DNA of 64,000 nt from Methylosinus sp. Sm6 (GTDB lineage Bacteria > Pseudomonadota > Alphaproteobacteria > Rhizobiales > Beijerinckiaceae), in the NCBI RefSeq assembly GCF_019802345.1, contig NZ_JAINDZ010000007.1, positions 62,001 through 126,000 of the forward strand. The letters are read 5' to 3'. A program made the position numbers and the translations under genes. The notes below the pieces were generated by a model. It saw only the letters and a list, made by a program, of their open reading frames with translations. It had not been told where the DNA came from and searched no databases. Every line of letters begins with the position of its first letter. Within the stretch, counting starts at the first letter, position 1. This document shows, piece by piece, positions 1-64,000 of this stretch.

Positions 1-613
1 GCGCGAGCGGGAACACATCGGCCGTGACGTCGGCGAAGAGCTGCGGCTTCAAGATGCCGATTCCCGCATAGACGTATTCGGCCGTCTCTGCGGCGCCGCG
101 CCGCGTCAGCCGCCCGTCCGCGTCGCGATGGAAATCGCCGGTCCAGTCGACGCCGACGCTGCCCTCGCGCGGCGCGAGCAGGAGCGCGATGTCCATCTTG
201 TCGCCGTCCCAGAGCGAGGCGAGGCGAATGAGATTATCCGCGCGCGCGCCGATCCAGAAGGCGTCGGTGTTGCAGATGAAAAACGGTTTTTCGCCGATCA
301 GCGGCAAAACCTTCTTGATCCCGCCGCCCTGATCCAGCAGCAGCTCGCGCTCGTTCGACATCACGATGCGCGGCGCCGAGCGGCCGCGCAGATGATCCTC
401 GATCTGATCGGCGAGGTGATGGACGTTGACGATCGCCGTCGCGACGCCCGCTTCCGCAAAAGCGTCGAGCGCGCGGTCGAGCAGGCTGCGGCCGGCGACC
501 CGCACCAGCGGCTTCGGAATCGAATCGGTCAACGGCCGCATGCGCGAGCCGCGCCCGGCGGCGAACACCATCGCCGTCTCAGGAACGGAACAGCGCGGGA
601 AGGTGGGAGACAT
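1..613 (-). CDS. murU: MurU-type nucleotidyltransferase (N-acetylmuramate-1-phosphate uridylyltransferase), C-terminus cut by window edge
   Basis: Predicted to transfer UMP to N-acetylmuramate-1-phosphate in the MurNAc-recycling route that bypasses de novo UDP-MurNAc synthesis. Seen: an N-terminal nucleotide-binding signature TAMVFAAGRGSRMRPLTD, the usual lysine after it (IPKPLVRVAG), and an FFICNTDAFW segment typical of the NTP-transferase fold. The gene runs off the left edge, so about 204 residues are visible. I chose ATG 613, which overlaps the end of the upstream gene by about 35 bases; ATG 571 is an alternative but starts inside the TAMVFAAG motif. It directly follows the tsaE-amgK fusion whose kinase half would supply its substrate. 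The family call is firm; MurU rather than another sugar-phosphate nucleotidyltransferase rests mainly on this neighbour. Confidence 0.85.
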   Translation of the reverse strand, partial: MSPTFPRCSVPETAMVFAAGRGSRMRPLTDSIPKPLVRVAGRSLLDRALDAFAEAGVATAIVNVHHLADQIEDHLRGRSAPRIVMSNERELLLDQGGGIKKVLPLIGEKPFFICNTDAFWIGARADNLIRLASLWDGDKMDIALLLAPREGSVGVDWTGDFHRDADGRLTRRGAAETAEYVYAGIGILKPQLFADVTADVFPLA

Positions 614-2108
614 ACCAGGCCTCGAGATCGGCGAGCGCGGGATGGCGCAGGCCCTTGCGCAGATAGGTTTCCACGCGGGGAAGATGGGCGAGATATTGCG
701 GCTTGCGGTCGCGCTGATCGAGCCGCGCGAAAATGCCGAGGATCTTCGTCGCCCGCTGCGCGCCGAGAATGGCGTAGGCGCGCGCGAAACCCGCCATGTC
801 GAAGCCGGGATCGGCCTCGCGCCGCAGGCGCGCGTAATGACCGAGCAGCCGCATCTCCAATTCGTTCGCCACATCTACGCGCGCGTCCTGAGCGAGCGAG
901 GCGACGTCGTAAGCGGGATGGCCGAGCGCGGCGTCCTGGAAATCGATGACGCCGATGCGCGCCGTCCCGATGCGATCCTCGAGCCAGATGAGATTGGGCG
1001 AGTGATAGTCGCGCAAGGTCCAGGTCGGCGGCGCCATCACGATCTCGATCAACGCCTGCCGCCACAGAATGACGAAGGTCGCCTTGGAGCCCGAGGAGAT
1101 CGCCGATCCGCCGACGCGGCTCGCATACCATTCGACCAGCAGCTCGACCTCGATCAGCAGCGCGTCGAGATCATAGGACGGCATGCGATAGGCGGCGGCG
1201 CCCGGCGTCGGCAGCACGTCGGGCAGATCGCGCGAATGCAGCGTCGCGAGCAGCGCGGCCGCCTCGAGATAGCGATCGGCGATCGGCGCGCCATCGGCGA
1301 TGACGCCGTCGCGGCCCAAATCCTCGAGCAGCACGAAGCCCGCGTTCAAATCGAAGGCGAAGATTTCCGGCGCCGAGATCTTCTGCGCGCGCAGCGCGCC
1401 CGCCATGGCGACGAAAGGCTTCACCGTCTCGGCGAGCTTGGCGATCGCGCTATAAGACTTGCCGTAGCGGATCGGCGGCCCGTCCGGCTTCGCCGGCGAG
1501 ATCATCAATAGCGCGCGCTCGCCGCTCGGCTTGCGCAATGTCTCATAGACGCGCGACGAGGCGTCGCCTTGCAGGAAGGCGCGCTCCGCTTCGCTCCAGC
1601 CGGCGCCGGCGAGAAAGATCTCCAGCGATTTGAACGCGGCGAAGCGCCCCGCGAAAGCGCCGTGAGCGACGATGGCGATGCGTCGCGCGTCCGGCGCGTC
1701 GGGCGAGACGAAAGAAAGATGAATGGCGAGCCGCTCGCCCGAGAACAGGCCGGGCGCGCGCTCGGCCCATTCGACGAGCGCTATTCCCTCCTCGCTCGCC
1801 TCCTCGAAGCCGAGCGCCTCGAGCTCCGCCTCGCCGGAGATCCGGTAGAGATCGGCGTGCAGCAGCCGATAGCCCTCGCCTTCGTAGATCTGCATCAAGG
1901 TGAAGGTCGGGCTCGGCGTCTCCAGCGTCGGATCATCCGCCAGCGTTCGGATGAGCGCCCGCGCGAAAGTGGTCTTGCCGGCGCCGAGATCGCCCGAGAG
2001 CGTCACGAGGCGCACGCCCTCGCGAATGATCGGCGCGAGACGGCGCGCCAGAGCCGCGGTCTGCGCCTCGTCGGCGACATCGACGATCCATTCGGCGGAA
2101 TCGCTCAT
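579..2108 (-). CDS. TsaE / AmgK fusion: tRNA threonylcarbamoyladenosine ATPase plus MurNAc/GlcNAc anomeric kinase
   Basis: A 509-residue two-domain protein. Residues 1 to about 150 are TsaE, the ATPase of the t6A37 tRNA-modification complex, with Walker A GDLGAGKTTFARAL, the PSPTFTL segment and the LYRI.....LGFEE region. Residues about 170-509 are an aminoglycoside-phosphotransferase-fold kinase with the catalytic loop TLRDYHSPNLIWLE and metal-binding DFQDAALGHPAYDVASL; AmgK kinases of this type make MurNAc-1-phosphate for MurU. The start ATG 2108 forms a four-base ATGA overlap with the upstream divL gene, and the stop lies inside the murU start region, so all three genes look translationally coupled. 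The fusion is a known arrangement in Alphaproteobacteria. No key motif is missing in either half. Confidence 0.9.
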   Translation of the reverse strand: MSDSAEWIVDVADEAQTAALARRLAPIIREGVRLVTLSGDLGAGKTTFARALIRTLADDPTLETPSPTFTLMQIYEGEGYRLLHADLYRISGEAELEALGFEEASEEGIALVEWAERAPGLFSGERLAIHLSFVSPDAPDARRIAIVAHGAFAGRFAAFKSLEIFLAGAGWSEAERAFLQGDASSRVYETLRKPSGERALLMISPAKPDGPPIRYGKSYSAIAKLAETVKPFVAMAGALRAQKISAPEIFAFDLNAGFVLLEDLGRDGVIADGAPIADRYLEAAALLATLHSRDLPDVLPTPGAAAYRMPSYDLDALLIEVELLVEWYASRVGGSAISSGSKATFVILWRQALIEIVMAPPTWTLRDYHSPNLIWLEDRIGTARIGVIDFQDAALGHPAYDVASLAQDARVDVANELEMRLLGHYARLRREADPGFDMAGFARAYAILGAQRATKILGIFARLDQRDRKPQYLAHLPRVETYLRKGLRHPALADLEAWYVSHLPALFRS

Positions 2109-4654
2109 GAGGCGCGTCCTCTCTCTCGCGTCTCCTCCGACGTCGAGGCGGCATGATCGTGGCGCTCGTCGGTCGGAAAGATGCAAGTGACCGTGGTGCC
2201 TTCGCCGAGCGCCGAATCGATCAGCACGCGGCCGCCATGCAGCTCGGTGAAGGCGCGCACGATGGAGAGGCCGAGTCCGACGCCGCGATGGCGCGAGCCG
2301 GCGGTATGGGATTCGAACCGGTCGAACACTTTTTCCAGAGCCTCGGGCGCGATGCCGCGCCCGCGATCGGCGACCTTGAGCACGATTTCCCCCTCCCGTC
2401 GCAGAGCGGCGAGGGTAATGGTTTGTCCAGGGCGTGAAAAGCCGATGGCGTTGGAGAGCAGATTGAAGAGAATCTGCCTGATGCGCTTGGCGTCGCCGCG
2501 GAAGCGGCCGACATCGCCGGTGGCGACGATCTTGAGCTCGATCGTGTTTTCGGCGAGCCGGTCCTGCACGCCCTCGGCCGCCGCGCGCATCGCATCCTCG
2601 ACATCGACGTCGCCGAGCTCGAGCGCCATGGCGTCGCTGTCGATCGTCGCGAGATCGAGAATATCATTGATGATGGCGAGCAGCGCTGCCGACGACTTGG
2701 CCACATAGCCCAAATATTCCAGCTGCTTGGCGTTGAGCTCGCCGGTCGATCTCTCGCCGAGCAGATGGCTGAAGCCGATGATGTTGTTGAGCGGCGAGCG
2801 CAGCTCGTAAGAGACGTGATGGACGAAGTCGTTGCGGATCTTCTCCGCCGCCATCAGGGCCTCGTTGCGCTCGGTGAGCGCGCGCTCGACATTCACGCCC
2901 GCCGTCACATCGACGAAGGTGAGCAGCGCCGCGCCCTCGGGCAGGGCCTGCGCCGTGCAGTCGAGCACGCTGCCGTCGGAGCGCTCGATGCGGCGGGTGA
3001 AGCCCTGGCGCATCTCCTGCAGTCCGGTGACGAAGCCGCGCAGCTCGCTCCAGGTCTCCTCATTGGGATGCAGCTTCGCGCAGAGCTTGGAAACGGCGTC
3101 GAAGCGCGGCTTTTCGTCCAGCGCGCGCTTGTCGAGCCGCCACAGGGCGACGAAGGCGGGATTGCAAAAGCGCAGGCGTCCGTCGGCGCCGAAGACGGCG
3201 ACGCCCTCGCGCAGATTTTCCAGCGTCTCGTTCTGCATGCGGTCGAGCGCATGGAAGCGCGTCTCGAGGAAATAGCGCTCGCTCACATCGTCATAGAGAT
3301 AAGTGACGCCGCCCTGCGGATTGACATTGACGACGACGCGCAGCGTGCGTCCGTCCGGCATGTGCCAGATGTGCTCGTGATGCTCTTCCGAGGAGCGATA
3401 GGCTTCGAGCAGCCGCGACTTCCAGGCCCTGAAGTCGACCTCCACCGGCAGGCGCTGCTCGGCGCGCAGCCGGTCGAGAATCTGCGAATCGCTCGGGCCC
3501 TGGTCGAGAAAGGCGCGGTCGAGCGGCGGCCACAGCCTTTCATAAGCGGCGTTGCGATAGACGAGCCGCTTGCGGCGGTCGAAAATGGCCACGGCGATCG
3601 GCAGCTGATCCAGCGTGCGCGAATGCGCCTGCATCTGCTGCTCGAGATCGGAGCGCATGGCGTCGATCTCGTGACGGTCGAGCGCGAGCGCGGCGGAGGC
3701 CCCATGAAAGGGCGCCTCGACGACATCGAGACCATGCCGCTCCCCTGCGACGACCGCCGTGACTCGCGCGCGAAAAACCTCGTCGCGGCCGCGCGCGGCC
3801 GCGGCCTCGGCGCGGGCCTGGTGATCGAGCAGCTCGATCTGCCGGCGCAGGGCGTCGGCCGGGCTCTCCGCCTCCACGGCGCTCGCATAGGCGGCGTTGA
3901 CGAAGGAGAGGCGGCCGTCGGCGGCGCGCATCCACACCGGCGTCGGCAGCGCTTCGAGCATCGCGCGCAGCCCCTCCGCCTCCGCGACGCAGCGGGCGTG
4001 CCGCTCGCGCAGCGACAACAGCTCGAGCCGGTCGCCCGAGACCTCGCGAATGCGCAGCACGGCGCGGCCGGCGACGGCGCGGCCCTCGGCGTCGAAGCGC
4101 CGGCCCTGCGGATTGGCGAGGGCGAGGCGGAATGCTTCGCCGCTCTGGCGCAGCCGCTCGATCCACTGCTCGAGCTCGCGCGCGTCCTTCATCGTGAGCC
4201 AAGTTCCGAAGGCGAGAGGCCGGCGCGCGAAGGCGGCGTCGCCGAGGCTGTTCTCCACATCGGGCTCGCTCGCAGGCCCGTCCCAGGAGACGAGCAGCTG
4301 CGGCTCGCTCGACAGAAAGGTCTCGGCGCGGTCGAGCTTGCTGCGCGCCAGCTCCAATTCGGCGGCGAGCCGCGTCTGGCCGCGGCTCCATCTCTTCCGC
4401 TCGGAGAGATAGCCGAGGGCGACGACGGTGGAGAAAAGGGCGAGGCCGAGGCTGAGCGCGAGATGGGCGAATTCGCCGCTGTCGCCGGCCGCGAAAAGTC
4501 CCGCCAGCGCCTGCGCCCGGGCGGGACGGGCGAGCAGCAGGCCGCCGGCCGTCAGCGCCACGGCCGCCGATCGTCGCAGCGAGCCGGCTCGGAGGCTCCG
4601 CCTGCGCCCGGCGGGCGACTGCGCTATCGGCCCGAAGGCCGTCCTGTCGTGCAT
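2105..4654 (-). CDS. divL: DivL-type PAS sensor kinase with Tyr replacing the phospho-acceptor His
   Basis: About 849 residues. Order: a signal-like hydrophobic stretch, then a transmembrane helix (LALSLGLALFSTVVALGYL), several PAS-like segments, a HisKA-like dimerisation region and a HATPase_c domain with N box (NLLSNAIGFS), G1 (DRGRGIAP) and G2 (GVGLGLSIV). The H box reads HVSYELRSPLNN: the position that is His in ordinary kinases (SHELRTPLN) is Tyr, codon at 2807-2809. This is the hallmark of Caulobacter DivL, a regulator of the CckA-CtrA cell-cycle phosphorelay. The neighbours tsaE-amgK-murU and ahcY are the usual alphaproteobacterial company of divL. The open frame extends to a TTG at 4753 and has an ATG at 4690; I chose ATG 4654, preceded by GGAG, because it keeps the membrane segments intact. 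The DivL assignment is an inference from the Tyr substitution plus synteny. Confidence 0.85.
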   Translation of the reverse strand: MHDRTAFGPIAQSPAGRRRSLRAGSLRRSAAVALTAGGLLLARPARAQALAGLFAAGDSGEFAHLALSLGLALFSTVVALGYLSERKRWSRGQTRLAAELELARSKLDRAETFLSSEPQLLVSWDGPASEPDVENSLGDAAFARRPLAFGTWLTMKDARELEQWIERLRQSGEAFRLALANPQGRRFDAEGRAVAGRAVLRIREVSGDRLELLSLRERHARCVAEAEGLRAMLEALPTPVWMRAADGRLSFVNAAYASAVEAESPADALRRQIELLDHQARAEAAAARGRDEVFRARVTAVVAGERHGLDVVEAPFHGASAALALDRHEIDAMRSDLEQQMQAHSRTLDQLPIAVAIFDRRKRLVYRNAAYERLWPPLDRAFLDQGPSDSQILDRLRAEQRLPVEVDFRAWKSRLLEAYRSSEEHHEHIWHMPDGRTLRVVVNVNPQGGVTYLYDDVSERYFLETRFHALDRMQNETLENLREGVAVFGADGRLRFCNPAFVALWRLDKRALDEKPRFDAVSKLCAKLHPNEETWSELRGFVTGLQEMRQGFTRRIERSDGSVLDCTAQALPEGAALLTFVDVTAGVNVERALTERNEALMAAEKIRNDFVHHVSYELRSPLNNIIGFSHLLGERSTGELNAKQLEYLGYVAKSSAALLAIINDILDLATIDSDAMALELGDVDVEDAMRAAAEGVQDRLAENTIELKIVATGDVGRFRGDAKRIRQILFNLLSNAIGFSRPGQTITLAALRREGEIVLKVADRGRGIAPEALEKVFDRFESHTAGSRHRGVGLGLSIVRAFTELHGGRVLIDSALGEGTTVTCIFPTDERHDHAASTSEETRERGRAS

Positions 4655-5033
4655 GCGAACCGGTCTCCACGTTCGATTGCAAAGGCTCATCGCAAACAAA
4701 CGCCGCAAGCCGTTCGCGCGCCCGAGCGACGCGCCGTCCCGAATCGTCTCCAATCTAAAACGCGTTGATCGAAAGGGAAACGCGCGACGCGACGGGGAGC
4801 ATTCTCACGTAGAGGTTTCGCCGAACTGGCGTCGGCGTCGCCGTGGGGAAAAATTTCACCTCGGCCCGGGCGCGCCGACCGCGTATCCGAGACTCGCGAA
4901 TGCGCGGCTCGCGCTGAAGAGAGCCCCGGTCGCCGCGAAATCGCGCCTTTTCCTGAAAGCTCGATTCGCGGCGTTTCCCGATGACAGAGCGCGCTCGCCA
5001 GGAGTCATGCGAGCTTAAAAAAGCGCTCCAAGC
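4655..5033. other. Non-coding stretch upstream of divL
   Basis: About 380 bases between the chosen divL start and the 3' end of the next gene. It should hold the divL promoter. I see no RNA gene, repeat or convincing small coding region. If the TTG at 4753 is the true divL start, the gap shrinks by 99 bases. Confidence 0.5.
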
Positions 5034-5561
5034 TCAGTGCGGTGTAAAACGTGTCTCGATGAAATAGACGTATCGAACCTGCAACGGATCGTAACGAATA
5101 ATGAGCGTGTCGATGTTGCGTAGACGAGGGTCTGACAGAGTCACGTCCTGAGTGGCTTGTGAGTTGACCGTCACCTGTACCGTGTCAGCGGTCGGAATAC
5201 CGAAATGATAAGCGTAAAGAGTGAATGTTACTGGCATCGACATACTTGTCGCGCCATAGGCAAAAAGCTTAAGGCCGGTCAAATCGAAAGATTTACCAGG
5301 GAAATTAGAGGCGGGAATAGTAAAGACGCCGCCGGTGCGGTTGGCGAAATACAGCCCGCCGTTTCCCGTTCGCACGTCCCAACCATTAGGGAGAAGATGA
5401 CCGAGAGCGGATACGACCAGGCCGCTGCTGTCCGTCGCCGTGCAATTCGGGCACCCGGTCAAAGGCGCTGAGGTAAATGTCGCGGTGTCGGCAAGCGCCG
5501 CCGACGCGGAAAAAGCGACAAAGGTCGCCAGAGCGGTGGCTCGTAGAAATTCGGCGTTCAT
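5034..5561 (-). CDS. Secreted hypothetical protein, lower GC than neighbours
   Basis: A 175-residue protein with a clear Sec signal peptide (MNAEFLRATALATFVAFSAS, cleavage after AALA-D). The start ATG 5561 has a good AGGAG eight bases upstream; a further upstream start would add 18 unlikely residues. The mature part begins with a short Cys pair (GCPNC) and looks beta-rich, with alternating hydrophobic residues throughout. I recognise no family and assign no function. The base composition is visibly lower in G+C than the flanking divL and ahcY, and the gene separates these two genes, which often sit together in Rhizobiales. This suggests a later insertion. Confidence 0.75.
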   Translation of the reverse strand: MNAEFLRATALATFVAFSASAALADTATFTSAPLTGCPNCTATDSSGLVVSALGHLLPNGWDVRTGNGGLYFANRTGGVFTIPASNFPGKSFDLTGLKLFAYGATSMSMPVTFTLYAYHFGIPTADTVQVTVNSQATQDVTLSDPRLRNIDTLIIRYDPLQVRYVYFIETRFTPH

Positions 5562-6227
5562 ATTATTCTCCTGATTGCCGCATTGCGTGACGCTCGAGCG
5601 AGGACGCTGGTCCATGCGCGCATCCCACGAGCGTCAGCCTGCTGCTCTCACAACATGGAAGGGGCTCGCCTCAGAGCTTGTGACTCATTCGATTTTCGCC
5701 ATTTTCGACCGCAGTCGAACCAGTGAGAGTCGAATTCATTCGCAAATTCTCGGGAGCAAGTCCCGATTGTCAGTCTAACCTCTATCGTTGCAGACGCATG
5801 ACAAAAAATTGAAGCCGCGTACGGAGTTGGCCGTCTCGCGTTTTCTGGTTGTCGATCTCGGTTGAAACGACGCGGCGAGGCTCCCTGCTCCAAAATGTCG
5901 CGCGGCGACTGCGCCGCCGAGAAATTGCGGCCCGATCGCTCTGGCGAAATCATGGGCGATGTGAATTGCGTGCGTCCGTTGCGCGGGCTGCAATGGCGGG
6001 CGCAGCTTGCATCTAATGCAGGTCGCGCGATATCGGCGGCGCTGGAGCCGTCGATCCCGTGACGCCGGGGGATCGCGTTCGAGAACCCAGCCTCCTCATC
6101 CTGAGGAGGCCCGAAGGGCCGTCTCGAAGGATGCTCCAGAAGGCGCGGGCGGGGCCCACCCTTCGAGACGCCCGCTGCGCGGGCTCCTCAGGGTGAGGGG
6201 ACTGGTGTTCACCATACGCCGGGAGCC
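5562..6227. other. Long intergenic region between secreted protein gene and ahcY
   Basis: About 670 bases with no supportable gene. It holds the promoter of the secreted protein gene, a 39-base sequence (5669-5707) that recurs with about seven differences at 10450-10488, and a Rhizobiales-type inverted repeat at 6091-6200 (listed separately). Short open frames here have neither a ribosome binding site nor family resemblance. Confidence 0.5.
6091..6200. repeat. Rhizobiales-type palindromic intergenic repeat
   Basis: Imperfect inverted repeat of about 110 bases. The outer arms are CCTCATCCTGAGGAGGCCC and GGGCTCCTCAGGGTGAGG; the inner arms are CGTCTCGAAGGATG and CACCCTTCGAGACG. This sequence type is scattered between genes in many Rhizobiales genomes. 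A shortened relative is at about 8786-8828. Confidence 0.8.
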
Positions 6228-6268
6228 GAATAAGAGAACGGCCCCGCTCTCAAGCGGAGAGCGAGGCC
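6228..6268 (-). terminator. Putative intrinsic terminator of ahcY
   Basis: On the minus strand, GGCCTCGCTCT and AGAGCGGGGCC form an 11-bp stem (one G-T pair) around a seven-base loop, at 6240-6268. It is followed by a pyrimidine-rich GTTCTCTTATT tail, about 25 bases past the ahcY stop codon. Confidence 0.6.
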
Positions 6269-6292
6269 GAAGTTTTCAGCGCGTCCGCCGCC

Positions 6293-7699
6293 TCAGTAGC
6301 GGTAATGCTCCGGCTTGAACGGGCCGTTCTGCGGCACGTTGAGATAAGCGGCCTGCTGCTCGGTCATCTTGGTCAGCTTCACGCCGATCTTGGCGAGATG
6401 TAGAGAAGCGACCTTCTCGTCGAGGTGCTTGGGCAGCGTGTAGACACCGACCGGATACTGGCCCTGCTTGGTCCACAGCTCGATCTGCGCCAGCGTTTGA
6501 TTGGTGAAGGACGCCGACATCACGAAGGACGGATGGCCGGTGGCGCAGCCGAGATTCACCAAGCGGCCTTCGGCGAGCAGGATGATCCGCTTGCCGTCGG
6601 CGAACTCGACCTCGTCGACCTGCGGCTTCACATTGTGCCATTTGAGATTGCGCAGGCCGGCGACCTGAATCTCGCTGTCGAAATGGCCGATGTTGCAGAC
6701 GATGGCGCGGTCCTTCATGACGCGCATGTGCTCGGTCGTGATGACGTCGACATTGCCGGTCGCGGTGCAGAAGATGTCCGCGCGCGTCGCGGCGTCTTCC
6801 ATCGTGGTGACCTCATAGCCTTCCATCGCCGCCTGCAGCGCGCAGATCGGATCAATCTCGGTGACGAGCACGCGGCAGCCGGCGTTGCGCAGCGAGGCGG
6901 CCGAGCCCTTGCCGACGTCGCCATAGCCCGCGATGCAGGCGACCTTGCCGGCCATCATCACATCGGTGGCGCGGCGGATGCCGTCGACCAGCGATTCGCG
7001 GCAGCCGTAGAGATTGTCGAACTTCGACTTGGTGACCGAATCATTGACGTTGATCGCCGGCCACAGCAGCTTGCCCTCCTTATGCATCACATAGAGGCGA
7101 TGCACGCCGGTGGTGGTCTCCTCGGTCACGCCCTTGATGGCCTCGGCGTTGCGCTTGTAGAAGCCCGGATTGGCCTTGAGGCGCTTCTTGATCGCGGCGA
7201 AGAGGACCTCTTCTTCTTCATTGGTCGCCTTGTCGAGGAAGGCGGTGTCGCCATTCTCGGCGCGCAGGCCGAGATGGATGAGCAGCGTGGCGTCGCCGCC
7301 GTCGTCGAGAATCATGTTGGGCGCGCCGCCGTCGCCCCATTCGAAGATACGATGGGTGTAATCCCAATAATCCTCGAGGCTCTCGCCCTTGATGGCGAAC
7401 ACCGGCGTGCCGGCGGCGGCAATCGCCGCGGCGGCGTGATCCTGCGTCGAATAAATATTGCAGGAGGCCCAGCGGACGTCGGCGCCGAGCGCCTTCAGCG
7501 TCTCGATCAGCACGGCGGTCTGGATGGTCATATGCAGAGAGCCGGCGACGCGCGCGCCCTTGAGCGGCTGCGACGGGCCATATTCGGCGCGCGTCGCCAT
7601 CAGGCCGGGCATCTCGGTCTCGGCGATATCGAGCTCCTTGCGGCCCCACTCCGCGAGGCCGATGTCGGCGACGACATAATCATTGAAATGCGTGGTCAT
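6293..7699 (-). CDS. ahcY: Adenosylhomocysteinase
   Basis: 468 residues. A cytosolic NAD-dependent enzyme that hydrolyses S-adenosylhomocysteine to adenosine and homocysteine, relieving product inhibition of methyltransferases and feeding the methionine cycle. Seen: substrate-domain signature [16 protein letters not shown], the [16 protein letters not shown] region, the NAD-binding Rossmann segment [27 protein letters not shown], and the conserved C-terminus ending KPEHYRY. It includes the roughly 40-residue insertion seen in many bacterial forms. An ATAAAGA/TCTTTAT palindrome lies about 85 bases upstream and a hairpin with a pyrimidine tail lies downstream, so the gene is probably a single transcription unit. 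Confidence 0.97.
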
Positions 7700-7783
7700 G
7701 ACGCTCCCTTCTGGCGTTGCCTCGCACGGGCGGCGAGCGCGGGTCCTAGCGCCCGCCTATAGCAAGACGGGCGAAGGGATGCA

Positions 7784-7807
7784 ATAAAGATATAAACAAG
7801 TCTTTAT
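7784..7807. promoter_or_regulatory. Putative operator upstream of ahcY (perfect ATAAAGA inverted repeat)
   Basis: ATAAAGA (7784-7790) and TCTTTAT (7801-7807) form a perfect 7-bp inverted repeat with a 10-base spacer, in an A+T-rich patch inside otherwise GC-rich DNA, 85-108 bases before the ahcY start. Similar ATAAAGAT-type palindromes are known in front of methionine-cycle genes in Proteobacteria, where ArsR-type SAH-responsive regulators bind. The regulator identity is inferred. Confidence 0.45.
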
Positions 7808-7899
7808 GTCAGCCTGCCGCTGCCGCCGGCAGGCCGAAGGCGTCTCCTCGAGCGGCGCGGCCCGCGTCGCTCGAATGACACGAGCCGCCCGATCGCTGC

Positions 7900-8604
7900 T
7901 CAGTCGCCGAAATGATAGCTGACGCCCGCTGTCAGCGAGCCTTCGCCCTGTGCGTGCCGCGTCGCCAGCGCCGGCCGCGCCAAATTTTCGGCTTCGGCTC
8001 GCGTGCGCCCGCCGAACCACCGCGTTTCGATATGCGCGCTCCAGCGCGTATCGAGGGCGTATTCGACGCCGGCGCCGACCGTCGGCGTCACCGACCACCA
8101 ATTGGTGGTCGTCGAGCCGAGCGGCGCCTGATAGGACCGCTCGATATGCGCGAGTTCCATGCCGCCGGTGACGTAAAGCAGCGCGCGCTCGTAGTTCCAG
8201 CCCAAGCGTCCGCGAATCGATCCTTGAGCATCGATCGTGTTCTGCACGCCATAGCCGAAAATCGGGTCGACCGTGTAGGCGCGGGCGCGGGCGCCCGAGA
8301 TGTCGCCGACAACGCCATAGACGAGAGGGCCGTAGCGCCAATCATAGCCGGCGTGGACGCCGCCGATGAAGCTGCCGCCGCTTCCGGTCTTGGAGGAGAG
8401 GACCGCATTGTTCGCCGCGAGCACCGTTTGCGCGCGGTCGCCGAACCCGGCGTAGCCGGCGTGCGCGCCGACGTAGAACCCCTCGAAAAGCAGAGCCGGC
8501 GGCGGCGCGAAAGCGGGCTCCGCCTTGCGGGCAGGCAAATCCGCGGCTGTCGCCGTGCCGACAGAAAGCAAGGCCGAGCAGCAGGCGATGGTCCAGGTTT
8601 TCAT
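7900..8604 (-). CDS. Omp25/31-family outer-membrane beta-barrel protein
   Basis: 234 residues. A signal peptide (MKTWTIACCSALLSVGTATA) is followed by the ADLPARK.EP..APPP segment typical of Rhizobiales Omp25/31 porin-like proteins, then FYVGAHAGYAGFGD and repeating amphipathic strands ending in GVSYHFGD, a barrel C-terminus. It is expected to be an eight-stranded barrel in the outer membrane. I chose ATG 8604, with AAGGATG upstream; the open frame continues upstream for 35 residues but they precede the signal peptide. It is transcribed divergently from the DUF2975 pair. A second member of the family is at 38749-39582. Confidence 0.9.
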   Translation of the reverse strand: MKTWTIACCSALLSVGTATAADLPARKAEPAFAPPPALLFEGFYVGAHAGYAGFGDRAQTVLAANNAVLSSKTGSGGSFIGGVHAGYDWRYGPLVYGVVGDISGARARAYTVDPIFGYGVQNTIDAQGSIRGRLGWNYERALLYVTGGMELAHIERSYQAPLGSTTTNWWSVTPTVGAGVEYALDTRWSAHIETRWFGGRTRAEAENLARPALATRHAQGEGSLTAGVSYHFGD

Positions 8605-8909
8605 ATCGCATCCTTCGTTCGAGTGATCGTTTGGCCCTGGCCGCCGCCGGGTCGAGGCAGCGTTCATGCAACAGGCCGTATATAGCATGAAATAGATTAA
8701 TATATTCATGTTTTACATTAAAAATTTCTCGCGTCAATGTTGCTCGGGCCTCGAGGCAGGGCGGTCAGGTGAAGGACCAATCCCCAACCCTCGTCCTGAG
8801 GCGCCGCCCGCTGCGCGGGCCGAGCAGGAGCGGCGCGTGCATATCCGGGCCGGCGCCTATGCTATGGAGGTCGGGCCTCTTGCTCGGCGCGAAAACGAGG
8901 ATGGCGACG
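8605..8909. other. Divergent intergenic region with truncated palindromic repeat
   Basis: About 305 bases between the outer-membrane protein gene and the DUF2975 pair. The half nearest the porin is A+T-rich (around 8680-8740) and probably holds its promoter. Bases about 8786-8828 match part of the repeat at 6091-6200 (CCTCGTCCTGAGG, CGCCCGCTGCGCGGG). Confidence 0.5.
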
Positions 8910-9488
8910 ATGAGCGACGACACGACCAGCGACAGGGCGTCGAGCGGCTCCGCGCGGCGCCTCGCGCTGAATCCGAAGCTGCGCTGGGCATGTCACTCGA
9001 TCCGCCTCGCCGCCCTGGTCTTGATCCTTTTCAAGTCGGCGACCACGCTGTGGGATCTCGGCGACCGAGACGCGTTTCTGGCGCTGATGAACGAGCTTTA
9101 CGGGCTGGATTCGGCGGGAGTCTCTGATTTGAGATATTGGAGCGCGGTGACTCTCTGGATGCTCGAATTCGTGTTGCCTGCGATCGTCGTAGCGCGGCTC
9201 TGGCGCCTGACCGGCATTTATCTGGACGGACGAGTCTTTTCGATCGAAGCTGCGGCGACCCTGCGCCTCGTCGCGCTGTGGGGCTTCGCCGCCACGATCG
9301 CCGGCCTCGTGACGCTCCCGCTCGGCGCGGCGCTGCTGTGGGCCGAGCAGATCGTCAAGGTTCCGTTACAGATCTGGCTGGCTCCGATAAACATATTCTG
9401 CGTGCTGTGCTGCATCTTCGCTCTGGCGCTCAGCGTGATCCTCGAGACCGCCGCGAAAATCGCCCGCGAGCACGCGCGCTTCGTCTGA
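8910..9488 (+). CDS. DUF2975-like multipass membrane protein, first of two tandem paralogues
   Basis: 192 residues with four hydrophobic segments (ILFKSATTLW region; LEFVLPAIVVARLW; LVALWGFAATIAGLVTLPLG; FCVLCCIFALALSVIL). The conserved block ARLWRLTGIYLDGRVFS and the C-terminus SVILETAAKI.REH.RFV are shared with the next gene. DUF2975 proteins are typically encoded beside a small XRE regulator, exactly as here. Start ATG 8910 has GAGG nine bases upstream; ATG 8901 is also possible. The biochemical role is unknown. Confidence 0.75.
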   Translation: MSDDTTSDRASSGSARRLALNPKLRWACHSIRLAALVLILFKSATTLWDLGDRDAFLALMNELYGLDSAGVSDLRYWSAVTLWMLEFVLPAIVVARLWRLTGIYLDGRVFSIEAAATLRLVALWGFAATIAGLVTLPLGAALLWAEQIVKVPLQIWLAPINIFCVLCCIFALALSVILETAAKIAREHARFV

Positions 9489-9553
9489 GCGTAGCGAAGG
9501 TGGGCCTGCGCCAGAGTTGAACCGTTCGATGGGGTCTTTTATGGGTGAGGATC

Positions 9554-10129
9554 ATGACCGACGCCATCGATGAGAGCGCCCCGCCGCCATCCGTGCAGCT
9601 CGTCGCACTCAATGCGAAGCTGCGTTGGACCTGCTATTCGATTCGCCTCGTCGCCGCGGCCTGGCTCGTTTTCGGAATCGGACTGACATGCTGGAACTGG
9701 GGCCATCGCGCCGACAGCCTGGAAACCATGCGCAAGCTCTATGGCTTGGACCCCGAGAGCGTTTCCGATCTCGCCTATTGGTCCTCGACGTCGATCGCTC
9801 TGTCCACTTGGGCGCTGGCGGCGCTCGCGGTCGCGCGCTTGTGGCGTCTCACGGGGATCTACCTCGAAGGACGCGTGTTCTCCGTCGCGGCGGCGGCGGC
9901 GATGCGTCTTTTTGCGCTGACCGGCTCGGCTGCCGTAATGTTCGACATCATGGCGCACCCTCTCGTCAATGGACTTCTTTCGACCGAGCTCCTCGCCGAG
10001 TCGCCCGCTCGCGCCTGGATCACCCCGCAGGATGTCTTCTATCTGCTGTTCTGCGGCGGCGTGTTCGCGCTCGGCGTGATCCTCGAGACGGCCGCCGAGA
10101 TCGTCGACGAGCATGAGCGGTTCGTGTAG
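9554..10129 (+). CDS. DUF2975-like multipass membrane protein, second paralogue
   Basis: 191 residues with four predicted membrane segments. It shares with the preceding protein the blocks ALNxKLRW, KLYGLD, YWS, VARLWRLTGIYL.GRVFS and VILETAAEIVDEHERFV, so the two arose by tandem duplication. It starts at ATG 9554 (GTG 9545 is an in-frame alternative). The stop codon TAG touches the ATG of the XRE gene, indicating translational coupling. The regulator and its membrane partner probably act together, by analogy with DUF2975/YozG pairs elsewhere; no mechanism is visible. Confidence 0.75.
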   Translation: MTDAIDESAPPPSVQLVALNAKLRWTCYSIRLVAAAWLVFGIGLTCWNWGHRADSLETMRKLYGLDPESVSDLAYWSSTSIALSTWALAALAVARLWRLTGIYLEGRVFSVAAAAAMRLFALTGSAAVMFDIMAHPLVNGLLSTELLAESPARAWITPQDVFYLLFCGGVFALGVILETAAEIVDEHERFV

Positions 10130-10348
10130 ATGCCGATCATCGTCAACCTCGACGTGATGCTCGCCAAGCGCAAGATGCGCTCACGCGATCTCGCCGCGCA
10201 TATCGGCATCGCCGAGCAGAACGTCAGCCTGCTGAAATCGGGCAAGGTCAAGGGCGTGCGCTTCGACACGCTGGAGAAGATCTGCGAGGTCCTCGACTGC
10301 CAGCCCGGCGACATATTGGAATATCGCGCCGAGACGAAAGAGGCGTGA
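10130..10348 (+). CDS. Small XRE-family transcriptional regulator (YozG-like)
   Basis: 72 residues, essentially one Cro/C1 helix-turn-helix domain: MLAKRKMRSRDLAAHIGI, then the recognition helix region AEQNVSLLKSGKVKGVRF and the tail LEKICEVLDCQPGDILEY, which is strongly conserved in this group. It starts immediately after the stop codon of the upstream DUF2975 gene. Likely it regulates its own operon, but no operator was identified. Confidence 0.9.
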   Translation: MPIIVNLDVMLAKRKMRSRDLAAHIGIAEQNVSLLKSGKVKGVRFDTLEKICEVLDCQPGDILEYRAETKEA

Positions 10349-10671
10349 GCCGGCTCGCCACCGCAACCGGGCTCCGTGCGCCCGACGGCAATGGAGAGAA
10401 GCTTTGATTTCGACTGCGGCCGTCATTCCAGACGCCGTCTGCGGCGGCTCCTCAGAGCTTGTGAATCTTCTGATATTCGCAATCTTCGCTTCGTACCGGG
10501 GACGGGCGGCATTTTCGAAGCGCGCGTCGAGGGCCAGAACAGCTCGATCGAGGGCGTATTGTTGGAGCGTCGGCGCGACGCCCGCGGGCTCTGCGCGACG
10601 CTGTCGTCCGGCGTGACGCTGTAGAAAGGTCTGCGGCGGAAAGGTCGCCGTGGTCGCGCAGCGGTGCGCGC
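10349..10671. other. Intergenic region after the XRE gene
   Basis: About 320 bases at the convergent end of two transcription units. Open frames of 70-82 codons occur in two overlapping frames, but neither has a ribosome binding site or recognisable sequence. Bases 10450-10488 repeat, with about seven differences, the sequence at 5669-5707. Confidence 0.4.
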
Positions 10672-11247
10672 TCACTTCGCGGAGCCGGCCGCCCCCTCGG
10701 ACGCGCCCGCGTCGGCGATTTTTGCGACCTGCTCGGTCGCCTCGGGCGCGGCGTCGCCGGCCGTGCGCATGTGGCCGAGCAGGCCTTTGCGCTTGGCCTC
10801 GTAGTAGAAGCCAGTCGAATAGAGCCTGATGGCGCGGGAGATGTCGCCCTCGGCGACGCGATAGGCGTTGGCGAGATAAGCGACGCCGTAATTGAGATTG
10901 GTCTCGGCGTCGAGCAGGCCCTTGGCCGGGCCGCTGTAGCCGACGCTGCGCGCCGTCTCGTAGCGGATCTGCATCAGGCCCCAATAGGGACCATGCTTGG
11001 CGGCGGGATTGTAATTGCTCTCGCGGCGCACCGCCGCATGAATGAGCGATTCCGGAATATCGTAGGCGATGGCATTGCGCGTGATGCTCGCCTCGAGCTT
11101 CTGACGCGGCGTGAGGATGATCGGCTCCGGCGGAGGAACGGGCTCGTCCGGCGCCTTGGCGACGAAGCCCGTGTCCGTCGGCGCGCTGGCGCAACCGGCG
11201 AGCGCGACGATCCCGAGCGCCGCTACGGCGCGAATCGTTTCTTTCAT
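10672..11247 (-). CDS. Lytic transglycosylase-like lipoprotein (SLT domain)
   Basis: 191 residues. A lipoprotein signal (MKETIRAVAALGIVALAGC, lipobox LAGC) anchors it to a membrane facing the periplasm. The SLT domain, residues about 55-165, has the catalytic Glu in AAVRRESNYNP, followed by GLMQIRYETARSVGY and NLNYGVAYLANAY, the usual order of GLMQ and N.xxG motifs. It should cleave peptidoglycan glycan strands to 1,6-anhydromuropeptides, which links functionally to the MurNAc-recycling genes at the left end of the window. A short Ala-rich tail follows the domain. Confidence 0.9.
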   Translation of the reverse strand: MKETIRAVAALGIVALAGCASAPTDTGFVAKAPDEPVPPPEPIILTPRQKLEASITRNAIAYDIPESLIHAAVRRESNYNPAAKHGPYWGLMQIRYETARSVGYSGPAKGLLDAETNLNYGVAYLANAYRVAEGDISRAIRLYSTGFYYEAKRKGLLGHMRTAGDAAPEATEQVAKIADAGASEGAAGSAK

Positions 11248-11610
11248 TCCAGGCCCTCCATGGGCGACAACCTAACGGCCGAGCCGACGATTGTCGACTG
11301 GGGCGATCGCCGAAGGGAAAGGGCGGAGCGACGGCCGGCGAGGAACAGGCGATCGGGCTCGACGCCCCTCCCCCGCTTCGCGCTAACGGAGTCACACATT
11401 TCCAGGAGGCCGTCATGGCCGGGCTCGTCCTGGACAGGCCCGGCCATGACGGCGCTGCGCATTCCAAGATGTGTGCATACCGTAGCGCTTCGCGGGAGAG
11501 GGAGCAGATTCGGCGTGTCATCGAAGTTTCGCGAAACGTCCGCCGCCTCCCTCTTCTGCGCAGCAGAGGAGGGAGGGGCTTTCGGCTCTTCAAGCTCGAG
11601 TGACGCGCCG
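11248..11610. other. Intergenic region with a palindromic repeat
   Basis: About 360 bases between hsp20 (3' end) and the transglycosylase gene (5' end). The only structure seen is the inverted repeat at 11409-11453. It should also hold the transglycosylase promoter. Confidence 0.5.
11409..11453. repeat. Palindromic repeat, GTCATGGCCGGGC type
   Basis: Perfect 16-bp arms GCCGTCATGGCCGGGC (11409-11424) and GCCCGGCCATGACGGC (11438-11453) with a 13-base loop. The same sequence type recurs at 53844-53985 and is a widespread Rhizobiales intergenic repeat. Confidence 0.8.
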
Positions 11611-12039
11611 CTACTCCGGCGTCGCAATGTCGATCTTGCGGACGACTCGCTCCGGCTCGGGCCGGACGAGGTCGATCGACAAGAGGCCGTTGAGCAGATC
11701 GGCGCCGAGCACCTGCATTCCCTCGGCCAGCAGAAAGGCGCGCTGGAACTGCCGCGCGGCGATGCCGCGATGGAGAAAGTGCCGCTCGCGATCGTCGACC
11801 TGCTTGCCGCGAATGACCAGCTGATTCTCCTCGAGCGCGATGTCGAGCTGGTCGCGGGTGAAGCCGGCGACGGCCAAGGTCAACCGCAGCCGTTCGGGGC
11901 TGTCCTCCGTGCGCGGCAAGCGCTCGATGTTATAGGGCGGATAGCCGTCCGAAGCGGAGCGGGTCACGCGGTCGAGCGCGCGCTCGATCTCATCGAAGCC
12001 GAGGAGAAAAGGGGAATTGAGCGTCGGCAGTCGTGCCAT
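11611..12039 (-). CDS. Hsp20-family small heat-shock protein
   Basis: 142 residues. Alpha-crystallin domain, residues about 30-130: YPPYNIERL, LTLAVAGFTRDQLDIALEEN, LVIRGKQ, LHRGIAARQFQRAFLLAEGM and NGLLSIDLVRPEPE. The N-terminal start MARLPTLNSPFLLGFDEIER is typical of rhizobial class A small heat-shock proteins (IbpA/HspD type). It acts as an ATP-independent holdase for unfolding proteins. The Shine-Dalgarno GAGGG is enclosed in a small hairpin just before the ATG (12043-12061), which may be a temperature-sensitive element. Confidence 0.92.
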   Translation of the reverse strand: MARLPTLNSPFLLGFDEIERALDRVTRSASDGYPPYNIERLPRTEDSPERLRLTLAVAGFTRDQLDIALEENQLVIRGKQVDDRERHFLHRGIAARQFQRAFLLAEGMQVLGADLLNGLLSIDLVRPEPERVVRKIDIATPE

Positions 12040-12395
12040 GGCGAAGCCCTCGCGGCGCTTCTCGTCGTTGATTTGCGAGGCCCGTCATCGGCGCCCCGCG
12101 GCGTATATGGAGCCGAAGCTCGGCGCGATCAAGCGCCCGCCTCGCTCACAACCGACGAGACCGCGGCGGCTCCGCCGCACGGCGGTGCGGCGCGCCTGCC
12201 CTCCGCGCGATGCTCGCGCTCGCCGGCGTCGTCATCGGAGCCGTTCGATTTTCATACAGCATTGATGTTGAAAAGATTTCCGCGCAGTTCCCCGAATTGG
12301 CGCGTCCTTGTGCGGGGCTAGATTGCGCTATCGTCGACGAATCATCGCGTTGCGTCTCGCAGTCCATTCTTGCGCCAGCCATCGGGACGCGCTCC
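12040..12395. other. Divergent intergenic region between hsp20 and the Met/His-rich protein gene
   Basis: About 355 bases serving both genes. Near hsp20, minus-strand bases 12061-12043 can fold into GAAGC(G)CC-GCGA-GGGCTTC, enclosing the GAGGG ribosome binding site seven bases from the ATG. Near 12240-12290 is an A+T-rich patch (TTTTCATACAGCATTGATG). No other element was recognised. Confidence 0.45.
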
Positions 12396-13802
12396 ATGTC
12401 TCCCTTTCCCCGCTTGCTCGCCGCGCTGGCGACGCTCGCCGCGGTCGCCGCCGCGCCGCGCGCTTCGGCTCATTGCATGATCGGCCCGCGCCATATTCCG
12501 ATGACGCTCGCCATCGACACGCCCTGCGTCACCGATGATTTCATGCCGATGGCGATGGGAACGAAAAATGGCGATTACACGCGCGAATTCGACGTCCCCA
12601 TGCAATGGTCCAAGCGGATCACCGAGGATTTGGGCGTCACCCTGGCCGGCACATGGACGCGCATGCGGATGCCGGACAATTACTCGCTGATGGCCATGCC
12701 GATGGACCATATGATGGGCATGGATCCGATGCACATGCATGGCATGGAGCCCATGCTCATGTGGATGCCGATGTATATGCCGACCATGACCATGACGGGC
12801 TGGCAGAATCTGCAGACGACGCTCAAATATCAATTCCTCGTCGACAAGGGGAGCGAGCTCGTCCTCTCGGCTGGAGCGATGGTCGATTGGGGCGGCAGCG
12901 GCGACCGCTCCTCCGGCGCGCCGCGCTACACGACGCTGACGCCGATGCTGTGGTTCGGCAAGGGCTTCGGCGATCTGCCCGAGACGCTCGCCTGGGCGCG
13001 TCCCTTTGCGATCACCGGCCAATTCGGCTTGCGGCTGCCGACATGGTCGCGCACGCTCTCTGTTTCGAACACCGGCATGATCCCGGTCGGCGCAAACATG
13101 TCCGGCATGATCAATTCGGTCATGGACATGTCCTGCATCGACATGCCGAGCCCCTACACATTCGGCGTGACGATGGACATGCGCAGCGTCAATGACTGCC
13201 GGCATTCGCCGACCTTCGTCTATGGCGCGAGCCTGCAGTACAATCTCGGCTATGGTCGCAAGTCGCGCGGACAAGGCGTCGAGCGCCTCATCAGCGGCTT
13301 GACGCCGCTCGTCGAGGCGCAGTTCCGCACGCCCGTCTCGGGCGCCGCCTCCTGGAGCTTCCCCGTGCAGGGCGGAGTCGAGATCTGGCCCAATGCGCGC
13401 GCCTTCTCCACGGCTTTCGTTCCGAGCGCCACGGTCGGCACGATCAATCCCGGCCTCCTCTATGTCGACGACGCCTGGCAGATCGGCGCCGAGGCAATCA
13501 TTCCGATCAATAATCAGAGTGGCAGAGGCGTCGGCTGGATGGCCGCGCTCGGCATTTATCTGGACAAGATCTTTCCCGATACGATCGGGCGTCCGCTGTT
13601 CGGCGACGTGCATTCCGATCACGGTCACGCCGATCACGCGGATCATGATCACGGCGATCATGAGCACGCCGAGCATGAGCATGCGCATGAGCATGGCGCG
13701 GGACATGATCACGGCGCGGATGCGCGAGCGCACGCTGCGCATCATCGCGGGTCTGCTTCGCATTCGGCCGGCCAAGGGGAGCCGCACGCGCATTCTCATT
13801 GA
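12396..13802 (+). CDS. Met-rich, His-tailed outer-membrane transporter-like protein, probable metal binding
   Basis: 468 residues with a signal peptide (MSPFPRLLAALATLAAVAAA, cleaved near ASA-H). Residues about 90-135 contain roughly 18 methionines in 46 positions (e.g. MAMPMDHMMGMDPMHMHGM and MLMWMPMYMPTMTMTG); a second Met cluster is around residues 228-265 (GMIPVGANMSGMINSVMDM). The C-terminal 60 residues are packed with His/Asp/Glu (HADHADHDHGDHEHAEHEH). Between them is beta-rich sequence resembling outer-membrane channels of the phenol-degradation MetA-like type (TTLKYQFL, GASLQYNLGYG, FRTPVSGAASWSFPVQGG). Met clusters favour Cu(I) and His clusters Cu(II), Ni or Zn, so a copper role is plausible in a methanotroph but is inference. 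I chose ATG 12396 because the signal peptide begins there. Confidence 0.75.
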   Translation: MSPFPRLLAALATLAAVAAAPRASAHCMIGPRHIPMTLAIDTPCVTDDFMPMAMGTKNGDYTREFDVPMQWSKRITEDLGVTLAGTWTRMRMPDNYSLMAMPMDHMMGMDPMHMHGMEPMLMWMPMYMPTMTMTGWQNLQTTLKYQFLVDKGSELVLSAGAMVDWGGSGDRSSGAPRYTTLTPMLWFGKGFGDLPETLAWARPFAITGQFGLRLPTWSRTLSVSNTGMIPVGANMSGMINSVMDMSCIDMPSPYTFGVTMDMRSVNDCRHSPTFVYGASLQYNLGYGRKSRGQGVERLISGLTPLVEAQFRTPVSGAASWSFPVQGGVEIWPNARAFSTAFVPSATVGTINPGLLYVDDAWQIGAEAIIPINNQSGRGVGWMAALGIYLDKIFPDTIGRPLFGDVHSDHGHADHADHDHGDHEHAEHEHAHEHGAGHDHGADARAHAAHHRGSASHSAGQGEPHAHSH

Positions 13803-13855
13803 CGCTGCGCGCCGGAGCATTTTTCTCGACGGGAATCTTCGGCTAAGATTTCGCT

Positions 13856-14953
13856 ATGGAGACACCTTCCTCGCGCGCCGCGGCGCCGGGCGAGCGCGCG
13901 CCCGTCGACGCCTGCTTCGCGACGCAGGCCGAAGCCTGCCGCCATCTCGGCTCGCCCTTCACCGCCGCGCTCTGCGAGATGCTGCGCGCCGATCTCGATA
14001 CGAGGAGCGCGTTCGGCCGCCGCATTCTCTCATGGGGCAGGCGGGCGACGGCCGACGCGCTCGCTCTGCGCGCCGCTGGCGCCTTGCATTTCCTCGCCCG
14101 CTCGAAACGCGCGCCGGAGCTTGCCGCGGCCTATCCGCCGCAAGACGTCGGCGAAGCGGCGCTGCGGCGCGCGCTCGCCGCCGCCATCGGAGAGCATGAC
14201 GAATTTTTGGCCGGCTTTCTCGATCGGCCGCCACAGACCAATGAGGCCGCGCGTTCGTCCATTCTGCTCGGCGGCGCTCTCTACGTCGCTTCTGTGGTGA
14301 AGCGGCCGCTCGAGATCTTGGAGATCGGCGCCAGCGCCGGGCTCAACCTCCATTTCGACCGCTATTCTCACGATCTCGGCGTCGGCCGCTGGGGACCGCC
14401 GGACGCAGGGCTGCGGCTCGTCTGCGATTGGCGCGGCGCGCCGCCGCCGCTCTGCGCGCCGCTCGAGATCGCCGCCCGCTCCGGTTGCGACGTCGATCCG
14501 CTCGACCCTGGTCTCCCGGCCGACCGCGAGCGCCTGCTCGCCTATGTCTGGCCCGATCAAGCCGAGCGTCTCGCGCGCATGGAGACGGCGCTCGCTCTCG
14601 CAGCGCGGCGCGAGGAGCGCGTCGAGCGCGCCGACGCCGGCGATTTTCTCGCGGCGCGTCTCGCGGCGCCGCTCGCGCCCGGCCGCGCCCGGCTGCTGCA
14701 CCACAGCATCGTCTGGCAATATCTGCCGCTCGAGACGAAGACCCGCGCCAAAGCGCTGATCGAGGCGGCGGGCGCGGCGGCGACGCGCGCGGCGCCCTTC
14801 GCCTGGGCGCGCATGGAGGCCGATGGCGACATGCGTTCGGCCGCTGTCACGCTGACGCTCTGGCCCAGCGGCGAGAGCGTCGCGCTCGGCCGCGCCGACT
14901 TCCACGGCCGCTGGGCGCAGTGGAATGCGAAGGCTCCCGTTCCTATCTCTTGA
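13856..14953 (+). CDS. DUF2332 family protein
   Basis: 365 residues. Motifs of the family: LEILEIGASAGLNLHFDRY (resembles a methyltransferase glycine-rich loop), RSGCDVDPLDP, LLAYVWPDQ.ERL.RM, LLHHSIVWQYLP and a C-terminal LTLWPSGESVALGRADFHG. The length is normal for DUF2332. The function is not established; the GASAG motif suggests a Rossmann-type fold but no substrate can be named. It starts about 50 bases after the Met/His-rich gene, without obvious functional connection. Confidence 0.88.
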   Translation: METPSSRAAAPGERAPVDACFATQAEACRHLGSPFTAALCEMLRADLDTRSAFGRRILSWGRRATADALALRAAGALHFLARSKRAPELAAAYPPQDVGEAALRRALAAAIGEHDEFLAGFLDRPPQTNEAARSSILLGGALYVASVVKRPLEILEIGASAGLNLHFDRYSHDLGVGRWGPPDAGLRLVCDWRGAPPPLCAPLEIAARSGCDVDPLDPGLPADRERLLAYVWPDQAERLARMETALALAARREERVERADAGDFLAARLAAPLAPGRARLLHHSIVWQYLPLETKTRAKALIEAAGAAATRAAPFAWARMEADGDMRSAAVTLTLWPSGESVALGRADFHGRWAQWNAKAPVPIS

Positions 14954-15084
14954 TGCTGCAGCGCAATGACTCCTGCGGCGACGCGTCCGAGTTTCACGCT
15001 TGCGCGCCCGCCGGCTTGGTGGGAGCATCGTCTGACGGAGCCGACAAGGTTTCCACTCGCCGGCGCCGGCAACGGGAGCGGGTC

Positions 15085-17157
15085 ATGAGTGAAACGAGAA
15101 CGTCCGGCGAGGCGAGAGCCGCAGGCGCGCGTCTGATCGCGCTTGTCGGCCCTTTTCAGAGCGGCAAGACCAGCCTGTTCGAATGCCTGCTCGCGCGATG
15201 CGGCGCGGTGGCGCGCCAGGGCTTCGTGCGCGACGGAACCAGCGTCGGCGATTCCTCGCCCGAGGCGCGCGCCCATGCGATGAGCGTCGAGAGCAATGTC
15301 GGCGGCGTCGACTATCTCGGCGACCGCTATGTGTTCGTCGACTGCCCCGGCTCGGTCGAATTCGCTCACGAGCAGCGCCAGGTCCTGCCCGTCGCCGACG
15401 CCGCCATCGTCGTCGCCGAGGCCGATCCGCGCAAGCTGCCGGCGTTGCAGCTCGTTCTGCGCGCGGTCGAGGATGCGGGCGTTCCGCATTTCCTGTTCCT
15501 CAACAAGATCGACGTCGCCCAGGGCAATCTGCGCGACACGCTGTCGCTGCTGCAATCGGTCTCGCGCACGCCGCTGCTGCTGCGGCAGATCCCGATCTGG
15601 AACAATGGTATCGCCGTCGGCTTCATCGATCTCGCGCTCGAGCGCGCCTATGTCTATCGCGAGCATGCGCCGTCCGAGGTCGTCGAGATCCCGCCGGGCG
15701 AAGCGGTTCTCGAGAAGGAGGCGCGCTATTCCATGCTGGAGCGGCTCGCCGATTACGACGACGCGCTGATGGAGGAGCTGCTCACCGATATCGAGCCGCC
15801 GCGCGATCAGATTTTCGACGATCTCGCCAAGGAGATGCGCGGCGGCCATGTGGCGCCGGCGTTCGTCGGCGCGGCCGAGCGCGGCGCCGGCGTGTCGCGG
15901 CTGCTGAAGGCGCTGCGCCACGAGGCGCCGAGGATCGGCGAGACGCGGGCGCGGCGCGGCCTCGCCGACAATGGCCCCGCGCTCGCGCAGGTCATCCGCG
16001 CGGTCCACACGCCGCATGGCGGCAAGCTGTCGCTCGCGCGCGTGCTGCGGGGGAGCTTCAACGATGGACAGGCCGTCGTCGGCGCGGCGGGCGTCGAGGA
16101 CAAGATCTCCGGCCTCTTTTCGCTGATCGGCGGCGCGGCGACGCGTCAGGCCAAAGCCGAGTCCGGCGATACGCTCGCCTTCGGCCGGCTCGAGCACGCC
16201 GCGGTCGGCGATATTCTGAGCGCGGACACTCATGGGACGGCGCCTGCCGCCGCGAAGATCGAAGCGCCGGCGCCGGTCTATGCGCTCGCGCTCGCCGTGA
16301 AGGACCGCAAGGACGAAATGCGGCTCACCGCCGCGCTCGCCAAGCTGATCGACGAGGACCCTTCGCTGGCCTTCGTCCACGATCAGCAGCTCGGCGAGAT
16401 GAAGCTGCTCGGTCAGGGCGAGATGCATATTCGCGTCGCGCTGGAGCGGCTCGCGTCCCGTTACGGCGTCACCGTCGGCGCCCATCCGCCGGCGATCGGC
16501 TATCGGGAGACCATCCGCCGCGCGGTGAGCGTGCGCGGACGGCATAAGAAACAGTCGGGCGGCCATGGCCAATTCGGCGATGTGGCGCTCGAGGTGGCGC
16601 CGCGCGGCCGCGGCGAGGGCTTCGCCTTCCTCGAGCGGGTGCATGGCGGAGTTGTGCCAAAACAATACTACTCATCGGTCGAGGCCGGCTGTCGCGACGC
16701 GCTGGCCCGCGGCCCGCTCGGCTTTCCGGTGGTCGATGTGGAGGCCGTTCTGGTCGACGGCTCCTATCACAGCGTCGATTCGTCCGACATGGCGTTCCGC
16801 ACCGCCGCGCGCATCGGCATGATCGAGGCATTGGGCAAGGCGGAGCCGGTCCTGCTCGAGCCCGTGCTCTCCGTGGTGATCCGCACGCCGAGCGAGGCAA
16901 TGTCGCGCGCGACCTCCCTCGTCTCGGCCAGACGTGGACAAATTCTCGGATTTCGTCCGCGCGCCGGCTGGGACGGGTGGGACGAGATCGAGGCGCTCAT
17001 CCCCGAGGCGGAGATCGGCGCCCTCATCATCGAGCTGCGCTCGGCGACCTCCGGCGCGGGCAGCTTCGAGGCCGCCTTCGATCATCTCGCGGAGGTGGTC
17101 GGCCGCCAGGCGCGCGAGGTGGTCGCCGCGCGCGGCGGAGCAACGGCGGAGCGATGA
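15085..17157 (+). CDS. EF-G-like translational GTPase (FusA2 group)
   Basis: 690 residues. GTPase domain with G1 GPFQSGKTS, G3 DCPGSVEFAHE, G4 NKID; then EF-G domains II to V, with the domain IV motif SGGHGQFGDVALEVAP and the domain V segment EPVLSVVIRTPSEAMSRATSLVSARRGQILG. Canonical EF-G has AHIDAGKTT at G1 and a DTPGHVDF G3, so this is the divergent paralogue found beside the housekeeping fusA in many Actinobacteria and Proteobacteria, whose exact role is unclear. The start ATG 15085 is preceded by GGGAGCGGG; the frame stays open upstream through the DUF2332 gene, but that part is an out-of-frame shadow. Confidence 0.9.
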   Translation: MSETRTSGEARAAGARLIALVGPFQSGKTSLFECLLARCGAVARQGFVRDGTSVGDSSPEARAHAMSVESNVGGVDYLGDRYVFVDCPGSVEFAHEQRQVLPVADAAIVVAEADPRKLPALQLVLRAVEDAGVPHFLFLNKIDVAQGNLRDTLSLLQSVSRTPLLLRQIPIWNNGIAVGFIDLALERAYVYREHAPSEVVEIPPGEAVLEKEARYSMLERLADYDDALMEELLTDIEPPRDQIFDDLAKEMRGGHVAPAFVGAAERGAGVSRLLKALRHEAPRIGETRARRGLADNGPALAQVIRAVHTPHGGKLSLARVLRGSFNDGQAVVGAAGVEDKISGLFSLIGGAATRQAKAESGDTLAFGRLEHAAVGDILSADTHGTAPAAAKIEAPAPVYALALAVKDRKDEMRLTAALAKLIDEDPSLAFVHDQQLGEMKLLGQGEMHIRVALERLASRYGVTVGAHPPAIGYRETIRRAVSVRGRHKKQSGGHGQFGDVALEVAPRGRGEGFAFLERVHGGVVPKQYYSSVEAGCRDALARGPLGFPVVDVEAVLVDGSYHSVDSSDMAFRTAARIGMIEALGKAEPVLLEPVLSVVIRTPSEAMSRATSLVSARRGQILGFRPRAGWDGWDEIEALIPEAEIGALIIELRSATSGAGSFEAAFDHLAEVVGRQAREVVAARGGATAER

Positions 17158-17303
17158 CCTGAGACGCTTGTTTCAGGCAGGCACGGAGCAGTGCTGGCTC
17201 GTTTCTTGATCCGCCCGGATAGGCGTCCCATCGCTGTCCCATTTTGGCAAAGTTCACGCGGCGGCAAAGTCACGCGCTCGGCGATCGCCGTCGCGGGGCC
17301 CCA

Positions 17304-19475
17304 ATGTCGGCGCAGGCTGTCTATTCCGGAACAGAGCGCATGCATTCCGAAACGCATTTGTGCTTCGAGGGATCGTTTGGAATAGGCGAAGCGCTGCGCG
17401 CGTCGGGCATCGAGGGCGTCGGCGAGCTGGCCTGGGGCTCGCATTTCTGCCAATTCTATCGCAATGCGGACGAGCTGCTCGAGATCGTCGCGCCCTATTT
17501 CGCCGCCGGCCTCGCCGCCGGCGAGCTGTGCCTCTGGGCCGTGGCCCCGCCGGTCGCGGTCGCGGACGCGACGGCGGCCTTGCGTCGCCTCTCGCCAAAG
17601 CTGCGCGATCGCCATGAGGGCGGCCGCATCGCGATCGTGCCGTTCGAGGCGATTTACGTCCTCGAGGGCAGGCTCGACGGCAGTCAAGCGCTGCGCAAGG
17701 TGGAGGCCGAGCTCGAGGACGCCTATATTCGCGGTTTCGAAGGGCTGCGCATCGCCGGCAACGCCCCCGAATTCGCCGCCGACGACTGGCCCCATATCAC
17801 CACATACGCGACGCGGCTCGGCGCGCTGGTCGCATCGAGGCGTATCCTGTCGCTCTGCGCCTATCCGCTGTCGTGCTGCGGGGCCGACGAGGCGCTGGAG
17901 GTCATCGCGCGCCATGATTTCGCGCTGATGCGCCGCAACGGCCGCTGGGACGTGGTCGAGAATGTCGCAGCGCATCGCGCCAGACAGGCCCTGCGCGACA
18001 GCGAGCAATATTTCCGCCTGATCGCCCAGGGCGCCCCCGATACGGCGCTGTTCACGCTCGATCCGCAAGGACGAATCGCGAGCTGGAACCATGGCGCGCA
18101 GCGAATTTGCGGTTGGGCGGCGGCGGAGATCGTCGGCCGCGACGGCGCCCTTCTCTATCCCGAGGATCGGCGCGGCTCGGCTGCGCTGGAGCTCGAGCAT
18201 GCGGCCGCGCATGGCGGCTATAGGGGCGAGAGCGAATGCCTGCGCAAGGACGCGACGCTGTTCCCCGTCGAGACGCAGATTTCGCCGTTGCGCGACGATC
18301 GCGGGCAGCTACGCGGCTTCGCCAGGACCATGCGGGACGTGAGCGAGCGCAAGCGCGCCGAGCGCGAGGCGATGGCCAATCAAGCCCATTTGCGCGCGCT
18401 CGTCGAAAGCGCCGTCGACGGCATCGCCACGCTCGACGAGAGCGGCGTGATTCTCTCGCTGAATTCGGCGGCTCTGCAGATGTTCGGCTATGAGGCGTCC
18501 GAAGCGATCGGCCGTCCGCTCGACCTGTTCGTGCCGCAAGCGTGCGACCCCGGACGCCTCCTCGCCGAATGGCCGCCGACGAAGGACGCAGGCGCGCCGG
18601 GGGCCGGCGAGCTCATGGGGCGGCGCAAGGACGGCGGCGCATTTCCGCTGGAGCTGACCATCGGCGAGGCGCCCTTCGACGGCGGCCGCCTGTTCATCGG
18701 CTTCCTGCGCGATCTGACCGAGCGTCGCCGCGCCGAGGCGCAGATGCGCAAATTGCGGGTCGACCGTTTCGATCTGATGGCGCAAGTCGCCGCCGGCGTC
18801 GCCCATGAGATCAACCAGCCGCTCTCCGCGATCGCCGCCTATCTCGGCACGGCGCGGCGGCTGCTGCAGCGAGGGCCGGCGCAGGACCCCGCCCGCGATC
18901 TGGACCGCATTTTGGAGCGGGCGATCGCCCAGGTGATGCGCTCCGCGCAGATCATCGGCCAGCTGCGCGGCGTCGTCGCCGCCGCGGAGCCGGACAAGAC
19001 GCTGCAGAGCCTGCATGTGATTATAGAAGAAGCGCGCGGCTACGCCGCTCTCGAGCCGATGGCCGCGAAGGTCGCAGTGACGGTCGAGCTCGCGGCGGCG
19101 AATGATCGGGTCATCGTCGATCGCGGGCAGATGCGGCAGGTGCTGATCAATCTCGAGCGCAACGCCGTGGAGGCGATGCAGGGCGCGGACAAGCGCGAGC
19201 TCGTCATTTCGACGCGCCTCGTCGACGGCGGCATGATCCGCACCGACATCGCCGACACCGGCGCGGGACTCTCGGAGGAGATCACCAGCCTGTTGTTCGA
19301 GCCCTTCGTCACCACCAAGACTTATGGCCTCGGGGTCGGACTCGCCGTCTCGCGCGCGATCGTCGAGGCGCATTACGGCCGGCTGTGGGCCGAAGCGAAC
19401 CCCGGCGGCGGCGCGATCTTGAGCTTCACCCTGCCTCTCGCCGGCGAGCACGGCGACGAAGTCCTCGCCGAGTGA
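17304..19475 (+). CDS. MEDS-PAS-PAS sensor histidine kinase
   Basis: About 723 residues. Order: MEDS domain, residues about 40-210 (GSHFCQFYRNADELLEIVAPYF begins it, then GELCLWAV, and LCAYPLSCCGADE near its end), PAS 1 (about 235-345), PAS 2 (about 360-475), HisKA with phospho-acceptor in AGVAHEINQPLSAIAAYL, and HATPase_c with N box LINLERNAVEAM and G boxes DTGAGLSEE, GLGVGLAVSRAIVE. No transmembrane segment is seen, so it is cytosolic. MEDS was named for methanogens/methylotrophs and the DcmR sensor, and probably binds a small ligand. No response regulator gene is adjacent. ATG 17304 was chosen; ATG 17244 and 17340 are alternatives. Confidence 0.88.
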   Translation: MSAQAVYSGTERMHSETHLCFEGSFGIGEALRASGIEGVGELAWGSHFCQFYRNADELLEIVAPYFAAGLAAGELCLWAVAPPVAVADATAALRRLSPKLRDRHEGGRIAIVPFEAIYVLEGRLDGSQALRKVEAELEDAYIRGFEGLRIAGNAPEFAADDWPHITTYATRLGALVASRRILSLCAYPLSCCGADEALEVIARHDFALMRRNGRWDVVENVAAHRARQALRDSEQYFRLIAQGAPDTALFTLDPQGRIASWNHGAQRICGWAAAEIVGRDGALLYPEDRRGSAALELEHAAAHGGYRGESECLRKDATLFPVETQISPLRDDRGQLRGFARTMRDVSERKRAEREAMANQAHLRALVESAVDGIATLDESGVILSLNSAALQMFGYEASEAIGRPLDLFVPQACDPGRLLAEWPPTKDAGAPGAGELMGRRKDGGAFPLELTIGEAPFDGGRLFIGFLRDLTERRRAEAQMRKLRVDRFDLMAQVAAGVAHEINQPLSAIAAYLGTARRLLQRGPAQDPARDLDRILERAIAQVMRSAQIIGQLRGVVAAAEPDKTLQSLHVIIEEARGYAALEPMAAKVAVTVELAAANDRVIVDRGQMRQVLINLERNAVEAMQGADKRELVISTRLVDGGMIRTDIADTGAGLSEEITSLLFEPFVTTKTYGLGVGLAVSRAIVEAHYGRLWAEANPGGGAILSFTLPLAGEHGDEVLAE

Positions 19476-19517
19476 CAGGAGAACGCGCCGGCGCGGCGCG
19501 TCCCCTCGCGACATGCG

Positions 19518-20243
19518 TCAGGTCAAATACTGGCCGCCGTTGATCGTCAGCGTCGAGCCGGTGATGAAGCCGGCCTCGTCGGAGGCGAGGAACACGACCG
19601 CGCGGGCGATTTCTTCCGGCTCGCCGAGGCGGCCGACGGCGATATGCGGGATGATGTGCTTGTCGAGCACTTCCTGCGGGACGGCCTTCACCATCTCGGT
19701 GGCGATATAGCCGGGCGCGATGGCGTTGACAGTGATGCCCTTCGACGCGCTCTCCTGCGCCAGCGCCTTGACGAAGCCGATATCGCCGGCCTTGGAGGCG
19801 GAGTAGTTGGTCTGGCCGGCTTGGCCCTTCTGGCCGTTGATCGACGAGATGACGATGATGCGGCCGAAGCCGCGATCACGCATGCCGTTGATGACCGGGC
19901 GCGTGACATTGAACAGCGAGTTGAGATTGGTGTCGATCACCGCCCGCCACTGCGCCAGCTCCATCTTGTGGAACAGGCGGTCCTTGGTGATGCCGGCGTT
20001 GTTGACGAGCACGTCGACGGGGCCGAGATCCTTCTCGATCTGGGCGAGAGCGGCGGCGCTGGCGTCATAGTCCGACACGTCGAACTTATAGACCGGAATG
20101 CCGGTCTCGGCCTTGAACTTCGCCGCCGCCTCGTCATTGCCCGCATAGGTCGCGGCCACACCATAGCCGGCCGCCTTCAGCGCCTTGGAAATCGCCTCGC
20201 CGATGCCGCGCGTGCCGCCCGTCACAACCGCTGTTCTGCCCAC
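19518..20243 (-). CDS. phbB: Acetoacetyl-CoA reductase
   Basis: 241 residues. An NADPH-dependent short-chain dehydrogenase that reduces acetoacetyl-CoA to (R)-3-hydroxybutyryl-CoA, second step of polyhydroxybutyrate synthesis. Seen: cofactor loop VTGGTRGIGEAISKAL, NNAGITKD, catalytic Ser-Tyr-Lys around ISSINGQKGQAGQTNYSASK and the C-terminus GSTLTINGGQYLT typical of PhaB/PhbB. It lies downstream of phaA on the same strand, separated by about 100 bases filled by an inverted heptanucleotide repeat array. FabG at 37606-38343 is a clear paralogue with a different context. Confidence 0.95.
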   Translation of the reverse strand: MGRTAVVTGGTRGIGEAISKALKAAGYGVAATYAGNDEAAAKFKAETGIPVYKFDVSDYDASAAALAQIEKDLGPVDVLVNNAGITKDRLFHKMELAQWRAVIDTNLNSLFNVTRPVINGMRDRGFGRIIVISSINGQKGQAGQTNYSASKAGDIGFVKALAQESASKGITVNAIAPGYIATEMVKAVPQEVLDKHIIPHIAVGRLGEPEEIARAVVFLASDEAGFITGSTLTINGGQYLT

Positions 20244-20265
20244 TGGATGCTCCTTTCTTTTGTTT

Positions 20266-20338
20266 GCGAATAGCGAATGGCGAATAGCGAGTAGAGGAGC
20301 AGCAAAATTCTATTCGCTACTCGCTACTCGCCACTCGC
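20266..20338. repeat. Inverted array of GCGARTA heptanucleotide repeats between phaA and phbB
   Basis: The left arm (20266-20294) is four 7-base units of the type GCGAATA/GCGAATG/GCGAGTA; the right arm (20310-20338) is four units of their reverse complement (TATTCGC, TACTCGC, CACTCGC). The arms can fold into a long imperfect stem with a 15-base loop. The same design occurs at 32656-32751 and 33658-33733. Confidence 0.85.
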
Positions 20339-20344
20339 TGACAA

Positions 20345-21520
<1,176 letters not shown>

Positions 21521-21763
21521 GTCGATCTCCTGCTAGGTCGAGCTTGCGAGGCGCCCTCGGGACGCTGCTCGGGCGCACGTTGAGCATTTTGCGGCGAGGC
21601 TCGTCAAGCGCCCGCCGACGAACAATTCGCCGCGCGCCCCTCGCGGAGACGACCCGCGGGGCTCCCCTCGCGCGCCTCGGTCGCATTCTCTCGGGCGATA
21701 AATCATGATCTCATGCCGAATCGGTGGGCGGCGTCCGGCGTCGCCACAGGGAGGACAGAGCCA

Positions 21764-22132
21764 ATGGCGCCACAAAAATCGGCGATCGCCGCCGCAGCGG
21801 CCGTGATCATCGCCGCCCTTCCGGCCTTTGCCGCCGGCGACGCCGCCCATGGCAAGCGGATCGCCCAGCGCTGGTGCGCGTCCTGCCATCTGGTGACCGA
21901 CGGGCAGAAGCGGGCCATGGCCGACGCGCCGAGCTTCGCCGACATCGCACGCCGCCGCGAGGACGCCAAGGCGCTGGCAAATTTCCTCGTCGACCCGCAT
22001 CCGAAAATGCCCGACATGCATTTGTCGCGACGCGAGATCGACGACATCGTCTCCTATATCCGCAGCCTCGACCCGCGCCCGCGTCCCCCGGAGCCCGGCG
22101 TCGACAAGGACGAGAGGCCGCGGCACGGGTGA
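21764..22132 (+). CDS. Periplasmic class I cytochrome c
   Basis: 122 residues. Signal peptide MAPQKSAIAAAAAVIIAALP with cleavage near AFA-A, then a single haem-binding motif CASCH (in QRWCASCHLVTDG) and a likely axial Met in HPKMPDMHLSRREIDDIVSYI, the usual C-terminal helix of small cytochromes c. It probably carries electrons in the periplasm; the partner is unknown. The translation start at ATG 21764 is chosen because the signal peptide begins there; the frame continues 17 codons upstream. It stands alone, between divergent phaA and the queE-queD pair. Confidence 0.88.
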   Translation: MAPQKSAIAAAAAVIIAALPAFAAGDAAHGKRIAQRWCASCHLVTDGQKRAMADAPSFADIARRREDAKALANFLVDPHPKMPDMHLSRREIDDIVSYIRSLDPRPRPPEPGVDKDERPRHG

Positions 22133-22202
22133 GCCGCGCGGCCGCGCTGGACGCAGGCGCCGCGAGGCCCTAATCAGCGCCGATCGATCGGAGATCGGCG
22201 TC

Positions 22203-22835
22203 ATGGCCTATGCGGTCAAGGAGGCTTTCAAGACATTGCAGGGGGAGGGCCGCCACGCCGGACGGGCCGCCGTCTTCTGCCGTTTCGCCGGCTGCAACCT
22301 CTGGAGCGGCCGCGAGGCCGATCGGGCCGAGGCCTCCTGCCGCTTCTGCGACACGGATTTCGTCGGCGTCGACGGGGAGGGGGGTGGACGCTTCGAGAGC
22401 GCCGCCGCGCTCGTCGATCATCTCGCCACGCTCTGGGGCGAAAAGCGCGAGCGGCGATTCGTCGTCTTGACCGGCGGCGAGCCGATGCTGCAGATCGACG
22501 GCGCGCTGATCGAGGCGCTGCACGCGCAGGGCTTCGAGATCGCGGTCGAGACCAATGGGACCCGGGCGGTCCCGCGGGAGATCGACTGGATCTGCGTCAG
22601 CCCCAAGGCCGGGGCGCCGCTCGTGCAAACCAGCGGCGACGAGTTGAAGCTCGTTTATCCGCAGGAGGGCGCCGAGCCGGAGCTGTTCGAGGGCCTCGCC
22701 TTCCACCATTTCCTGCTCCAGCCCATGGACGGGCCGGAGGCGGCGCGCAATACGAGGGCGGCGGCGGACTATTGCCTCGCGCATCCGCGCTGGCGGTTCT
22801 CGCTGCAGACGCACAAGGCGATCGGGGTGAGATGA
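22203..22835 (+). CDS. queE: 7-carboxy-7-deazaguanine synthase
   Basis: 210 residues. A radical-SAM enzyme that converts 6-carboxy-5,6,7,8-tetrahydropterin to 7-carboxy-7-deazaguanine in queuosine synthesis. Seen: KEAFKTLQGEGRHAGRAAVF at the N-terminus, the iron-sulfur cysteines in RFAGCNLWSG and SCRFCDTDFVG (the Cys-x14-Cys-x2-Cys spacing of the proteobacterial QueE type rather than the usual radical-SAM C-x3-C-x2-C), VLTGGEPMLQ for SAM binding, and FEIAVETNGT. Its stop codon overlaps the ATG of queD (ATGA), so the two are co-translated. Confidence 0.95.
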   Translation: MAYAVKEAFKTLQGEGRHAGRAAVFCRFAGCNLWSGREADRAEASCRFCDTDFVGVDGEGGGRFESAAALVDHLATLWGEKRERRFVVLTGGEPMLQIDGALIEALHAQGFEIAVETNGTRAVPREIDWICVSPKAGAPLVQTSGDELKLVYPQEGAEPELFEGLAFHHFLLQPMDGPEAARNTRAAADYCLAHPRWRFSLQTHKAIGVR

Positions 22836-23209
22836 CGCTCGAGTTCGAAGTCTATCGGGAGTTCTGCTTCGAGGCGGCGCATGCTCTGTGCGACCCGGAG
22901 CACCCGCTAGGGGGAATCTACCGCAATCTGCACGGACATTCGTTCCGCGTGCGGGTGACGCTGCGCGGGCCGCGGGTCGAGGGCGAGGACTGGGTGATGG
23001 ACCTCGGCAAGCTCGGCCGCCGCCTCGCGCTGCTGCGCGAGAAGCTGGATCATTCCTTCCTCAACGAGCTCGAGGGGCTCGGCAAGCCGACGCTCGAGAA
23101 TCTCTGCGTCTATATCTGGCGCGACCTCGAGCCCGATCTGCCGGCGATCTTCGAGGTCGGCGTGTTCCGCGACACCTGCAACGAAGGCTGCGTGCTGCGC
23201 AAGCGGTGA
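22832..23209 (+). CDS. queD: 6-carboxytetrahydropterin synthase-like protein (QueD), canonical Cys replaced
   Basis: 125 residues. Expected to convert dihydroneopterin triphosphate to 6-carboxytetrahydropterin, the substrate of QueE, with which it overlaps by four bases. Zinc ligands are present: His in FEAAHAL and both His in LHGHSF. The C-terminus (FRDTCNEGCVLRKR) and LDHSFLNELEGLGKPTLENL match QueD. In E. coli QueD the catalytic Cys lies four residues before the HGH motif (KCGRLHGHS); here that residue is Tyr (IYRNLHGHS), and the nearest Cys is earlier, in AHALCDPEH. The subgroup may use a different nucleophile. Confidence 0.88.
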   Translation: MTLEFEVYREFCFEAAHALCDPEHPLGGIYRNLHGHSFRVRVTLRGPRVEGEDWVMDLGKLGRRLALLREKLDHSFLNELEGLGKPTLENLCVYIWRDLEPDLPAIFEVGVFRDTCNEGCVLRKR

Positions 23210-23279
23210 CGGCGTGCGGCGGGGCTCGACAATTCGCGCCGCGGCGGCCATAACCCCAAAGTCGAAGGGCAGCGCGAAC

Positions 23280-23340
23280 AGCGAGCCTGAAGGCTCGCGG
23301 TCCAAGGGCGGGAACTGGATCGCGAGCCTTCAGGCTCGCT
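23280..23340. repeat. Nested palindromic repeat (AGCGAGCCTGAAGGCTCGCG)
   Basis: Perfect 20-bp inverted arms at 23280-23299 and 23321-23340, and each arm is itself almost a complete palindrome (GCGAGCC-TGAA/TTCA-GGCTCGC). It sits between queD and asd and can form either one long hairpin or two small ones. It resembles an intergenic repeat type common in Alphaproteobacteria; a terminator role for queD is possible but there is no T-run. Confidence 0.8.
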
Positions 23341-23382
23341 TTGCCGCGCCGCCGTCGTGGCGGGGCACGAGGAGAACGTCCC

Positions 23383-24417
23383 ATGGGTTTCAAGGTCGCC
23401 GTCGTGGGCGCCACAGGCAATGTGGGCCGCGAAATGCTCGACATTCTGGCGGAGCGTCGCTTTCCGGTCTCGGAAGTGGTCGCGCTCGCCTCGTCCCGCT
23501 CGATCGGGACGGAAGTGTCCTTCGGCGACAAGACGCTCAAATGCCGTCATCTCGACACCTATGACTTCTCCGATACGGACATCTGCCTCATGTCCGCCGG
23601 CGGCGACGTGTCGCGCGAATGGTCGCCGCGCATCGGCGCGCAGAACTGCGTCGTCATCGACAACAGCTCGGCCTGGCGCATGGACCCGGACGTGCCGCTG
23701 GTGGTGCCGGAGGTGAACGCCGACGCGGCCGCGGGCTTCACCAAGAAGCACATTATCGCCAATCCCAATTGCTCGACCGCGCAGCTCGTCGTCACGCTGA
23801 AGCCGCTTCACGACGTGGCGACGATCAAGCGCGTCGTCGTCTCCACCTATCAATCGGTCTCCGGCGCGGGCAAGGAGGGCATGGACGAGCTGTTCGCCCA
23901 GACCCGCTCGGTCTTCGTCTCCGATCCGTTGGAATCGAAGAAGTTTCCCAAGCGCATCGCCTTCAACCTCATTCCGCAGATCGACGTCTTCATGGAGGAC
24001 GGCTTCACCAAGGAAGAGTGGAAGATGATGGCGGAGACGAAGAAGATCTTGGATTCAAAGATCAAGCTCGTCGCCACCTGCGTGCGCGTGCCGGTGTTCA
24101 TCGGCCACAGCGAGGCGGTGAACATCGAGTTCGAGAACCCGCTGTCGCCGGACGAGGCGCGCAATATTCTGCGCGAGGCGCCGGGCGTGCTCGTCATCGA
24201 CAAGCACGAGCCCGGCGGCTACATCACCCCGCACGAGGCGGCGGGCGAGGACGCGACCTATGTGTCGCGCATCAGAGACGACCCGACCGTCGAGAACGGC
24301 CTCGTGCTGTGGTGCGTCTCCGACAATCTGCGCAAGGGCGCGGCGCTGAACGCGGTGCAGATCGCCGAGGTGCTGATGAACAGGAAGCTGATCGCGCCGA
24401 AGCAGAAGGCGGCGTGA
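23383..24417 (+). CDS. asd: Aspartate-semialdehyde dehydrogenase
   Basis: 344 residues. Reduces aspartyl phosphate to aspartate semialdehyde with NADPH, at the branch to lysine/diaminopimelate, threonine and methionine. Seen: Rossmann start FKVAVVGATGNVGREML, nucleophile Cys in IIANPNCSTAQLV, SVSGAGKEGMDEL, and the active-site His in NIEF/GHSEAVNIEF. Start ATG 23383 is preceded by GAGGAGA. It is a housekeeping gene with no operon partner; the next genes downstream have a different base composition. Confidence 0.96.
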   Translation: MGFKVAVVGATGNVGREMLDILAERRFPVSEVVALASSRSIGTEVSFGDKTLKCRHLDTYDFSDTDICLMSAGGDVSREWSPRIGAQNCVVIDNSSAWRMDPDVPLVVPEVNADAAAGFTKKHIIANPNCSTAQLVVTLKPLHDVATIKRVVVSTYQSVSGAGKEGMDELFAQTRSVFVSDPLESKKFPKRIAFNLIPQIDVFMEDGFTKEEWKMMAETKKILDSKIKLVATCVRVPVFIGHSEAVNIEFENPLSPDEARNILREAPGVLVIDKHEPGGYITPHEAAGEDATYVSRIRDDPTVENGLVLWCVSDNLRKGAALNAVQIAEVLMNRKLIAPKQKAA

Positions 24418-24491
24418 GGGAGCTTCGGGCTTTTCGTAGTTGGCGTCAAAAGCGAGGGACACGCAAAAGATATCGGGCGGGCGCATAGGTC

Positions 24492-25661
24492 ATGCTGATT
24501 TCTCGAGTCGAGCTTCAGAATTGGAAGAACTTCCAGCACGCAGAAGCGAGGCTTTTGGACGTGACCTATGTGCTCGGCGCAAATGCGACCGGGAAATCCA
24601 ACCTGCTCGACGTGTTCCGTTTCTTGAGAGATATCGCCAAGGCTCAGGGCGGCGGCATTCAAAAGGCCATAGCCGATCGCGGGGGGCTGAAGAAGCTGCG
24701 TTGCTTGCACGCGCGCAGCAAGCCGGAGGTTGTGATAGAGGTTCAGCTCTCGGAAAAATTCGATGATCCGGCGCCCCTCTGGAGATATATTCTCGCGCTC
24801 AAGTCTGAAGGCGGCGGCGCCAAGCGGCCGATCGTTGCAGCAGAGGAAGTGTACAAGTCCGTCGCTGGCAAAGAAACTTGCCTGCTTCGAAGACCCGACA
24901 AAAACGACCTTCTCGATCGAGAGCGCTTGACGCAAACCTCTCTGGAGCAAATTCAGACGAACTCTGAATTCAGAGAGCTTGCTGACCAGTTCAGCGAGAT
25001 CGCCTATCTGCATCTCGTGCCTCAATTGGTGAAGTTCGGAAGCGCAATCGGCGGGCAGACCGTCGAAAGCGATCCGTTTGGTCAGGCTTTTCTCGAGCGT
25101 GTCGCCAAATCGAGCGCAAAGGTCAGAAGCTCCCGGCTGTCGCGCATACAAAAAGCGCTGTCTGTGGCCGTGCCTCAATTCGAGGAATTGAAATTCGTCC
25201 GTGACGAGATTACCGGACGCCCTCATTTAGAAGCCAAATATGCGCATCATCGCCCGCGCGCGGGTTGGCAGCGGGAGGATCAGTTTTCGGACGGAACGCT
25301 CCGGCTGATAGCGCTGTTCTGGCTGCTCATGGAAGGCGACAGCTTATTATTGCTGGAAGAGCCCGAGCTTTCTCTCGACGAGGAGATCGTTCGCAACCTT
25401 CCTCGACTGATCGAGCAGGTTCGCCGCTCGACGAAGAAGCGGCAACGACAGATCATCATCAGCACCCATAGTCAGGCGCTGCTCGATAACAAGAGCGTCG
25501 ATGGAAGAGGCGTTCTCTGGCTCGAACGCGTTCAAGAGGGAACAATTGTTCGGTCGCCCTCGGACGAAGAGCTCGATTTGATGCGGGAAGGGTTTTCGCC
25601 GGCCGAAATTCTGCTCCCCAAAGCGCATCCCAAAGATTTGCATAAAATGGCGTTGAGCTGA
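24492..25661 (+). CDS. SMC/OLD-like AAA ATPase of a candidate two-gene defence module
   Basis: 389 residues. ABC-type ATPase of the AAA_21 / OLD kind: N-terminal strand MLISRVELQNWKNFQ, Walker A LGANATGKSNLLD (residues about 28-40), signature-like FSDGTLRLIALFWLL, Walker B SLLLLEEPELSLDEEI and the switch His in IIISTHSQALLD. The middle 200 residues are a poorly conserved helical insertion with no zinc or DNA-binding motif visible. The next gene starts four bases after the stop and encodes a TOPRIM-like protein. ATPase plus TOPRIM partner is the layout of several anti-phage systems (PARIS, Gabija and split OLD nucleases), but this pair matches none of them confidently. G+C is visibly lower than in asd and bamD, suggesting acquisition by transfer. 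Confidence 0.85.
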   Translation: MLISRVELQNWKNFQHAEARLLDVTYVLGANATGKSNLLDVFRFLRDIAKAQGGGIQKAIADRGGLKKLRCLHARSKPEVVIEVQLSEKFDDPAPLWRYILALKSEGGGAKRPIVAAEEVYKSVAGKETCLLRRPDKNDLLDRERLTQTSLEQIQTNSEFRELADQFSEIAYLHLVPQLVKFGSAIGGQTVESDPFGQAFLERVAKSSAKVRSSRLSRIQKALSVAVPQFEELKFVRDEITGRPHLEAKYAHHRPRAGWQREDQFSDGTLRLIALFWLLMEGDSLLLLEEPELSLDEEIVRNLPRLIEQVRRSTKKRQRQIIISTHSQALLDNKSVDGRGVLWLERVQEGTIVRSPSDEELDLMREGFSPAEILLPKAHPKDLHKMALS

Positions 25662-25665
25662 GCCG

Positions 25666-26253
25666 ATGCTGCTCGTCGCGACGGAGGACGAGTTGAGCGA
25701 GGCCGTGGTCTGTCGCCTCGTCGTCGAGGCCACGGGAAGCGAAGCAGGCGTTCGGGCCGTTCGGAAGGACGGCTATGGCTATCTTCGCCGGAGCATCGAC
25801 AAGTTTTGCGCAACGGCGAGGAGAGCGCCGGTCATCGTTCTCACCGATCTCGACGCGGCGTCCTGTCCGCCCGTGCTGATCCGTGAATGGTTCGGCGCGA
25901 AAACCCGGCCGCCGAATCTCGTTTTTCGCGTGGCGGTTCGCGAGGTCGAAGCATGGCTGTTGGCGGACAGAGAAGGACTAGGGACGTTCCTTCACATTTC
26001 CCCGCAGAAGATCGTCGCCGACCCCGAGTCTCTGCGAGACCCCAAGCGATATCTTCTGCGCCTCGCTCGCGCCGCGCCGAGGGACTTGCAAAACGATCTT
26101 CTGCCGATGAAAGGCGCCGCGGCGTCGCAGGGGTTCGGCTATAATTCGAGATTATGCGAGTTCGTTCGAACGAGCTGGTCGGCGGAACGGGCCTCCGGCC
26201 GAAGTCCGAGCCTGTCCAAGGCCAGCCGACGAATTCGAGAGGCTTTGACATGA
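25666..26253 (+). CDS. TOPRIM-like partner of the upstream ATPase
   Basis: 195 residues. N-terminal strand MLLVATEDELSEAVV supplies an acidic residue, followed by VIVLTDLDAASCPP, which looks like the DxD motif of a TOPRIM fold, and VREVEAWLLADREG, an E-x-E-A-W-L-L-A-D motif common in small nucleases paired with AAA ATPases (DUF4276-like). The C-terminal half is helical (DPKRYLLRLARAAP, GFGYNSRLCEFVRTSW, SLSKASRRIREAL). Four bases separate it from the ATPase gene, so the two are surely co-transcribed. Predicted to be the effector, perhaps a nuclease acting when the ATPase senses infection; this is inference. The family name is uncertain. Confidence 0.65.
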   Translation: MLLVATEDELSEAVVCRLVVEATGSEAGVRAVRKDGYGYLRRSIDKFCATARRAPVIVLTDLDAASCPPVLIREWFGAKTRPPNLVFRVAVREVEAWLLADREGLGTFLHISPQKIVADPESLRDPKRYLLRLARAAPRDLQNDLLPMKGAAASQGFGYNSRLCEFVRTSWSAERASGRSPSLSKASRRIREALT

Positions 26254-26620
26254 GCCGACGCTCTGGCCGATGACGAGAATCGCCCCGACCGGCAGAGCGA
26301 GAAATTGCGGCGAGCCGCGCGCGGCCAGCACAGCGAGGGCGCCGGCGAAGATCGGCGCGCCAGGCGGCGTGGCGGAGCGTCGGGAAGAACCCAAAATCGC
26401 GCGCTGGGATGATCGTGGTTCCGAGCGATGGCCGAGCGGCGGCCGCTTGCGCGAATCGAGGGCGCGGCGCTCGGCGGTCGATCGCCCCTGCGCCGCCCGC
26501 CGCGCGCGACAAAGCGCGCCGCGCGCAAGCCTTTAAAATCGCCCAGAACTCGGCTATGAACTGACGAGTTCAGCCGCTCGGCGCGCTTTGCGGCGCGCGT
26601 CGCGACGGCTCCTTTCGGGA
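26254..26620. other. Intergenic region after the ATPase/TOPRIM-like module
   Basis: About 365 bases, returning to high G+C. No gene, repeat or terminator is evident. The promoter of the hydroxylase gene should lie in the last 100 bases. Short open frames occur on both strands but look like composition artefacts. Confidence 0.4.
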
Positions 26621-27433
26621 ATGCTCGTCTTCATGTTCTTCGATCCGCTCGTCGCCCTGCCCCTGTCCTTCCTCGCCTGGCTCGTCCATATGCTCGCCTT
26701 TCACGGCGTCGGGCTCGCCTTCGAATGGTGCGACCGAACCCGGCGGCTCGCGCGCTTCAAGGTGCGCGACCTCGATCGAATGAGCTATCGGCAGCTGCTG
26801 CCGCGGGTGCTGTTCAATCAGACGGCGATCCTGCTGCCGGCCATGCTGGCGTCGCAATATTTCGGCCTCGCCTTCGTCGGCTCGCCGGAGCTTTCGCTCG
26901 TCCCGGCGGTCGCGTCGCTGGTCGGCATGGCCATCGGCCATGACGTCGTGCAATATGTCTCGCACCGGCTGATGCATCATCCCGCCTTGATGCGCCCGCT
27001 CGGCCACACGCTCCATCACACGACCGGCGCCAGCAAGGCGATCAGCGCCTGCTACCAATCGGGCGCCGACTTCTTCCTCGAGATCGCCCTGCCTTATCTG
27101 CTGCCGCTCATTCTCGTCGGCGGCGGGGGCTCGAACATGCTGTTCCAGCTCGCCGTGCCCTGCCTCGGCGCCTTCGGCGGGCTCTATGAGCATTCGGGCT
27201 ATGATTTCGGCGTCGCTTTCCGCGATTCCGCGGCGACCGGCTGGCGGCGGCGGCTCAACTTCGTTCTCGACCATCTCACCTCCAGCGTCGCGCATGGCAA
27301 TCATCACACGCGCGGCAATGTGAGCTTCTCCGACGGATTCGGCAGCCCCGGCCTCTGCGACACGATCTTCCGCACCCGCTGGGATCTCGCACCCGAGCGC
27401 GCGCGTCAGCGCACGCGGGAAAGCGCGGCCTGA
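26621..27433 (+). CDS. Fatty acid hydroxylase / sterol desaturase superfamily membrane protein
   Basis: About 270 residues, integral membrane with hydrophobic segments at LPLSFLAWLVHMLAFHGVGL, the ILLPAMLASQYFGLAFV region and ALPYLLPLILVG. The di-iron His motifs of the superfamily are present: GHDVVQYVSHRLMHH, GHTLHHT, and SVAHGNHHTRGN. Substrates in this superfamily are sterols, carotenoids, lipid A or fatty acids; none can be chosen here. Methanotrophs make hopanoids and some make sterols, but this is only context. ATG 26621 is used; ATG 26633 is also possible, and a TTG upstream at 26588 is less likely. Confidence 0.85.
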   Translation: MLVFMFFDPLVALPLSFLAWLVHMLAFHGVGLAFEWCDRTRRLARFKVRDLDRMSYRQLLPRVLFNQTAILLPAMLASQYFGLAFVGSPELSLVPAVASLVGMAIGHDVVQYVSHRLMHHPALMRPLGHTLHHTTGASKAISACYQSGADFFLEIALPYLLPLILVGGGGSNMLFQLAVPCLGAFGGLYEHSGYDFGVAFRDSAATGWRRRLNFVLDHLTSSVAHGNHHTRGNVSFSDGFGSPGLCDTIFRTRWDLAPERARQRTRESAA

Positions 27434-27588
27434 GGACGATTACGGATCGCGCTTTCGTGCATCGGCCATATTCTCGCCCGAAGCGGCTCGTCTTCTCTCG
27501 ATTCACAGGCTCGCTGCGCCCCGAGTGGCGCCGTGCAATGATATGGTTTACAGAACGTCGACCCGCGAATGCCGATGAGGCAGAAGAC

Positions 27589-28491
27589 ATGCCGATGATT
27601 TCACGCCCGTCCCGCCGTTTCGCCGCCGCGCGCCGCATCGCTCTTTCGGCGCTGCTCGTCGCGTCTCTTCCCGCCGCGCCGGGCCGCGCCGATATTCTGG
27701 ACAGCATCTCGAACGGCTTCGGCCTGTTCTCCGGCGAGAAATACAAGACGGAGCTGCTGCCCGACATTCCGGCGGAGGACATTTATAATCAAGCTCTCGC
27801 CAAGCTCGAGGCGAAGGACTACGAGAACGCGGCCAAGAAGTTCGGCGAGCTGGAGAAGCAATATCCCTTCTCGCATTGGGCGCGCAAAGCTCTGCTGATG
27901 CAGACCTTCGCCCAATATCAAAAGCCGAGCTATGACGACGCGGTCGCCTCGGCGCAGCGCTACATCGGGCTCTATCCGACCTCGCCCGAGACGCCCTATA
28001 TGTATTATCTCGCGGGCATGTCCTATTATAATCAAGTGCCGAGCGTGATGCACGATCAGGAGACGGCGCAGAAGGCGCTCGTCATCTTCAATCAGCTGGT
28101 CGAGAAATATCCCAAATCGGAATATGTCGCCGACGTCAAATACAAGATCCAGGTGGCGCGCGACCAGCTCGCCGCCAAGGATATGGCCGTCGGCCGCTTC
28201 TATCTCACGCGCAAGAATTATCCGGCGGCGGTCAACCGCTTTCACGACGTGCTGGCCAAATATCAGACGACCCGCCATGCCGAGGAGGCGCTCTATCGGT
28301 TGACCGAAGCCTATTTCGCCATGGGAATCGTCAACGAGGCGCAGACGGCGGCCGCCATTCTGGGGCATAATTTCCCTGATTCGCAGTGGTACAAGGACGC
28401 TCACGCGCTGCTCGCAGCGGGCGGCGTGGCGCCGCAGGAGCATCAGGGCTCCTGGCTCTCCAAGATCGGGAAGACGCTCGGCGCCAGCTGA
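27589..28491 (+). CDS. bamD: Outer-membrane assembly factor BamD, without visible lipobox
   Basis: 300 residues. TPR protein of the BAM complex, which inserts beta-barrel proteins into the outer membrane. Seen: ILD..SNGFGLFSGEKYKTE, DIYNQALAKLEAKDYENAAKKF, LEKQYPFSHWARKALLMQTF, YPTSPETPYMYYLAGMSYY, and repeated TPR helices to YKDAHALLAAGG. It has a signal-like N-terminus (ALSALLVASLPAAPGRAD) but no Cys where other BamD proteins carry the lipid-modified residue, so it may be soluble or anchored differently. ATG 27589 chosen, with ATG 27595 two codons later. It is followed by recN after 44 bases, a conserved pairing in Rhizobiales. Confidence 0.92.
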   Translation: MPMISRPSRRFAAARRIALSALLVASLPAAPGRADILDSISNGFGLFSGEKYKTELLPDIPAEDIYNQALAKLEAKDYENAAKKFGELEKQYPFSHWARKALLMQTFAQYQKPSYDDAVASAQRYIGLYPTSPETPYMYYLAGMSYYNQVPSVMHDQETAQKALVIFNQLVEKYPKSEYVADVKYKIQVARDQLAAKDMAVGRFYLTRKNYPAAVNRFHDVLAKYQTTRHAEEALYRLTEAYFAMGIVNEAQTAAAILGHNFPDSQWYKDAHALLAAGGVAPQEHQGSWLSKIGKTLGAS

Positions 28492-28535
28492 CGGCCGCGA
28501 TGGTCGGCGGGCGCCGGCAGTGAAGTAGCGCGCAC

Positions 28536-30239
28536 ATGCTCGTCCGCTTGTCCATTCGCGACATCGTCCTCATCGACCGGCTCGATCTCGAGTTCGCGTC
28601 CGGCCTGACCACGCTGACCGGCGAGACGGGAGCCGGCAAATCCATCCTGCTCGACGCCTTTCTGCTGGCGCTCGGCGCGCGCGGCGACGCCGCGCTGGTG
28701 CGCGCCGGCGAGGCGCAGGGACAGGTCACCGCAGTGTTCGACCTGCCGCCGACCCACGCCGCCCATGGCGCCGCGCGCGCCTTCGATCTCGACACGAGCG
28801 AGGAGCTGGTGCTGCGGCGCGTGCAGACGGCCGACGGCCGCACGCGCGCCTTTGTCAATGACCAGCCGGTGAGCGCGCAGGCGCTGCGCGCCATCGGCGC
28901 CGAGCTGGTCGAAATCCACTGCCAGCATGATGATCGCGCGCTGGTCGATCCGAGCGCCCATCGCGCGCTCGTCGACGCCCATGGCGGCCTCGCCGGCCTC
29001 GCCGCGGAGACCCGCGCGCTGCATGCGTCCCTGCAGTGCGCGCGCAAGGCGCTGGCCGAGGAGGAGGCGCGCGTCGCCGCGGCCCGCGCCGAGGCCGATT
29101 ATCTGCGCCATGCGGTGGACGAGCTGGAGGCGCTGGCGCCGCAGAAGGGCGAGGAGGCCTTACTCGCCGAGCGGCGCCAGTCCATGCAGCGATCCGAAAA
29201 AGTCGCCGGCGATCTGCGCGACGCGCTCGCGGCTTTTTCCGGCGATCATTCGCCGGCCTCGGAGATCGCCGCGGCGGCGCGGCGGCTGGAGCGTCGGCTG
29301 CCGCAGGCGCCGCAGCTGCTGGAGCCGCCGGCGCGGGCGATCTCGGCGGCGCTCGACGCGATCGGCTTCGCCGAGCAGGCGCTGGAGCAGGCGCTCGCCG
29401 ACGCCGATTTCGATCCGCGCGAATTGGAGCGGCTCGAGGAGCGGCTGTTCGCGCTGCGTGGCGCCGCGCGCAAGCATCAGGTCGCCGTCGACGATCTCGC
29501 CGCGCTCGCCGAGCGCTTTTCCGGCGAGCTCGCCGCGCTGGAGGCGGGCGAGGCGCGCATCGCCGCGCTGGAGCAGGAGGCGGAGCGGGCCGCCGCCGCC
29601 TATGCGCGCGCGGCGGAACGCCTGTCGGCGGCGCGGCGGGCGGCGGCGAAGAAGCTCGACGCTCTGGTCGATGCGGAGCTGAAGCCGCTGAGGCTCGATG
29701 GCGCGCATTTTCGCACCGAGATCGTCAGCGATTCGGGCAGTGGCGGGCCGGACGGCTATGACCGGGTCGAATTCTGGGTGCAGACCAATCCGGGCTCGCG
29801 TCCCGGCCCGCTGGTGAAGGTCGCCTCTGGCGGCGAGCTCGCGCGCTTCATGCTGGCGCTGAAGGTCGTGCTCGCCGATCGCGGCTCGGCCCCGACGCTC
29901 GTCTTCGATGAGATCGACACCGGCGTCGGCGGCGCGGTGGCGGACGCCATCGGCCAGCGCCTCGCCCGGTTGGCGCAGCGCACGCAGGTGCTGACGGTGA
30001 CGCATGCGCCGCAGGTGGCCGCCCGCGCGAGCCGCCATTTGCGCATTGCCAAAAGCGCGGCCAACAGCGCGACCGGCGCCGGCAGAAAGGCCGAGGACGG
30101 CCGGGTCGCAACCCGCGTCGCCGAGCTGGCGGCGGCCGAGCGGCGCGAGGAGATCGCCCGCATGCTGGCCGGCGCGACGATTACCGACGAGGCCCGCGCC
30201 GCCGCCGCGCGGCTGCTGGAAGGGGCGGGCGGAGCGTGA
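28536..30239 (+). CDS. recN: DNA repair protein RecN
   Basis: 567 residues. An SMC-like ATPase in double-strand-break repair. Seen: N-terminal MLVRLSIRDIVLIDRLDLEF, Walker A TLTGETGAGKSILLDAFLLALG, EIHCQHDDRALVDPSAHRALVD (RecN-specific), a long Ala/Glu/Arg-rich coiled coil (residues about 150-380), ABC signature VASGGELARFMLALKV, Walker B TLVFDEIDTGVGGAVADAIG and LTVTHAPQVAARA. The length is normal. It is downstream of bamD on the same strand; ligA, which often follows, is not present. Confidence 0.96.
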   Translation: MLVRLSIRDIVLIDRLDLEFASGLTTLTGETGAGKSILLDAFLLALGARGDAALVRAGEAQGQVTAVFDLPPTHAAHGAARAFDLDTSEELVLRRVQTADGRTRAFVNDQPVSAQALRAIGAELVEIHCQHDDRALVDPSAHRALVDAHGGLAGLAAETRALHASLQCARKALAEEEARVAAARAEADYLRHAVDELEALAPQKGEEALLAERRQSMQRSEKVAGDLRDALAAFSGDHSPASEIAAAARRLERRLPQAPQLLEPPARAISAALDAIGFAEQALEQALADADFDPRELERLEERLFALRGAARKHQVAVDDLAALAERFSGELAALEAGEARIAALEQEAERAAAAYARAAERLSAARRAAAKKLDALVDAELKPLRLDGAHFRTEIVSDSGSGGPDGYDRVEFWVQTNPGSRPGPLVKVASGGELARFMLALKVVLADRGSAPTLVFDEIDTGVGGAVADAIGQRLARLAQRTQVLTVTHAPQVAARASRHLRIAKSAANSATGAGRKAEDGRVATRVAELAAAERREEIARMLAGATITDEARAAAARLLEGAGGA

Positions 30240-30267
30240 GGCCGTCGCCGAGGGGGTGAGATCCGGC

Positions 30268-31104
30268 CTATTCCGCCGGGGCCTGCGCCGTCTTCGGCGC
30301 GCGCGGGGGCGGCGAGGCGAGTCTCGTCGCAATGGCGATCCCAGCCAAAGTGGCGAGATAAACGATCACCTGCAACCCGGTCGGCTGGTCGGTGTAGCCG
30401 ATCAACGTATGCAGGACGCGGCCGAGAATGCTGGAATCGGGCAGGACCGCCGACGTGTCCCACAAGCTCTCCGACAGCGCCGTGACGATCCAGGCCTGTT
30501 GCAGAAAGCCGGCGCATTGCGCCGCGAGGCCGGCGGCGAGCAGAGTGATCATCACCGTGGTGACAGCGAACAAATGGCGCGCCGGTATGGTGACGAGGCC
30601 GAAATAGGTGAGCGCGCTGACCGCCGCGCCCAGCGCGAGGCCGCCGAGCCCGCCGAGCAGGAGCGCGCTGCCCGACTCGCCCGAGGCGAGAATGCCGTAG
30701 AGGAACAGCGCGACCTCCGAGCCCTCGCGCAGCACGGCGAGGGCGACGACGACGGCGAGCGCCAGAAAGGATTTCTCGCCTGCCGCGGCGGCGCGGCCGA
30801 CCGCCGCCAGCTCCGACGCGAGCTCGCGGCCATGGCGGGCCATCCAGATGTTGTGCCAGGCGAGCATCGCCACGGCGACCGCGAGCACGCCGGCGTTGAA
30901 CAGCTCCTGTCCGCGGCCGGCGACCGCCTGCGACAAAGCGTCGGCGAAGGCGGCGACGACGCCGGCGCCGAGCGCGCCCGCCGCGACGCCGCCGAAGATG
31001 AAGGGCCGCGCCCCCTGCGCCCCGCGGGTGACCGCGAGCACGATGCCGATCACGAGGCCCGCCTCTATGACCTCGCGAAAGACGATGATGAGCGCGCCCA
31101 GCAT
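30268..31104 (-). CDS. FTR1-family iron permease
   Basis: 278 residues with seven hydrophobic segments. The two iron-binding RExxE motifs are present: REVIEAGLVIGIVLA near the N-terminus and LREGSEVALFLYGI in the fourth segment. It resembles EfeU/FTR1 permeases that import iron through the inner membrane. The adjacent upstream gene encodes a cupredoxin-like periplasmic protein, as in EfeUO-type or P19/FTR1 systems; no EfeB-type peroxidase is present. Both genes are on the minus strand, 13 bases apart. Confidence 0.92.
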   Translation of the reverse strand: MLGALIIVFREVIEAGLVIGIVLAVTRGAQGARPFIFGGVAAGALGAGVVAAFADALSQAVAGRGQELFNAGVLAVAVAMLAWHNIWMARHGRELASELAAVGRAAAAGEKSFLALAVVVALAVLREGSEVALFLYGILASGESGSALLLGGLGGLALGAAVSALTYFGLVTIPARHLFAVTTVMITLLAAGLAAQCAGFLQQAWIVTALSESLWDTSAVLPDSSILGRVLHTLIGYTDQPTGLQVIVYLATLAGIAIATRLASPPPRAPKTAQAPAE

Positions 31105-31117
31105 GTATTCTTCCCTC

Positions 31118-31450
31118 TTACTCGACGATCAGCTCGCCCTTGGCGGTGTCCTCGTGATACTCGCCGGCGAAAGCGTAGCGGCCGGGCTTCAGCGGACGCA
31201 GCCGCACGGTGATCTCGCCATTGCCGGCGACCACCTTCTCGACCTTGAGCGCCTTGCTCTCGAACTCCTCGGGAGTAGCGTCCAAATTTTTCACCGTTAT
31301 GGCGATCGGCTCGCCGGCGCGGGCGTTGATCGAAGCGGGCTCGAAGCGGTGATCCTTGATCGTCAATTGCAGGGCGGTCTCGCTGGAGGCCGAAGCGGCG
31401 GAACCGGCCACCAAAGCGGCGGCGGCGAGAAGGGTGCGAAAAAAGGTCAT
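31118..31450 (-). CDS. Periplasmic cupredoxin-like protein paired with FTR1
   Basis: 110 residues. Signal peptide MTFFRTLLAAAALVAGSAAS, then a single cupredoxin domain like the N-terminal part of EfeO: LQLTIKDHRFEPASINARAG, PIAITVKNLDATPEEFESKAL, VVAGNGEITVRLRPLKPGRYAFAGEYHEDTAKGELIVE. Start ATG 31450 is chosen at the signal peptide; the frame continues upstream without sense. Likely it binds a metal (copper or iron) and helps the FTR1 permease, with which it forms a two-gene operon. Confidence 0.88.
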   Translation of the reverse strand: MTFFRTLLAAAALVAGSAASASSETALQLTIKDHRFEPASINARAGEPIAITVKNLDATPEEFESKALKVEKVVAGNGEITVRLRPLKPGRYAFAGEYHEDTAKGELIVE

Positions 31451-31652
31451 CTCATGCCTTTCGAGAGCGAATGGCGACGCCCCCGCCGAGCCTCGCGGAA
31501 GCGGAAGCAAAAACCGGCCCAGGAGAGCGCGGGCGAGGCCGCGGAAGCGTCGACGAACTGTCACAATAACGTAAAGTAATGATCGTGCGCGAACAACGGC
31601 GTCAGATCGGATTGCTTCCAATCTATGCCGGGTCCAAAGGTCGCAGCGCGGC

Positions 31653-31985
31653 TCAGCCGGGATAGCCGTGGCGCGACTTGCTGGCGCGCAGCAGCGACAG
31701 CGCCTCGCCGTCGCGCCCCGCAGAGCAGGCCGAATCGGCCGGCCCCAGCTCGGACTGGATCGTGGCGTAGACGCCCTGTCCGACATGGCCCATGGCGAGG
31801 TCGTTGTCCAGCACGGCGCGGTAGCGCGCGATAGCGCCCGCGCAGCCGGAGCCGGACGGAAGCGTGAAATTCCGCGGCGTCACATTGCGGCTCGCGACGA
31901 CGGGCGCGACCGCCGTCGGGGGCTGCGCGGAATTGCAGCCGGCGAGCGCGCAGGCGGCGAAGAGCAAGCGCTGATAATTCGTCAT
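31653..31985 (-). CDS. Small hypothetical lipoprotein
   Basis: 110 residues. Lipoprotein signal MTNYQRLLFAACALAGC with lipobox LAGC, a short linker rich in Pro and Val, then a conserved-looking region GCAGAIARYRAVLDNDLAMG, VYATIQSELGPADSACSAGRD, ending SKSRHGYPG. Two further Cys may form a disulfide in the periplasm. The function is unknown; similar small lipoproteins with a GxCxxAIxRYRxVxxND motif occur in Rhizobiales. I chose ATG 31985 over ATG 32003 because the signal peptide starts there and the upstream start would overlap gmk. Confidence 0.75.
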   Translation of the reverse strand: MTNYQRLLFAACALAGCNSAQPPTAVAPVVASRNVTPRNFTLPSGSGCAGAIARYRAVLDNDLAMGHVGQGVYATIQSELGPADSACSAGRDGEALSLLRASKSRHGYPG

Positions 31986-31999
31986 CGGCCCCCCAAACG

Positions 32000-32638
32000 T
32001 CACTCGCTCAACAGACGCGCCACAAAAGCCTCGATCCCCTTCATGCGCCGCGGCCGGCGCTGGCGCTCGGAGCGCAGAATGGCGATGAGATCGTCGAAGG
32101 TCTTCTGCAGATCGTCGTTGACGAGCACATAATCATAGCTCTTCCAACGCTGGATCTCATTGCGGGCGTTGTCGAGCCTGCGCTCGATGGCGTCGTGCGT
32201 GTCCTCGGCGCGTCGCTCGAGCCGCGCGCGCAGCTCCTTCATCGATGGCGGCAGAATGAACACCGTGACCGTGTCGGCGCCCATCTTGTCGCGCACCTGC
32301 TGCGTGCCCTGATAATCGATGTCGAACAGAGCGTCGCGTCCCTCGCTCAAAATCTCGTCGACCGGCGCGCGCGGCGTTCCGTAGAAATTGCCATGCACCT
32401 CGGCCCATTCGAGCAGATCGCCGGAATCACGCATCGCCTCGAAGCGCTTTTGCGAGATGAAGGAATAATGAATGCCGTCGACCTCGCTGGAGCGGCGCGC
32501 GCGCGTCGTCACGGAGATCGACAGCGTGAGATCGAGCTCCCGATTCTGCAGCAGCATGCGCGTCAGCGTCGTCTTTCCCGCGCCCGAGGGCGAGGAGAGG
32601 ATGAGGACGATACCGCGGCGGTCGGGTGTGTGGGGCAT
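32000..32638 (-). CDS. gmk: Guanylate kinase
   Basis: 212 residues. Phosphorylates GMP to GDP. Seen: P-loop LSSPSGAGKTTLTRML, GMP-binding SVTTRARRSSEVDGIHYSFI, EWAEVHGNFYGTPR, DIDYQGTQQV, FILPPSMKELRARLERR and NDDLQKTF. It is the last gene of a fabF-mltG-yicC-gmk series on the minus strand, a conserved Rhizobiales order. An inverted heptanucleotide repeat array fills the gap to yicC. Confidence 0.97.
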   Translation of the reverse strand: MPHTPDRRGIVLILSSPSGAGKTTLTRMLLQNRELDLTLSISVTTRARRSSEVDGIHYSFISQKRFEAMRDSGDLLEWAEVHGNFYGTPRAPVDEILSEGRDALFDIDYQGTQQVRDKMGADTVTVFILPPSMKELRARLERRAEDTHDAIERRLDNARNEIQRWKSYDYVLVNDDLQKTFDDLIAILRSERQRRPRRMKGIEAFVARLLSE

Positions 32639-32655
32639 CGGCGGTCCGGGACTGA

Positions 32656-32751
32656 GCGGGTAGCGAGTAGCGAATAGCGAGTAGCGAATTGAAGGTCCAC
32701 TCCCCCTATTCGCTACTCCCTATTCGCTATTCGCTCCATTCGCTATTCGCT
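32656..32751. repeat. Inverted array of GCGARTA heptanucleotide repeats between yicC and gmk
   Basis: Left arm 32656-32689 carries units GGGTA, GCGAGTA, GCGAATA, GCGAGTA, GCGAATT; right arm 32705-32751 carries TATTCGC, TACTCCC, TATTCGC, TATTCGC, CATTCGC, TATTCGC. The same architecture as at 20266-20338 and 33658-33733. Confidence 0.85.
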
Positions 32752-32753
32752 CC

Positions 32754-33641
32754 TCACTCGATATTCTGCACCTGCTCGCGCCACTGCTCGACCTCGATCT
32801 TCAGCTCGAGGCCGATGGCGGTGAGCGCGCCGTCATTGGATTTGGCGCAGAGCGTGTTGGTCTCGCGCGAGAGCTCCTGGGCGAGGAAATCGAGGCGGCG
32901 GCCGATCGGGCCGCCCTTGGCGAGCAGCTCGCGCGCGCTCGCCACATGCGTCTTCAGCCGGTCGAGCTCCTCGCGAATATCCGCCTTCACCGCGAGCAGC
33001 ACCGCCTCCTGATGCAGGCGCTGCGGATCGAAGGCGGCGCCGGTGTCGAGCAGAGCGGCGATCTGCTGCGCAAGACGCGCGCGAACAGCCTCGGCGCCGC
33101 GCCCGGGCAGCGCCTCGGCCTGCGTCGTCAGCTCGGCGATGCGGACGATCCGCTGGGCGAGCACCGCAGTGAGCGCCGCGCCCTCCGCAAGCCGCGAGGC
33201 GACGAGCTGGTCGAGCGCCGTGGCGAGCGTCGCGAGAATCTGCGCGTCGAGCGCGCTGCGCTGCTCTTCGTCATCCTCGGGCTCGACGATCTCGACGACG
33301 CCCCGCACCGCGAGCAGGCCATCGAGCGAAGCCGGACCGAGCGAAGCGTGGAACGGCACGTCGTCGAGCGCCTTCAACAGGCGCTCCAGCGCGACGCGAT
33401 TGATCCGCGTCTCGACCACCGAATCGTCGCGCTTGGCGGTGAGGCCGGCGAAACATGCGCCGCGCGCGACGCGCCCGGCGATCAGCGCGCGCGCCTTGAT
33501 CTCCACCGCGTCGAAATTGGGCGGGGCGCGCAGCCGCAGATCCAGCCCCTTGGCGTTGACGGTCTTTATTTCCCAGGCGTAGCGCCATGGTCCGAGCGTG
33601 TCATGGGCGCGGGCGAAGCCCGTCATGCTGGCGAGGGGCAT
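32754..33641 (-). CDS. YicC/YloC-family endoribonuclease
   Basis: 295 residues. N-terminal MPLASMTGFARAHDTLGPW and KTVNAKGLDLRLRAP, middle GAALTAVLAQRIVRI, and the C-terminal DUF1732 block RRLDFLAQELSRETNTLCAKSND followed by ELKIEVEQWREQVQNIE. Members (YicC, YloC) are reported to be endoribonucleases that act on small RNAs and to affect stationary-phase survival. It lies between mltG and gmk on the same strand; heptanucleotide repeat arrays occupy both flanks. Confidence 0.93.
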   Translation of the reverse strand: MPLASMTGFARAHDTLGPWRYAWEIKTVNAKGLDLRLRAPPNFDAVEIKARALIAGRVARGACFAGLTAKRDDSVVETRINRVALERLLKALDDVPFHASLGPASLDGLLAVRGVVEIVEPEDDEEQRSALDAQILATLATALDQLVASRLAEGAALTAVLAQRIVRIAELTTQAEALPGRGAEAVRARLAQQIAALLDTGAAFDPQRLHQEAVLLAVKADIREELDRLKTHVASARELLAKGGPIGRRLDFLAQELSRETNTLCAKSNDGALTAIGLELKIEVEQWREQVQNIE

Positions 33642-33657
33642 GTTGCTCCCGTGGAAT

Positions 33658-33733
33658 GCGAATAGCGAATAGCGAGTAGCGAGTAGCGAGTAGCGATCGG
33701 CATTCTATTCGCTATTCGCTACTCGCTATTCGC
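33658..33733. repeat. Inverted array of GCGARTA heptanucleotide repeats between mltG and yicC
   Basis: Left arm 33658-33695: two GCGAATA units then three GCGAGTA units. Right arm 33705-33733: TATTCGC, TATTCGC, TACTCGC, TATTCGC. The loop is about nine bases. It is the third copy of this design in the window. Confidence 0.88.
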
Positions 33734-33736
33734 CCG

Positions 33737-35602
33737 TCACCGATAGCTCGCCAAATTCGGCACGGTCTTCGGCGAGCTCAAATCCCAGCCTTTGTCGCGC
33801 AGCGGGTCGAGCGGCGTGCCCTCGGAGGCGTCGAAGGCGCGCGCGCGGCCGCGTCGTCCAGGCGCGACGGCTGCCTCCGGCGCGGCGCCGGCGACCATTG
33901 TCTCGCCCCCGGCGTCCGCCGCCGGCTCCGGGCCGAGGCCGAGCCGCGCCGCCCGCGCACGCTGCTCGGCGCGCAGACGATCCGAGACGGGATAGCTGGC
34001 CGAGGGGTCGAAGACGTCGTCGGCCGCATCGGCGGCGTCGGCGTCCGCCGCCTCCTGCGGCGCGGCGAGCAGCAGCGCGACATTGGCCGCCTCGGGCCGG
34101 GCGCGCTGTGCGAAAGCCGTGGCGAATATGGGCGCCGCGAGCTGCGGCAGAGCGGCGCGCTCGGCGGCCGAGCGCAGGCTCTCCTCGTTCTCGCCGGAAT
34201 ATTCGGGCGGCACATCCGGCAGATAGGCGCCGAGCCGCTTCAGCGCGCCATGATCGGCGGTGACGCGCAGACCGCGCGGGTGCTCTTGGCGCGGCTCGTC
34301 CACGGCCACCAGCCGGCCGATGCCGTCGGCGTCGCTGCGCCGGCGGCGCGCCGGCGGCGCGGCGGGCTGCGGTTGATCGGGCTGCGGCGCCGGGCCGACC
34401 AATGCGCCGGGATCGACCCGGTCGACGCCGGCGGCGGCCTTGTCTTTCTGCTCGCGCTCGATCTGGCGCCAGCGCTGCACATTGCGCTGATGCTGCTCGA
34501 GCGAGTCGGCGAACACATGGCCGCCGGTTCCATCGGCGACGAAATAGAGATCCGGCGTGCGGGAGGGATTGGCGGCCGCCTCGAGCGCCGCCTTGCCCGG
34601 ATTGGCGATCGGCCCCGGCGGCAGCCCGTCGACCGTGTACGTGTTGTAGGGCGTGTATTTCTCGAGCTCGGACCGCAGGATTCCCCGGCCGAGCGTGGCC
34701 CTGCCGCCGACGAGGCCATAAACGATGGTCGGATCGGACTGCAGCCGCATGCCCTTGCGCAGGCGATTGACGAAGACGGCGGCGACGCGCGGCCGTTCGT
34801 CGGCGCGGCCCGTCTCCTTCTCGACGATCGACGCCAGGGTGACGAGCTCATAGGGCGTCTTGACCGGCAGGTCGGGCGCGCGGCGCGCCCAGATGTGGTC
34901 GAGGAATTTGCGCTGGTCCTCCTGCATCTTGAGCAGGAGCTTGGCGCGCGGATAGCCGCGCGCCACCTTATAGGTCTCCGGCAGCAGCGCGCCCTCCTTG
35001 GGCAGCTCCGGCATGTCGCCTGCGAGCACGTCATTGTCGCGCAGCCGCGCCAGCACCTGCTCGGTGGTGAGCCCTTCGGGGATGGTGACTCCATGCAGCA
35101 GCTGCCGTCCGCTGACGAGCTCGTCCATGACCTCGCGCAGGCTGGCGTTCTGCTTGAACAAATACTCGCCCGGCTTCAGCTTCGAGCGAGCGCCCTCGAC
35201 CAGCAGGGCGACATTCATCAGCATGGGGCTGTCGATGACGCCCTCGCGCTCGAGCGTCGACAGAATGTCGGGAACGTCGCTGCGCGGCGCGATATAGACC
35301 ACTTTTTCCGCGCCGAGCGGACCCGGCTCGCGCAGCTTGTGCAGCACCGCGATGAGGCCGAACACCCCGGCGATGGCGAACAGCAGCAGCAGCGACAACA
35401 GGCCGCTGAGCGCCGAGAGCGCGCCCTCGCGACGTTTGGCGCGGCGCGGAGGCGGCGGCGGAGGCGCGTCCGGCTGGAGCGCCTGGCTCGCGCTCTGCAG
35501 GCTCGCTCGGCGGCGAAAAAAGGCGGGAGAGCTTTTTTGATCACCCGGCTCGCCTGGGCTGTGCTCCGGCTGGTCCGGCGGGCCGTTCTCAGCATCGATC
35601 AT
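33737..35602 (-). CDS. mltG: Endolytic transglycosylase MltG with long C-terminal extension
   Basis: 621 residues. A Pro-rich cytosolic N-terminus, one transmembrane helix (LSGLLSLLLLFAIAGVFGLI, residues about 62-81), then the YceG domain with LKPGEYLFKQNASLREVM, TIPEGLT, the catalytic Glu in LASIVEKETGRADERP, LQSDPTIVYG, YNTYTVDGLPPGPIANPG and YFVADGTGGHVF. It cleaves nascent glycan strands and may terminate peptidoglycan polymerisation. E. coli MltG has about 340 residues; here about 210 extra C-terminal residues are Ala/Pro/Asp-rich and probably disordered, ending DLSSPKTVPNLASYR. It belongs to the fab/mltG/yicC/gmk gene series. Confidence 0.95.
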   Translation of the reverse strand: MIDAENGPPDQPEHSPGEPGDQKSSPAFFRRRASLQSASQALQPDAPPPPPPRRAKRREGALSALSGLLSLLLLFAIAGVFGLIAVLHKLREPGPLGAEKVVYIAPRSDVPDILSTLEREGVIDSPMLMNVALLVEGARSKLKPGEYLFKQNASLREVMDELVSGRQLLHGVTIPEGLTTEQVLARLRDNDVLAGDMPELPKEGALLPETYKVARGYPRAKLLLKMQEDQRKFLDHIWARRAPDLPVKTPYELVTLASIVEKETGRADERPRVAAVFVNRLRKGMRLQSDPTIVYGLVGGRATLGRGILRSELEKYTPYNTYTVDGLPPGPIANPGKAALEAAANPSRTPDLYFVADGTGGHVFADSLEQHQRNVQRWRQIEREQKDKAAAGVDRVDPGALVGPAPQPDQPQPAAPPARRRRSDADGIGRLVAVDEPRQEHPRGLRVTADHGALKRLGAYLPDVPPEYSGENEESLRSAAERAALPQLAAPIFATAFAQRARPEAANVALLLAAPQEAADADAADAADDVFDPSASYPVSDRLRAEQRARAARLGLGPEPAADAGGETMVAGAAPEAAVAPGRRGRARAFDASEGTPLDPLRDKGWDLSSPKTVPNLASYR

Positions 35603-35721
35603 CGGAGCACTCCGTCTTCGGTTTGGTCAGGCGCGGCGTCGATCGGCTCGAAATCCCGGAAAGGCCGCGAAACGGACGGAACCGCGACCGCTCTCCATAT
35701 AGCGCGAAAGAAAAGGCGCGG

Positions 35722-36984
<1,263 letters not shown>

Positions 36985-37096
36985 GATTGCTCTCGAGCGC
37001 TGCTCTCAATCCGCGTCCAACGGACGTCGCATGTCACGGGGAGACGCGACGCCGATCCGAAACGGACCGATCGCGCCGCGCGGCCAGCGCTCGCTC

Positions 37097-37336
37097 TCAG
37101 GCGGCCTTGGCTTTTTCCAGGAAGGCGACGGCGTCGCCGACCGTGAGAATCGTCTCGGCGGCGTCGTCGGGAATTTCGACGCCGAACTCTTCCTCGAAGG
37201 CCATGACCAGCTCGACCGTGTCGAGCGAGTCGGCTCCGAGATCATCGATGAAATTCGCCTTGTCGACCACCTTGTCGGGCTCGACGCCGAGATGTTCGAC
37301 AACGATCTTCTTTACGCGCTCGGCGACATCGCTCAT
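37097..37336 (-). CDS. acpP: Acyl carrier protein
   Basis: 79 residues. The 4'-phosphopantetheine attachment Ser lies in the strongly conserved [20 protein letters not shown]. The whole protein ([20 protein letters not shown] start, EKAKAA end) matches primary-metabolism ACP. It is a carrier of acyl chains in type II fatty-acid synthesis. Start ATG 37336; the frame extends upstream but the added part has no ACP similarity. The 270 bases between it and fabG probably contain its own promoter, since ACP is needed in large amount. Confidence 0.98.
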
Positions 37337-37605
37337 CTGTTCTGATCCTCGTTCGATTGTTCTGCTGATACCGATTTCGCAGCGCCGGAACGGCGTTGTC
37401 CCGGCCGCGCTCGATCGTTCAGGGGGCAAACCTCTTCAACCTTCCCGCTGCTCGGCACACGCGACGTCGGCGGAATGTCGCCTCTTTGGAAACGAGCCGG
37501 AGGCTCGCCCGACTCGACGAACGGAGACTCCCCCGGCCAGCGTCGCGTCTGGTAGCATAATTCATTCGCCATGGCGAGGGGGCGCGGCGCCCCTTCGGCG
37601 CAGCT

Positions 37606-38343
37606 TCAGATCATCGCCATTCCGCCGTTTACATGCAGCGTCTGGCCCGTGACATAGGCAGACTCTTCGCTCGCCAGATAGACGACAGCGCCGGCCACGT
37701 CCGCGCCGGTCCCGAGACGGCCGGCCGGCACCGCGCGCAGGATCGCCTCCTTCTGCGGCTCGGTCAGCGCGTCGGTCATCGGCGTGGCGATGAAGCCGGG
37801 CGCGACGCAGTTGACGGTGATGCCGCGCGAGGCGACCTCGGCGGCGAGCGACTTGGTCATGCCGATCATGCCGGCCTTGGAGGCCGCGTAATTTCCCTGC
37901 CCCGGATTGCCGGTCACGCCGACGACCGAGGAGATGCCGATGATTCGGCCGAACCGCTTGCGCATCATGCCGCGCAGCGCCGCACGCGACAGCCTGAAGG
38001 CCGAGGTCAGATTGACGTTGAGCACGGCCTCCCAATCCTCGTCCTTCAGCCGCATGAACAGCATGTCGCGGGTCATGCCGGCGTTGTTGACGAGAATGTC
38101 GAGCCCGCCGAGCGCCTTCTCGGCCGCGGGGACCAGCGCCTCCGTCTGCGCCTTGTCGGCGAGGTCGCAGGGCAGGGCATGGGCCCGCTCGCCCAATTCG
38201 GCGACGAGCGCGTCCAGCGCCTCGTGGCGCGTGCCCGAGAGAGCCACTGCCGCTCCCTGCGCATGCAGCGCACGCGCGATGTCGCTGCCGATGCCGCCGC
38301 TCGCGCCAGTCACGAGAGCCGTCTTGCCGGTCAGATCGAACAT
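37606..38343 (-). CDS. fabG: 3-oxoacyl-ACP reductase
   Basis: 245 residues. An NADPH-dependent short-chain dehydrogenase reducing 3-oxoacyl-ACP. Seen: TALVTGASGGIGSDIARALH, NNAGMTRDMLFMRLKDEDW, catalytic ISSVVGVTGNPGQGNYAASK, GITVNCVAPGFIATPMTDAL, and TGQTLHVNGGMAMI. The position next to acpP and fabF separates it from the PHB-linked paralogue at 19518-20243. Normally fabD lies directly upstream; here an outer-membrane protein gene on the opposite strand intervenes. Confidence 0.96.
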   Translation of the reverse strand: MFDLTGKTALVTGASGGIGSDIARALHAQGAAVALSGTRHEALDALVAELGERAHALPCDLADKAQTEALVPAAEKALGGLDILVNNAGMTRDMLFMRLKDEDWEAVLNVNLTSAFRLSRAALRGMMRKRFGRIIGISSVVGVTGNPGQGNYAASKAGMIGMTKSLAAEVASRGITVNCVAPGFIATPMTDALTEPQKEAILRAVPAGRLGTGADVAGAVVYLASEESAYVTGQTLHVNGGMAMI

Positions 38344-38748
38344 GTCTCCCCCGTCGTTTGCGCGGCTGTATACGGCGCCGGACGCGCGCCGCGCAATCGC
38401 CGCCGCGCCGCCCCTGCGCCGCCCCCTCTGCTCCAGCTTTTTTGATTTGGAGGAAATTCTGATCGATCGAACGATCCCGTTCGATCGGAAAACGATCTAG
38501 GTAGTTGTGCGGAACCTATGTCAGTATATTACGTATATATCACAAGACAAAATCGCCATACTTAAGGGTGCTTCTTTGCAACAGTGATGATATAAAACGC
38601 GGAAACATGTCGCTTTTGAGAGCCGCGCCGTTTACACGGCTGCCTATTTACGAAATCTTTGCTTCGTGGCGGTCCAAATGCTTGTGACGCACGAGCCGAA
38701 CAGCGATTGGCGTGCGCGCGCCATTTTTTTTAAATGAAGGAGCTACCT
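38344..38748. other. A+T-rich divergent promoter region between fabG and the Asn-rich porin gene
   Basis: About 405 bases. From roughly 38500 on the DNA is much richer in A+T than the rest of the window (e.g. GTCAGTATATTACGTATATA). A 9-bp inverted repeat GATCGAACG/CGTTCGATC is at 38465-38486. The porin gene's AAGGAG lies at 38736-38741. The long A+T-rich leader suggests a regulated or highly expressed promoter; no known operator was recognised. Confidence 0.45.
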
Positions 38749-39582
38749 ATGAATATGAAGTTCTCCGCCCTCGCGGTCGCCGCAGCGCTCGTCGCCGGCC
38801 CGGCGGCCGCCGCCGATCTCCCCTCCCGAAAGGAAGCCCCGGTGTTCGTGCCGCCGCCCGTCTTCTCCTGGACCGGTCCCTATATCGGCCTCAATCTCGG
38901 CGGCAGCTGGCTCACCCGCAACAACGACCGGAACAATTGGGGCTGGGGCTGGAACAATTGGAACAACAACAACGGCTCGAACGCTGGCGTCTCCGGCGGC
39001 CTCCAGATCGGCTATAATTATCAGCTGAGCCCGATGTTCGTGGTCGGCCTCGAAACCGATATCCAGGGCACGAGCATCGGCGGCAACAACAATAATAATA
39101 ATTGGTGGGGCTGGGGCGCCGGCTGGTGGAACAACGGCTTCGATCGCGAGCGCGTGCCGTGGTTCGGCACGGTTCGCGGCCGCCTCGGCGTCGCCCTGCT
39201 CGATTCGCGCCTCCTGATCTACGGCACGGGCGGCTTCGGCTATGGCGAGGTGAATCGCTCCACCCTGTTGAACTGGTGGGGCAACAACAACAATGGCCAG
39301 ATCCGCACCGGCTGGACCGCCGGCGGCGGCCTGGAATGGGCCTTCCTGCCGAACTGGTCCGCGAAGATCGAATACCTCTATACGGAGCTCGAAAATAACA
39401 ATAACAACAACGACGCGTGGCTGCTGGCGACGCTGCCGGTCACGCCCGGCGTCGTCGGCGTCGGCGCCTGGGGCGGGAACTGGTGGAACAATCGCCGCCG
39501 CACCCAGATCAACACGGTGCGGGCCGGCGTGAACTATCATTTCAACCTGTTCACGCCCGCTCCGGTCATCGCCAGATACTGA
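38749..39582 (+). CDS. Omp25/31-family outer-membrane protein with Asn/Trp-rich loops
   Basis: 277 residues. Signal peptide MNMKFSALAVAAALVAGPAA, then ADLPSRKEAPVFVPPP, WTGPYIGLNLGGSW and strands ending AGVNYHFN, the Rhizobiales Omp25/31 pattern. The extracellular-loop positions hold runs of Asn and Trp: NNWGWGWNNWNNNNGSN, GGNNNNNNWWGWGAGWWNN, WWGNNNNGQ, LENNNNNND and GGNWWNNRRR. I chose ATG 38749 because AAGGAG lies seven bases upstream; ATG 38734 would put the ribosome binding site inside the gene. It sits between fabG and fabD on the opposite strand, with a shared terminator at its end. Confidence 0.9.
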   Translation: MNMKFSALAVAAALVAGPAAAADLPSRKEAPVFVPPPVFSWTGPYIGLNLGGSWLTRNNDRNNWGWGWNNWNNNNGSNAGVSGGLQIGYNYQLSPMFVVGLETDIQGTSIGGNNNNNNWWGWGAGWWNNGFDRERVPWFGTVRGRLGVALLDSRLLIYGTGGFGYGEVNRSTLLNWWGNNNNGQIRTGWTAGGGLEWAFLPNWSAKIEYLYTELENNNNNNDAWLLATLPVTPGVVGVGAWGGNWWNNRRRTQINTVRAGVNYHFNLFTPAPVIARY

Positions 39583-39604
39583 GGCCCGCCTTCCGTCCGA
39601 ATTA

Positions 39605-39631
39605 GAGCCCGGCCCCTACGGCCGGGCTTTT
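39605..39631. terminator. Bidirectional intrinsic terminator between porin gene and fabD
   Basis: AGCCCGGCC (39605-39613) and GGCCGGGCT (39620-39628) form a perfect 9-bp stem with a short loop followed by TTTTCT on the plus strand. It lies 23 bases after the porin stop codon and just downstream of the fabD stop, so it can end transcription from both sides. Confidence 0.85.
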
Positions 39632-39638
39632 CTCGTGC

Positions 39639-40580
39639 TCAGACGAAGCCGCGATAGGCGTCGAGATCGGCCGGAGCGCCGACGCTGATCCCCGCCGCCT
39701 GCGGCGCGATGCGCTTCAAGAGGCCGGTCAGCACCTTGCCGGCGCCGCATTCCACGAATTTGTCGACGCCCTCTCCCGCCATGAAATCCACGCATTCGCG
39801 CCAGCGCACTGTTCCCGTCACCTGCTCGACGAGCAGGCGGCGAATCTCCTCGGGCTCTCGCGCCGGCGCCGCCGTGACATTGGCGACGACCGGGACGCGC
39901 GGCGCGTCGATCCGCGTCGTCGCCAGCGCCGCGCGCATGGCGTCGGCCGCGGGCTGCATCAGCATGCAATGGAAGGGCGCGGACACGGGCAGCGGAACGG
40001 CGCGCTTCACGCCGCGCCCCTTGGCGATCTCGATCGCGCGCTCCACCGCCGCCTTTGTCCCGGAGACGACGATCTGGCCGCCGCCATTGTCATTGGCGAC
40101 CTGGCACACGGCGCCTCGAGCCGCCTCCGCGGCGATCTCGCGCGCCGCCTCGAGCTCGACGCCCAGCAGCGCGGCCATGGCTCCCTCTCCCACCGGGACC
40201 GCGGCCTGCATGGCCTTTCCGCGCAGGCGCAGCAGCCGCGCCGTATCGGCGATCGAAAGGGCGCCGGCGGCGGCGAGCGCCGAATATTCGCCGAGCGAAT
40301 GGCCGGCGACGAAAGCCGCGTCGCAAGAAAGATCGAGGCCCGCCTGCGCCTCCAGCACGCGGATCGCGGCGAGGGAGACCGCCATCAGCGCCGGCTGAGC
40401 ATTGGCGGTCAGAGTGAGCTCGGCCTCCGGGCCCTCGAACATCAAGGTCGAGAGCGGCGCGCCGAGCGCGTCGTCGACCTCGGCGAAGACGGCTCGCGCC
40501 TCGGCGAACGCCTCGCCCAGCGCCTTGCCCATGCCGACCGCCTGCGACCCCTGACCCGGAAAAAGAAAAGCCCTCGCCAT
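39639..40580 (-). CDS. fabD: Malonyl-CoA:ACP transacylase
   Basis: 313 residues. Loads malonyl groups onto ACP. Seen: FLFPGQGSQAVGMGKAL, nucleophile Ser in FVAGHSLGEYSALAAAG, LLRLRGKAMQAA, VPLPVSAPFHCMLMQPAAD with the active His, and VECGAGKVLTGLLKRI. ATG 40580 is the natural start; the open frame extends upstream through a hairpin repeat. It should be part of the fabD-fabG-acpP-fabF order but is displaced by an inserted gene. Confidence 0.97.
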   Translation of the reverse strand: MARAFLFPGQGSQAVGMGKALGEAFAEARAVFAEVDDALGAPLSTLMFEGPEAELTLTANAQPALMAVSLAAIRVLEAQAGLDLSCDAAFVAGHSLGEYSALAAAGALSIADTARLLRLRGKAMQAAVPVGEGAMAALLGVELEAAREIAAEAARGAVCQVANDNGGGQIVVSGTKAAVERAIEIAKGRGVKRAVPLPVSAPFHCMLMQPAADAMRAALATTRIDAPRVPVVANVTAAPAREPEEIRRLLVEQVTGTVRWRECVDFMAGEGVDKFVECGAGKVLTGLLKRIAPQAAGISVGAPADLDAYRGFV

Positions 40581-40706
40581 GCGCTGCTCGCCTCGTTTCA
40601 TTGCCCTCGACAGGCGCGCCGAGTGGCCCATGGGCGGCGAGCTGTCAAGTCGGCGAGAGCGAGCTCGAGGCGAGCGGGCCGGGGAGCGCGCCTCTAGCGG
40701 TTCGAA

Positions 40707-40740
40707 AGCGCCATCCGATCCAATCGGATCGGATGGCGCT
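40707..40740. repeat. Perfect 15-bp inverted repeat at the end of the transglutaminase-like gene
   Basis: AGCGCCATCCGATCC (40707-40721) and GGATCGGATGGCGCT (40726-40740) with a four-base loop AATC, flanked by CTCTAG-like sequence on both sides. It touches the TAG stop of the transglutaminase-like gene at 40741-40743 and lies upstream of fabD. It is a common Rhizobiales intergenic palindrome; there is no T-run, so termination is only possible. Confidence 0.8.
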
Positions 40741-41562
40741 CTAGGACTGGCTCTGGAACTGGCTCTGGCCGCGCGCCACGGACACGCGCACCTGCGTCGT
40801 CTCCTTGCCGCCGCCGGCGCGCGCGGCGCGGATCGGCGCCGCGCCGAGATGGTCGAGCGCCACGGCGGCGCGCACATAGCTCTCGTCGGGCGAGGCGCCT
40901 TCCGCCGCGTCGAATCCGACCCAGCCGAGCCCTTCCACCAGGCTCTCCGCCCAAGCGTGCTCGGCGGCGCGCGCGTCGGCGCGCAGCACATAGCCGGAGA
41001 CGAAGCGCGACGGAATGTCGAGCGCGCGCGAGCAGGCGATGAAGACATGCGTCAGATCGGCGGCGCCGCCATTGCGGCGCGCCAGCGCGTCGGCGGCGGC
41101 GCCCTTCGGCTCGCACACATGCGGATCGAACAGCAGCGTTTCATGCAGAGCGCCGAGCAGCGCATGCAGCTTCGACAGATTGTCCGCGGCTCGTTGCGTC
41201 GTCTCGCACGCGAAGGCGCGCAGCGCGGCGACGCTTTCGGTCTGCGGGGTCTCACGCAGATAGAGCTGCGGCGGAAAGCGCTCGACCGCGCCGCGCACCA
41301 CGCCGGCCGTGTCGAAGGTCTCGACCTCGCCCTCGACGAGAATGGTCAGCGCATCGAGCGGCCCCTCGACGCCGAGACTATGCGCGATATTGCCGAAAGC
41401 GTCCTCGCAGGCGCGCAGGCGGCAATCGTGATCGACGTCGATGCGCCAGCCGAGCACGCGCTGCCCGTCATAGTTGCGGGGCGTGAGCGCGAGCTTCTGG
41501 ATCGCCGTCTTCACGGGCTCGGCATAGCGAAAGATCGTCTCTCGCCTTATTCGGATCAGCAT
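40741..41562 (-). CDS. Transglutaminase-fold protein lacking the catalytic cysteine
   Basis: 273 residues. N-terminal bacterial transglutaminase-like domain (IRIRRETIFRYAEPVKTAIQ; LRETPQT) followed by the core: ARRNGGAADLTHVFIACSRA, LDIPSRFVSGYVLRAD, AEHAWAESLVEGLGWVGFDA. Active relatives read RxGVCxDFAH at the first motif, with Cys as nucleophile; here the residues are GGAAD, so Cys is replaced by Ala, while His (EHAWAE) and Asp (GFDA) remain. It is the last gene of an operon with alpha-E and ATP-grasp proteins; this trio is known from comparative genomics as a predicted peptide-forming or protein-modifying system. A non-hydrolytic, binding role is possible. Confidence 0.88.
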   Translation of the reverse strand: MLIRIRRETIFRYAEPVKTAIQKLALTPRNYDGQRVLGWRIDVDHDCRLRACEDAFGNIAHSLGVEGPLDALTILVEGEVETFDTAGVVRGAVERFPPQLYLRETPQTESVAALRAFACETTQRAADNLSKLHALLGALHETLLFDPHVCEPKGAAADALARRNGGAADLTHVFIACSRALDIPSRFVSGYVLRADARAAEHAWAESLVEGLGWVGFDAAEGASPDESYVRAAVALDHLGAAPIRAARAGGGKETTQVRVSVARGQSQFQSQS

Positions 41563-41598
41563 GTCTCCGCCGGGTCGATTCTGTTGGAATTCGGCATC

Positions 41599-42543
41599 TT
41601 AAAAGAGATATTGCTCCGACACCAGCGCCCCGAGCCGGTGGTTGTCGGCGATGAAGGTCTGGATGAATTCGTGCAGGCCCTTGTGGAAGACGCTCTCGAT
41701 CGTGGCGTTCTCGAGCTGCCCCAGCACCGCGCGGCCGTGGCGCTGCGCGGGGCCGTGGCGGCCGTGCGACTTGCCCAGCCGATCGAGATTTTGCACGACG
41801 CTCTCATAGCAGGCGATCAGCGAGCGCGGCATCTCCGGCCGCAGGATCAACAGATCGGCGACGAGCCAGGGCTTCAAGCTGTCGCGATAGACCCAATGAT
41901 AGGCCGTATGCGCCGACACCGCGCGCAGAATGGCCGTCCATTGGAAATAATCGAGCGAGCCGCCGACCGCCTCGGAATCCGGCAGCAGAACGTGATATTT
42001 CACGTCGAGCAGGCGCGCGGTGTTGTCGGCGCGCTCGATGTAGAGGCCGACGCGCGAGAACCAATAGGCGTCGTTGCGCAGCATGGTGCGATGCGCGCCG
42101 CCGTCATAGGCGGCCGACACCTGCTTCACCACATCGAGGAAGCGCGTCAGATCCTCGCTCGAGCGTCCGCCGCGCTGGCCGAAGGCCTTGAGCTCGAGAT
42201 AAGCGCCGTTGATCGCCTCCCACATTTCGACGGTGAGCGCTGTGCGCACCGCGCGGGCGTTGGCGCGGGCGAGCTCGATGCAATTGCGGATCGAGCTCGG
42301 ATTATCGGGCGAGAAGGCCAGGAAGTCGGTGACATTGGCCTCGTCGACCGGAAGGCCGGCGGCGTGAAAGGCGGGCGCGGCGCCCGAGGAGAGCAGCGCG
42401 CTCTCCCATTCCGTCTCCGCGCCGCCATAAGCTTTGGGCAGCGTCGCGAGCCGGCGCGTCGCCTGCAGAATGCGCGCGAGGAAATCGGCGCGCTCCATGT
42501 AACGAGCCAGCCAGTAGAGATTATCGGCGGTGCGTGAGAGCAT
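41599..42543 (-). CDS. Alpha-E domain protein
   Basis: 314 residues, largely helical. Characteristic start MLSRTADNLYWLARYMERAD, then WESALLSSGAAPAF, RNCIELARANARAVR, the central SRVGLYIERADNTARLLDVKYHVLLP, and WTAILRAVSAHTAYHWVYRD. Alpha-E proteins are nearly always encoded with circularly permuted ATP-grasp and transglutaminase genes, as here. No biochemical function is established. ATG 42543 is used rather than an upstream ATG because family members start at MLSR. Confidence 0.92.
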   Translation of the reverse strand: MLSRTADNLYWLARYMERADFLARILQATRRLATLPKAYGGAETEWESALLSSGAAPAFHAAGLPVDEANVTDFLAFSPDNPSSIRNCIELARANARAVRTALTVEMWEAINGAYLELKAFGQRGGRSSEDLTRFLDVVKQVSAAYDGGAHRTMLRNDAYWFSRVGLYIERADNTARLLDVKYHVLLPDSEAVGGSLDYFQWTAILRAVSAHTAYHWVYRDSLKPWLVADLLILRPEMPRSLIACYESVVQNLDRLGKSHGRHGPAQRHGRAVLGQLENATIESVFHKGLHEFIQTFIADNHRLGALVSEQYLF

Positions 42544-42588
42544 GAGGTCCCGTCGTGTGTCGGCGCGCAAGTCGTCGTCGAAAGATCG

Positions 42589-44031
42589 TCACGCCCGCGC
42601 CGGCGCGTCGTCGATGATCCAGGTGTCCTTGGTTCCGCCGCCCTGGCTCGAATTCACCACCAGAGAATTCTCCGTCATGGCGACGCGCGTCAAGCCGCCC
42701 GGCACCACGCTCGCGCCATTCGGGCCATAGAGCACGAAAGGCCGCAGATCGACATGGCGGGGCGCGACGCCCCGCTCGACCGACACCGGGCAGGTGGAGA
42801 GGGCGAGAGTCGGCTGGGCGATGAAGTTCGTCGGATTGGCGGCGAGCTTGACGGCAAAATCGGCGATCTGCGCGCGCGTCGCATGCGGGCCGACCAGCAT
42901 GCCATAGCCGCCCGAGCCATTGACCTCCTTCACCACCAGCTCGTCGAGATGCTCCAGCACATAGGCGAGGGCCTCCGGCTCGCGGCAGCGCCAGGTCGGC
43001 ACATTCTTCAAGAGCGGCTCCTCGCCGAGATAGAAGCGGATCACTTCCGGCATGTAGGTGTAGATCGCCTTGTCGTCGGCGACGCCGGTGCCGACTGCAT
43101 TGGCGAGCGTCACATTGCCCGCATGATAGGCGCCCATCAGGCCGGCGACGCCCAGGGCCGAGTCGGGGCGGAAGGCGAGCGGATCGAGAAAATCATCGTC
43201 GATGCGGCGATAGATCACGTCGACTCGGCGCGGCCCCTCGGTCGTGCGCATGAAGACGACGTCGTCCTTGACGAAGAGATCGCGCCCTTCGACCAGCTCG
43301 ACGCCGAGCTTGTCGGCGAGGAAGGAGTGCTCGTAGAAAGCTGAATTATATTGGCCGGGCGTCAGCAGCACGCTGACCGGATCGGCGCCGGCGCTGCGCG
43401 GGGCGGCCGAGCGCAATGTCGCGAGCAGCTGATCCGGATAATTCTCGATCGGCGCGACGCGATGCAGAGCGAAGAGATCCGGCAGCAGCCGCATCAGCAC
43501 TTCGCGATTCTCGAGCATATAGGAGACGCCGGAGGGCGTGCGGGCGTTGTCCTCCAGCACATAGAAGCCGTCGTCGTCGGTGCGGATGATGTCGATGCCG
43601 GCGATATGCACGAAAATATCATGCGGAACCCGGCGTCCCGCCATCTCCGGCCGGAACGCCGGATTGCGATACACGAGCTCCGACGGGACGACGCCCGCGC
43701 GCAGGATTTCGCCCGGCCCATAGAGATCGCCGAGGAAGAGGTTCAGCGCCTTCACCCGCTGCACCAGCCCCTTTTCCAGCTGCGCCCATTCGGCGCGGGC
43801 GATGATGCGCGGCAGAATGTCGAAGGGGATCAGCCGTTCGGTCGCCTCCTGCGAGCCATAGACGGCGAAGGTGATGCCGATGCGGCGGAACAGAAGCTCG
43901 GCCTGCGCGCGCCGCGAGGCGAGAAATTCGGGCTCGACCGATGACAGCCATTTCGAAAGCTTTTCGTAAGGGAGGCGGGTCACGCCGTCGACTCCGCCCA
44001 TTTCGTCGAATTGTGCCGCCTTCGAAAGCAC
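42589..44031 (-). CDS. Circularly permuted ATP-grasp protein
   Basis: 480 residues. Seen: FDEMGGVDGVTRLPYEKLSK, FAVYGSQEATERLIPFDILP, GIDIIRTDDDGFYVLEDNAR, PSGVSYMLENREVL, LANAVGTGVADDKAIYTYMP, ELVVKEVNGSGGYGMLVGPH and RHVDLRPFVLYGPNGASVVP. The D-x-x-x-L-E-D-N-x-R and KxxxGxGGxGM motifs are the ATP and metal sites of CP-ATP-grasp enzymes, predicted amide-bond ligases. I chose GTG 44031 because GAGGAG lies eight bases upstream; an in-frame upstream ATG (44091) has no such site. First gene of the three-gene operon. Confidence 0.92.
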   Translation of the reverse strand: MLSKAAQFDEMGGVDGVTRLPYEKLSKWLSSVEPEFLASRRAQAELLFRRIGITFAVYGSQEATERLIPFDILPRIIARAEWAQLEKGLVQRVKALNLFLGDLYGPGEILRAGVVPSELVYRNPAFRPEMAGRRVPHDIFVHIAGIDIIRTDDDGFYVLEDNARTPSGVSYMLENREVLMRLLPDLFALHRVAPIENYPDQLLATLRSAAPRSAGADPVSVLLTPGQYNSAFYEHSFLADKLGVELVEGRDLFVKDDVVFMRTTEGPRRVDVIYRRIDDDFLDPLAFRPDSALGVAGLMGAYHAGNVTLANAVGTGVADDKAIYTYMPEVIRFYLGEEPLLKNVPTWRCREPEALAYVLEHLDELVVKEVNGSGGYGMLVGPHATRAQIADFAVKLAANPTNFIAQPTLALSTCPVSVERGVAPRHVDLRPFVLYGPNGASVVPGGLTRVAMTENSLVVNSSQGGGTKDTWIIDDAPARA

Positions 44032-44335
44032 GTGTCGCTCTCCTCGAGGGGTTTCAGCACGGGCGGCCGTTCGCGCGCGCGGCGCGCCCATGAGCCCTGC
44101 GTGGCAAGAAGCAAGCCAGCCGGCTGACGATGGGAAATGGTCGAGTCCTCGGCTCGCGCGCCATTCTACTCCGATCGCGCTCGCAGCGCCAATCGGAGGC
44201 GTCGCGCGCCAGTGATTCCAAATGGCTGGGCCTGGGTCGCGTTTTTGGGCTTTCGTGAGCTCGGCTTTTTGATGAGCGTTCGGCGCGAGGGCGATTTAGA
44301 ATTGCTGATCTTCGTGGGAAACCATCGTCCCCGCC
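44032..44335. other. Intergenic region upstream of the ATP-grasp operon
   Basis: About 300 bases between the 5' end of the ATP-grasp gene and the 3' end of pgeF. The ribosome binding site GAGGAG of the ATP-grasp gene is at about 44040-44046. No repeat, RNA gene or clear terminator for pgeF was seen. Confidence 0.4.
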
Positions 44336-45103
44336 TCAAGCGAGCGCGATCGCCGAGACGAGCCGGCCATAATCCGGCTCGACGCGATGCACGCTGCGGC
44401 GATAGCTGAAGCAGCGCGTCTCATTGGCGTAAGTATCGATGCGCAAATCCACGAAGGACGCGACCTCCGCCCGCGTCACGCGCGTTGCGATGAAGCCGGG
44501 CAGATCGAACAGGCAATGACCTTCGCGCGTCGACGGCGCGAAAAAGCCCGCATGGGCGGGGTCCTCGGCGCGGAATCGCTCGACGAACTCCGGTCCGACC
44601 TCATAGCTCTCGCGCGCGATCGCCGGCCCGAGCGCGACATGAATATCGGCGCGCCGCGCGCCGCGCCGCTCCATGGCGGCGAGCGTCGCCTCGATCATGC
44701 CGAAGATGGCGCCCTTCCAGCCCGCATGGCAGGCGCCGATCACCCCGGCGCGCGCATCGACGAAGAGCAGCATGCCGCAATCGGCGCCGGTCACGCCGAG
44801 CGCGAGGCCGACGACATCGGTGACGAGCCCGTCGCAGCGCGGCCGCGCCTCGTCCTGCCAAGGCTCGGCGACATAGAGCGCCTCGTTCGAATGGATCTGA
44901 TAGGGCACCAGCAGGCGCTCCGCCGCGACGCCGAGGCGACGCGCCATGCGGGCGCGGTTCTCGCCGACGCGGACCGGATCGTCGCGCGAGCCGACCCCGC
45001 CGTTCAGCGAAGCGTAAACGCCGTCCGACACGCCGCCGGCGCGCGTGAAAAAGGCATGGGCGACGCCCGGCAGAGCGAGATTTTCGGCGGTCAGCTCGTT
45101 CAT
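44336..45103 (-). CDS. pgeF: Peptidoglycan editing factor / laccase-domain protein (YfiH family)
   Basis: 255 residues. Seen: N-terminal LPGVAHAFFTRAGGVSDGVY, GSRDDPVRVGENRARMA, the metal/active-site residues in GVTGADCGMLLFVD and GACHAGWKGAIFGMIEATL, and the end FSYRRSVHRVEPDYGRLVSAI. PgeF is reported to remove mis-incorporated L-Ser from muropeptides, and the family is also described as adenosine-cleaving. Its ATG overlaps the stop of midA by four bases; lgt-midA-pgeF is a conserved alphaproteobacterial operon. Confidence 0.93.
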   Translation of the reverse strand: MNELTAENLALPGVAHAFFTRAGGVSDGVYASLNGGVGSRDDPVRVGENRARMARRLGVAAERLLVPYQIHSNEALYVAEPWQDEARPRCDGLVTDVVGLALGVTGADCGMLLFVDARAGVIGACHAGWKGAIFGMIEATLAAMERRGARRADIHVALGPAIARESYEVGPEFVERFRAEDPAHAGFFAPSTREGHCLFDLPGFIATRVTRAEVASFVDLRIDTYANETRCFSYRRSVHRVEPDYGRLVSAIALA

Positions 45104-46182
45104 GGGACGAATCCGGGAAGATCGGGCATGGCCGGATGCGTCACCGCCATCACCTTGAACAATTCGCCCATGTCGCGCTTCGGCTCGTCGGTCCCAATGA
45201 GCCGTTGCAGCGCGGCGGCGATGTCCGCGGCCTGCGCCGGCGTCGCGCGCTTGCTCAAGGCTTCGGCGCGCTCGACGATGCCCAGCCGCTCCAGGAAGGC
45301 GCCCTGCGTCACCGGCCCCTGGACGCGCGCGCCCGCCGCGCTCGCAGCGCGGGCGAGCGCGGCGAAATCGACATGGGTCGTCAGATCGGCCTCGCCCGGC
45401 GCCTCCAGCGGATCGACATAGGCATGCCGCGCCACCGCCTGCAGCGTCTCGCCGAGGGCGGTCTGCGTGTAGCCATAGTCGACGACGAGCAGGGCGCCGC
45501 CCTGCGCCACGAGCCGCGCCGCGATCTCGCTCATCAGCCGCACGCCGACGGCGCCGATCTCGATGATCGATCCTTCGGGCGCGTCGACGGTGAGGTCGGG
45601 CTCGATCGCCTCGCCGACGCCGAAGGCGAGCGCGCCCGCCTCGTCGAGGCCGACGAGCCGCTCGCTCCAGCCGCGCGGCGTCTTCACATAATGGCGCACG
45701 GGCAGAGCGTCGAAAAACTCATTGGCGAGAAGGATCGCCGGCCCCTGCGGGATCGAGGCGATGTCGGCGCTCCAGGAGACGCTCGCCTTCGCGTCGGCGA
45801 GCGTGCGGCGCTGCGTTGCCTGCAGAACCGGGCTCGTCTCGACGAGATGAACCTGCATCGCAGCGAGGAAGCTCGGCGTGATGCGCGCGACGCGCAGCAC
45901 ATCCGACATCAGCGTTCCGCGCCCGGGGCCGAGCTCGATCAGTTGCGCCGGCGCCGGCGCGCCGGCGGCGCGCCAGGCCTCCTGCGCCCACAGGCCCAGG
46001 AGCTCGCCGAACATCTGGCTGATCTCCGGCGCGGTGATGAAATCGCCGCCGGCGCCGAACGGATCGCGCGTCATGTAATAGCCGAGCGTCGGATGCGAGA
46101 GCGCCAGCGACATGAAGCGCTCGAGCGTGATCGGGCCGTCCTGCGCGATCGACGCGATGATCTCGTCGCGCAGCGCGCTCAT
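45100..46182 (-). CDS. SAM-dependent methyltransferase of the MidA/NDUFAF7 family
   Basis: 360 residues. Seen: LERFMSLALSHPTLGYYM, GDFITAPEISQMFGELLG, the SAM-binding motif LIELGPGRGTLMSDVLRV, VHLVETSPVL, AILLANEFFDALPVRHYV, LLVVDYGYTQ and THVDFAALARAA. The mitochondrial relative NDUFAF7 dimethylates an arginine of the complex I subunit NDUFS2; a similar role for bacterial NADH dehydrogenase is inferred. The start ATG 46182 overlaps the stop of lgt (ATGA); the longer open frame upstream is shadow. Central gene of the lgt-midA-pgeF operon. Confidence 0.93.
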   Translation of the reverse strand: MSALRDEIIASIAQDGPITLERFMSLALSHPTLGYYMTRDPFGAGGDFITAPEISQMFGELLGLWAQEAWRAAGAPAPAQLIELGPGRGTLMSDVLRVARITPSFLAAMQVHLVETSPVLQATQRRTLADAKASVSWSADIASIPQGPAILLANEFFDALPVRHYVKTPRGWSERLVGLDEAGALAFGVGEAIEPDLTVDAPEGSIIEIGAVGVRLMSEIAARLVAQGGALLVVDYGYTQTALGETLQAVARHAYVDPLEAPGEADLTTHVDFAALARAASAAGARVQGPVTQGAFLERLGIVERAEALSKRATPAQAADIAAALQRLIGTDEPKRDMGELFKVMAVTHPAMPDLPGFVP

Positions 46183-46994
46183 GCCGCGACCCGCTGCGGG
46201 CGAAGCGCGAAAGCGACGAGCGCCGCGCCGACGAGAACCATCGGCGCCGACAGCGCCATGCCCATGGTGAGCCCGTCGCCGAGCGCCTCGGACACGGGAT
46301 CGGGCTCGCGGAAGAACTCGCTGGCGATGCGCGCGGCGCCATAGCCGACGCCGAACAGGCCCGTCGCGAGGCCGGGCCGCTTCAACGCGCCGCGCCGCGC
46401 CGCGACGGCGAGCACGAGGAACAGCGCGAGCCCTTCGAGCCCGGCCTCGTAGAGCTGGCTCGGATGGCGCGCCACATCGCCCGCGCCCGGAAAGACCATG
46501 GCCCACGGAACGTCGCTCGGCCGGCCCCACATCTCCGGCTTGATGAAATTGGCGAGGCGGCCGAAGAAAATGCCGATCGGCGCCACGGTCGCGCAAATAT
46601 CGCTCACCGTGAGCGCGAGCACTTTCTCGCGCAGAGCGAACACGCTCATGCCGACGATCGCGCCGATGAGCCCGCCATGGAAGGCCATGCCGCCCTTCCA
46701 GGTTTTCACGATCTCCTCCGGATGGGCGAAATAGAAGGCGCGCTCATAGAACAGCACATGGCCGAGCCGCCCGCCGATGATGACGCCGAGCGCGACATAG
46801 ACGAGGAGGTCGTCGAGGCTCGCAGGCGAGGGCCGCGGCGTCGCGCTCCACAACCCATCGGCGGCGACGAGGCGGCGCGCGCAGGCCCAGCCGAGCGCGA
46901 GCCCGGCGATATAGGCGAGCGCATACCAGCGGATCGGAACCGGGCCGATCTCGACGAGCACCGGATCGATCATCGGAAAGGGAAGAACGAGCAT
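46179..46994 (-). CDS. lgt: Phosphatidylglycerol-prolipoprotein diacylglyceryl transferase
   Basis: 271 residues, an inner-membrane enzyme that attaches diacylglycerol to the lipobox Cys of prolipoproteins. Seen: the [18 protein letters not shown] start, [15 protein letters not shown] with the essential His region, and the Lgt signature [20 protein letters not shown], then [13 protein letters not shown]. Seven hydrophobic segments. ATG 46994 or ATG 46973 ([10 protein letters not shown]) are both possible; neither has a clear ribosome binding site. It heads the lgt-midA-pgeF operon and serves lipoproteins such as those at 10672 and 31653. Confidence 0.96.
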
Positions 46995-47037
46995 CTTGCA
47001 ATCCGAGTGTCTGGCCGCGCTTCCACGCCCGCGATTC

Positions 47038-48507
47038 TCAGCCGCGCCGCGTGCGCAGGCTGCCGTAGCAATAATAGAAGGCGAGGCCGATCGCCATCCA
47101 GACGAAGAGACGGATCCAGGTCTCGATCGGCAGGGCGGCCATCAGGCCGAAGCAGGAGAAAATGCCGATGATCGGCACCACCGGAATGCCCGGCGCGCGG
47201 AACGGCCGGTGCAGATCCGGGCTCTTGCGGCGCAGATATATCACCGCGCCGCAGACGAGGGCGAAGGCCGAGAGCGTGCCGATCGACACCATCTCGCCGA
47301 GAATGGCGATCGGAAACAGGCCGGCGGCGATCGCCACCAGGACGCCGACGACCATCTGGCTGATCGCGGGCGTGCCCCAGCTTCGGTGCAGCCGGGCGAA
47401 GATCGGCGGCAGCAAGCCGTCATGCGCCATCGAGTAGAAGACGCGGGTCTGGCCGAACAACAGAGCCAAGATCACAGTGGTGAGGCCGGCGAGGGCGCCG
47501 ATCTTGACGATCCAGGCCATCCAGGACGCGCCGGTCGCATCCATCGCCACGGCGATCGGATCCGGCACATTCAACGTCGTGTAAGATACGACGCCGGTCG
47601 CGACGGCGGCGACGGCGATGAACAATATCGTGCAGATGAGGAGCGAGCCGATGATGCCGACCGGCACGTCGCGCTGCGGGAGCTTGGCCTCCTGCGCCGC
47701 GGTCGAGACGGCGTCGAAGCCGATGTAGGAGAAGAAGACGATGGAGGCGCCGCGCAGCACGCCGCTCCAGCCGAAATGACCGAATTCTCCGGTGTTCTCG
47801 GGCACGAAGGGCGTCCAATGCGCCATGTCGACATGGAAGGCGCCGAAGCCGATGACGATCAGCACCACCGCCAGCTTCACGAGCACGATGAAATTGTTGA
47901 ATTGCGAGGATTCGCGCGTGCCGCGCGCCAGCAGCGCGGAGAGCGCCAGCACGACGAGCGCGGCCGGGACGTTGAAATAGCCGCCGCCGCCGGCATGGCC
48001 CGGATCGGCGAACATGGCCGTCGTCCATTGCGGCGGCAGAACGATTCCCAATCCATTCAGCACGCGGTTGAAATAGCCGGCCCAGCCGACGGCGACCGTG
48101 GCGGCGCCGAGCCCATATTCGAGCACGAGGTCCCAGCCGATGATCCAGGCGAAGAGCTCGCCGAGCGTGGCGTAAGTATAGGTATAGGCGCTGCCGGCGA
48201 CGGGAATGAGCGCCGCGAGCTCCGCATAGCACAAGGCGACGAAGGCGCAGGCGAGGCCGGCGAGCGCGAAGGAGAGCGCGACGCCCGGGCCCGCGGAATT
48301 GGCGGCCACAGTGCCGGTCAGCACGAATATGCCGGCGCCGATGATCCCGCCGATGCCGAGCGCGGTGAGCGAGACGGGACCGAGCGCGCGCGCGAATTTG
48401 ACGCCCTCGCCACGATCGTGCTCGGCGAGGATTTGCTCGACCGACTTGCGGGCGAAGAAATGCCGCCTCGGCGTCTTGGCGCCGGTCGTCGTTTTTTGGA
48501 CCACCAA
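47038..48507 (-). CDS. APC-family amino-acid permease (cationic amino-acid transporter type)
   Basis: 489 residues with about 12 transmembrane helices. Seen: [20 protein letters not shown], then the first helix motif [80 protein letters not shown] and [12 protein letters not shown], the pattern of YhdG/CAT-type transporters. It moves amino acids, probably cationic ones, across the inner membrane. It lies upstream of lgt in the same orientation, 44 bases away, but is not functionally linked. Confidence 0.92.
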
Positions 48508-48687
48508 ATACCCCTTCCCTGCGAGTGGCGCTCCCGGACGGGAGCGCGGCCCGAAATCGGCGGGAGATTATGGTTGCGCCGCGGAGCGGAAACAAGAGCC
48601 GGCGTCTCCGGTCTGCTCGCGCCGCCGCAAGCCCGTGCTAGAATGCCCGCCAGAGACAGTCCCGAGACCCGCTCGAGGAGACGAGAG

Positions 48688-49089
48688 ATGAAGGACGATC
48701 AATTCGCGGTGACGCGCGCCGACGAGGAATGGCGCGCCCGCCTGACGCCCGAGCAATATGCGGTGATGCGCGAGCATGGCACCGAGCGGCCCGGCAGCTG
48801 CGCCCTCAACGAGGAAAAGCGCGCCGGCGTCTTCACCTGCGCCGGATGCGATCAGCCGCTATTCGCCTCCCGCCAGAAATTCGACAGCGGCACCGGCTGG
48901 CCCAGCTTCTTCGATCCGGTCGAGGGCTCGGTCGCGACCACCGTCGACCGCAGCTATGGCATGGTCCGGACGGAAGTCCATTGCAGCCGCTGCGGTTCTC
49001 ATCTCGGCCATGTCTTTCCCGACGGCCCGCCGCCGACGGGGTTGCGCTACTGCATCAACGGCGTCGCGCTGAATTTTTTTCCGGAGTGA
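48688..49089 (+). CDS. msrB: Peptide-methionine (R)-S-oxide reductase
   Basis: 133 residues. Reduces methionine-R-sulfoxide in proteins. Seen: [19 protein letters not shown], zinc Cys pairs in [11 protein letters not shown] and [32 protein letters not shown], and the catalytic Cys in [13 protein letters not shown]. No signal peptide, so it is cytosolic. ATG 48688 follows GAGGAG at a suitable distance. It is divergent from the permease gene and single. Confidence 0.96.
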
Positions 49090-49448
49090 CGCTCGGGTGG
49101 GCGTTGTCCCATTCGTCGAGCGACCCACCCCTCCCCCGCTCGTGGGGGGCAGGGTGGGGTCCCGACCTTCCACCGGCGCCGCCCGACCCACCTCTAGAGA
49201 TAGCGGCACACCGTTCTGCTGATTCGTCGAGCCGAAAATGCTCGGCCTTTGCTGGGATTTTCGTCCCAGGCGGCGATCGTCTGGGCGCCGCCCCCGTGCT
49301 AGCCTGAACGAGTGGGGTTCGGGCAGGGTCTACAGCCCGGCTGATCGAATATGGCGGTCTCCCCATATGCGTCTCCGAGCGAAGAGGGAATGCGCAATTC
49401 CCCCTGTTTTCGGGGCGATAGACGCGTGCGCCGCGACAATAATTTCCC
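49090..49448. other. Non-coding region between msrB and the ftfL promoter
   Basis: About 360 bases. Includes small stem-loops such as CTGGGATTTTCGTCCCAG near 49253-49270. Short frames on either strand are not supported. The adjacent region to the right holds the ftfL promoter and structured leader. Confidence 0.4.
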
Positions 49449-49477
49449 TTGACGAGGAAATTCGCTTTCCGCCATAG
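49449..49477 (+). promoter_or_regulatory. Putative sigma-70 promoter of the serine-cycle cluster
   Basis: TTGACG (49449-49454) with a 17-base spacer before CCATAG (49472-49477), a reasonable -35/-10 pair for an alphaproteobacterial housekeeping promoter. If correct, transcription starts near 49485 and leaves a 5' leader of about 245 bases before ftfL. Confidence 0.4.
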
Positions 49478-49500
49478 GGGCGGCGCGGGCGAGTTTTCGA

Positions 49501-49632
49501 CCGGATGCCGCGAGGGGCGACAACGCGCCGAAGGCGCGGGACTGCATCCGGGGACAACTTGATGAAGCAATCGGAAGGTTCTAACTTCGCCGCTCGATAA
49601 CGGCGAAGACCGGGCGAGCCGTGGTCTTCGCC
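49501..49632 (+). promoter_or_regulatory. Structured 5' leader of ftfL with two mutually exclusive hairpins (riboswitch-like)
   Basis: Element 1: CCGGATGC (49501-49508) pairs with GCATCCGG (49544-49551), enclosing an inner hairpin CGCGCC-GAA-GGCGCG (49524-49538). Element 2a: CTTCGCCG (49585-49592) pairs perfectly with CGGCGAAG (49601-49608). Element 2b: GGCGAAGACC (49602-49611) pairs perfectly with GGTCTTCGCC (49623-49632). 2a and 2b share bases 49602-49608, so only one can form. This is the layout of a riboswitch or attenuator. It does not match a riboswitch consensus that I could recall (ZTP, glycine, SAM, TPP compared by eye). The ribosome binding site AGGGGAG is about 85 bases further on. 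Confidence 0.5.
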
Positions 49633-49731
49633 CCGCAGCCGTTTGCGCGTCCTCGGGCGGTCTCGCGCGGCGCGGACATAAAACTTCGAAGGGCCGAGCG
49701 AAACGCTTCGAGCGAGGGGAGAAAAATTTAA

Positions 49732-51459
49732 ATGTCCGAAACGTCCACCCCCGCCGCGAGCGGGAAAGGCAACCAGCATCTTTCTCCCAAGTCCGACATC
49801 GAGATCTCGCAAGCCGCATCGATGCGGCCGATTGTCGATGTCGCGCGCGAGAAGCTCGGCATCCCCGCCGAACATGTGTTGCCTTACGGACATTACAAGG
49901 CGAAAATCTCCCTAGATTATCTCTCCTCCCTGAAGGACCGCCCGGACGGCAAGCTCGTTCTCGTCACCGCCATCACGCCGACGCCCGCCGGCGAGGGCAA
50001 GACGACGACCACGGTCGGCCTCGGCGACGCGCTCAACCACATCGGCAAGAAGGCCATCATGTGCCTTCGCGAGCCGAGCCTCGGCCCCTGCTTCGGCGTG
50101 AAGGGCGGAGCCGCCGGCGGCGGCTATGCACAAGTCGTGCCGATGGAGGACATCAACCTTCACTTCACCGGCGACTTCCACGCCATCGGAACGGCCAATA
50201 ATCTGCTCGCCGCGCTGATCGACAATCACGTCTATTGGGGCAATGCGCTCGGCATCGACCCGCGCCGCATCTCCTGGCGCCGCGCCGTGGACATGAACGA
50301 CCGCGCATTGCGCTCGATCGTCTCCTCGCTCGGCGGCGTCGCCAACGGCTTCCCCCGCGAGGACGGGTTCGACATCACCGTCGCCTCGGAGGTGATGGCG
50401 ATCTTCTGCCTCGCCACCAGCCTCGAGGATCTGCAGCGCCGGCTCGGCGACATCATCGTCGCCCAGACGCGCGACAAGAAGAGCATCCGCGCCTCCGAGC
50501 TGAAGGCGCAGGGCTCCATGGCCGCGCTGCTGAAGGACGCGATCGCGCCGAACCTCGTGCAGACGCTCGAGAATAATCCGGCCTTCATCCATGGCGGGCC
50601 GTTTGCCAACATCGCCCATGGCTGCAACTCCGTCATCGCCACCAAGGCGGCGCTGAAGCTCGCCGATTATGTGGTGACGGAGGCCGGCTTCGGCGCCGAT
50701 CTCGGCGCGGAGAAGTTCTTCGACATCAAATGCCGCAAGGCGGGGCTCACGCCCGACGTCACCGTCATCGTCGCGACAATTCGCGCGCTGAAGATGCACG
50801 GCGGCGTCGCCAAGGACGATCTCAAGGTCGAGAATGTCGCGGCGCTGGAGAAGGGCTTCGCCAATTTGAAGCGTCACATCGCCAATGTGCAGAAGTTCGG
50901 CGTGCCGGTGATCGTCTCGGTCAACCGCTTCAGCACCGACACGCAGGCGGAGATCGAGCTGCTGCAGAAGCTGAGCCAGGCCGAGGGCGTCGATTGCGTG
51001 CTCGCCGATCATTGGGGCTCGGGCGGCGAGGGCGCGGCCGAGCTCGCGCATAAGGTCGTCGCGACGATCGAATCCAAGCCCTCGCAGTTCAAGCCGCTCT
51101 ACGCGGACGATCTGCCGCTGGTCGAGAAGGTGCGCACCATCGCGCGCGAGCTCTATGGCGCCTCCGACATCGCGCTCGATCCATCGGTGAAGACGCGCTT
51201 CGCCGAGCTGGAGAAGGAAGGCTTCGGCCATCTGCCGGTCTGCATCGCCAAGACGCAATACAGCTTCTCGACCGACGCCAACGCCAAGGGCGCGCCTTCG
51301 GGCCATGTGATCCCGGTGCGCGAGCTGCGCCTGTCGGCCGGCGCCGAATTCGTCGTCGTGATCTGCGGCGACATCATGACCATGCCCGGCCTGCCCAAGG
51401 TCCCCGCCGCCAATAATATCGAGGTCGGCGCGGACGGACGCATCGCCGGCCTGTTCTAA
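49732..51459 (+). CDS. ftfL: Formate-tetrahydrofolate ligase
   Basis: 575 residues. An ATP-dependent enzyme joining formate to tetrahydrofolate, the entry of one-carbon units into assimilation in methylotrophs. Seen: [21 protein letters not shown]-loop [60 protein letters not shown], and [20 protein letters not shown] at the end. First gene of the serine-cycle cluster, with AGGGGAG ten bases upstream of ATG 49732 and a long structured leader. FtfL, Fch and MtdA (54009-55532) together interconvert formate and methylene-tetrahydrofolate. Confidence 0.98.
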
Positions 51460-51559
51460 AACGCGGCCGTCGCGGCAAGAAGCTTCGGGCGCCGGGCTCG
51501 TCAGTCCGCGGCGTCCGGCGAATAATCAGGAACCGATGAGCTCGAAGGGAGCCCAACAC

Positions 51560-52753
51560 ATGTCGAATTCCAGAATTCCGGGCCGCAATTTTCTGTTCGT
51601 TCCGGGCCCGACCAATATTCCGGACCGCATTCTGCGCGCGATGCACGTCGTGTCCGAGGACCATCGTTCGCCGAAGTTCCCGGAGCTGACGCTGCCGCTG
51701 TTCACGCAGCTCAAGAAGGTGTTCAAGACCGAGAGCGGCCAGGCCTTCATCTTCCCGGCGTCCGGCACCGGCGGCTGGGAAGCGGCGATCACCAACACTC
51801 TGTCGCCCGGCGACAAGGTCATCGCCCAGCGCTTCGGCCAGTTCACCCATCTTTGGATCGACCTCGCCAAGCGCATCGGCCTCGACGTGATCGAGCAGGA
51901 CGAGGAGTGGGGCGTCGGCAACAACGCCGAGCGCATCGAAGAGACGCTGAAGGCCGACAAGAATCACGAGATCAAGGCCGTCTTCGCCACGCATAACGAG
52001 ACCGCCACGGGCGTCACCTCCGACATCGGCGCGGTGCGCAAGGCGATCGACAACGCCAAGCATCCGGCGATGCTGTTCGTCGACGGCGTGAGCTCGGTCG
52101 GCTCGCTCGACTTCAAGCAGGACGAATGGGGCGTCGACGTCGCCGTGTCCGGCTCGCAGAAGGGCTTCATGCTGCCGGCCGGCCTCGCCATCATGAGCGT
52201 CAGCCAGAAGGCGTTGCAGGCCGGCGAGACCGCCAAGCTGCATCGCGCCTATTTCGACTTCCAGGACCACATCAAGGCCAACGCCACCGGCTACTTCCCC
52301 TATACGCCGGCGCTGCCGCTGCTCTACGGCCTGCGCGAGTCGTTGAATGTGCTGTTCGAGGAAGGACTCGATCAGGTCTATGCGCGTCATCACCATCTCG
52401 CCGAGGGCGTTCGCGCCGCCGTCGCGGCCTGGGGCCTCAAGCCTTGCGCCAAGGAGGCCAAGTGGAACTCCGACACGGTGACCGCGATCGTGGTGCCGGA
52501 AGGCTTCGACGCCGCCAAGGTGATCGAGATCGCCTACAAGCGCTACAATCTCGCGCTCGGCGCCGGCCTCAACAAGGTCGCGGGCAAGGTGTTCCGCATC
52601 GGCCATCTCGGCGACCTCAACGAGCTGATGCTGCTCGGCGCCATCGCCGGCGCGGAGATGGCGATGCTCGATGTCGGCATTCCGGTCACCGCCGGCAGCG
52701 GCGTCGCGGCGGCTCAGGCCGTCTATCGCGCCAATCCGCTGCTGCAGGTCTGA
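51560..52753 (+). CDS. sga: Serine-glyoxylate aminotransferase
   Basis: 397 residues. A PLP enzyme converting serine plus glyoxylate to hydroxypyruvate plus glycine, a central serine-cycle step. Seen: RNFLFVPGPTNIPDRILRAM, SPKFPEL, FIFPASGTGGWEAAITNTLS, HNETATGVTSDIGAV, FVDGVSSVGSLDFKQDEWGV, and PLP-Lys in AVSGSQKGFMLPAGLA. ATG 51560 is chosen with AAGGGAG eight bases upstream rather than ATG 51536. A perfect 12-bp hairpin with a T-rich tail follows directly (52762-52797), probably limiting read-through into hprA. Confidence 0.97.
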   Translation: MSNSRIPGRNFLFVPGPTNIPDRILRAMHVVSEDHRSPKFPELTLPLFTQLKKVFKTESGQAFIFPASGTGGWEAAITNTLSPGDKVIAQRFGQFTHLWIDLAKRIGLDVIEQDEEWGVGNNAERIEETLKADKNHEIKAVFATHNETATGVTSDIGAVRKAIDNAKHPAMLFVDGVSSVGSLDFKQDEWGVDVAVSGSQKGFMLPAGLAIMSVSQKALQAGETAKLHRAYFDFQDHIKANATGYFPYTPALPLLYGLRESLNVLFEEGLDQVYARHHHLAEGVRAAVAAWGLKPCAKEAKWNSDTVTAIVVPEGFDAAKVIEIAYKRYNLALGAGLNKVAGKVFRIGHLGDLNELMLLGAIAGAEMAMLDVGIPVTAGSGVAAAQAVYRANPLLQV

Positions 52754-52761
52754 TGATTTTC

Positions 52762-52797
52762 ACGGCCTCGCCCTCGCGGGGGCGAGGCCGTTCTTTC
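52762..52797 (+). terminator. Strong hairpin terminator or attenuator between sga and hprA
   Basis: ACGGCCTCGCCC (52762-52773) and GGGCGAGGCCGT (52780-52791) form a perfect 12-bp stem with a six-base loop, followed by TCTTTC. It starts eight bases after the sga stop codon. It is the only intrinsic-terminator-like structure found inside the serine-cycle cluster. Confidence 0.8.
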
Positions 52798-52871
52798 AGA
52801 ATGATGCGCGACGATAAACGTCGCACGCCGGCTGTGTCGAATTGGCCGCGACTGCGGGGGAAGAAACAATC

Positions 52872-53813
52872 ATGTCGCACAAAATCGTCTTTCTCGATCG
52901 CGAGACGCTCGACGCCGATCTGCGCAAGCCGAATTTCCCGCATGACTATGTCGAATACGCCCAGAGCTCTCCGGCCGATGTGGTCGAGCGTTTGAAGGGC
53001 GCGACCATCGCCATCACCAACAAGGTGCCGCTGCGCGAGGAGACGCTGAAGCAGCTTCCCGATCTGAAGCTGATCGCCGTCGCCGCCACCGGCACGGATG
53101 TGATCGACAAGGCCTATGCGACGGCCAATGGAATCACTGTCTCCAACATCCGCAATTACGCCTTCAACACGCTTCCCGAGCATGTGATCGCGCTCATTTT
53201 CGCGCTGCGCCGCAATCTCGTGAACTATGTGGATTCCGTGCGTCGCGGCCGTTGGCAGGAGGCGAGCCAGTTCTGCTATTTCGACTATCCGATCTATGAC
53301 ATCGCCGGCTCGACGCTCGGCATCATCGGCTATGGCGCGCTCGGCAAATCGATCGCGACGCGCGCCGAGGCGCTCGGCATGAAGATGCTCGTCAACGACG
53401 TCGTGCCGGGTCCGAACATCGTCGATATTCCGACCATTCTGCGCGAGGCGGATGTCGTCACGCTCAATCTGCCGCTGACGCCGCAGACCAAGAATATGAT
53501 CGGCGCCAAAGAGCTCGCCTCGATGAAGAAGACGGCGATCCTCATCAACACGGCGCGCGGCGGCATCGTCGACGAGCAGGCGCTCGCGGACGCGCTGCGC
53601 AATGGCGTGATCGCCGGCGCCGGCTTCGACGTGCTGACCGTCGAGCCGCCCAAGCAGGGCAATATTCTGCTCGATCCGACGATCCCGAACCTCATCGTCA
53701 CGCCGCATGTCGCCTGGGCGTCGAAGGAGGCGATGCAGGTGCTCGCCGATCAGCTCATCGACAATGTCGACGCTTTCGTCGCCGGCGCGCCGCGCAATGT
53801 GGTGACCGCGTAA
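52872..53813 (+). CDS. hprA: Hydroxypyruvate reductase (glycerate dehydrogenase)
   Basis: 313 residues. Reduces hydroxypyruvate to D-glycerate with NAD(P)H in the serine cycle. Seen: VFLDRETLDADLRKPNFPHD, SNIRNYAFNTLPEHVIALIF, NAD-binding LGIIGYGALGKSIATRAEAL, catalytic Arg in INTARGGIVDEQALADAL, Glu in DVLTVEPPKQGN and His in IVTPHVAWASKEAMQ, the D-2-hydroxyacid dehydrogenase triad. ATG 52872 gives the expected N-terminus of methylotroph HprA. It follows the terminator-like hairpin after sga. Confidence 0.97.
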   Translation: MSHKIVFLDRETLDADLRKPNFPHDYVEYAQSSPADVVERLKGATIAITNKVPLREETLKQLPDLKLIAVAATGTDVIDKAYATANGITVSNIRNYAFNTLPEHVIALIFALRRNLVNYVDSVRRGRWQEASQFCYFDYPIYDIAGSTLGIIGYGALGKSIATRAEALGMKMLVNDVVPGPNIVDIPTILREADVVTLNLPLTPQTKNMIGAKELASMKKTAILINTARGGIVDEQALADALRNGVIAGAGFDVLTVEPPKQGNILLDPTIPNLIVTPHVAWASKEAMQVLADQLIDNVDAFVAGAPRNVVTA

Positions 53814-53843
53814 GCGGCCTCGCGGTCGCCTCGCGTCTGCCCC

Positions 53844-53985
53844 GGCGTCATGGCCGGGCTCGTCCCGGCCATCCACGCCCGAGGGCGGCGCAGCGGTCGA
53901 GACGAAGTTGAAACATATCGACAGCGCCTCGGGCGCTTCGCGCGATCTCGTGGCGTGGGTGGCAGGGACGAGCCCGGCCAGGACG
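53844..53985. repeat. Palindromic repeat between hprA and mtdA, GTCATGGCCGGGC type
   Basis: Left half GGCGTCATGGCCGGGCTCGT through ATCCACGCC (53844-53879) and right half GGCGTGGGTGGCAGGGACGA through CGGCCAGGACG (53952-53985) are imperfect inverted copies about 70 bases apart. Read as protein it gives the familiar spurious peptide MAGLVPAIHA, typical of Rhizobiales repeats. It is related to the hairpin at 11409-11453. Confidence 0.85.
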
Positions 53986-54008
53986 GACAGCCTTTCGCAG
54001 GAACTGCT

Positions 54009-54869
54009 ATGACTCAAAAGCTCCTCTTCCTTCTCGACACCGATCCGGTTCCGAGCGTGTTCGACACGGTCGTCGCCTATGACGGCGGCGCGGATCATGT
54101 GATCGGCTACGCCAATGTGACGCCGGAAAATGTCGGCGCGCTGGTCGACGGCGCGATCTACACGCGCGGGCCGAAGGAGAAGCAGTTCACCGCGCTGTTC
54201 GTCGGCGGCGGCGACATGGTGGCGGGCGAGGCGCTGTTCAAAGCGGTGCGCAAGCGCTTCTTCGCCAACTTCCGCGTCTCGGTGATGCTCGACTCCAATG
54301 GCTCGAACACCACCGCCGCCGCGGGCGTCGCTCTGCTGGCGAAAGCCAAGCCGCTCGCCGGCAAGAAGGCGATCGTGCTCGCCGGCACCGGCCCCGTCGG
54401 CCTGCGCGCCGCCGCCTTCCTGCATTCGGAGGGCGCGGAAGTCGCCATCACCTCCCGCAGCAAGGCGCGCGCCGACGCCGCCGCCAAGGCGCTGCAGGAT
54501 CGCTTCGGCTTCACGCCCACGGCGATCGAGGCGACGGACAACGCCGCCCGCGCCTCGGCGGTGAAGGGAACGCATGTGGTGTTCGCGGCCGGCGCCATCG
54601 GCGTGCAGCTGCTGGAAGAAAAGGATTGGCAGAACGATCCGACCATCGAGCTGATCGCCGATGTGAACGCGCAGCCGCCGCTCGGAATCGGCGGCGTCGA
54701 GGCGACCGACAAGGCCAAGGAGCGTCACGGCAAGATCGTCATCGGCGCGCTCGGCGTCGGCGGATTGAAGCTGAAGCTGCATCGCGCCTGCATCGGCCAG
54801 CTGTTCGAAGCCTCGGACAAGGCGCTCGACGCCGAAGAGATCTACGCCCAGGCCAAGGCCAACGCCTGA
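54009..54869 (+). CDS. mtdA: NADP-dependent methylene-tetrahydrofolate/methanopterin dehydrogenase
   Basis: 286 residues. Oxidises or reduces methylene-tetrahydrofolate to methenyl-tetrahydrofolate with NADP; in methylotrophs it also accepts tetrahydromethanopterin. Seen: KLLFLLDTDPVPSVFDTVVA, YTRGPKEKQFTALFVGGGDM, LDSNGSNTTAAAGVALL, NADP-loop IVLAGTGPVGLRAAAFLHSE, SRSKARA (Arg/Ser for NADP phosphate), and IGALGVGGLKLKLHRACIGQ. The length matches MtdA of Methylorubrum (288). ATG 54009 is used; the open frame upstream reads through a repeat. Followed by fchA after 33 bases. Confidence 0.97.
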   Translation: MTQKLLFLLDTDPVPSVFDTVVAYDGGADHVIGYANVTPENVGALVDGAIYTRGPKEKQFTALFVGGGDMVAGEALFKAVRKRFFANFRVSVMLDSNGSNTTAAAGVALLAKAKPLAGKKAIVLAGTGPVGLRAAAFLHSEGAEVAITSRSKARADAAAKALQDRFGFTPTAIEATDNAARASAVKGTHVVFAAGAIGVQLLEEKDWQNDPTIELIADVNAQPPLGIGGVEATDKAKERHGKIVIGALGVGGLKLKLHRACIGQLFEASDKALDAEEIYAQAKANA

Positions 54870-54902
54870 GTCGAGGAAGTCACCAGCGAGGAATTTACGA
54901 GA

Positions 54903-55532
54903 ATGACCAAGGACGAAGCCATCGGTAAGTTCCTCGATGATCTCGCGAGCGAGCGGCCGACTCCGGGCGGCGGCGGCGCCGCGGCGGTGATGGGCGCGAT
55001 CGGAGCGGCGCTGGTGTCGATGGTCGCCAATCTCACCATCGGCAAGAAGAATTACGAGGCGGTCGAAGAGGATTTGAAGGCTGCGCGCGCCGAGGCGGAG
55101 CGCCTGCGCGCCGAGCTGACCGCGGCGATCGAGGAAGACGTCGTCGCCTTCAATTCGGTGATGGGCGCCTATGGCCTGCCGCGCGCGACCGACGACGAGA
55201 AGGCCGCGCGCACGGCGGCGATCCAGGCGGCGCTCAAGGAGGCGACACTCGCGCCGCTGCGCGCGGTACGGGCCTGCTTCGAGGTGATCCTCCTTTCGGA
55301 GGCCGCCGCCGACAAGGGCAATCTCAACGTCATCAGCGACGCCGGCGTCGCGGTTCTCGCCGCCAATGCTGGACTGCGCAGCGCAGCGCTCAACGTCTAC
55401 ATCAACGCCAAGTCGATCAAGGATCGCGATTTCGCCGAAAAGCAAATCGCCGAGGTCGAGGGGCTGCTGGCGCGGGCCGCCGAGAAGACCGAAGCCGTCT
55501 ATGCGACCGTGAGAGGCAAGATCGGCTCGTAA
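54903..55532 (+). CDS. fchA: Methenyltetrahydrofolate cyclohydrolase
   Basis: 209 residues. Converts methenyl- to 10-formyl-tetrahydrofolate, between MtdA and FtfL. Seen: [80 protein letters not shown], and [20 protein letters not shown], the pattern of the formiminotransferase-cyclodeaminase superfamily members called FchA. Not related to the FolD type. Tight spacing after mtdA. Confidence 0.96.
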
Positions 55533-55582
55533 AGAATTCAACGCCGGCGACCGGCGAAACGAACGCAAGCGGGAGAGGGAAC

Positions 55583-56752
55583 ATGGACGTCCATGAGTAT
55601 CAAGCCAAGGAATTATTGGCGAGCTGCGGCGTCGCCGTGCCCCCCGGCACCGTCGCCTTCAGCCCCGACCAGGCCGTTTACGCGGCGACCGAGCTCGGCG
55701 GCTCGCATTGGGTCGTGAAGGCCCAAATTCACGCCGGCGCGCGCGGCAAGGCGGGCGGCATCAAGCTGTGCCGCACCTATCACGAGGTGCAGCAGGCCGC
55801 GCGCGAATTGCTCGGCAAGCGTCTCGTCACCAAGCAGACGGGGCCGGAAGGCAAGCCGGTGCAGCGCGTCTATGTCGAGCTCGCCGATCCTTACGAGCGT
55901 GAGCTGTATCTGGGCTTCGTGCTCGACCGCAAGCTCGAGCGCGTGCGCGTCATCGCATCGAAACATGGCGGAATGGAGATCGAGGAGATCGCCAAGACCG
56001 ATCCCGACGCCATTCTCCAGGTCATCGTCGAGCCGGCCGTCGGCCTGCTGCCCTTCCAGGCGCGCGAGCTGGCCTTTCAGCTCGGCCTGAATCTCAAGCA
56101 GGTCTCGCGCGCGGTTCAGTCGATCCTCGGCGCCTATCGCGCTTTCCGCGACAATGACGCGACCATGCTGGAGATCAATCCGCTGGTCGTCACCAAGGAC
56201 GACAAGGTGCTCGCGCTCGACGCCAAAATGTCCTTCGACGACAACGCCCTGTTCCGTCGCCGCAACATCGTCGACATGAACGATCCCTCGCAGTCCGACC
56301 CGCGCGAGGCGCAGGCGCTCGAGCATTCGCTGAACTATATCGGCCTCGACGGCGAGATCGGCTGCATCGTCAATGGCGCGGGCCTCGCGATGGCGACGAT
56401 GGACATGATCAAGCACGCCGGCGGCAATCCGGCGAACTTCCTCGATGTCGGCGGCGGCGCCTCGGCCGAGCGCGTCGCGACCGCTTTCCGTCTCGTGCTC
56501 TCCGACGCCAATGTGAAGGTGGTGCTGGTCAACATCTTCGCCGGCATCAATCGCTGCGACTGGGTCGCGCAGGGCGTCATCGACGCGGTGAAGGCGACCA
56601 ACATCACGGCGCCGCTGGTCGTGCGTCTCGCCGGCACCAATGTCGAGGCCGGCCGCAAGCTGCTCGACGAGAGCGGCATCAATGTCATCACCGCCGATTC
56701 GCTGGCCGACGCCGCCCAAAAGGCCGTCGCCGCTTACCGCTCAGTGAAGTGA
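55583..56752 (+). CDS. mtkA: Malate-CoA ligase (malate thiokinase) beta subunit
   Basis: 389 residues. With MtkB activates malate to malyl-CoA using ATP. ATP-grasp protein of the succinyl-CoA synthetase beta type: [100 protein letters not shown] and [20 protein letters not shown]. Sequence alone resembles SucC; the mtk assignment comes from the position between fchA and mtkB-ppc-mclA, as in Methylorubrum. ATG 55583 follows GGGAGAGGG. Confidence 0.96.
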
Positions 56753-56774
56753 GCGGCGTGGCCGGGAGGAAACA

Positions 56775-57662
56775 ATGAGCATTCTGATCGACGAAAAGAC
56801 TCCGATCCTCGTCCAGGGCATCACCGGCGACAAGGGCAGCTTCCACGCCAAGGAGATGATCGACTACGGCAGCAATGTCGTCGCCGGCGTCACCCCGGGC
56901 AAAGGCGGCAAGACGGTGCACGGCGTGCCGATCTTCGACACGGTGCGCGAGGCGGTGAAGCAGACCGGCGCGACCACCAGCATCACCTTCGTGGCGCCGC
57001 CCTTCGCGGCGGATGCGATCATGGAGGCGGCGGACGCCGGCATCCGTCTCATCTGCTCCATCACCGACGGCATTCCGGCGCAGGACATGATGCGCGTGAA
57101 GCGCTACTTCCTGCGCTATTCGCGCGAGCGCCGGCCCACCATGGTCGGGCCGAACTGCGCCGGCATCATCAGCCCCGGCAAGGCCATGCTCGGCATCATG
57201 CCCGGCCACATCTACCGCCAAGGCAATGTCGGCCTCATCTCGCGCTCCGGCACGCTCGGCTATGAGGCGGCCTCGCAATTGAAGGAGCTCGGGATCGGCA
57301 TCTCGACCTCGGTCGGCATCGGCGGCGATCCGATCAACGGCTCGTCCTTCCTCGATCATCTCGTATTGTTCGACCAGGACCCGGAGACGGAAGCGGTGCT
57401 GATCATCGGCGAAATCGGCGGTCCGCAGGAGGCCGAGGCCGCGGCCTGGATCAAGGAGAATTTTTCCAAGCCCGTGGTCGGCTTCGTCGCCGGCCTCACG
57501 GCGCCGAAGGGCCGCCGCATGGGCCATGCGGGCGCGATCATCTCGGCCACCGGCGACAGCGCGGCGGAGAAGACCGAGATCATGAAGTCCTACGGCCTCA
57601 CCGTGGCGCCGAGCCCGGCGGAGTTCGGCTCGGCCGTCGCTTCGGTGCTGAAGCGCGCGTGA
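56775..57662 (+). CDS. mtkB: Malate-CoA ligase (malate thiokinase) alpha subunit
   Basis: 295 residues. CoA-binding and phospho-His subunit: [99 protein letters not shown], and the phosphorylated His in [15 protein letters not shown]. It lies 22 bases after mtkA. An inverted heptanucleotide-type repeat lies directly after its stop codon. Confidence 0.96.
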
Positions 57663-57668
57663 TGAAAC

Positions 57669-57718
57669 GGCAGTCGGCAATAGGGCAATAGGCAGTCGAC
57701 CGCCTATTGCCGACTGCC
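57669..57718. repeat. Inverted repeat of GGCARTM-type heptamers between mtkB and ppc
   Basis: GGCAGTCGGCAATAGG (57669-57684) and CCTATTGCCGACTGCC (57703-57718) form a perfect 16-bp stem; the left side reads GGCAGTC GGCAATA G GGCAATA GGCAGTC, i.e. units of seven bases. The design resembles the GCGARTA arrays at 20266, 32656 and 33658 with a different unit sequence. It lies eight bases past the mtkB stop. Confidence 0.8.
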
Positions 57719-57743
57719 CCCTCCCGAACAACCAGGAGCCCGC

Positions 57744-60488
57744 ATGCCCGCAGAATCGAAGGTCACGCCCTCGACTTCGCCCGCCGCCCCTTCGGCGCTC
57801 GCGACGCGATCGGTCAAGGAGGCGGCGGCCTTTTTGTTCGACCAGCTGGCCGGCGTGGTGAAACGCCACCAGCCGGAGGTCGAGCCGGTGCTGCGCGGCT
57901 TCGTCTCCTCGGCCGGCCTGCCGCCGGCGCTGCTCGGCCGCGCGCTGCAGGCGCAGGGGATATGGTTTCAACTGCTGTCGATCGCCGAGCAGGCCTCGGC
58001 CATGCGCCGGCGCCGCACCATCGAGCGCGCCAAGGGCCGCGACGAAATCCTCGGCTCCTTCGCCCATGTGCTCGCCGACGCCGCCGAAGCCGGCGTGACC
58101 GCCGATGAAATCCGCGCGCAGCTGAAGTCGCTGCGCATTCGTCCGGTGATCACGGCGCATCCGACCGAGGCGAAGCGCGTCACCGTCCTCGAGAAGAACC
58201 GAAAAATCTATCTTCTGCTCAAGGAGCTCGAGTCCTCGCGCTGGACCGATCGCGAGCGCGCGACGCGCATGGCCGCCGTTCGCGACCAGATCGAGCTCTT
58301 GTGGCTCACCGGCGAATTGCATCTCGAGAAGCCGACCGTCGAGCACGAGGTCGCCTGGGGCCTGCATTTCTTCGCCGAGAACATCTTCGATCTCGCGCCG
58401 GAGATGCTCGCCGCCTTCGAGAGCGCCCTCGCCGCCCATTATCCCGACGAGCGCTTCGATGTGACGCCCTTCTTCCAGTTCGGCTCCTGGATCGGCGGCG
58501 ACCGCGACGGCAATCCTTTCGTCACCAATTCCGTGACGCGCGAGACGATGATCGTCAACGCGCTCGCAAGCCTTCGCTATTACCACCAGCGCGTGCTCGA
58601 TCTCGTGCGCGTGCTGTCGATCAGCGAGCGCTCCGTCGCCATTCCGGCGAGCTTTCGCGAGGCGCTCGAGGCGCAGCTCGCGCAGGTCGAGGACGCCGAC
58701 AAGATCAGAACGCGCAATCATGGCGAAGCTTTCCGGCAATATCTCACCTGCGTGCTGCGCAAGCTCGACGAGACGATTCTCGCGACGAAGGACGCGGGGA
58801 GCGGCAAGCCGCGCTACGCCAATGCGGACGAGCTGATCCACGATCTTCGCGTGCTCGAGCAGGGACTCATCGACAGCCGCAGCGAGACGCTCGCCGCCGA
58901 GCTGGTGCGTCCGGCGCGCCGCGCCGTGGAGATTTTCCGCTTCAGCACCGTGCGTCTCGACCTGCGCGAGAACACGACGCGCACCAACAACGCGCTGCGC
59001 GACATTCATCGCGTCAAGACCGGCAAGGACGCCCCGGGCGAGGACACGCCCGAATGGCAGGCCTGGCTCATCGCCGAGCTGGCGCAGCCGCGCACCGGCG
59101 TTCCACTCGCCGGCCTCGCTCCCGAGTCGCAGGACACGCTCGACATGTTCGCGCTGGTCGCGGACATGCGCTCGCGGCTCGATCGCGAAGCCTTCGGCAG
59201 CTTCATCCTCTCCATGACGCATTCGGTCGCCGATGTGCTCGGCGCCTATGTGCTGGCGAAGGAGGGCGGCCTCTTCCTCGACGAGGCCGGCCTCGAGCTC
59301 TGCACTCTGCCGATCGTGCCTCTGTTCGAGACCATTCCCGATCTGCGCGCCGCGCCGGTCATCATGCGCGAATTGCTGCGCGTGCCGGTCGTGCGCCGCA
59401 GCACGCGCTGGCAGGGCAATGTGCAAGAAGTGATGATCGGCTATTCCGACTCCAACAAGGACGGCGGCTTCATGGCGTCGAACTGGGAGCTGGCGAAGGC
59501 GCAATCCAAGCTCACCCGCCTCGGCGAGGAGCTCGGCGTCGCCATCGCCTTCTTCCACGGACGCGGCGGATCGGTCAGCCGCGGCGGCGCGCCGACCGGC
59601 CACGCCATCGCCGCGCAGCCGGCGGGCTCGATCCGCGGCCGCTTCCGCGTCACCGAGCAGGGCGAGGTCGTCTCGTTCAAATACGCCAATCGCGGCACCG
59701 CGGCCTATCAGCTGGAGCTGTTGGCGAGCAGCGTCTTCGCCCATGCGCTGAAGTCGGAGCGCGAGGACGCGCTGGTTCCCCGCGCGGAATTCGACGATGC
59801 GCTGGAGGCGCTCTCCGGCGCTTCGCTCGCGGCTTACGGCAAGCTCGTCGCCGACCCGGATCTCGTCGCTTATTTCCAGGCGGCGAGCCCGCTCGAGGAA
59901 ATCTCGCTGCTCAATATCGGCTCGCGGCCCGCGCGGCGTTTCGGCGCGCGCAGCCTCGCGGATCTCCGCGCTATTCCATGGGTGTTCGCCTGGGCGCAGA
60001 ATCGTCACGCCATCACCGGCTGGTATGGCGTCGGCTCGGGCCTTGCGAGCTTCATCGAGGTGCGCGGCGAGCGGGGCCTGCAGCTCCTGCATCGCATGTT
60101 CGAGGATTCGCGCCTGTTCCGCCTGATTCTCGACGAGGTGGAGAAGACGCTCGCGCTCGTCGATCTCGCGATCGCGCGGCAATATGCCGGGCTGGTGGCC
60201 GACGAAGCCGTGCGCAGAAAAATCTTCGCGGCGATCGAGGCGGAATATCACCTCACTTGCGAGACTTTGCTGCGCATCACCGGCGGCGGCGAGATCGGCG
60301 AGCGTTTCGCCGAATATCAGGCGCGTCTGGCGCATCGCCTCGCCACCATCAACGAGGTCAACCGCGAGCAGGTGGAATTGCTGCGCCTGTTCCGCACCAC
60401 GGAAGAGGAAGCGCTGAAGGAGGAATACAAATCGGCGCTGCTGCTGTCGATCAGCTGCATCGCCGCGGGCCTCGGCGCCACCGGCTAA
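57744..60488 (+). CDS. ppc: Phosphoenolpyruvate carboxylase
   Basis: 914 residues. Carboxylates PEP to oxaloacetate, the CO2-fixing step of the serine cycle. Seen: the first active-site signature RPVITAHPTEAKRVTVLEKN (His), QFGSWIGGDRDGNPFVT, LDLRENTTRTNNALRDIH, MIGYSDSNKDGGFMASNW, FFHGRGGSVSRGGAPTGHAI and the C-terminal LLLSISCIAAGLGATG. The C-terminus ends in TG rather than the usual NTG, a small variation. ATG 57744 has AGGAG seven bases upstream. It follows mtkB and precedes mclA, as in Methylorubrum. Confidence 0.97.
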   Translation: MPAESKVTPSTSPAAPSALATRSVKEAAAFLFDQLAGVVKRHQPEVEPVLRGFVSSAGLPPALLGRALQAQGIWFQLLSIAEQASAMRRRRTIERAKGRDEILGSFAHVLADAAEAGVTADEIRAQLKSLRIRPVITAHPTEAKRVTVLEKNRKIYLLLKELESSRWTDRERATRMAAVRDQIELLWLTGELHLEKPTVEHEVAWGLHFFAENIFDLAPEMLAAFESALAAHYPDERFDVTPFFQFGSWIGGDRDGNPFVTNSVTRETMIVNALASLRYYHQRVLDLVRVLSISERSVAIPASFREALEAQLAQVEDADKIRTRNHGEAFRQYLTCVLRKLDETILATKDAGSGKPRYANADELIHDLRVLEQGLIDSRSETLAAELVRPARRAVEIFRFSTVRLDLRENTTRTNNALRDIHRVKTGKDAPGEDTPEWQAWLIAELAQPRTGVPLAGLAPESQDTLDMFALVADMRSRLDREAFGSFILSMTHSVADVLGAYVLAKEGGLFLDEAGLELCTLPIVPLFETIPDLRAAPVIMRELLRVPVVRRSTRWQGNVQEVMIGYSDSNKDGGFMASNWELAKAQSKLTRLGEELGVAIAFFHGRGGSVSRGGAPTGHAIAAQPAGSIRGRFRVTEQGEVVSFKYANRGTAAYQLELLASSVFAHALKSEREDALVPRAEFDDALEALSGASLAAYGKLVADPDLVAYFQAASPLEEISLLNIGSRPARRFGARSLADLRAIPWVFAWAQNRHAITGWYGVGSGLASFIEVRGERGLQLLHRMFEDSRLFRLILDEVEKTLALVDLAIARQYAGLVADEAVRRKIFAAIEAEYHLTCETLLRITGGGEIGERFAEYQARLAHRLATINEVNREQVELLRLFRTTEEEALKEEYKSALLLSISCIAAGLGATG

Positions 60489-60515
60489 TCACTTACGAGA
60501 GGAAAGGGTAAGATC

Positions 60516-61490
60516 ATGAGCTTCACTTTGATCGAGCAGGCGACGCCGCGTCTCCATCGCTCCGAGCTGGCCGTTCCGGGCTCCGCCCCCGGCATGTTCG
60601 AGAAGGCCGCCGCCTCCAAATCCGACCAGGTCTTCCTCGACCTCGAGGACGCCGTCGCTCCGGACGACAAGGAGCAGGCGCGCAAGAACATCATCCAGGG
60701 CCTCAACGAGATCGATTGGGGCTCGAAGACCATGACGTTGCGCATCAACGGCCTCGACACGCATTTCTGCTATCGAGATGTGGTCGACGTCGTCGAGAAC
60801 TGCCCGCGTCTCGATGTGATCCTCATTCCGAAGGTCGGCGTTCCGCAGGACGTCTACGCCATCGACATGCTGGTCACGCAGATCGAGAGCTACAAGAAGC
60901 GCACCAAGCGCATCGGCTTCGAGCTGCTCATCGAGACCGCGCTCGGCATGGCCAATGTCGAGGCGATCGCTCAGGCTTCGAAGCGCAATGAGGCGCTCTC
61001 CTTCGGCGTCGCCGATTACGCCGCCTCGACCCGCGCCCGCACCACCGTCATCGGCGGCGTCAACCCGGATTACGGTGTCCTCTCGGACAAGGACGCCGAG
61101 GGCAATCGTCAGTATTTCTGGGCCGACCAGTGGCACGCCGCGCAGACGCGCTTCCTGGTCGCCGCGCGCGCCTATGGCCTGCGTCCGATCGACGGGCCCT
61201 TCGGCGACTTCGGCGATCCGGACGGCTATATCGCCGCCGCCAAGCGGGCTGCCGTTCTCGGCTTCGAGGGCAAATGGGCGATCCATCCCTCGCAGATCGA
61301 TCTCGCCAATCAGGTCTTCACCCCCTCCGAGGCCGAGGTGAAGAAGGCCCGCCGCATTCTCGAGGCGATGGAGCAGGCGGCCAAGGAAGGCCGCGGCGCC
61401 GTGTCGCTCGACGGCCGCCTGATCGACATCGCCAGCATCCGCATGGCCCAGGCGCTGATCGACAAGGCGGATCAGATCGGCGCTGCGTAA
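60516..61490 (+). CDS. mclA: Malyl-CoA lyase
   Basis: 324 residues. Cleaves malyl-CoA to acetyl-CoA and glyoxylate, closing the serine cycle. CitE/HpcH family: ELAVPGSAPGMFEKAAASKS, DQVFLDLEDAVAPDDKEQAR, MTLRINGLDTHFCYRDVVDV, PKVGVPQDVYAIDMLVTQIE, GFELLIETALGMANVEAIAQ, LSFGVADYAASTRARTT and KWAIHPSQIDLANQVFTPSE. Metal-binding Glu and Asp are in place. ATG 60516 is preceded by GAGAGGAAAGGG. It is followed by a repeat-rich region containing a DUF559 gene, then gck. Confidence 0.97.
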   Translation: MSFTLIEQATPRLHRSELAVPGSAPGMFEKAAASKSDQVFLDLEDAVAPDDKEQARKNIIQGLNEIDWGSKTMTLRINGLDTHFCYRDVVDVVENCPRLDVILIPKVGVPQDVYAIDMLVTQIESYKKRTKRIGFELLIETALGMANVEAIAQASKRNEALSFGVADYAASTRARTTVIGGVNPDYGVLSDKDAEGNRQYFWADQWHAAQTRFLVAARAYGLRPIDGPFGDFGDPDGYIAAAKRAAVLGFEGKWAIHPSQIDLANQVFTPSEAEVKKARRILEAMEQAAKEGRGAVSLDGRLIDIASIRMAQALIDKADQIGAA

Positions 61491-61508
61491 GGCGGGACAT
61501 CGTCCCGG

Positions 61509-61712
61509 CCCTCATCCGACCCCGCCAAAGCCCGTCGCTTGCGACGGGCGTCCTCCAGGACGCCCTATGGCGGGGCCACCTTCTCCCACCCTGCGGGAGA
61601 AGGGAGAACGGCGAGGGCCGTTGTATTGCGTTTATATACAGGAATGGCCGGGCGCGTTCCTTCTCCCACTTGTGGGAGAAGGTGGCCCGGCGAAGCCGGG
61701 TCGGATGAGGGC
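61509..61712. repeat. Two palindromic repeats, CCTCATCCGACCC / CTTCTCCC type, in opposite orientation
   Basis: Copy A (61509-61611) runs CCCTCATCCGACCC through CCACCTTCTCCCACC-CTGCGGGAGAAGGGAG. It has an insert with CGTCGCTTGCGACGGGCG. Copy B (61652-61712) is reversed: CTTCTCCCACTTGTGGGAG, AAGGTGGCCCGGCGAAGCCG, GGTCGGATGAGGGC. They lie between mclA and the DUF559 gene. Confidence 0.88.
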
Positions 61713-61717
61713 TCTCG

Positions 61718-62161
61718 ATGCCCGCACGAGTCTCGAAGTCGAAAACCGCTTTCGCTCGTCGCTTGCGCCGCGAGATGACGAATGCGGAGGAGATGCTCTG
61801 GCGTTCGCTGCGCGGCTCACGGCTGGACGGCCTGAAATTCCGGCGACAAGTCCCGGTCGGGAATTATGTCGCCGATTTTCTCTGCATCGAGCACAGGCTG
61901 ATCGTCGAGCTGGACGGCCGGCCGCACGAGAATGAACACCAACGCCGCCATGACACGATTCGCGACGAATGGCTGCGCGACCACGGCTACCACATCCTCC
62001 GCCTCGACAACGACCTCGTCATCGGCGGCGGAAACATTCCGCTGGAGCGGATTCGGGAGGTGATAAAGACGATCGCAAATCGTCGCGGACCCTCATCCGA
62101 CCCGACTTCGTCGGGCCACCTTCTCCCGCAAGCGGGAGAAGGGAGAACGTCGAGATCGTAG
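61718..62161 (+). CDS. DUF559 (Vsr-like) endonuclease-domain protein embedded in repeats
   Basis: 147 residues. Seen: RARRLRREMTNAEEMLWRSL-like start (FARRLRREMTNAEEMLWRSL), GLKFRRQVPVGNYVADFLCI, LIVELDGRPHENEHQRRHDT, RDEWLRDHGYHILRL and a final helix PLERIREVIKTIANR. The VADFLC...ELDG.PH pattern is the PD-(D/E)xK-type nuclease core shared with very-short-patch repair endonucleases. The last 27 residues (RGPSSDPTSSGHLLPQAGEG and onward) are simply the translation of repeat C, so the true domain ends near residue 120. The gene begins six bases after repeat B and ends inside repeat C. The function is unknown. Confidence 0.82.
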   Translation: MPARVSKSKTAFARRLRREMTNAEEMLWRSLRGSRLDGLKFRRQVPVGNYVADFLCIEHRLIVELDGRPHENEHQRRHDTIRDEWLRDHGYHILRLDNDLVIGGGNIPLERIREVIKTIANRRGPSSDPTSSGHLLPQAGEGRTSRS

Positions 62162-62352
62162 GGCGCTCTTCCTTCTCCCGCAGAGCGGGAGAAGGTGGCC
62201 CCGCGGAGCGGGGTCGGATGAGGGTCGGCGAGAGTTCGCGCTGCGTTGGCAATCATCCGCGACGCGCTTAAGACAATCGCAAATCGGCGCGGACCCTCAT
62301 CCGACCCGGCTTCGCCGGGCCACCTTCTCCCACAAGTGGGAGAAGGGAGAAC
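62090..62352. repeat. Three more palindromic repeats of the CCTCATCCGACCC type
   Basis: Copy C 62090-62152 (forward), copy D 62165-62225 (reversed), copy E 62293-62352 (forward). Each has the CTTCTCCC...GGGAGAAGG hairpin and the GGCTTCGCCGGG-type inner hairpin. With copies A and B, five copies flank or overlap the DUF559 gene and fill the space up to gck. Confidence 0.88.
62246..62292 (+). pseudogene. Remnant of a second DUF559 gene 3' end
   Basis: The reading frame gives AIIRDALKTIANRRGPSSDP, closely like the end of the intact DUF559 protein (RIREVIKTIANRRGPSSDPT), and it also runs into the same repeat (copy E). Codons differ while the amino acids are largely kept, which suggests a remnant of a paralogue rather than a very recent copy. 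Only about 15 codons of the gene remain. Confidence 0.35.
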
Positions 62353-62374
62353 GTCGAGATTCAGGAATCGAGCC

Positions 62375-63652
62375 ATGTCCGAAGACCACCGCACGCTGCT
62401 CCGCGCCATGTTCGACGCCGCCATCGACGCGGCGCATCCGTCCGTCTGCCTGCCGGCCTTCCTCGAGACGATCGCGCCGCCCAAAGGGCGCACCATCGTC
62501 GTCGGCGCGGGCAAGGCGGCGGCGTCCATGGCCGCGGCGGTCGAAAAGCATTGGCCGCATCCGATCGAGGGCCTCGTCGTCACCCGTTATGAGCATGGCG
62601 CCCCCACCTCCGAGATCGAGGTGATCGAGGCGTCGCATCCGGTGCCGGACGCCGCTGGCCGCGCCGCCGCGGGCCGCATCCTCGCCAAGGTCCAGGGCCT
62701 CACCGAAAACGATCTCGTGCTTGCGCTGATTTCCGGCGGCGGCTCGGCGCTGATGGCGCTGCCGGCGGATGGCGTCAGCCTCGAGGAGAAGCAGGCCGTC
62801 AACAAGGCGCTGCTGAAGAGCGGCGCGACCATTTCCGAGATGAATTGCGTGCGCAAGCACCTCTCGGCGATCAAGGGCGGACGTCTCGCCCGCGCCGCGG
62901 CGCCGGCCAAGGTCGTCGCGCTGATGATCTCCGATGTGCCGAATGACGATCTCTCCGTCATCGCCTCCGGCCCCACAGTGCCCGACCCGACGACGCGCGA
63001 GGACGCGCTCGCCGTCATCGCCAAATATAAGATCGACGCGCCGGCGGCGGTGCTCGCGCATCTGGCGACGCCCGATTGCGAGACCCCCAAGCCCGGCGAC
63101 GCGATCTTCGACCGTGTCGAGAACATTCTCATCGCCACGCCTCAGGGCTCGCTCGACGCCGCCGCCGCAGTTGCGAGCCGGGCCGGCTTCACGCCGCTGA
63201 TCCTCGGCGACCTCGAGGGCGAATCGCGCGACGTCGCGCTGGTCCATGCCGGCATCGCCCGGCAGATCGCCCGCCACTCTCAGCCCATTGCGCCGCCCGT
63301 CGCCATCATCTCCGGCGGCGAGACCACGGTCACCGTGCGCGGCAAGGGCAGAGGCGGACGCGACGCCGAGTTTCTGCTGGCGCTGACGCTGGCGCTCGAG
63401 GGCTTCGGCGGCGTTTCCGCCATCGCCTGCGACACCGACGGCATCGACGGCAGCGAGGACAACGCCGGGGCGATCATGACCGCCGATTCCTTCGCCCGCG
63501 CGGCGGCGCAAGGCGTCGACCTCAAGGCGCTGTTCGCCAATAACGACGCCTATACCGCCTTCGAGAAGCTCGGCGATCTCGTCGTCACCGGCCCGACGCG
63601 CACCAATGTGAACGACTTCCGCGTCATCCTCGTGCCGAAGCCCGCGCGCTGA
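62375..63652 (+). CDS. gck: Glycerate 2-kinase (MOFRL family)
   Basis: 425 residues. Phosphorylates D-glycerate to 2-phosphoglycerate, linking hydroxypyruvate reductase to enolase and PEP in the serine cycle. Seen: TIVVGAGKAAASMAAAVEKH, VTRYEHGAP...EVIEASHPVPD, LVLALISGGGSALMALPADG, MNCVRKHLSAIKGGRLARAA, VALMISDVPNDDLSVIASGP, and the MOFRL part VAIISGGETTVTVRGKGRGG, CDTDGIDGSEDNAGAIM. ATG 62375 follows an AGGA. It is separated from mclA by the DUF559/repeat region, but is otherwise the final gene of the serine-cycle cluster. Confidence 0.96.
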   Translation: MSEDHRTLLRAMFDAAIDAAHPSVCLPAFLETIAPPKGRTIVVGAGKAAASMAAAVEKHWPHPIEGLVVTRYEHGAPTSEIEVIEASHPVPDAAGRAAAGRILAKVQGLTENDLVLALISGGGSALMALPADGVSLEEKQAVNKALLKSGATISEMNCVRKHLSAIKGGRLARAAAPAKVVALMISDVPNDDLSVIASGPTVPDPTTREDALAVIAKYKIDAPAAVLAHLATPDCETPKPGDAIFDRVENILIATPQGSLDAAAAVASRAGFTPLILGDLEGESRDVALVHAGIARQIARHSQPIAPPVAIISGGETTVTVRGKGRGGRDAEFLLALTLALEGFGGVSAIACDTDGIDGSEDNAGAIMTADSFARAAAQGVDLKALFANNDAYTAFEKLGDLVVTGPTRTNVNDFRVILVPKPAR

Positions 63653-63679
63653 AGCCGATCGGCGCTTGCGGCCGGCCGG

Positions 63680-63695
63680 TGTAATACTATAACGT
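63680..63695 (+). promoter_or_regulatory. Putative Zur box
   Basis: TGTAATACTATAACGT contains half-sites GTAATA and TATAAC around a central C, close to the alphaproteobacterial Zur operator type (GTTATA-N-TATAAC). It lies directly before a small gene and a metal-type ABC transporter ATPase. Zinc regulation is therefore inferred. Confidence 0.5.
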
Positions 63696-63701
63696 GTCGA
63701 A

Positions 63702-63872
63702 ATGACCCGTTCGCCATCGGCGCTTCTCGAAAAGTCCGCGCAGGCGCATCGGCGTTTGGAGCGATTCTCGCTCCTGCGCCTCTCTGCCGCGGAACGCCTG
63801 GCCGGCGCGGCGTTCATCGTCGCCCTGCTCTGGGCGGCGGTTTATTGGGCCCTGCAGCGGGGCGGCGCATGA
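63702..63872 (+). CDS. 56-residue single-pass membrane protein upstream of ABC transporter
   Basis: Translation gives MTRSPSALLEKSAQAHRRLE, then a basic segment and one transmembrane helix (AGAAFIVALLWAAVYWAL), ending QRGGA. The stop codon overlaps the ATG of the ABC ATPase gene (ATGA), which argues that it is translated. The start is only seven bases after the putative Zur box, so the start may be leaderless or the true start lies further in. No family recognised; it may be an accessory part of the transporter. Confidence 0.5.
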   Translation: MTRSPSALLEKSAQAHRRLERFSLLRLSAAERLAGAAFIVALLWAAVYWALQRGGA

Positions 63873-64000
63873 ACGCGGGCGCGATCCGCCTCGAGAATGT
63901 GACGCTCGGCTATGAGCGCCGGCCGGCCGTGCATCATCTGACCGGCGTCATCGGGCCGGCCGACGCTCTCGCGGTCTGCGGTCCCAACGGCGCCGGCAAA
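63869..64000 (+). CDS. ABC transporter ATP-binding protein (probable zinc/manganese importer), cut by window edge
   Basis: 44 residues visible: MNAGAIRLENVTLGYERRPA, then VHHLTGVIGPADALAVCGPN and GAGK, which is the start of Walker A (GPNGAGKS). This is the N-terminus of an ABC ATPase of the metal type (ZnuC/AztA-like). The Zur-box-like sequence upstream supports zinc, but the substrate cannot be proved from this fragment. It overlaps the preceding small gene by four bases. Confidence 0.8.
   Translation, partial: MNAGAIRLENVTLGYERRPAVHHLTGVIGPADALAVCGPNGAGK

Follow-up and report, generated by a model that had tools for sequence, protein, structure and literature searches.

Does the leader in front of the serine-cycle cluster of Methylosinus sp. 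Sm6 carry a ligand-controlled RNA, or something simpler? The leader runs for about 247 nt from a predicted transcription start to ftfL, the first gene of the cluster. The first-pass annotation, made from one sequence, saw in it a closed multi-stem element and two hairpins that exclude each other, and read them as a switch, with a lack of covariation among relatives as the observation that would count against it. Searches of the open PMC library, which lacks most subscription papers, listed none that describes a structured RNA in the leader of ftfL. The window is the whole stretch of DNA analysed, 64 kb long.

The locus and the leaders compared

The open reading frame at 49732-51459 (plus strand, ATG at 49732) is ftfL, which encodes formate--tetrahydrofolate ligase (NCBIfam NF010030, E 1.4e-279, above the family cut-off). 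The best NCBIfam matches of the frames downstream, several of them under the cut-off, are an aminotransferase, a 2-hydroxyacid dehydrogenase, a methenyl-H4F cyclohydrolase, malate-CoA ligase beta, an alpha subunit, a PEP carboxylase and a CitE/malyl-CoA-lyase-type protein. Ten frames were scanned, and the one at 53850-54869 has no NCBIfam match. The serine-cycle context assigned at first pass is correct. Upstream of the leader, a frame of 697 aa with a TTG start (46996-49089) has an MsrB domain at residues 574-696 only, and no NCBIfam match at E 1e-10 outside these residues.

In a comparison that may omit records very close to the source genome, the ftfL protein has its best named match in M. 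sporium DSM 17706 (97% identity); the M. rosea SV97 protein is 83% identical, and the group called Methylocystis here takes its name from that record. The gene was found in 10/10 Methylosinus and 37/39 Methylocystis genomes, which gave 47 leaders; upstream regions were also taken for ftfL in other genera of the family (24 genes). The alignments named below are A1 (34 distinct leaders), A3 (the 10 Methylosinus leaders) and A6 (14 sequences from the two closest groups, including four Methylocystis). The covariance model R1 was built from Methylosinus alone and R2 from A6.

A DNA search of 199 family genomes with 49449-49731 matched 24 of them. One genome (G146) aligns along the entire leader at 87%, five other Methylosinus align at 49558-49728 only (68-71%) and two at short ends only. 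The first 109 bases of the query, which include the multi-stem element, have no BLAST alignment beyond the nearest relative, except for a 43-base promoter piece in G105.

Table 1. Features of the ftfL leader and of the DNA upstream of it (window coordinates).
Feature	Position	Strand	Description
GG-rich direct repeat	about 49311-49328		degenerate in the window; immediately precedes the site 49336-49353
Conserved DNA site CCCGGCT-N2-TCGAATATG	49336..49353	+	upstream of P1; putative regulator-binding site
Promoter P1	49449..49478	+	TTGACG 49449-49454, 18-nt spacer, CATAGG 49473-49478; predicted start ~49485
Multi-stem element	49501..49551	+	folds in the window (-27.3 kcal/mol, z -3.4, inflated like all z-scores of single elements, whose ends were chosen on helices); comparison gives no support
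Conserved 33-nt block CTTGATG-N17-TAnnnT-CGC	49558..49590	+	P2-like motif and/or RNA helix H0
P2 motif	TTGATG 49559-49564, TAACTT 49582-49587	+	predicted start ~49594
Possible 12-codon ORF MKQSEGSNFAAR	49562..49600	+	ATG in 9/10 Methylosinus
Helix H0	49563..49589	+	49563-49567 (UGAAG) with 49585-49589 (CUUCG)
8-bp alternative helix	49585-49592/49601-49608	+	-12.5 kcal/mol
Hairpin H1	49602..49632	+	49602-49611 with 49623-49632, 10 bp

Promoter P1 and the site upstream of it

The TTGACG promoter and the leader of some 245 bases described at first pass are both present. CTTGACG lies at most 420 nt upstream of ftfL in all 47 Methylosinus and Methylocystis leaders (10 + 37), and is found in 1/24 leaders of the other genera (L169). 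CATAGG, CATAGC or CATACG follows 17-18 nt later in 44 of the 45 leaders listed; L035 carries CATTAG. P1 has the conserved -35 and -10 elements of a sigma-70 promoter at a spacing within 16-18, with a weak fit of the -10 to TATAHT. The start map of Methylosinus sporium 5 (PMC12403871) gives in its text a -35 consensus TYGMSV, a -10 consensus TATAHT and an RpoD spacer of predominantly 17. P1 resembles these RpoD promoters in its TTGACG, which satisfies TYGMSV, and in its spacer of 17-18; it differs in its -10, where CATAGG or CATAGC agrees with TATAHT at 3/6 positions, and in the conserved site upstream, which suggests dependence on an activator. Sites with a -10 of this quality are frequent (16.6 per kb on the plus strand). 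An inverted repeat within the P1 spacer seemed covarying at first sight; by eye, it is lost in many of the sequences listed and was rejected.

RNA-seq in M. trichosporium OB3b placed the starts of key serine-cycle genes, and the operon-start figure of that study (Supplementary Figure S4A) plots the region from -250 to -190 of ftfL (PMC3615186). The predicted P1 start, at -247 in the window and -246 in the closest relative (L033), falls inside the plotted region. In the 47 leaders compared P1 is conserved; that it is used in Methylosinus sp. Sm6 is most likely, and the leader RNA is probably transcribed.

A second conserved feature lies farther upstream. The site CCCGGCT-N2-TCGAATATG was recognised in 42/47 leaders (at most 5 mismatches; a count made without a shuffled control) and is unmatched in L116, L117, L125, L126 and L131; its exact copy in the genome of Sm6 is found at this locus only. 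Its distance from CTTGACG is -112 in 9/10 Methylosinus (the match in the tenth, L035, is poor and lies at -150); in the 32 Methylocystis with a match it is -101 to -103. The spacing differs between the two genera by 9-11 bp, which is about one turn of the DNA helix. Such a shift suggests that initiation would be controlled by a DNA-binding activator that stays on the same face of the helix. As judged from the leaders the site is conserved, and it is possibly the binding site of this putative activator. Many relatives also have GG-TAGG direct repeats about 11 bp apart ahead of the site (region 49311-49353).

Hairpin H1 and the block ahead of it

H1 is predicted to fold with -20.9 kcal/mol in the window. 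In the ten Methylosinus leaders (A3), 90% of its cells are paired and three of its pairs show compensatory changes, a number reached by 2/500 shuffles; slid controls give 0-1. The pair 49605:49629 is broken in 8/10 of these leaders. Simulation along the tree from the paired state, based on as few as 13 substitutions in the Methylosinus columns, gives p=0.0063 for compensatory pairs and p=0.020 for cells paired. Similarly, on A6, where nine pairs were tested (the pair broken in most sequences was excluded) and the substitutions, 28, are again few, the values are p=0.0040 and p=0.012. Compensatory changes in H1 thus exceed the controls. The all-pairs covariation test, with a tree-simulated null, finds no significant pair, the lowest E values in two alignments being 0.87 and 3.3.

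The model built from Methylosinus alone finds the element once, at ftfL, in 9/9 Methylosinus genomes, with a single weak extra match (E 0.16, in G078). When 19 Methylocystis leaders that bear the conserved block were given to it, R1 found the element at the same position in four (E 1.7e-5 in L126, 2.1e-5 in L131, 1.1e-3 in L116 and 9.9e-3 in L117) and missed 15/19 at E 0.01; L142 is a weak match (E 0.37). On Methylocystis leaders outside its training set, R2 gives weak matches only (L142, E 0.0068; L130, 0.018; L143, 0.26; L146, 0.51). Over 298 family genomes, with strict filters, R2 has 13 strong matches (10 Methylosinus and 3 Methylocystis), all of which are training sequences at ftfL. Eight weaker ones (E 8.4e-6 to 0.038) lie elsewhere, in 8 genomes of 6 genera. 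Four of these (L192, L193, L198 and L195) were inspected as model alignments; L192 and L193 both overlap long open frames and neither is at an ftfL gene. We judge the eight to be chance matches in GC-rich DNA. The one least comfortably ascribed to chance is L192:1501-1601 (G084), from a different genus, with E 8.4e-6 away from ftfL.

Local folding shows dips near H1 in the six groups tested, with a best mean z of -1.2 to -2.3 (offsets -10, 0 and +10); group C has a deeper dip at +50 (z -2.8) than at H1 (-1.2). In group B of Methylocystis H1 is kept and hardly varies, and it gives no covariation signal (p=0.58). A hairpin H1b, from about 49632 on, has no significant signal. A further folding dip, before the ribosome-binding site, is seen in Methylocystis groups A, B and D and in the "lost" clade; group C and the pair of sequences that includes the window do not show it. 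The group-B hairpin at that place is weakly supported, with p 0.038 in cells paired and 0.16 in compensatory pairs. In L130, a member of group B, a hairpin lies about 19-38 nt before the ATG of ftfL, directly ahead of the ribosome-binding site.

H1 is best explained as a leader RNA hairpin under selection for pairing, that is, a lineage-specific 5'UTR element. Bacterial mRNAs carry stabilising or processing hairpins in their 5'-UTR, as in the ompA leader of E. coli. H1 is like these in being a simple leader hairpin that keeps its pairing as the sequence changes. It differs in lying inside the P1 transcript, except if P2 is in use, and an effect on stability is a proposal in its case.

Just ahead of H1 lies the block 49558-49590, which aligns without gaps across the 34 distinct leaders of A1. 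Five of its columns are invariant there (C3, T4, T5, G9 and T32) and eight more are conserved at 90% or above. CTTGATG-N17-TAnnnTCGC has one match in the window, an exact one; at up to 2 mismatches, 70/100 shuffles match as well. By eye, the block is absent from 10/37 Methylocystis leaders (L118, L119, L120, L121, L124, L127, L128, L129, L132 and L145), all of which keep CTTGACG and the upstream DNA site (at most 5 mismatches). Eight of the ten were run through R1 and R2 and have no match at the element's place; R1 matches L121, L124 and L127 weakly elsewhere in these loci (E 0.088 to 3.3), R2 none of them. The block may act as a second promoter, or as an RNA helix, or in both ways. A LysR-type dyad was also considered for it and rejected, as no dyad is conserved across groups by eye.

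As an RNA helix, the block would form H0, which RNAalifold proposed on A6. All five pairs are formed in 14/14 sequences, and H0 is the only ungapped 5-bp helix in A6 with every cell paired. Its pair 49567:49585 is A-U in eight sequences, C-G in four and G-C in two. Simulation of this helix, chosen post hoc and with few substitutions behind it (8 on A6, 3 in the Methylosinus columns), gives, for cells paired, p=0.0027 on A6 and 0.052 on the 10 Methylosinus alone; the corresponding values for compensatory pairs are 0.059 and 0.14. In its register, H0 is not formed in Methylocystis groups B, C and D (C and D together are 5 sequences). In group B a helix of 4-7 bp in another register (H0') is possible in 14/15 sequences, with no significant signal.

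As a second promoter, P2, the block would start transcription at about 49594 and H1 would be the 5'-terminal hairpin of the P2 transcript. In that case the long P1 leader would be incidental, and RNA started at P2 would not contain 49585-49592 for pairing. The spacing of 17, which is also the predominant RpoD spacing in the M. sporium text (PMC12403871), holds in all groups except L144/L147 although the spacer sequence diverges, CTT and T32 are invariant and A28 is conserved at 90% or above, and H1 begins about 8 nt past the predicted start. Retention of the promoter-like positions in groups C and D, where H0 is gone, speaks for P2. The joint change at 49567 and 49585 is explained by H0 but not by a promoter. 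The -10 of P2 is also poor: TAACTT in the window and TAGTTT in M. sporium fit TATAHT at 4/6 positions and the Methylocystis sequences at fewer (partly by eye). The pattern TTGnnG-N17-TAnnnT is found in 26/34 distinct leaders and broken in 8, all of them Methylocystis, which have lost the first T of the -10; six of these also lack the G of TTG. Finally, the predicted P2 start (-138 in the window, -137 in L033) is outside the -250 to -190 region plotted for M. trichosporium, which still leaves room for a second start. We regard transcription from P2 as a doubtful explanation of the block.

Could the pairing signal be chance in GC-rich DNA, the leader being plain promoter and UTR sequence? The all-pairs result would fit this, as would the lack of significant signal in H1b, H0' and the H1 of group B and the few independent substitutions behind the tests of H1 and H0. 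Moreover, the leader folds no better than shuffles: the whole leader has a z of -1.24, with 23/200 shuffles folding as well, and the region 49556-49640 a z of -0.89, with 33/200. RNAalifold gives no structure on alignments of 34, 37 and 40 sequences across both genera; we think that this is because the stems fail to align by sequence at such divergence. Against chance, H1 had been named beforehand from one sequence and its compensatory changes were shown afterwards, and R1 finds the element at the same place across genera. Chance is unlikely to account for the signal.

A switch, a leader peptide or a plain mRNA element

A broader regulatory reading takes H0 and H1 (49558-49640) as a methanotroph-specific cis-regulatory RNA of about 80 nt, present in Methylosinus and part of Methylocystis, whose input would be either a serine-cycle or folate metabolite or a short leader peptide being translated, and which would tune the whole serine-cycle operon. 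We consider it quite improbable.

Its ligand-controlled form, an RNA for folate, glycine or a C1 metabolite with H0 and H1 in the aptamer and the 8-bp helix as the other state, appears very unlikely. It can draw on the compensatory changes of H1, on H0, which is fully paired in all 14 sequences, and on their position in a leader that is probably transcribed and precedes the first pathway gene. H0, H1 and the 8-bp helix share strands, so that alternation is sterically possible, and 87.3% of the cells of the 8-bp helix are paired. This last value is however reached by 435/500 shuffles; the helix has 0 compensatory changes and a simulation p=0.60 for cells paired, and in L027 it is broken at 3/8 pairs; in that leader H1 keeps two of its own pairs by compensatory change. 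The predicted stability of H1 moreover exceeds that of the 8-bp helix by about 8 kcal/mol, and switching would therefore require strong help. The two hairpins noticed at first pass are indeed mutually exclusive in the window, but two mutually exclusive conserved helices were not found, and selection for alternation between them is not supported.

The multi-stem element, for its part, folds in the window as had been described, but the relatives do not support it. Of its cells 55.9% are paired (40.8-48.8% in slid controls), with 3 compensatory pairs (0-4 in the controls). Three of five measures come out slightly above column shuffles (22, 42 and 11 of 500 as high, the 22 being for cells paired and the 11 for the covariation score), and the tree simulation gives p=0.82 for cells paired. 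The lack of covariation that would count against the switch is thus what is seen for the 8-bp helix and the multi-stem element, but not for H1, with its compensatory changes.

Searches for known RNAs point the same way. Rfam covariance models have 0 matches at the gathering score in the 64 kb, in agreement with the by-eye verdict of the first-pass annotation that no known riboswitch class is matched, and up to E 10 the region 49300-49850 gives two noise matches only. The riboswitch classes ZTP, glycine, THF and SAM, which are Rfam 15 families, share with this locus the gene context only (one-carbon, folate and glycine metabolism); none of these classes is among the hits that 49300-49850 gives up to E 10. 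The Methylosinus-1 RNA (RF03108) is of the same genus by name, but its match is noise: it scores 12.3 bits where the gathering score is 145.1 (E 1.7) and skips the middle of the model. Strong matches to our own models lie at ftfL only. In M. sporium 5, dRNA-seq and Term-seq revealed 62 transcript ends within 5'UTRs, and the text of that study names only cobalamin and glycine riboswitches (PMC12403871).

With its competing hairpin devoid of compensatory changes and its multi-stem no better than slid or simulated controls, a leader whose block is missing in 10/37 Methylocystis and in which no long invariant core was found across the two genera does not support the ligand-controlled switch first proposed. 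The conserved promoter, the probably transcribed leader and the conserved hairpin H1 of that reading are supported; the switch is not.

Control by a leader peptide, in which translation of the 12-codon ORF 49562-49600 would govern H0/H1 pairing, is barely credible: the ATG kept in 9/10 Methylosinus (CTG in L032), the stop codon kept in 10/10, the one in-frame 3-nt deletion (L035), the GGGGA 7 nt before the ATG in the window, the serine and glycine codons and a stop that adjoins H1 are set against 4 synonymous and 13 nonsynonymous codon steps, no better than the other frames (2:14 and 6:8), a peptide that is similar in Methylosinus only and has no match in Methylocystis, and the lack of a clear ribosome-binding site by eye in the M. 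sporium group. The ORF was accordingly rejected as a conserved coding sequence or attenuator leader peptide.

An activator-controlled promoter followed by a lineage-specific 5'UTR hairpin is the explanation that we prefer for the leader of this serine-cycle operon, and we give it about an even chance. Transcription would most likely start at P1 (TTGACG-N18-CATAGG), near 49485, and its initiation would be regulated by a putative DNA-binding activator on the site 49336-49353. The leader RNA would carry H1, probably with the small helix H0 ahead of it, and both would most likely act as a plain, ligand-free mRNA element, in stability, processing or ribosome access.

Carbon assimilation in type II methanotrophs runs through the serine cycle, which is also a target for methane bioconversion. 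The comparison leaves one RNA hairpin, H1, that can be tested, together with a defined set of relatives. Should H1 regulate the operon, it could serve as a control part; otherwise the leader is an ordinary UTR. The focus moves from a riboswitch to the conserved DNA site 49336-49353, whose spacing points to an activator.
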